Source: Sandarakinorhabdus sp.
Lineage (GTDB): Bacteria > Pseudomonadota > Alphaproteobacteria > Sphingomonadales > Sphingomonadaceae
Assembly: GCA_025458465.1 (NCBI GenBank)
Contig: JALOSK010000031.1
Coordinates: 1-12,874, forward strand
Direction: 5' to 3'
Length of the DNA stretch: 12,874 nucleotides
Numbering within the stretch: the first letter of the stretch is position 1; each line of letters starts with the position of its first letter. Below, in pieces: positions 1 to 12,874 of this stretch. The position numbers and the translations under genes are program-made. Below the pieces are notes generated by a model. The model did no database searches. It had not been told where the DNA came from and was given only the letters and a program-made list of their open reading frames with translations.

Positions 1-587
1 GGCTTCCGGCGACGACGAGGACCGTGTGAACGGCTCCACGAACGACTTGTAGGTGCCGACGCGGAACACGTTGACGTCAACCTGCAGTTTTTCCAGCGCG
101 CGCGCGAAGAACAGGCGCGAACCGCCCGGACCGGCAACGATCACGCCGCCCAGCGGGTTGACCCAGATGCGCGAGGCGGCCGCCGCCAGCAGCCAGCTGT
201 CATCGCCATAGGCCGTGGCCCAGGCGTGCACCGGCTTGCCGGCCTTGCGCACCCGCGCCACCGCATCGGCCACACTGTGGAGATTGGCCTGGCCGGCACC
301 GGTGAAACCATCCAGATCAAGCACGACGGCCTTGATGCGCTTGTCGGCGGCGGCGCGATCCAGCGCGCGGATGACGTCACGCGCCTGCACTTCGGCGGTG
401 CCCTCGCCGCTTGCCGCATCAAAGGGCGAAACCTCACTGGCCTGATCCACGATGGGGCCACGCAGCGTGACCACCAGGGCGCCGCCATCCGGCACGCCCT
501 TGGCATGAAGAAGAGAGCCAGCAGTGACAGCACCAGGAAATCCTTGATGCCGACGAGGACGCGCCAGAAGATGCCGAGAGCTTTCAA
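1..587 (-). CDS. sppA: Signal peptide peptidase SppA (protease IV), N-terminal part, frame-shifted after the membrane anchor
   Basis: SppA is a membrane-anchored serine protease (S49 family) that degrades cleaved signal peptides. The body, read from the codon at 507 down to the window edge, is open and typical: GGALVVTLRGPIVDQ, then ALDRAAADKRIKAVVLDLDG, then NVFRVGTYKSFVEPF. The lysine of TYKS (codon 46-48) matches the catalytic general base known in E. coli SppA; the catalytic serine lies beyond the window. The membrane anchor, with KALGIFWRVLVGIKDF followed by LVLSLLALFF, is also recognisable but lies in another frame (codon register of 587). The frames part near 504-507. A single missing base would join them, but the anchor also looks about ten residues short, so a deletion of 3n+1 bases (about 28-31) is possible. 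The start is taken as TTG at 587, with GGAAAG nine bases upstream. An ATG at 624 opens the body frame but has no Shine-Dalgarno and would give no anchor. It could be a real mutation, an assembly error or a broken gene. The family call is firm; intactness is not. Confidence 0.82.
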
Positions 588-631
588 GAGCAGGGGCTTT
601 CCTGTTGGAATGACAGACTTGCATAACAGCA

Positions 632-664
632 GCGCGCGCCTTCCGGCAACCGGTAGGCGCGCGC
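632..664 (-). terminator. GC-rich hairpin between the DUF3011 operon and sppA
   Basis: A ten-base-pair outer stem (GCGCGCGCCT on the plus strand against AGGCGCGCGC) encloses a T-T mismatch and a CCGG/CCGG inner stem around a CAA loop. It begins 64 bases past the stop of the second DUF3011 gene and ends 45 bases before the TTG start of sppA. There is no T-run on either strand, so intrinsic termination is inferred from stem strength and position only. It could instead be an attenuator or an RNA-stability element. Confidence 0.5.
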
Positions 665-727
665 GCGTGCAGGCGGCAGTGTCGCACGCACGGCCGCAGG
701 TTGCCGGTGGCTGCCGGCCGTTGCGGT

Positions 728-1834
728 TCAGCCCTCGTGGAAGCTCAGTTCGACAAGCTTGCTGTTCGTGGCCCGGCAATAGGCCGGCGTGGCATGGGTG
801 TCACCGGGCCAGCTGCTTTCCAATGGCATCCGGAAACGCCATCCGCCATTGCCCGGCGTGGTTTCAACCGCGCCCAGCAGACGGATTGACGTGCCGCCGG
901 TGGCGCCGATCTGGCGGGCCGCTTCGTCAAGGCAAAGGCGGAAGCCTTGTTCCGCCGCTGCCGGTACGGCGCCTGCCGCCACGTTTATGGCGGCCGGCGT
1001 GGCGCTGCCGGTATTGCTGTCGGCCTTCTTGCCTTTCGAAGCCAGCAGCGCCACCAGGCCAGCAGCCACCGCCACACCGGCGATCACCGCACCGGTGGAA
1101 ACACCGTTGTCGTTGTTGCCCTGCCAGTTGCCATAGCGTGCCTGGAATTCGGCCCGGCAACCGCGATTGACCCACACGAAGTTTCGCCGCGTGTCCCAGC
1201 CCCAGCTGCGGCCCTGCCGGCAATCACCGGCAATCACGCGCACCAGCCGCACGCCGCCGTTGGTGTCCAGATTGCAGCGCGCATAGCGGTAATTCCAGCT
1301 TTCGCACTTGATGACGCGGCCGTGCCAGTCATTCCAGTTGTTGTTGTTCCAATTGTTGTTGTCCCAGCTGCCCCCGGAGCCACCCCAGCCGCCGGTGGGT
1401 GGCCGGACGGGCGGTGGCGGCGGCGGCTTCTGCCAGCTGCCGCCCGAACCGCCGAAGCCGCCGCCTGGTTTGTTGCCGCCACCGGAACCGCCTGATCCGC
1501 CAAACCCGCCGCCCGTGCCGCCGGAACCGCCCGTGCCGCCGGAACCGCCAGAGCCGCCGAAGCCCCCGCCCGGCTTGTTGCCGCCGCCGGAGCCACCAGA
1601 CCCGCCTGATCCACCAAAGCCGCCACCGGGCTTGGCCGGTTCAGGGGCCGGCCGGCTGACGATGGGTCTCGGCTTGGGTGCCGGCCGTGTTGTCGCTGGC
1701 TTGGCCGGTGCCGGCTTCGCGGCAGGTTGTTCCTGCGGTGGCAGGCGTGACGGCAGCTGGGCAAGGGCCGCCGTGCTGCCCAGTTGGCCAGTCACCAGGC
1801 TGGCAGCCGTCATCAGGCCGATCGTAAACCGCAT
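728..1834 (-). CDS. Secreted or envelope protein with a glycine-rich linker, one DUF3011 module, a TM segment and a C-terminal cysteine domain
   Basis: The 368-residue protein has no assigned function. In order: a Sec signal peptide (residues 1-25, ending AALA); a proline/alanine-rich stretch (30-69); a glycine-serine low-complexity region with repeated GGGFGGSGGS units (70-134); PPPPPP and an N/W-rich linker (137-170); one DUF3011 module (about 174-232) with CESWNYRYARC, cysteines 177, 187, 205 and 226, and an ending of the form NRGCRAEF; a hydrophobic segment (about 248-266) followed by KGKK; and a C-terminal domain (about 294-368) with cysteines 301 and 353. The Pro/Gly regions resemble wall- or envelope-spanning linkers. 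The start at 1834 has AGGGG seven bases upstream. It is the second gene of a pair, 22 bp after a triple-DUF3011 gene, so the products are probably co-expressed. Known: DUF3011 is a short bacterial domain of unknown function. Inferred: the four cysteines form disulphides in the periplasm or outside the cell. The tail resembles, from memory only, C-terminal modules of other sphingomonad envelope proteins. Confidence 0.85.
   Translation of the reverse strand: MRFTIGLMTAASLVTGQLGSTAALAQLPSRLPPQEQPAAKPAPAKPATTRPAPKPRPIVSRPAPEPAKPGGGFGGSGGSGGSGGGNKPGGGFGGSGGSGGTGGSGGTGGGFGGSGGSGGGNKPGGGFGGSGGSWQKPPPPPPVRPPTGGWGGSGGSWDNNNWNNNNWNDWHGRVIKCESWNYRYARCNLDTNGGVRLVRVIAGDCRQGRSWGWDTRRNFVWVNRGCRAEFQARYGNWQGNNDNGVSTGAVIAGVAVAAGLVALLASKGKKADSNTGSATPAAINVAAGAVPAAAEQGFRLCLDEAARQIGATGGTSIRLLGAVETTPGNGGWRFRMPLESSWPGDTHATPAYCRATNSKLVELSFHEG
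1433..1636 (-). repeat. Glycine-serine coding repeat inside the DUF3011 protein
   Basis: Residues 67-134 of the 368-residue protein are made almost only of G, S, T, N, K, P and F. Three copies of KPGGGFGGSGGS and one further GGGFGGSGGS unit, separated by short GGS/GGT fillers, give near-repeats in the DNA (CCGCCGGAACCGCC-like units on the plus strand). The neighbouring gene encodes a shorter version, GGNQGGGFGGSGGSW. The tract is prone to slippage, and unit number may differ between strains. Confidence 0.7.
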
Positions 1835-1856
1835 GAGAAACCCCTGATCTGCGCTG

Positions 1857-2660
1857 TCAGTTGATGCTGAAGGTGGCGCGGCAGCCGCCGTTCACCCAGA
1901 TGAAATTGCGTTCGAACCCCCAGGTGCGGCCCTGCACGCAATTGCCCGCAATCACCCGTTCCAGGCGGACCCGCCGGCCCGCCGGGATGGGGCACTGGGC
2001 CTGCTTGTAGTTCCAGCTCTCACAGTTCACGCGGGTTTCGCCTTGAAAACCGCCACCCTGATTGCCGCCCTGCCAGCTGCCGCCCGAACCGCCGAAGCCG
2101 CCACCCTGGTTGCCACCTTGCCAGCCAGCAACGCCCAGCAGCACCTCGAAATCGGCGCGGCAGCCGTTGCGCACGGTGATGGAGTTGCGATTCCAGCGCC
2201 AGGTCTGGCCATCGCGGCAGTCGCCGGCGATCACGCGCAACATCCGGGCGCCACGGATCTGCCCGGGGACGGCGCAGCGGGCATCGCGGTAATTCCAGCT
2301 TTCGCAGCGCACCACGCGCACGCGGTCCTGGTCGCCCCAGCTGTTGTTCAGGTTGGGATCCCAGCCGCCCATGCCCCAGCCATTGTTGGTGTCGATCCTG
2401 AAGACAGCGCGGCAGCCATTGCGCACCCGGATCGCGTTGCCATCGTGAATCCAGGTTTGCCCTTCGATGCAGTTGCCGCCGCGCACCCGCAACAATTGCA
2501 CGCGCGCCGCGCCCGGGGTGGGGCAGCTTGCTTCCCGATAGTTCCAGCTTTCGCAGGTCACTTCGCGCCAGTTCTGGGCCTGGGCAGGCGCAGCCGGCAG
2601 GCCGACGGCCATGCCGGCACCCAAAGTGGCGGCGATCGAAAACAACGACGTTGTGCGCAT
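1857..2660 (-). CDS. Exported protein with three tandem DUF3011 modules
   Basis: The 267-residue secreted protein has no assigned function. A Sec signal peptide covers about residues 1-28 (AAPAQA cleavage region). Three DUF3011 modules follow at about 33-89, 116-173 and 210-267. Each opens with CESWNY and ends in G-C-R-A-x-F, with four cysteines in fixed spacing (36/46/64/83, 119/129/148/167, 213/223/241/260), which suggests two disulphides per module. Modules 1 and 2 are joined by an N/G/W linker, 2 and 3 by GGNQGGGFGGSGGSWQGGNQ-type sequence. Repeated small cysteine- and aromatic-rich modules on flexible linkers are a plan often seen in binding proteins, but the ligand is unknown. The reading frame stays open upstream to 3050, but that stretch overlaps the ATPase gene. 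ATG 2660 is chosen because it starts the signal peptide and follows GGGGGGAAG. It leads an operon with the single-module gene at 1834, and a nested dyad lies 25 bases upstream of the start. Confidence 0.85.
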   Translation of the reverse strand: MRTTSLFSIAATLGAGMAVGLPAAPAQAQNWREVTCESWNYREASCPTPGAARVQLLRVRGGNCIEGQTWIHDGNAIRVRNGCRAVFRIDTNNGWGMGGWDPNLNNSWGDQDRVRVVRCESWNYRDARCAVPGQIRGARMLRVIAGDCRDGQTWRWNRNSITVRNGCRADFEVLLGVAGWQGGNQGGGFGGSGGSWQGGNQGGGFQGETRVNCESWNYKQAQCPIPAGRRVRLERVIAGNCVQGRTWGFERNFIWVNGGCRATFSIN

Positions 2661-2684
2661 GATCTTCCCCCCGGAATCGAACTT

Positions 2685-2720
2685 GGCAATTGATAAACGC
2701 GCCATGCGTTCGCAATTGCC
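2685..2720 (-). promoter_or_regulatory. Nested dyad upstream of the DUF3011 operon (operator or leader hairpin)
   Basis: Perfect eight-base arms GGCAATTG and CAATTGCC enclose a second pair, AACGC and GCGTT, around a five-base GCCAT centre. The dyad starts 25 bases upstream of the ATG at 2660, just beyond its Shine-Dalgarno. Its AT-rich outer arms stand out in this GC-rich DNA. It could be an operator for a dimeric regulator, a 5' leader hairpin affecting translation, or a weak terminator for the ATPase gene. No clear -35/-10 pair was found in the 121-base gap 2661-2781. Confidence 0.45.
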
Positions 2721-2781
2721 CGAATTCGGCGCTTTTCCAGCCCGATGGTCAAGACCGGGGAAATACTTGGGGCAGGATGAT

Positions 2782-3606
2782 TTACAATGTTTTGCCTTGT
2801 TTGCCGGCCTGTTCCACCGTGAACTGCCAGGCCACCCGGCCAGACCGGGCGCCACGCGCCATCGCCCAGGCCAGCGCGTCCGCGGCATCGAAGGCAAGCC
2901 CGTTCGCCATGGCATAGCCTTCGCACATCGCCAGATATTGCGCCTGATCACAGGCGTGGAAGCCCAGCCGCAGCCCGAAGCGATCGGCCAGGGCCAGGTG
3001 ATCGTCGGCAGCATCGCGCGGGTTGATGGCATCGCCCTCATTTTCAGCAAGGCTGCGCGGCACCAGATGGCGGCGGTTGGAGGTGACGATCAGGCGCACA
3101 TGATCGGGCCGCGCCGAAACACCGCCATCCAGCAAGGATCGCAGGGCGTGGACAGTTTCGGCATCGGCACCCAGTGAGACGTCGTCGAGAAACACCAGGA
3201 ACGGCCGCTGCGTGGCGGCCAGTTGCCGGAACAGCGCAGGCAGGCTGTCCAGCGCAGGCAGCATCACCTGCACCAGTGCCAGATCATCACCACGCGCAAG
3301 GCAATCGGCGACCACGCTGCGGGCCAGGCTGGATTTGCCCATGCCGCGCGCGCCCCACAGCAGCACGTCGTGCGCCGGCAGGCCCTTGGCATGGCGACGG
3401 ACATTTTCGTGCAGGGCGGCGGCCTGCGCCTCCACACCGCGATACAGTGACAGCGGCACCGGCCGCGCCGGCGCCACGGCGAGCAGCCGCGCACCATCCC
3501 AGCCGAACCAGTGGCCGTCGGCAGGGTCTGCCGCCGGGGCAGGGGCCGGCGACAGGCGTTCCAGAGCTTCGGCAATGCGGGCAAGAAGGGCGCTGGTGTC
3601 CGTCAT
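2782..3606 (-). CDS. DUF815-family AAA+ ATPase
   Basis: The 274-residue cytoplasmic P-loop protein belongs to the DUF815 group of AAA+-like ATPases, often seen near Sec or cell-envelope genes in alphaproteobacteria, with no fixed function. Walker A is GARGMGKSS (85-93), Walker B is LVFLDDVS (137-144), sensor 1 is IVTSNRRHLVPR (173-184), and a conserved LADRFGLRLGF lies at 206-216. A terminal RSGRVAWQF (about 254-262) sits where a sensor-2 arginine is expected. The N-terminus (5-30) has a short helix, then a proline/alanine linker. A GTG three bases earlier is possible, but ATG at 3606 is preferred. The gene is divergent from yajC and lies 121 bases upstream of the DUF3011 operon on the same strand, so read-through into that operon is possible. 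A chaperone-like or substrate-remodelling role is only an inference from the fold. Confidence 0.88.
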   Translation of the reverse strand: MTDTSALLARIAEALERLSPAPAPAADPADGHWFGWDGARLLAVAPARPVPLSLYRGVEAQAAALHENVRRHAKGLPAHDVLLWGARGMGKSSLARSVVADCLARGDDLALVQVMLPALDSLPALFRQLAATQRPFLVFLDDVSLGADAETVHALRSLLDGGVSARPDHVRLIVTSNRRHLVPRSLAENEGDAINPRDAADDHLALADRFGLRLGFHACDQAQYLAMCEGYAMANGLAFDAADALAWAMARGARSGRVAWQFTVEQAGKQGKTL

Positions 3607-3662
3607 CACCCCAGCCTAGCCGAAGCCGGGCGGCCTGCAAGCCAGTGGTGTTGCCAGCGTTG

Positions 3663-3691
3663 TTGCACCTGCCCGGCCAAGCGGCTAGAGC
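3663..3691 (+). promoter_or_regulatory. Candidate sigma70-type promoter for yajC-secD-secF
   Basis: TTGCAC at 3663-3668 and TAGAGC at 3686-3691 are separated by exactly 17 bases. The expected start would lie near 3698, giving a leader of about 33 bases before the yajC ATG at 3732. The -35 is reasonable and the -10 weak, as is common in alphaproteobacteria. It lies in the 125-base gap between divergent genes, the only intergenic space from which the sec operon could be driven. Confidence 0.35.
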
Positions 3692-3731
3692 CATGCGCGA
3701 CGCGTCAACACCTTGCACAAGCGAGACACGA

Positions 3732-4097
3732 ATGTTCGAAAGCCCGGCCTTTGCCCAGGCAACCGGCGGTGCGGCCGCTGCCGGCGGCACGGCAGCCCTG
3801 ATCGGCTTCCTGCCCTATCTGGCGATCTTCGCCATCTTCTATTTCCTGATCATCCGCCCGCAGCAACAGCGGGTGAAGCAGCATCGCGCCATGGTGGATG
3901 CCGTCAAGAAGGGCGACGATGTCGTCACCGGCGGCGGCATCATCGGCAAGGCCGTGCGCGTCACCGATACCGAGGTGGAGGTGGAAGCTGGCCCGGGCGT
4001 CAAGCTGCGGGTGCTGAAGGGAACGCTGGCCGATGTGAAGCCGCGCGGGCTTCCGGCGGCTGCCAACGACAGCGCCGCCAACGCCAGCAAGGATTGA
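3732..4097 (+). CDS. yajC: Preprotein translocase accessory subunit YajC
   Basis: YajC is a small inner-membrane partner of SecD and SecF in the holo-translocon. The 121-residue protein has a short periplasmic N-terminus, one membrane segment (about 22-41, LIGFLPYLAIFAIFYFLI) ending at the family signature IRPQQQR (41-47), and a cytoplasmic domain with GDDVVTGGGIIGKAVRV (61-77). The length is normal, with a slightly extended low-complexity tail. The frame is open far upstream, but that region overlaps the divergent ATPase gene; ATG 3732 gives the canonical start. The Shine-Dalgarno is weak (GCGAG). It is first in the operon, with secD starting 7 bases after its stop. Confidence 0.96.
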   Translation: MFESPAFAQATGGAAAAGGTAALIGFLPYLAIFAIFYFLIIRPQQQRVKQHRAMVDAVKKGDDVVTGGGIIGKAVRVTDTEVEVEAGPGVKLRVLKGTLADVKPRGLPAAANDSAANASKD

Positions 4098-4104
4098 TCC
4101 AGCC

Positions 4105-5700
4105 GTGCTCGACTTTCCGAAGTGGAAGATCTGGACGGTTGCGCTTACCGTCCTGATCGGCTGCCTGCTCGCGTTGCCCAACGTGCTGCCGCAATCGACG
4201 CTGGCGGCGCTGCCGGATTTCCTGCCGAAGAACGCCCTGCCGCTTGGTCTCGACCTGCGCGGCGGCTCGCACCTCATGCTCGAGGCCACGGCCGATGATG
4301 TGCAGAAGGCCAAGCTGGACGCGCTGGAAGACACGGTGCGGGCCGAAATGCGCGCCGCCGAAAATGGCGCCATCGGCATTTCCGATCTTTCGCTGCAGGG
4401 CGGGCGCCTGCGCTTCACGGTAACCGACGCGACCCGCGTGGATCAGGCCGTTGGCATCATCAACCGGGTGACGGCGCCGCTGGGGCTGGGCGCCCCGCGT
4501 GAGGTTGAGGTGTCGCGCGGCAGCGTGCCGGGGCAGATCATCCTGACGCCTACGGCGGCCGGCATCGCCGCGGCGGTGGACGGTGCCATGGCCCAGGCCG
4601 TGGAAGTGATCCGCAAGCGCATCGACGAACTGGGCACGCGCGAGCCGACCATCCTGCGCCAGGGCGCCACGCGCATTGTGGTGCAGGTGCCGGGTCTCCA
4701 GGATCCGCAGGCGCTGAAGGCGCTGCTCGGCAAGACGGCCAAGCTGGAATTCAAGCTGGTTGATGTCGCGGCCGATCAGGCAGAGGTGGCGCAGGGCCGT
4801 GCGCCCCCCGGCAGCCAGATCCTGCCCAGCCTGGAAGGCGGGCAGCTGGTGGTGAAGCGCCGGGCGATCATCTCCGGTGATCAGCTGATCGATGCGCAGG
4901 TCTCCACCGATCAGAATGGCGCGCCAGCCGTGTCATTCCGTTTCGATTCCACCGGTGGCCGCCGCTTTGCGCAGGCAACCACCGAGAATGTCGGCAGGCC
5001 GTTCGCCATCATCCTTGATGGCACGGTGATTTCCGCGCCCAACATCAACGAGCCAATTCTGGGCGGCAGCGGCATCATCAGCGGCAACTACACGGTGGCC
5101 AGCGCCAATGAACTGGCGATCCTGCTGCGGTCCGGCAAGCTGCCGGTTGAACTGAAGGTGGTGGAAGAACGCACGGTCGGCCCCGATCTGGGCGCCGATT
5201 CGATCAAGGCCGGCATTTCGGCCAGCATCACCGCCGTCATCCTGGTGTCGCTGTTCATGGTGATCACCTATGGCCGCTTCGGCGTCTATTCGGTGGCGGC
5301 GCTGGTCATCAACGCGGTTCTCATCCTGGGCATCATGTCGGCCCTTGGCGCCACGCTCACGCTGCCGGGCATTGCCGGCTTCGTGCTCACCATGGGCGCG
5401 GCGGTCGATGCCAACGTGCTGATCAACGAACGCATCCGCGAGGAATTGCGCCGGTCCCGCGGCGTGCTGTCGGCGATCGAGACCGGTTACAAGGAAGCCA
5501 GCGGCACCATCTTCGATGCCAACGTCACCAACGTCATCGCATCGGCCATCATGTTCGCGCTCGGCTCCGGCCCGGTGAAGGGCTTTGCCGTGGTGCTCAC
5601 CATCGGCATCATCACCTCGGTGTTCACGGCGGTCACTGTCACCCGGCTGATGGCATCGCGCTGGTTCGCCTCGGCCCGCCCGACGCAGCTCGTGCTGTAA
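4105..5700 (+). CDS. secD: Protein translocase subunit SecD
   Basis: SecD works with SecF at the SecYEG channel, using the proton gradient to help pull secreted proteins out on the periplasmic side. The 531-residue length is usual for alphaproteobacteria. TM1 is about 7-28. The first periplasmic motif LGLDLRGGSHLMLE (47-60) follows, then a large periplasmic domain with GTVISAPNINEPI (306-318) and LRSGKLPVEL (341-350). ERTVGPDLGADSI (355-367) leads into five C-terminal membrane segments (about 370-515) containing GAAVDANVLINERIREEL (431-448), whose aspartate is conserved in the proton-conducting family. The start is GTG at 4105, seven bases after the yajC stop, so translation is probably coupled. 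secF starts 11 bases after its stop. Nothing is missing. Confidence 0.97.
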   Translation: MLDFPKWKIWTVALTVLIGCLLALPNVLPQSTLAALPDFLPKNALPLGLDLRGGSHLMLEATADDVQKAKLDALEDTVRAEMRAAENGAIGISDLSLQGGRLRFTVTDATRVDQAVGIINRVTAPLGLGAPREVEVSRGSVPGQIILTPTAAGIAAAVDGAMAQAVEVIRKRIDELGTREPTILRQGATRIVVQVPGLQDPQALKALLGKTAKLEFKLVDVAADQAEVAQGRAPPGSQILPSLEGGQLVVKRRAIISGDQLIDAQVSTDQNGAPAVSFRFDSTGGRRFAQATTENVGRPFAIILDGTVISAPNINEPILGGSGIISGNYTVASANELAILLRSGKLPVELKVVEERTVGPDLGADSIKAGISASITAVILVSLFMVITYGRFGVYSVAALVINAVLILGIMSALGATLTLPGIAGFVLTMGAAVDANVLINERIREELRRSRGVLSAIETGYKEASGTIFDANVTNVIASAIMFALGSGPVKGFAVVLTIGIITSVFTAVTVTRLMASRWFASARPTQLVL

Positions 5701-5711
5701 GGACAGAACAC

Positions 5712-6683
5712 ATGCGTTTGCTGAAACTTGTTCCAGACAACACGAATTTCCCCTTCATGCGCTTCCGCCTGCCGGCGATGGCGCTATCGATCCTGGTCAT
5801 CTTGGGGGCCATGGTGCTGGTGGGCACCCGTGGGCTGAACTATGGCGTCGATTTCGCCGGTGGCCTGATGATGGAGGTGCGCGTGGCCGAACCGGTGCGC
5901 GTCGATGAAATGCGCGCCGTGGTGAACAGCGCGGGCGCCGGCAGCGGCACCATCCAGAATTTCGGCGATGATCGCACCGTGGCCATCCGCCTGCCGCTCC
6001 CCCCCGGCGACGAAGCCGCCGTGCAGCGTGTGGTCACCCGCATCCAGGGCATCATCAGCGACCGTTACAAGGGTGCCGAATTCCGCCGGGTGGAAACCGT
6101 GTCCGGCAAGGTTTCCGGCGAACTGGTCGAAACCGGTGCACTGGCCGTGCTGCTCGCCATGCTCGGCATTGCCATCTACATCTGGTTCCGTTTCGAATGG
6201 CAGTTCGGGGTGGGCGCGCTGTTCTCGCTGGCGCACGACGTTGCCATCACCATGGGCTTCTTCTCGCTCACCCAGCTTGATTTCGATCTCAACATCGTTG
6301 CCGCCGTGCTGACAATCGTGGGCTATTCACTGAACGACACCATCGTCGTGTACGACCGCGTTCGCGAAAATCTGCGCAAATACCGCAAGATGGGCATCAT
6401 CGAGCTGCTCGACCTGTCGCTCAACGAAACCCTGCCGCGCACCATCGTGACCTCGTTGACGATGATCATCGCGCTTGCGACGCTGGTGGTGCTTGGTGGC
6501 GAGGTGATGTTCGGGTTTGCCGTGGCGATGCTGCTCGGCATCATCGTCGGCACCTATTCGTCGATCTTCGTCGCGGCATCGATCCTGATCTGGCTGAAGG
6601 TCAAACCGGATACGTTCGTGCCGGCCACGACGGTCGGCGAGAAGCCGGTGATGACCAACGAGCGCCTGCCCGGCAAGCGCTGA
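5712..6683 (+). CDS. secF: Protein translocase subunit SecF
   Basis: SecF is the partner of SecD in the inner membrane. The 323-residue protein has TM1 at about 19-39, then the periplasmic signature NYGVDFAGGLMMEV (43-56). The membrane half has five predicted segments with FRFEWQFGVGALFSLAHDV (159-177), GYSLNDTIVVYDRVREN (204-220) and VGTYSSIFVA (279-288), the standard SecF family blocks. The ATG at 5712 is preceded by AAGGA overlapping the secD stop codon. The hydrophilic tail (about 297-323) is short and normal. Third and last gene of the operon; a hairpin follows 11 bases after the stop. SecD and SecF are separate proteins here, not fused as in some phyla. Confidence 0.97.
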   Translation: MRLLKLVPDNTNFPFMRFRLPAMALSILVILGAMVLVGTRGLNYGVDFAGGLMMEVRVAEPVRVDEMRAVVNSAGAGSGTIQNFGDDRTVAIRLPLPPGDEAAVQRVVTRIQGIISDRYKGAEFRRVETVSGKVSGELVETGALAVLLAMLGIAIYIWFRFEWQFGVGALFSLAHDVAITMGFFSLTQLDFDLNIVAAVLTIVGYSLNDTIVVYDRVRENLRKYRKMGIIELLDLSLNETLPRTIVTSLTMIIALATLVVLGGEVMFGFAVAMLLGIIVGTYSSIFVAASILIWLKVKPDTFVPATTVGEKPVMTNERLPGKR

Positions 6684-6694
6684 GGTGCTGCAAA

Positions 6695-6718
6695 GCCAGC
6701 GCCCGAACAGGCGCTGGC
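6695..6718 (+). terminator. Hairpin terminator after secF
   Basis: Nine-base-pair perfect stem GCCAGCGCC / GGCGCTGGC with loop CGAACA, starting 11 bases after the secF stop. No T-run follows. It lies between convergent transcription units (secF, plus; the 37-residue peptide gene, minus, ending at 6740), so it may serve both strands. Confidence 0.6.
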
Positions 6719-6739
6719 GTCAGGCGTTCAGCGTGTCTG

Positions 6740-6853
6740 TCAGAGCGGGGCGGCGCAGGGGCCGAACGCCATGCACCACTGGCTCAGCGTGCCCATGACG
6801 ATGGCGCCGATCAGCCACAGCATCCGGGTCCGGGCGTTCAGTTCCACCTGCAT
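6740..6853 (-). CDS. Small single-TM peptide (37 aa), coupled to the nitronate monooxygenase gene
   Basis: The 37-residue reading frame begins MQVELNARTRMLWLIGAIVM. A polar, charged N-terminus (1-10) is followed by a hydrophobic helix of about 20 residues (11-31) and a short tail with cysteines 27 and 33. The start ATG at 6853 follows the stop of the upstream flavoprotein gene by only 5 bases. GGAG from the last codons of that gene lies eight bases ahead of it, a well-placed Shine-Dalgarno suggesting translational coupling. I do not recognise a family. Composition fits an inner-membrane microprotein. It ends 22 bases from the secF hairpin. The call rests on spacing, RBS and hydrophobicity, not homology. 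Confidence 0.55.
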   Translation of the reverse strand: MQVELNARTRMLWLIGAIVMGTLSQWCMAFGPCAAPL

Positions 6854-6858
6854 CGCAA

Positions 6859-7821
6859 TCACTCCGCTGCCAGTGCCGCTGCGCCCAGGCCAATCCGGGC
6901 GCGCGCTGCATCATACTCGCGCTTCAGCCGCGCGACCAGTTCGGCGGCGGGCAGCACCTGCTTCACCGCGCCGATGCCCTGGCCACAGCCCCAGATATCC
7001 TTCCACGCCTTGGCTTCGGTGTTGCCGCCGCTGCCGAAGTTCATCGCCGAAGGATCGCTGGTGGGCAGATTGTCCGGATCCATGCCGGCCTTGATGATCG
7101 ACGGACGCAGATAATTGCCGTGCACGCCGGTGAACAGGTTGGAATAGACGATATCGTCGGCCGCGCTCTCGACGATCATGTCCTTGTAGCCTTCCGCGGC
7201 GCGGGCTTCTTCGGTGGCGATGAAGGCGCTGCCGATGTAACCGAAATCGGCACCCATCGCCTGCGCGGCCAGCACCGCATCACCGGTCGCGATCGAGCCG
7301 GAAAGCGCCAGTGGGCCATCGAACCATTCGCGGATTTCCTGGATCAGGGCGAACGGGCTGGTGGTGCCGGCATGGCCGCCGGCGCCGGCCGCCACCGCGA
7401 TCAGGCCATCGGCGCCCTTTTCGATCGCCTTCCTGGCAAAGCGATTGTTGATGATGTCGTGCATCACGATCCCGCCATAGCTGTGGATGGCGGCGTTCAC
7501 ATCCTCGCGGGCGCCCAGCGAGGTGATGATCATCGGCACCTTGTATTTCACGCACAGCTCCAGATCGGCCATCAACCGATCATTGGACTTGTGGACGATC
7601 AGGTTGACCGCATAGGGGGCATCATTTGGCCCCAGCTCGCGGTTCAGGCGCTGCAGCCATTCCTCGAACTGTTCGATGGGGCGCGCGTTCAGGCTGGGAA
7701 AGCTGCCGATCACCCCGGCCTTGCACTGGGCAATCACCAGTTCCGGCACCGAAATGATGAACAAGGGCGATCCGATCACCGGGATCGACAGGCGGCCGGC
7801 AAGGGCGGCAGGCATGGACAT
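6859..7821 (-). CDS. Nitronate monooxygenase-like FMN-dependent oxidoreductase
   Basis: FMN-binding TIM-barrel protein of the nitronate monooxygenase / 2-nitropropane dioxygenase family. These enzymes oxidise nitronates such as propionate 3-nitronate with O2, although many members have unproven substrates. The 320-residue protein has the N-terminal strand with GSPLFIIS, the mid-barrel GAGGHAGTTSPFALIQEIRE whose histidine (150) matches the proposed catalytic base, the phosphate-binding GSIATGDAV (175-183), and MGADFGYIGSAFIATEE. The C-terminal WKDIWGCGQGIGAV block is typical of this subfamily. An ATG at 7827 directly abuts the Shine-Dalgarno GGGGAG; the ATG at 7821 has seven-base spacing and is preferred. 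The gene lies 100 bases downstream of tRNA-Met, and the gap shows no convincing promoter or terminator. It could be another member of the FMN family, such as an enoyl-reductase-like enzyme, so substrate is left open. Confidence 0.88.
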   Translation of the reverse strand: MSMPAALAGRLSIPVIGSPLFIISVPELVIAQCKAGVIGSFPSLNARPIEQFEEWLQRLNRELGPNDAPYAVNLIVHKSNDRLMADLELCVKYKVPMIITSLGAREDVNAAIHSYGGIVMHDIINNRFARKAIEKGADGLIAVAAGAGGHAGTTSPFALIQEIREWFDGPLALSGSIATGDAVLAAQAMGADFGYIGSAFIATEEARAAEGYKDMIVESAADDIVYSNLFTGVHGNYLRPSIIKAGMDPDNLPTSDPSAMNFGSGGNTEAKAWKDIWGCGQGIGAVKQVLPAAELVARLKREYDAARARIGLGAAALAAE

Positions 7822-7921
7822 CAGCATTCTCCCCGAAAGACGGAAGAAGGCTTAGCCGGCGCGGCAGCGGAACGCCACCTCATCCTCGTCGCAGGCTGCG
7901 CACCATCGGGGGAGGGGATTG

Positions 7922-7998
7922 TGGTAGCAGCGGGCAGATTTGAACTGCCGACCTCCGGGTTATGAATCCGGCGCTCTCACCAACTGAGCTACGCTGCC
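7922..7998 (-). tRNA. tRNA-Met (CAU anticodon), elongator type
   Basis: The 77-base cloverleaf reads on the minus strand. The acceptor stem GGCAGCG/CGCTGCT has a G-U first pair. The D arm is GCTCAGTTGGTGAGAGC, the anticodon loop TTCATAA, the variable region AGGTC and the T arm GGCAG TTCAAAT CTGCC, with CCA encoded after discriminator A. Paired position 1-72 excludes an initiator tRNA, and the GGC...GTAGCTCAGTTGG body resembles elongator Met rather than the CAU-anticodon Ile tRNA. The last anticodon-stem pair (31-39) is an A-C mismatch. It lies between the DUF481 gene and the nitronate monooxygenase-like gene, all on the same strand. Confidence 0.95.
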
Positions 7999-8023
7999 AC
8001 ACCACCGCCGGCGCGCACATCCG

Positions 8024-8062
8024 GCCGCCGGGAGGCGCTGCCATAAAGCGCCGCCCGGCGGC
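8024..8062 (-). terminator. Large hairpin after the DUF481 gene, overlapping the tRNA promoter
   Basis: A nine-pair outer stem (GCCGCCGGG / CCCGGCGGC) and a six-pair inner stem (GGCGCT / AGCGCC) are separated by one A-G mismatch, with loop GCCATAA. It starts 28 bases after the DUF481 stop on the minus strand and lacks a T-run. Position and stem length suggest a terminator for that gene. The same bases carry the -10 and spacer of the probable tRNA-Met promoter. Confidence 0.55.
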
Positions 8063-8068
8063 GGTCAA
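8040..8068 (-). promoter_or_regulatory. Probable promoter of tRNA-Met
   Basis: On the minus strand TTGACC (8068-8063) and TATGGC (8045-8040) are exactly 17 bases apart, a good sigma70-type match. A GC-rich stretch follows the -10, as in stable-RNA promoters under stringent control. The start would lie near 8032, giving a leader of about 34 bases before the tRNA at 7998. The element sits within a hairpin-forming inverted repeat. Confidence 0.5.
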
Positions 8069-8090
8069 CAGGGTAGGGGACAACACGGTT

Positions 8091-8990
8091 TCAGAAGTTG
8101 TAGACCAGCGTGGCGCGGGTGACCGTGTCGGTGTTCTCGCGGCCCGGCGGCGGGTTGCTTTCGTTGTTCAGCTGGAAGGAAAAGCGCGCCGAAAGCCGGC
8201 CGTTCAGCTTGGCCGTCAACTGGCTGAGGCTGAGCAGCGAGTTGTTGACGTTGTCGGCATAGTAGGTCGCCGTCTGCGTGAAGGTCATGCGGTCGCTGAT
8301 GATCCACTTGCCATTCAGGCCGGCGCGGGCGGCCAGCGTGTTCTCGTTGATGCCGTTGGTGAAGCGCGTCTGTCGCAGGGCGGGGCCGCCATCGACGGCG
8401 ATGGTGAGCCGCGGGGTGTCGACCAGTCGGTAGCCGATACCGATGGACTGGGTGAAGCGGCTGGAAAAGCCGGTGAACCGGTCCTGTTCCCAGCTCAACG
8501 CCAGCACCGCAAATCCGTGGCCGTTGAACTTCCAGTTGCCTTCATAGCCGGCGAAATAGCGTTCGCGCGACGTGACGCCATTGTCTTCCTGATAGTCCAT
8601 CACGCCACGCAGCGTGTGTTTCCAGCGCCGGGTTTCCTTGCCCAGGTTGACGCCCACCGCAAGGCCACGGTTCTCGGTGTTGCCGGACGAGATGAAGCCG
8701 CCCGCTTCGCCCTGGCCGCCCCAGCCTTCGAAGAACCCCTGGGTCGCCAGCTTTTCCTCACGCGCCTTGGCGGCAGCGGCGTTGATGGCCGCCACCTTGG
8801 CATCGATTTCGGTCGCGCTGTCCGGATTGGTCTGCTTGGCGATGTCCGCCACCACCTTCAGCTGGTCCGGGTTGGCAGCGGCCGCGTTGATCATCGCATC
8901 AACCGCCGGCGGGATTGGCGCGGCCTGTGCCGGCATTGCCAGCAGCGCCGCCAATGGCAGTGCGAGGACTTGCAGATGATTGGTCGACAT
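8091..8990 (-). CDS. DUF481 family outer-membrane beta-barrel protein
   Basis: DUF481 (YdiY-like) proteins are predicted outer-membrane barrels of unknown role, sometimes tied to salt or alkali stress. The 299-residue protein has a Sec signal peptide (1-23, ending PAQA) and an alpha-helical alanine-rich region (28-82). A barrel domain from about 88 to the end starts with GFFEGWGGQGEAGGFISSGN. Alternating aromatic and polar strands follow, including RYFAGYEGNWKFNGHGFAV and GIGYRLVDTPRLTIAVDGGP. The last residue is phenylalanine (LVYNF), the usual outer-membrane assembly signal. The frame is open to 9086, but ATG 8990 starts the signal peptide and follows GGGGTGG. TTGACC lies upstream in the 125-base divergent gap 8991-9115 but has no good -10. 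The gene is followed by a large hairpin and tRNA-Met. Confidence 0.88.
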   Translation of the reverse strand: MSTNHLQVLALPLAALLAMPAQAAPIPPAVDAMINAAAANPDQLKVVADIAKQTNPDSATEIDAKVAAINAAAAKAREEKLATQGFFEGWGGQGEAGGFISSGNTENRGLAVGVNLGKETRRWKHTLRGVMDYQEDNGVTSRERYFAGYEGNWKFNGHGFAVLALSWEQDRFTGFSSRFTQSIGIGYRLVDTPRLTIAVDGGPALRQTRFTNGINENTLAARAGLNGKWIISDRMTFTQTATYYADNVNNSLLSLSQLTAKLNGRLSARFSFQLNNESNPPPGRENTDTVTRATLVYNF

Positions 8991-9115
8991 ATCCACCCCG
9001 ATTGTTGTTGTCTTGCGTTGGCCTTGTCGGAAAGCGTGACTGTCGGTCAACCCCGGCCATGCATCCGTGATGTTGGGGACTGTCATTTCCGGGGCGGGTG
9101 TTGCAAAGGGGCGGC

Positions 9116-10042
9116 ATGACGCTGTCTGCCGACATCAAACCGATTCCGCTCTCGCTCATCGACACCGATCTGGCTGCCGCCGCCGCCGGCTTCGGCGATG
9201 CCTTTGCCCGCACCGGCTTTGCCGTGGTGTCCGATCATGGCATCAACCAGGCCCTGATCGACCGGGCGATGACGGCCACAAAGGCCTTCTTCGCGCTGCC
9301 GGAAGAAGTGAAGCGCCGTTACGTGGTGCCCGGGGGCGGCGGGCAGCGGGGCCTGACGCCGTTCGGCATCGAGGCGGCCAAGGGCCACGCCAAGGCCGAT
9401 CTCAAGGAATTCTGGCACGTGGGCCGCGAACTGCCGCCCGGCCATCCTTATGCCAGCCTCATGCCGCCCAATCTGTGGCCCGAAGAGGTGCCGGAATTCC
9501 ATTCGGCCGTGTGGGCGCTGTATGACGCGCTCGACAAGGCGGGGCTGCGGATGCTGCGGGCGATTGCCGTGCACCTGGGCCTGGCGCCGGATTTTTTCGT
9601 CGATCCGGTTCGCGACGGCAATTCGATCCTGCGGCTGCTGCATTATCCGCCGGTGCAGCCTGAAACCGCCGGTGCCATCCGCGCCGGCGCGCACGAGGAT
9701 ATCAATGTCATCACCCTGCTGCTGGGGGCCGAGGAAGCCGGGCTGCAACTGCTGGGCAAGGATGGCGAATGGCGGTTCATCGATGCGCCGCCGGGCAGCC
9801 TGGTGTGCAACGTGGGCGACATGCTGCAACGCCTGACCGGGCATCGCCTGCCGTCCACCACCCATCGAGTGGTCAATCCCGCGCCCGAACGCATGGGGGT
9901 GGCGCGCTATTCCACGCCTTTCTTCCTGCATTTCCGCCCCGATTTTCTGATCGAGGCGCTGCCGGGCGGGCCGGTGGCGGAACCGCCAATCACCGCCAAC
10001 GATTATCTGCTGGAACGCTTGCGCGACATCAAGCTGCTGTGA
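9116..10042 (+). CDS. 2-oxoglutarate/Fe(II)-dependent dioxygenase, isopenicillin N synthase-like
   Basis: The 308-residue soluble non-haem iron oxygenase belongs to the isopenicillin N synthase-like family. An N-terminal DIOX_N-like part (8-120) contains GFAVVSDHGIN (34-44) and FFALPEEVKRRY. The jelly-roll core holds the iron ligands H193 and D195 (AHEDINVITLLLG) and H250 (STTHRVVNP), plus R264-Y-S266 (ARYSTPFF), which binds the 2-oxoglutarate carboxylate in the family. All needed residues are present. Start ATG 9116 is preceded by AAGGGG at good spacing; a GTG at 9098 is possible but lacks a Shine-Dalgarno. No biosynthetic cluster surrounds it, so the substrate is unknown; bacterial homologues are often annotated as general oxidoreductases. 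It is divergent from the DUF481 gene, and alkaline phosphatase follows 41 bases later on the same strand, possibly in one transcript. Confidence 0.92.
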   Translation: MTLSADIKPIPLSLIDTDLAAAAAGFGDAFARTGFAVVSDHGINQALIDRAMTATKAFFALPEEVKRRYVVPGGGGQRGLTPFGIEAAKGHAKADLKEFWHVGRELPPGHPYASLMPPNLWPEEVPEFHSAVWALYDALDKAGLRMLRAIAVHLGLAPDFFVDPVRDGNSILRLLHYPPVQPETAGAIRAGAHEDINVITLLLGAEEAGLQLLGKDGEWRFIDAPPGSLVCNVGDMLQRLTGHRLPSTTHRVVNPAPERMGVARYSTPFFLHFRPDFLIEALPGGPVAEPPITANDYLLERLRDIKLL

Positions 10043-10083
10043 CCATCAAACAACTGTAACATTCACCGGGCAGGGGCCTTTTC

Positions 10084-11583
10084 ATGATGATCCGCACGAT
10101 GCTGTTGGCCGCCGCGCTGGCCACCGTTCCCGCAAGCGCCGCCCCGGTGCTCGACACGCCGGTGAAGGACAGCTGGTGGCAGGGCGGCCGCGATGCGCTG
10201 GCCAGCCGCCTGAAGGTGATCAACCGGCCGAAGCGGGCCAGGAACGTGATCCTGATGGTGGGCGATGGCATGGGCATCTCCACCATCACCGCCGGGCGGA
10301 TCTTTGATGGCCAGCACCCCATTGATGGCCGCAAGCCGGCCAGCGGCGAGGAAAACAGCCTGGCGTGGGATGGCATGACCAACAGCGCGCTGGTGAAAAC
10401 CTACAACACCAACGCCCAGACGCCGGACAGCGCCGGGACCGCATCGGCCTTCAACACCGGCGTGAAAACCCGCATCGGCGTCATCAACTTCGGCGCCGAT
10501 CAGGGCCCGGAAGCCTGCAAGACCCCTGAAAAACTGCCGCGCACCTTTGCCGAAATCGCCAAGGCGCAGGGCATGGCGGTGGGCGTTGTCACCACCACGC
10601 GCGTCACCCATGCGACGCCGGCGGCCGTGTATGGCCATGTGCCGGCGCGGGACTGGGAAGGGGCTGACCGAGCCTATCCGGCGGCGGACAGGGCGTCGGG
10701 CTGCGCCGATCTTGCCACCCAGCTGGTGAATTTCCGCGGTGGGCTGGATGTCGTGCTGGGTGGCGGCCGTGCCCGCTTCCTGCCCGCCGGCAAGGGCGGC
10801 CAGCGCGATGATGGCCGCAACCTGGTGGAGGAATGGCAGAAGGCCTTCCCGCAGGGCCGCTTTGTCAGCGATGCCAAGGGCCTGCGGGCCTTGAGCAGCC
10901 GCGACACCGGCCCGGTGCTGGGCCTGTTCCATCCCGATCACCTGAACTTCGAGCATGACCGCAAGGCCGATGCCGAACCCAGCCTGCCGGAAATGACCCG
11001 CTTTGCGCTCGATCGCCTCGATGCCGGCGCCAAGGCGCGGCGCGGCAAGGGCTATTATCTGATGATCGAAGGCGGCCGTATCGATCACGCCCACCACGCC
11101 AGCAACCCCTATCGGGCGCTCAAGGAAACCCAGATGTTCAGCGCGGCGGTGGCCGAGGTGCTGGCCCGCGTGAACCTGGATGAGACGCTGGTGCTGGTCA
11201 CTGCCGATCACAGCCACGTGCTGACCATCGCCGGCTACCCTGAACGCGGCAACGACATATTGGGCTATATCAAGCCGCCGGCCCGCGGCGGGGAGGGCGA
11301 TGGCGCACTCAGCCCGGAAGGCTTTGCGCTCGATGATCGCGGCCAGCCGATGACCACCTTGTCCTACGCCAATGGCCCGTTCGTGGCGCGCGGCCTGTCC
11401 CGTATGCTGCCGCCGAACGATCCCAACTATCTGGCCAACAAGACCCATGGCACCAGCGGCGAAACCCATGGCGGGGAAGATGTGGCGCTGTTTGCCGAAG
11501 GCCCACGCGCCGATCTGGTGCGCGGCGTGATGGAACAGAACCTGATCTTCCACATCATGGCCGAAGCGCTGGGGTGGCGCTGA
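10084..11583 (+). CDS. Alkaline phosphatase, PhoA superfamily, exported
   Basis: Periplasmic metal-dependent phosphomonoesterase that releases phosphate from organic esters. The 499-residue protein has a Sec signal peptide (1-19, ending PASA). Active-site residues by motif: D61 (MVGDGMG), nucleophile S116 (TPDSAGTAS), H176 and T178 (THATPAA), E329 (MIEGGRIDHAHH), D334, H335 and H338, D375/H376 (TADHSH) and H462 (THGGEDV). Histidines 176 and 335 occupy the places of E. coli Asp153 and Lys328, the arrangement seen in mammalian and Vibrio enzymes and associated with high turnover. Two ATGs (10084, 10087) are possible; the first has GGGG seven bases upstream. It follows an oxygenase gene by 41 bases. 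No canonical 11-base-periodic PHO box is seen just upstream, so phosphate control is not shown. A hairpin follows the stop. Confidence 0.95.
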   Translation: MMIRTMLLAAALATVPASAAPVLDTPVKDSWWQGGRDALASRLKVINRPKRARNVILMVGDGMGISTITAGRIFDGQHPIDGRKPASGEENSLAWDGMTNSALVKTYNTNAQTPDSAGTASAFNTGVKTRIGVINFGADQGPEACKTPEKLPRTFAEIAKAQGMAVGVVTTTRVTHATPAAVYGHVPARDWEGADRAYPAADRASGCADLATQLVNFRGGLDVVLGGGRARFLPAGKGGQRDDGRNLVEEWQKAFPQGRFVSDAKGLRALSSRDTGPVLGLFHPDHLNFEHDRKADAEPSLPEMTRFALDRLDAGAKARRGKGYYLMIEGGRIDHAHHASNPYRALKETQMFSAAVAEVLARVNLDETLVLVTADHSHVLTIAGYPERGNDILGYIKPPARGGEGDGALSPEGFALDDRGQPMTTLSYANGPFVARGLSRMLPPNDPNYLANKTHGTSGETHGGEDVALFAEGPRADLVRGVMEQNLIFHIMAEALGWR

Positions 11584-11593
11584 CAGCGCTGCA

Positions 11594-11622
11594 CGGCGCG
11601 CGACTTGGCGCTTGGCGCGCCG
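11594..11622. terminator. Hairpin between convergent phosphatase and 36-aa peptide genes
   Basis: Eight-base-pair stem CGGCGCGC / GCGCGCCG with a 13-base loop. It starts 11 bases after the phosphatase stop on the plus strand and 14 bases after the small peptide's stop on the minus strand. It is placed to end transcription from both sides. No T-run on either strand, so efficiency cannot be judged. Confidence 0.5.
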
Positions 11623-11635
11623 CAAGGGCGTGTTG

Positions 11636-11746
11636 TCACCGCACCAGCAGCCAGCCAGCCACGGTGCCGGCCAGGCCGCCGAGTCCCAGTCCGGCGATCC
11701 AGATCAACGCTGGCCAGCGCGGATGATCGCGAAGACGCCGTATCAT
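11636..11746 (-). CDS. 36-aa membrane peptide with a glycine zipper, behind a sigma54-type promoter
   Basis: The 36-residue frame begins MIRRLRDHPRWPALIWIAGL. A strongly basic N-terminus (four arginines in residues 3-10) precedes a tryptophan-flanked hydrophobic helix (about 11-35) with glycines at 19, 23, 27 and 31, an exact GxxxGxxxGxxxG zipper of the sort that drives helix packing in membranes. ATG 11746 follows a strong Shine-Dalgarno (TTTGGAGG, about five bases away). Upstream are a sigma54 -24/-12 element and an inverted repeat; downstream is a hairpin. I do not recognise a family. Inferred orientation is N-in by the positive-inside rule. It could be a stress-induced membrane microprotein, like the small Psp proteins in size only, a toxin-like peptide, or the translated part of a small RNA. 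RBS, promoter, composition and terminator together make a real gene likely. Confidence 0.65.
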   Translation of the reverse strand: MIRRLRDHPRWPALIWIAGLGLGGLAGTVAGWLLVR

Positions 11747-11777
11747 GGCTGCCTCCAAAGTTGCCCCATCGTGTTTT

Positions 11778-11793
11778 TGCAAGGTTCGTGCCA
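11778..11793 (-). promoter_or_regulatory. Sigma54 (RpoN) -24/-12 promoter
   Basis: Minus strand reads TGGCACGAACCTTGCA, matching the sigma54 consensus TGGCACG-N4-TTGCW at every specified base, with correct GG to GC spacing. The start would fall near 11767, 21 bases upstream of the 36-residue peptide's ATG and just ahead of its Shine-Dalgarno. Sigma54 promoters need an activator ATPase bound upstream; an inverted repeat at 11808-11829 is the only visible candidate site in the gap. Confidence 0.65.
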
Positions 11794-11807
11794 GAAGATT
11801 GAGCCGA

Positions 11808-11829
11808 ACAAGGCGCTGATTTGCCTTGT
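11808..11829. promoter_or_regulatory. Inverted repeat upstream of the sigma54 promoter (possible activator or repressor site)
   Basis: Seven-base arms ACAAGGC and GCCTTGT are separated by eight bases, lying between the truA stop and the sigma54 element. Its centre is about 52 bases upstream of the predicted start, nearer than usual for a sigma54 activator (commonly 80-150). A repressor, a second regulator, or a terminator stem for truA are alternatives. Confidence 0.4.
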
Positions 11830-11849
11830 GTGCGCCGCATCATCGGCGG

Positions 11850-12611
11850 TCAGTCTGTAAGCCCCACCGACAGTTCCGGGTAAACCGCGCCCACGAAGAA
11901 CAGGCCCTCCGGCGGCGCATTGAGGCCAAGCGCACCGCGATCGCGCGCTGCCAGCGCCGCTGCGAGATCATCCGCCGTCCACGCCCCTTCGCCCACCAGC
12001 TTCAGGCAGCCCACCATCGAGCGCACCTGATGGTGCAGGAAGGACCGTGCAGCCGCGAACACGTCGACGGCATGGCCATTTCGCACCACCAACAGCCGGT
12101 CCAGCGTGCGCAGCGGCGAATTGGCCTGGCACTGGGCAGAACGGAAGGTGGTGAAATCATGCCGCCCCACCAGATGCTGTGCGGCGGCATGCATGGCATC
12201 GGCATCCAGCGGCACCGGCACCCGCCATGCCAGCCCCGCTTCGAAGGTGAGGGGCGCGCGGCGGTTCATGATGCGATAGCGGTAACGGCGACCAATGCAG
12301 TCGAACCGCGCATGAAAGCCGGGCGCTTCGGCGCAATCAAGGATGGCGACCGGCTGTGGCTTCATCCTGGCATTGATGGCTTCCATCAGGCGGAACGGCG
12401 CGATGTCCTTGGCGATATCGGCATGTGCCACCATGGCGCTGGCATGGACGCCGGCATCGGTACGCCCGGCGGCCACCACGTCCACCGTTTCACCGGTCAC
12501 GCTGTGGATGGCATCCTCGATCGTCGCCTGCACGGATGGCCCATGCGCCTGCCGTTGCCAGCCCATGAAGGGCCGGCCATCATATTCCACCGTGAAGCGA
12601 AACCGCGTCAT
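11850..12611 (-). CDS. truA: tRNA pseudouridine(38-40) synthase TruA
   Basis: TruA converts uridines 38-40 in the anticodon arm of many tRNAs to pseudouridine. The 253-residue protein is of normal length. It has the N-terminal [16 protein letters not shown] (6-21), the catalytic-site motif [11 protein letters not shown] (47-57) with nucleophile Asp52, RRYRYRI (108-114), the [11 protein letters not shown] block (149-159) and [19 protein letters not shown] (191-209), all standard. ATG 12611 overlaps the fmt stop in ATGA, so it is translationally coupled to fmt; this order is common in alphaproteobacteria. 103 bases separate it from the downstream 36-residue peptide gene. Confidence 0.97.
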
Positions 12612-12874
12612 GCAACCGGTGTGCCGGCCGGGACCTTCCAGCCGTTGAGCAGCGCCTTCACGTCCATCGCCGGCTTGCCGGCCCGCTGCACGATCGTGGG
12701 CCGCAGCGCGCCATCGCCGGTGCCGATCAGCAGGCGATCATCCAGGGTCACGCCCGGTGCTGGCGAGGCCGGCTCCACGGTGGCAGACAAGATCTTCACC
12801 CGCTCGCCGCCGATCTCAAGCCACGCGCCCGGCGCCGGGTTGAAGGCGCGCACCGCGCGCTCCAGCTGCAAGGC
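12608..12874 (-). CDS. fmt: Methionyl-tRNA formyltransferase, C-terminal part
   Basis: Fmt formylates initiator Met-tRNA with 10-formyl-THF. Only the last 88 residues are in the window; the frame is open to the right edge, so the gene continues beyond it. The part seen is the C-terminal OB-fold-like domain, with [20 protein letters not shown], the typical R-A-F-N-P-x-P-G-A-W motif, and later [25 protein letters not shown]. The stop overlaps the truA start by four bases. The catalytic N-terminal domain cannot be assessed. Confidence 0.93.

Follow-up and report, generated by a model that had tools for sequence, protein, structure and literature searches.

The space downstream of truA in Sandarakinorhabdus sp. 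most probably holds a gene for a membrane microprotein with a single helix, a member of the predicted PrsK-PrsR/σ54 regulon of PEP-CTERM genes in this sphingomonad lineage. Judged from sequence, we put the probability of this reading at about 0.88, a figure that excludes the partner of the microprotein. We assign the protein to an unnamed microprotein family of the predicted regulon because it has an enhancer and promoter in common with PEP-CTERM genes, the gene is linked to truA, its glycines are invariant and its substitutions are those of a coding sequence. A literature search found no paper on a PrsR-controlled microprotein among the matches listed, which were CC-licensed PMC papers.

Layout of the microprotein gene

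The window, meaning the whole stretch of 12,874 nucleotides that was analysed, carries the microprotein gene on the minus strand at 11636-11746 (36 codons and a stop; ATG at 11746, stop at 11638-11636). Along that strand, the end of truA with the enhancer in it is followed by an IHF-like motif, a σ54 site, the predicted transcription start at 11767 (12 bases past the GC of the promoter, counted from the sequence), a GGAGG Shine-Dalgarno sequence (11752-11756, minus, by direct reading of the sequence), the ATG and the stop codon, and then by the phosphatase gene. The upstream neighbour, truA (11850-12611, minus; PF01416), encodes a tRNA pseudouridine synthase with 85% identity to that of S. rubra and 84% to that of S. 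oryzae, both named relatives, and the alkaline phosphatase gene (10084-11583, plus; PF00245) is convergent to the microprotein gene. The peptide, MIRRLRDHPRWPALIWIAGLGLGGLAGTVAGWLLVR, has a basic N-terminus and glycines at residues 19, 23, 27 and 31 (GxxxGxxxG). With 21 sequences from the genus, AlphaFold modelled a single helix over residues 11-35 (mean pLDDT 83.4), a model that is uninformative on partners. The window peptide had no Pfam match at E 0.001, an NCBIfam scan of eight members of the family gave no match near any cut-off, and nothing in the region of the gene reached the Rfam gathering threshold. The strong Shine-Dalgarno sequence of the window was, by eye, absent from most relatives. 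In Sandarakinorhabdus rubra (G022, locus L075), the start codon lies 12 bases past the -12 element, where transcription should start, so the microprotein mRNA may be leaderless in this relative.

A first-pass annotation of the window had described the 36-codon frame, a full σ54 -24/-12 match, the GGAGG and the four glycines, all of which are present as described. It had also counted an inverted repeat and a hairpin to make an ordered set of five parts, and of this set only the frame, promoter and leader stood. The inverted repeat ACAAGGC/GCCTTGT (11808-11829, strand not assigned; arms at 11829-11823 and 11814-11808) overlaps the IHF-like motif, and was rejected as an activator site since arms of at least 6 bases occurred in just four of 20 promoters from the genus, counting that of the window, and it is hence not conserved. 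The GC hairpin 3' of the stop codon (11594-11622, minus; arms CGGCGCGC/GCGCGCCG at 11622-11615 and 11601-11594) was rejected as a terminator: its folding is unexceptional compared with shuffled sequence (z 0.33; 122 of 200 shuffles folded as well or better), and no T-run follows it. Neither element has weight in the case for the unit.

Elsewhere in the window, all on the minus strand, two neighbouring genes encode DUF3011 proteins (PF11218) at 731-1834 and 1860-2699, the former with a glycine-rich GGGFGGSGGSGG-type repeat and tandem repeats at 1508-1634. A tRNA-Met (CAT) gene (7922-7998) lies between a nitronate monooxygenase-like gene and the gene for a DUF481 protein, and a peptidase S49 gene (1-600) is cut by the window end.

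Conservation within the genus

We surveyed 24 genomes of the genus with truA as the anchor. In 21 of them, the 400 bases after truA contained a frame with the pattern G(L/I/M/V)xxGxxxG, compared to 56 of 1200 letter-shuffled stretches, and a σ54 site lay downstream of truA in 20 of the 24. The frame, the glycine pattern and the promoter were thus conserved in relatives, as the first-pass annotation had proposed to check. The remaining genomes, G004, G005 and G006, had no microprotein frame after truA, nor any enhancer-like site there, and in G004 truA almost abuts the phosphatase gene; in G020 the frame was kept and both enhancer and promoter were degenerate. Across the 21 aligned peptides M1, G19, G23 and G27 were invariant, with W16 and L20 close to invariant, and lysine and arginine outnumbered aspartate and glutamate in the N-terminal flank of 18 members, with ties in G007, G015 and G020. 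Substitutions were of the coding type, with pN/pS between 0.21 and 0.58 in all nine close pairs, in each of which the third codon position was the most changed. Searching 60 relatives with the peptide only returned mostly chance-like matches; four weak ones (G008, G009, G014 and G022) were at the truA locus.

A predicted σ54 promoter with a PEP-CTERM-type enhancer

The σ54 -24/-12 promoter TGGCACGAACCTTGC (11779-11793, minus) has 0 mismatches to TGGCACGNNNNTTGC and reads exactly TGGCACG-N4-TTGC. Taken alone, this match is weak and near background in the genome of origin, which had 10 exact matches compared to four for the reversed pattern; within the window, the pattern at up to one mismatch matched twice, as many as were reached in 36 of 200 shuffles. 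The unit stands above chance because the σ54 site and the frame are conserved after truA and are joined by the enhancer. The genome, a 2.5 Mb draft that is 76% complete, does encode rpoN (G000:C349), which the first-pass annotation had suggested looking for. Two of its σ54 sites besides that of the window, L065 and L056, stand before PEP-CTERM-like proteins; L056 had no enhancer within 160 bases of its σ54 site.

The enhancer TGTCGGTGGGGCTTACA (11856-11872, minus; 17 bases), which is motif 1 of the PEP-CTERM type and the predicted PrsR site, lies in the 3' end of truA with a spacer of 62 bases to the -24 element, and has one mismatch to TGTCGGNNNNNTTTACA. Since the enhancer sits within truA, the unit is not self-contained, as it had been called. 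Taken within the window by itself, the enhancer at up to two mismatches is not significant, as 60 of 200 shuffles had at least one match. The upstream sequences of the genus genomes have TGTCGGNNNNNTTTACA in common, in most cases some 80 bases upstream of the -24 element and in most genomes inside truA, and the spacers between enhancer and σ54 site cluster at 52-53 or 62-66 bases, about one helical turn apart. Between enhancer and promoter lies the IHF-like motif AATCAGCGCCTTG (11809-11821, minus); this motif was found in the enhancer-promoter region of 16 of 20 genus promoters, compared to a mean of 0.055 and a largest value of 2 in letter shuffles.

We then searched the 24 genus genomes for the enhancer, 38-68 bases and a σ54 site in that order, with the reversed pattern as control, and obtained 61 matches and none, respectively. 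Counted from the list, 19 matches were the truA site and 42 lay elsewhere. Sixteen of these 42 were read, of which 15 precede PEP-CTERM genes, a count that takes in L195, whose anchor end reads PDP instead of PEP, and L189, which was read only up to the motif; the sixteenth (L212) is cut off by a contig end. Four PEP-CTERM proteins, L065 from the genome of origin and three from relatives, passed the PEPxxWA-CTERM cut-off of NCBIfam. At L065 (G000:C370) a perfect enhancer, TGTCGGAAAAGTTTACA, is situated 75 bases before the σ54 site, a spacer that exceeds the gap allowed in the pattern search.

The microprotein enhancer conforms to the regulatory motif published for PEP-CTERM genes and attributed to PrsR. 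In Haft et al. 2006 (PMC1569441), a 17-base motif ending in TTTACA is followed, after a spacer of 32-92 bases (mean 62.8), by a σ54 motif; the pair precedes 99 of 167 proteobacterial PEP-CTERM genes, and PrsR is the predicted binder. The window resembles that arrangement in its spacer (62 bases compared to the published mean of 62.8), in the σ54 motif 2 and, with one mismatch, in the end of motif 1 (CTTACA instead of TTTACA); rpoN, PrsR and PrsK are all found in its genome, as is the same pattern before PEP-CTERM genes. It differs in its product, a single-helix protein of 34-84 residues without a PEP motif, which was absent by eye from 28 aligned sequences of the family, and eight members had no PEP-CTERM sorting-domain match in NCBIfam. 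It also differs in having its enhancer inside truA, whereas that paper describes the additional sites in PEP-CTERM-positive genomes as never lying within a coding region (PMC1569441). The sites compared here suggest that a coding sequence can harbour a PrsR enhancer.

Distribution in the family

A profile built on protein only was searched in 149 and then in 397 genomes of the family. The larger search listed 44 matches, of which we read the 30 with loci; 10 of these belong to the genus and 20 fall outside it under seven other genus labels. The remaining 14 matches had E values of 1e-4 to 1e-3. In all 30 loci a truA match lay 107-212 bases upstream of the microprotein. The enhancer was present with at most one mismatch in 27, the other three having 2, 2 and 3 mismatches, and a σ54-like site matching a loose pattern was found in all except one. 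Among the 25 matches listed in the earlier search, four of the 10 read outside the genus had no enhancer; matches of this kind came from G030 (two small frames) and from G090 and G110 (long frames). Aligning the peptides of 20 genus members and eight others showed G19, G23 and G27 to be invariant in all 28. Among deposited proteins, the family is represented by hypothetical, unnamed records from Polymorphobacter, Glacieibacterium frigidum, Thermaurantiacus tibetensis and Sandaracinobacteroides. NCBI taxonomy places Polymorphobacter, Glacieibacterium and Thermaurantiacus in the Sphingosinicellaceae, where it also lists Sandarakinorhabdus, the genus to which the named truA relatives bring the window close. 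Five records (P0016, P0019, P0022, P0028 and P0039) were automatically labelled 'gas vesicle protein' or 'YesL', all from one source, which look like misannotations.

Co-occurrence with PrsR, PrsK and exosortase

The genes for PrsR and PrsK adjoin in the genome of origin (G000:C298), and its PrsK matched TIGR02916 with 445.6 bits (cut-off 300). PrsR was found in 23 of 24 genus genomes and in 126 of the 149 family genomes, including all 13 of that sample with a confirmed microprotein; many of the 126 show no microprotein match. The sole genus genome without PrsR, G006, had no enhancer matches and no microprotein, yet had two exosortase matches. G001, a genus genome that is 99% complete, has the microprotein along with PrsR and a PEP-CTERM gene, yet nothing in it matched the exosortase family PF09721. 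G016, which is 78% complete, likewise has the microprotein and no exosortase match. From these very small numbers, the exceptions appear to track PrsR rather than exosortase, which is partly expected because the microprotein promoter is predicted to need PrsR. G004 and G005 have PrsR and no microprotein, so the microprotein is dispensable.

Alternative explanations

In the window the enhancer lies within truA, whose end reads LSVG-T, and the match could in principle reflect mere coding constraint on that gene. However, the enhancer was kept after the truA stop codon in G016, G018, G019 and G023 and across it in G012 and G017, which argues that truA coding does not maintain it. We also compared 80 named truA loci, the best 80 of 499 truA relatives. 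Seven had both the enhancer (up to two mismatches) and a σ54 site, and these were not independent, as their records were already among the surveyed genomes; the other 73 had no σ54 site, and there the enhancer had 4-5 mismatches in 70 and 2-3 in three, none having fewer than two. On the position after or across the stop and on these control loci, truA constraint was rejected, leaving it a negligible chance. A regulatory RNA with an incidental frame would suit a short σ54 unit with a GC hairpin, and a small dual-function RNA had been put forward in the first-pass annotation. It is highly improbable, and was set aside because substitutions are of the coding type (pN/pS below 1 in every close pair, a check the same annotation had named), and folding is ordinary, with z scores of -0.68 for the RNA and 0.33 for the hairpin; the invariant glycines and the Rfam result argue in the same direction. 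The annotation had further pointed to phage shock or nitrogen limitation as the likely input. PspF and NtrX, the regulators that would act in such control of a stress microprotein, are both encoded in the genome. Because PEP-CTERM genes carry the same enhancer, we set aside both inputs and consider such control very unlikely. What survives of the inducible membrane microprotein first suggested is a σ54-type promoter before a conserved glycine-zipper microprotein, without the inducers named for it.

For the partner of the microprotein, we place PrsK first and PEP-CTERM anchors or exosortase second by analogy with MgrB. MgrB is a small membrane protein of the PhoQ/PhoP regulon that is reported to inhibit PhoQ (PMC2789325, PMC8404706). 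MgrB and the microprotein are both small single-helix membrane proteins, each in a regulon governed by a membrane-bound sensor kinase, here judged by promoter type and helix prediction; unlike MgrB, the microprotein has a helix built on GxxxGxxxG, and the MgrB family was absent among the NCBIfam matches of eight members (E up to 5). Feedback on PrsK or tuning of it is our leading guess, and a tentative one. The microprotein might instead be an exosortase accessory or a helix partner that stabilises PEP-CTERM anchors before cleavage. PEP-CTERM genes have the same enhancer and promoter. The anchors consist of a helix that contains W and GFG..G and is followed by arginines; small-residue motifs occur in both helices, and the opposite predicted topology would give antiparallel pairing. 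The exosortase matches of G006 without microprotein, and the microprotein of G001 without exosortase match, speak against this role, a weak objection with one genome each way, since an exosortase in G001 may have escaped the match and G016, whose pattern agrees with that of G001, is incomplete. We consider this role unlikely. Proteins with a single helix commonly assist large membrane complexes, and a PrsR target with some other envelope task (polysaccharide export, membrane stress or a transporter subunit) would agree with a regulon that is supported and a partner that is not. No neighbouring gene hints at such a task, truA and the alkaline phosphatase having no evident link, and we rate it as somewhat unlikely.

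Proposed mechanism and implications

For the microprotein of the predicted PrsK-PrsR/σ54 regulon, we postulate that the sensor kinase PrsK activates PrsR, which would bind the 17-base enhancer at the truA end. Bending of the DNA, probably by IHF, would bring the enhancer to the σ54 polymerase at the promoter, and the microprotein would be produced alongside the PEP-CTERM surface proteins. It would then insert in the inner membrane so that its basic end stays cytoplasmic, as its charge predicts, and the invariant GxxxGxxxG face may pack against a larger membrane protein. That this glycine-zipper microprotein is dedicated to the PEP-CTERM system, being made by way of PrsR and acting back on PrsK or on PEP-CTERM sorting, has in our judgement about even odds. 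If true, an exosortase-linked surface programme would have built-in control by a small protein, with its enhancer hidden in a tRNA-modification gene. The stimulus of PrsK was called obscure in the paper that named this kinase (PMC1569441). The conservation of this gene suggests a small-protein part of the PEP-CTERM system that has so far gone unnoticed, and a conserved small protein under the same predicted switch may offer a handle on what tunes PrsK or the handling of PEP-CTERM proteins.
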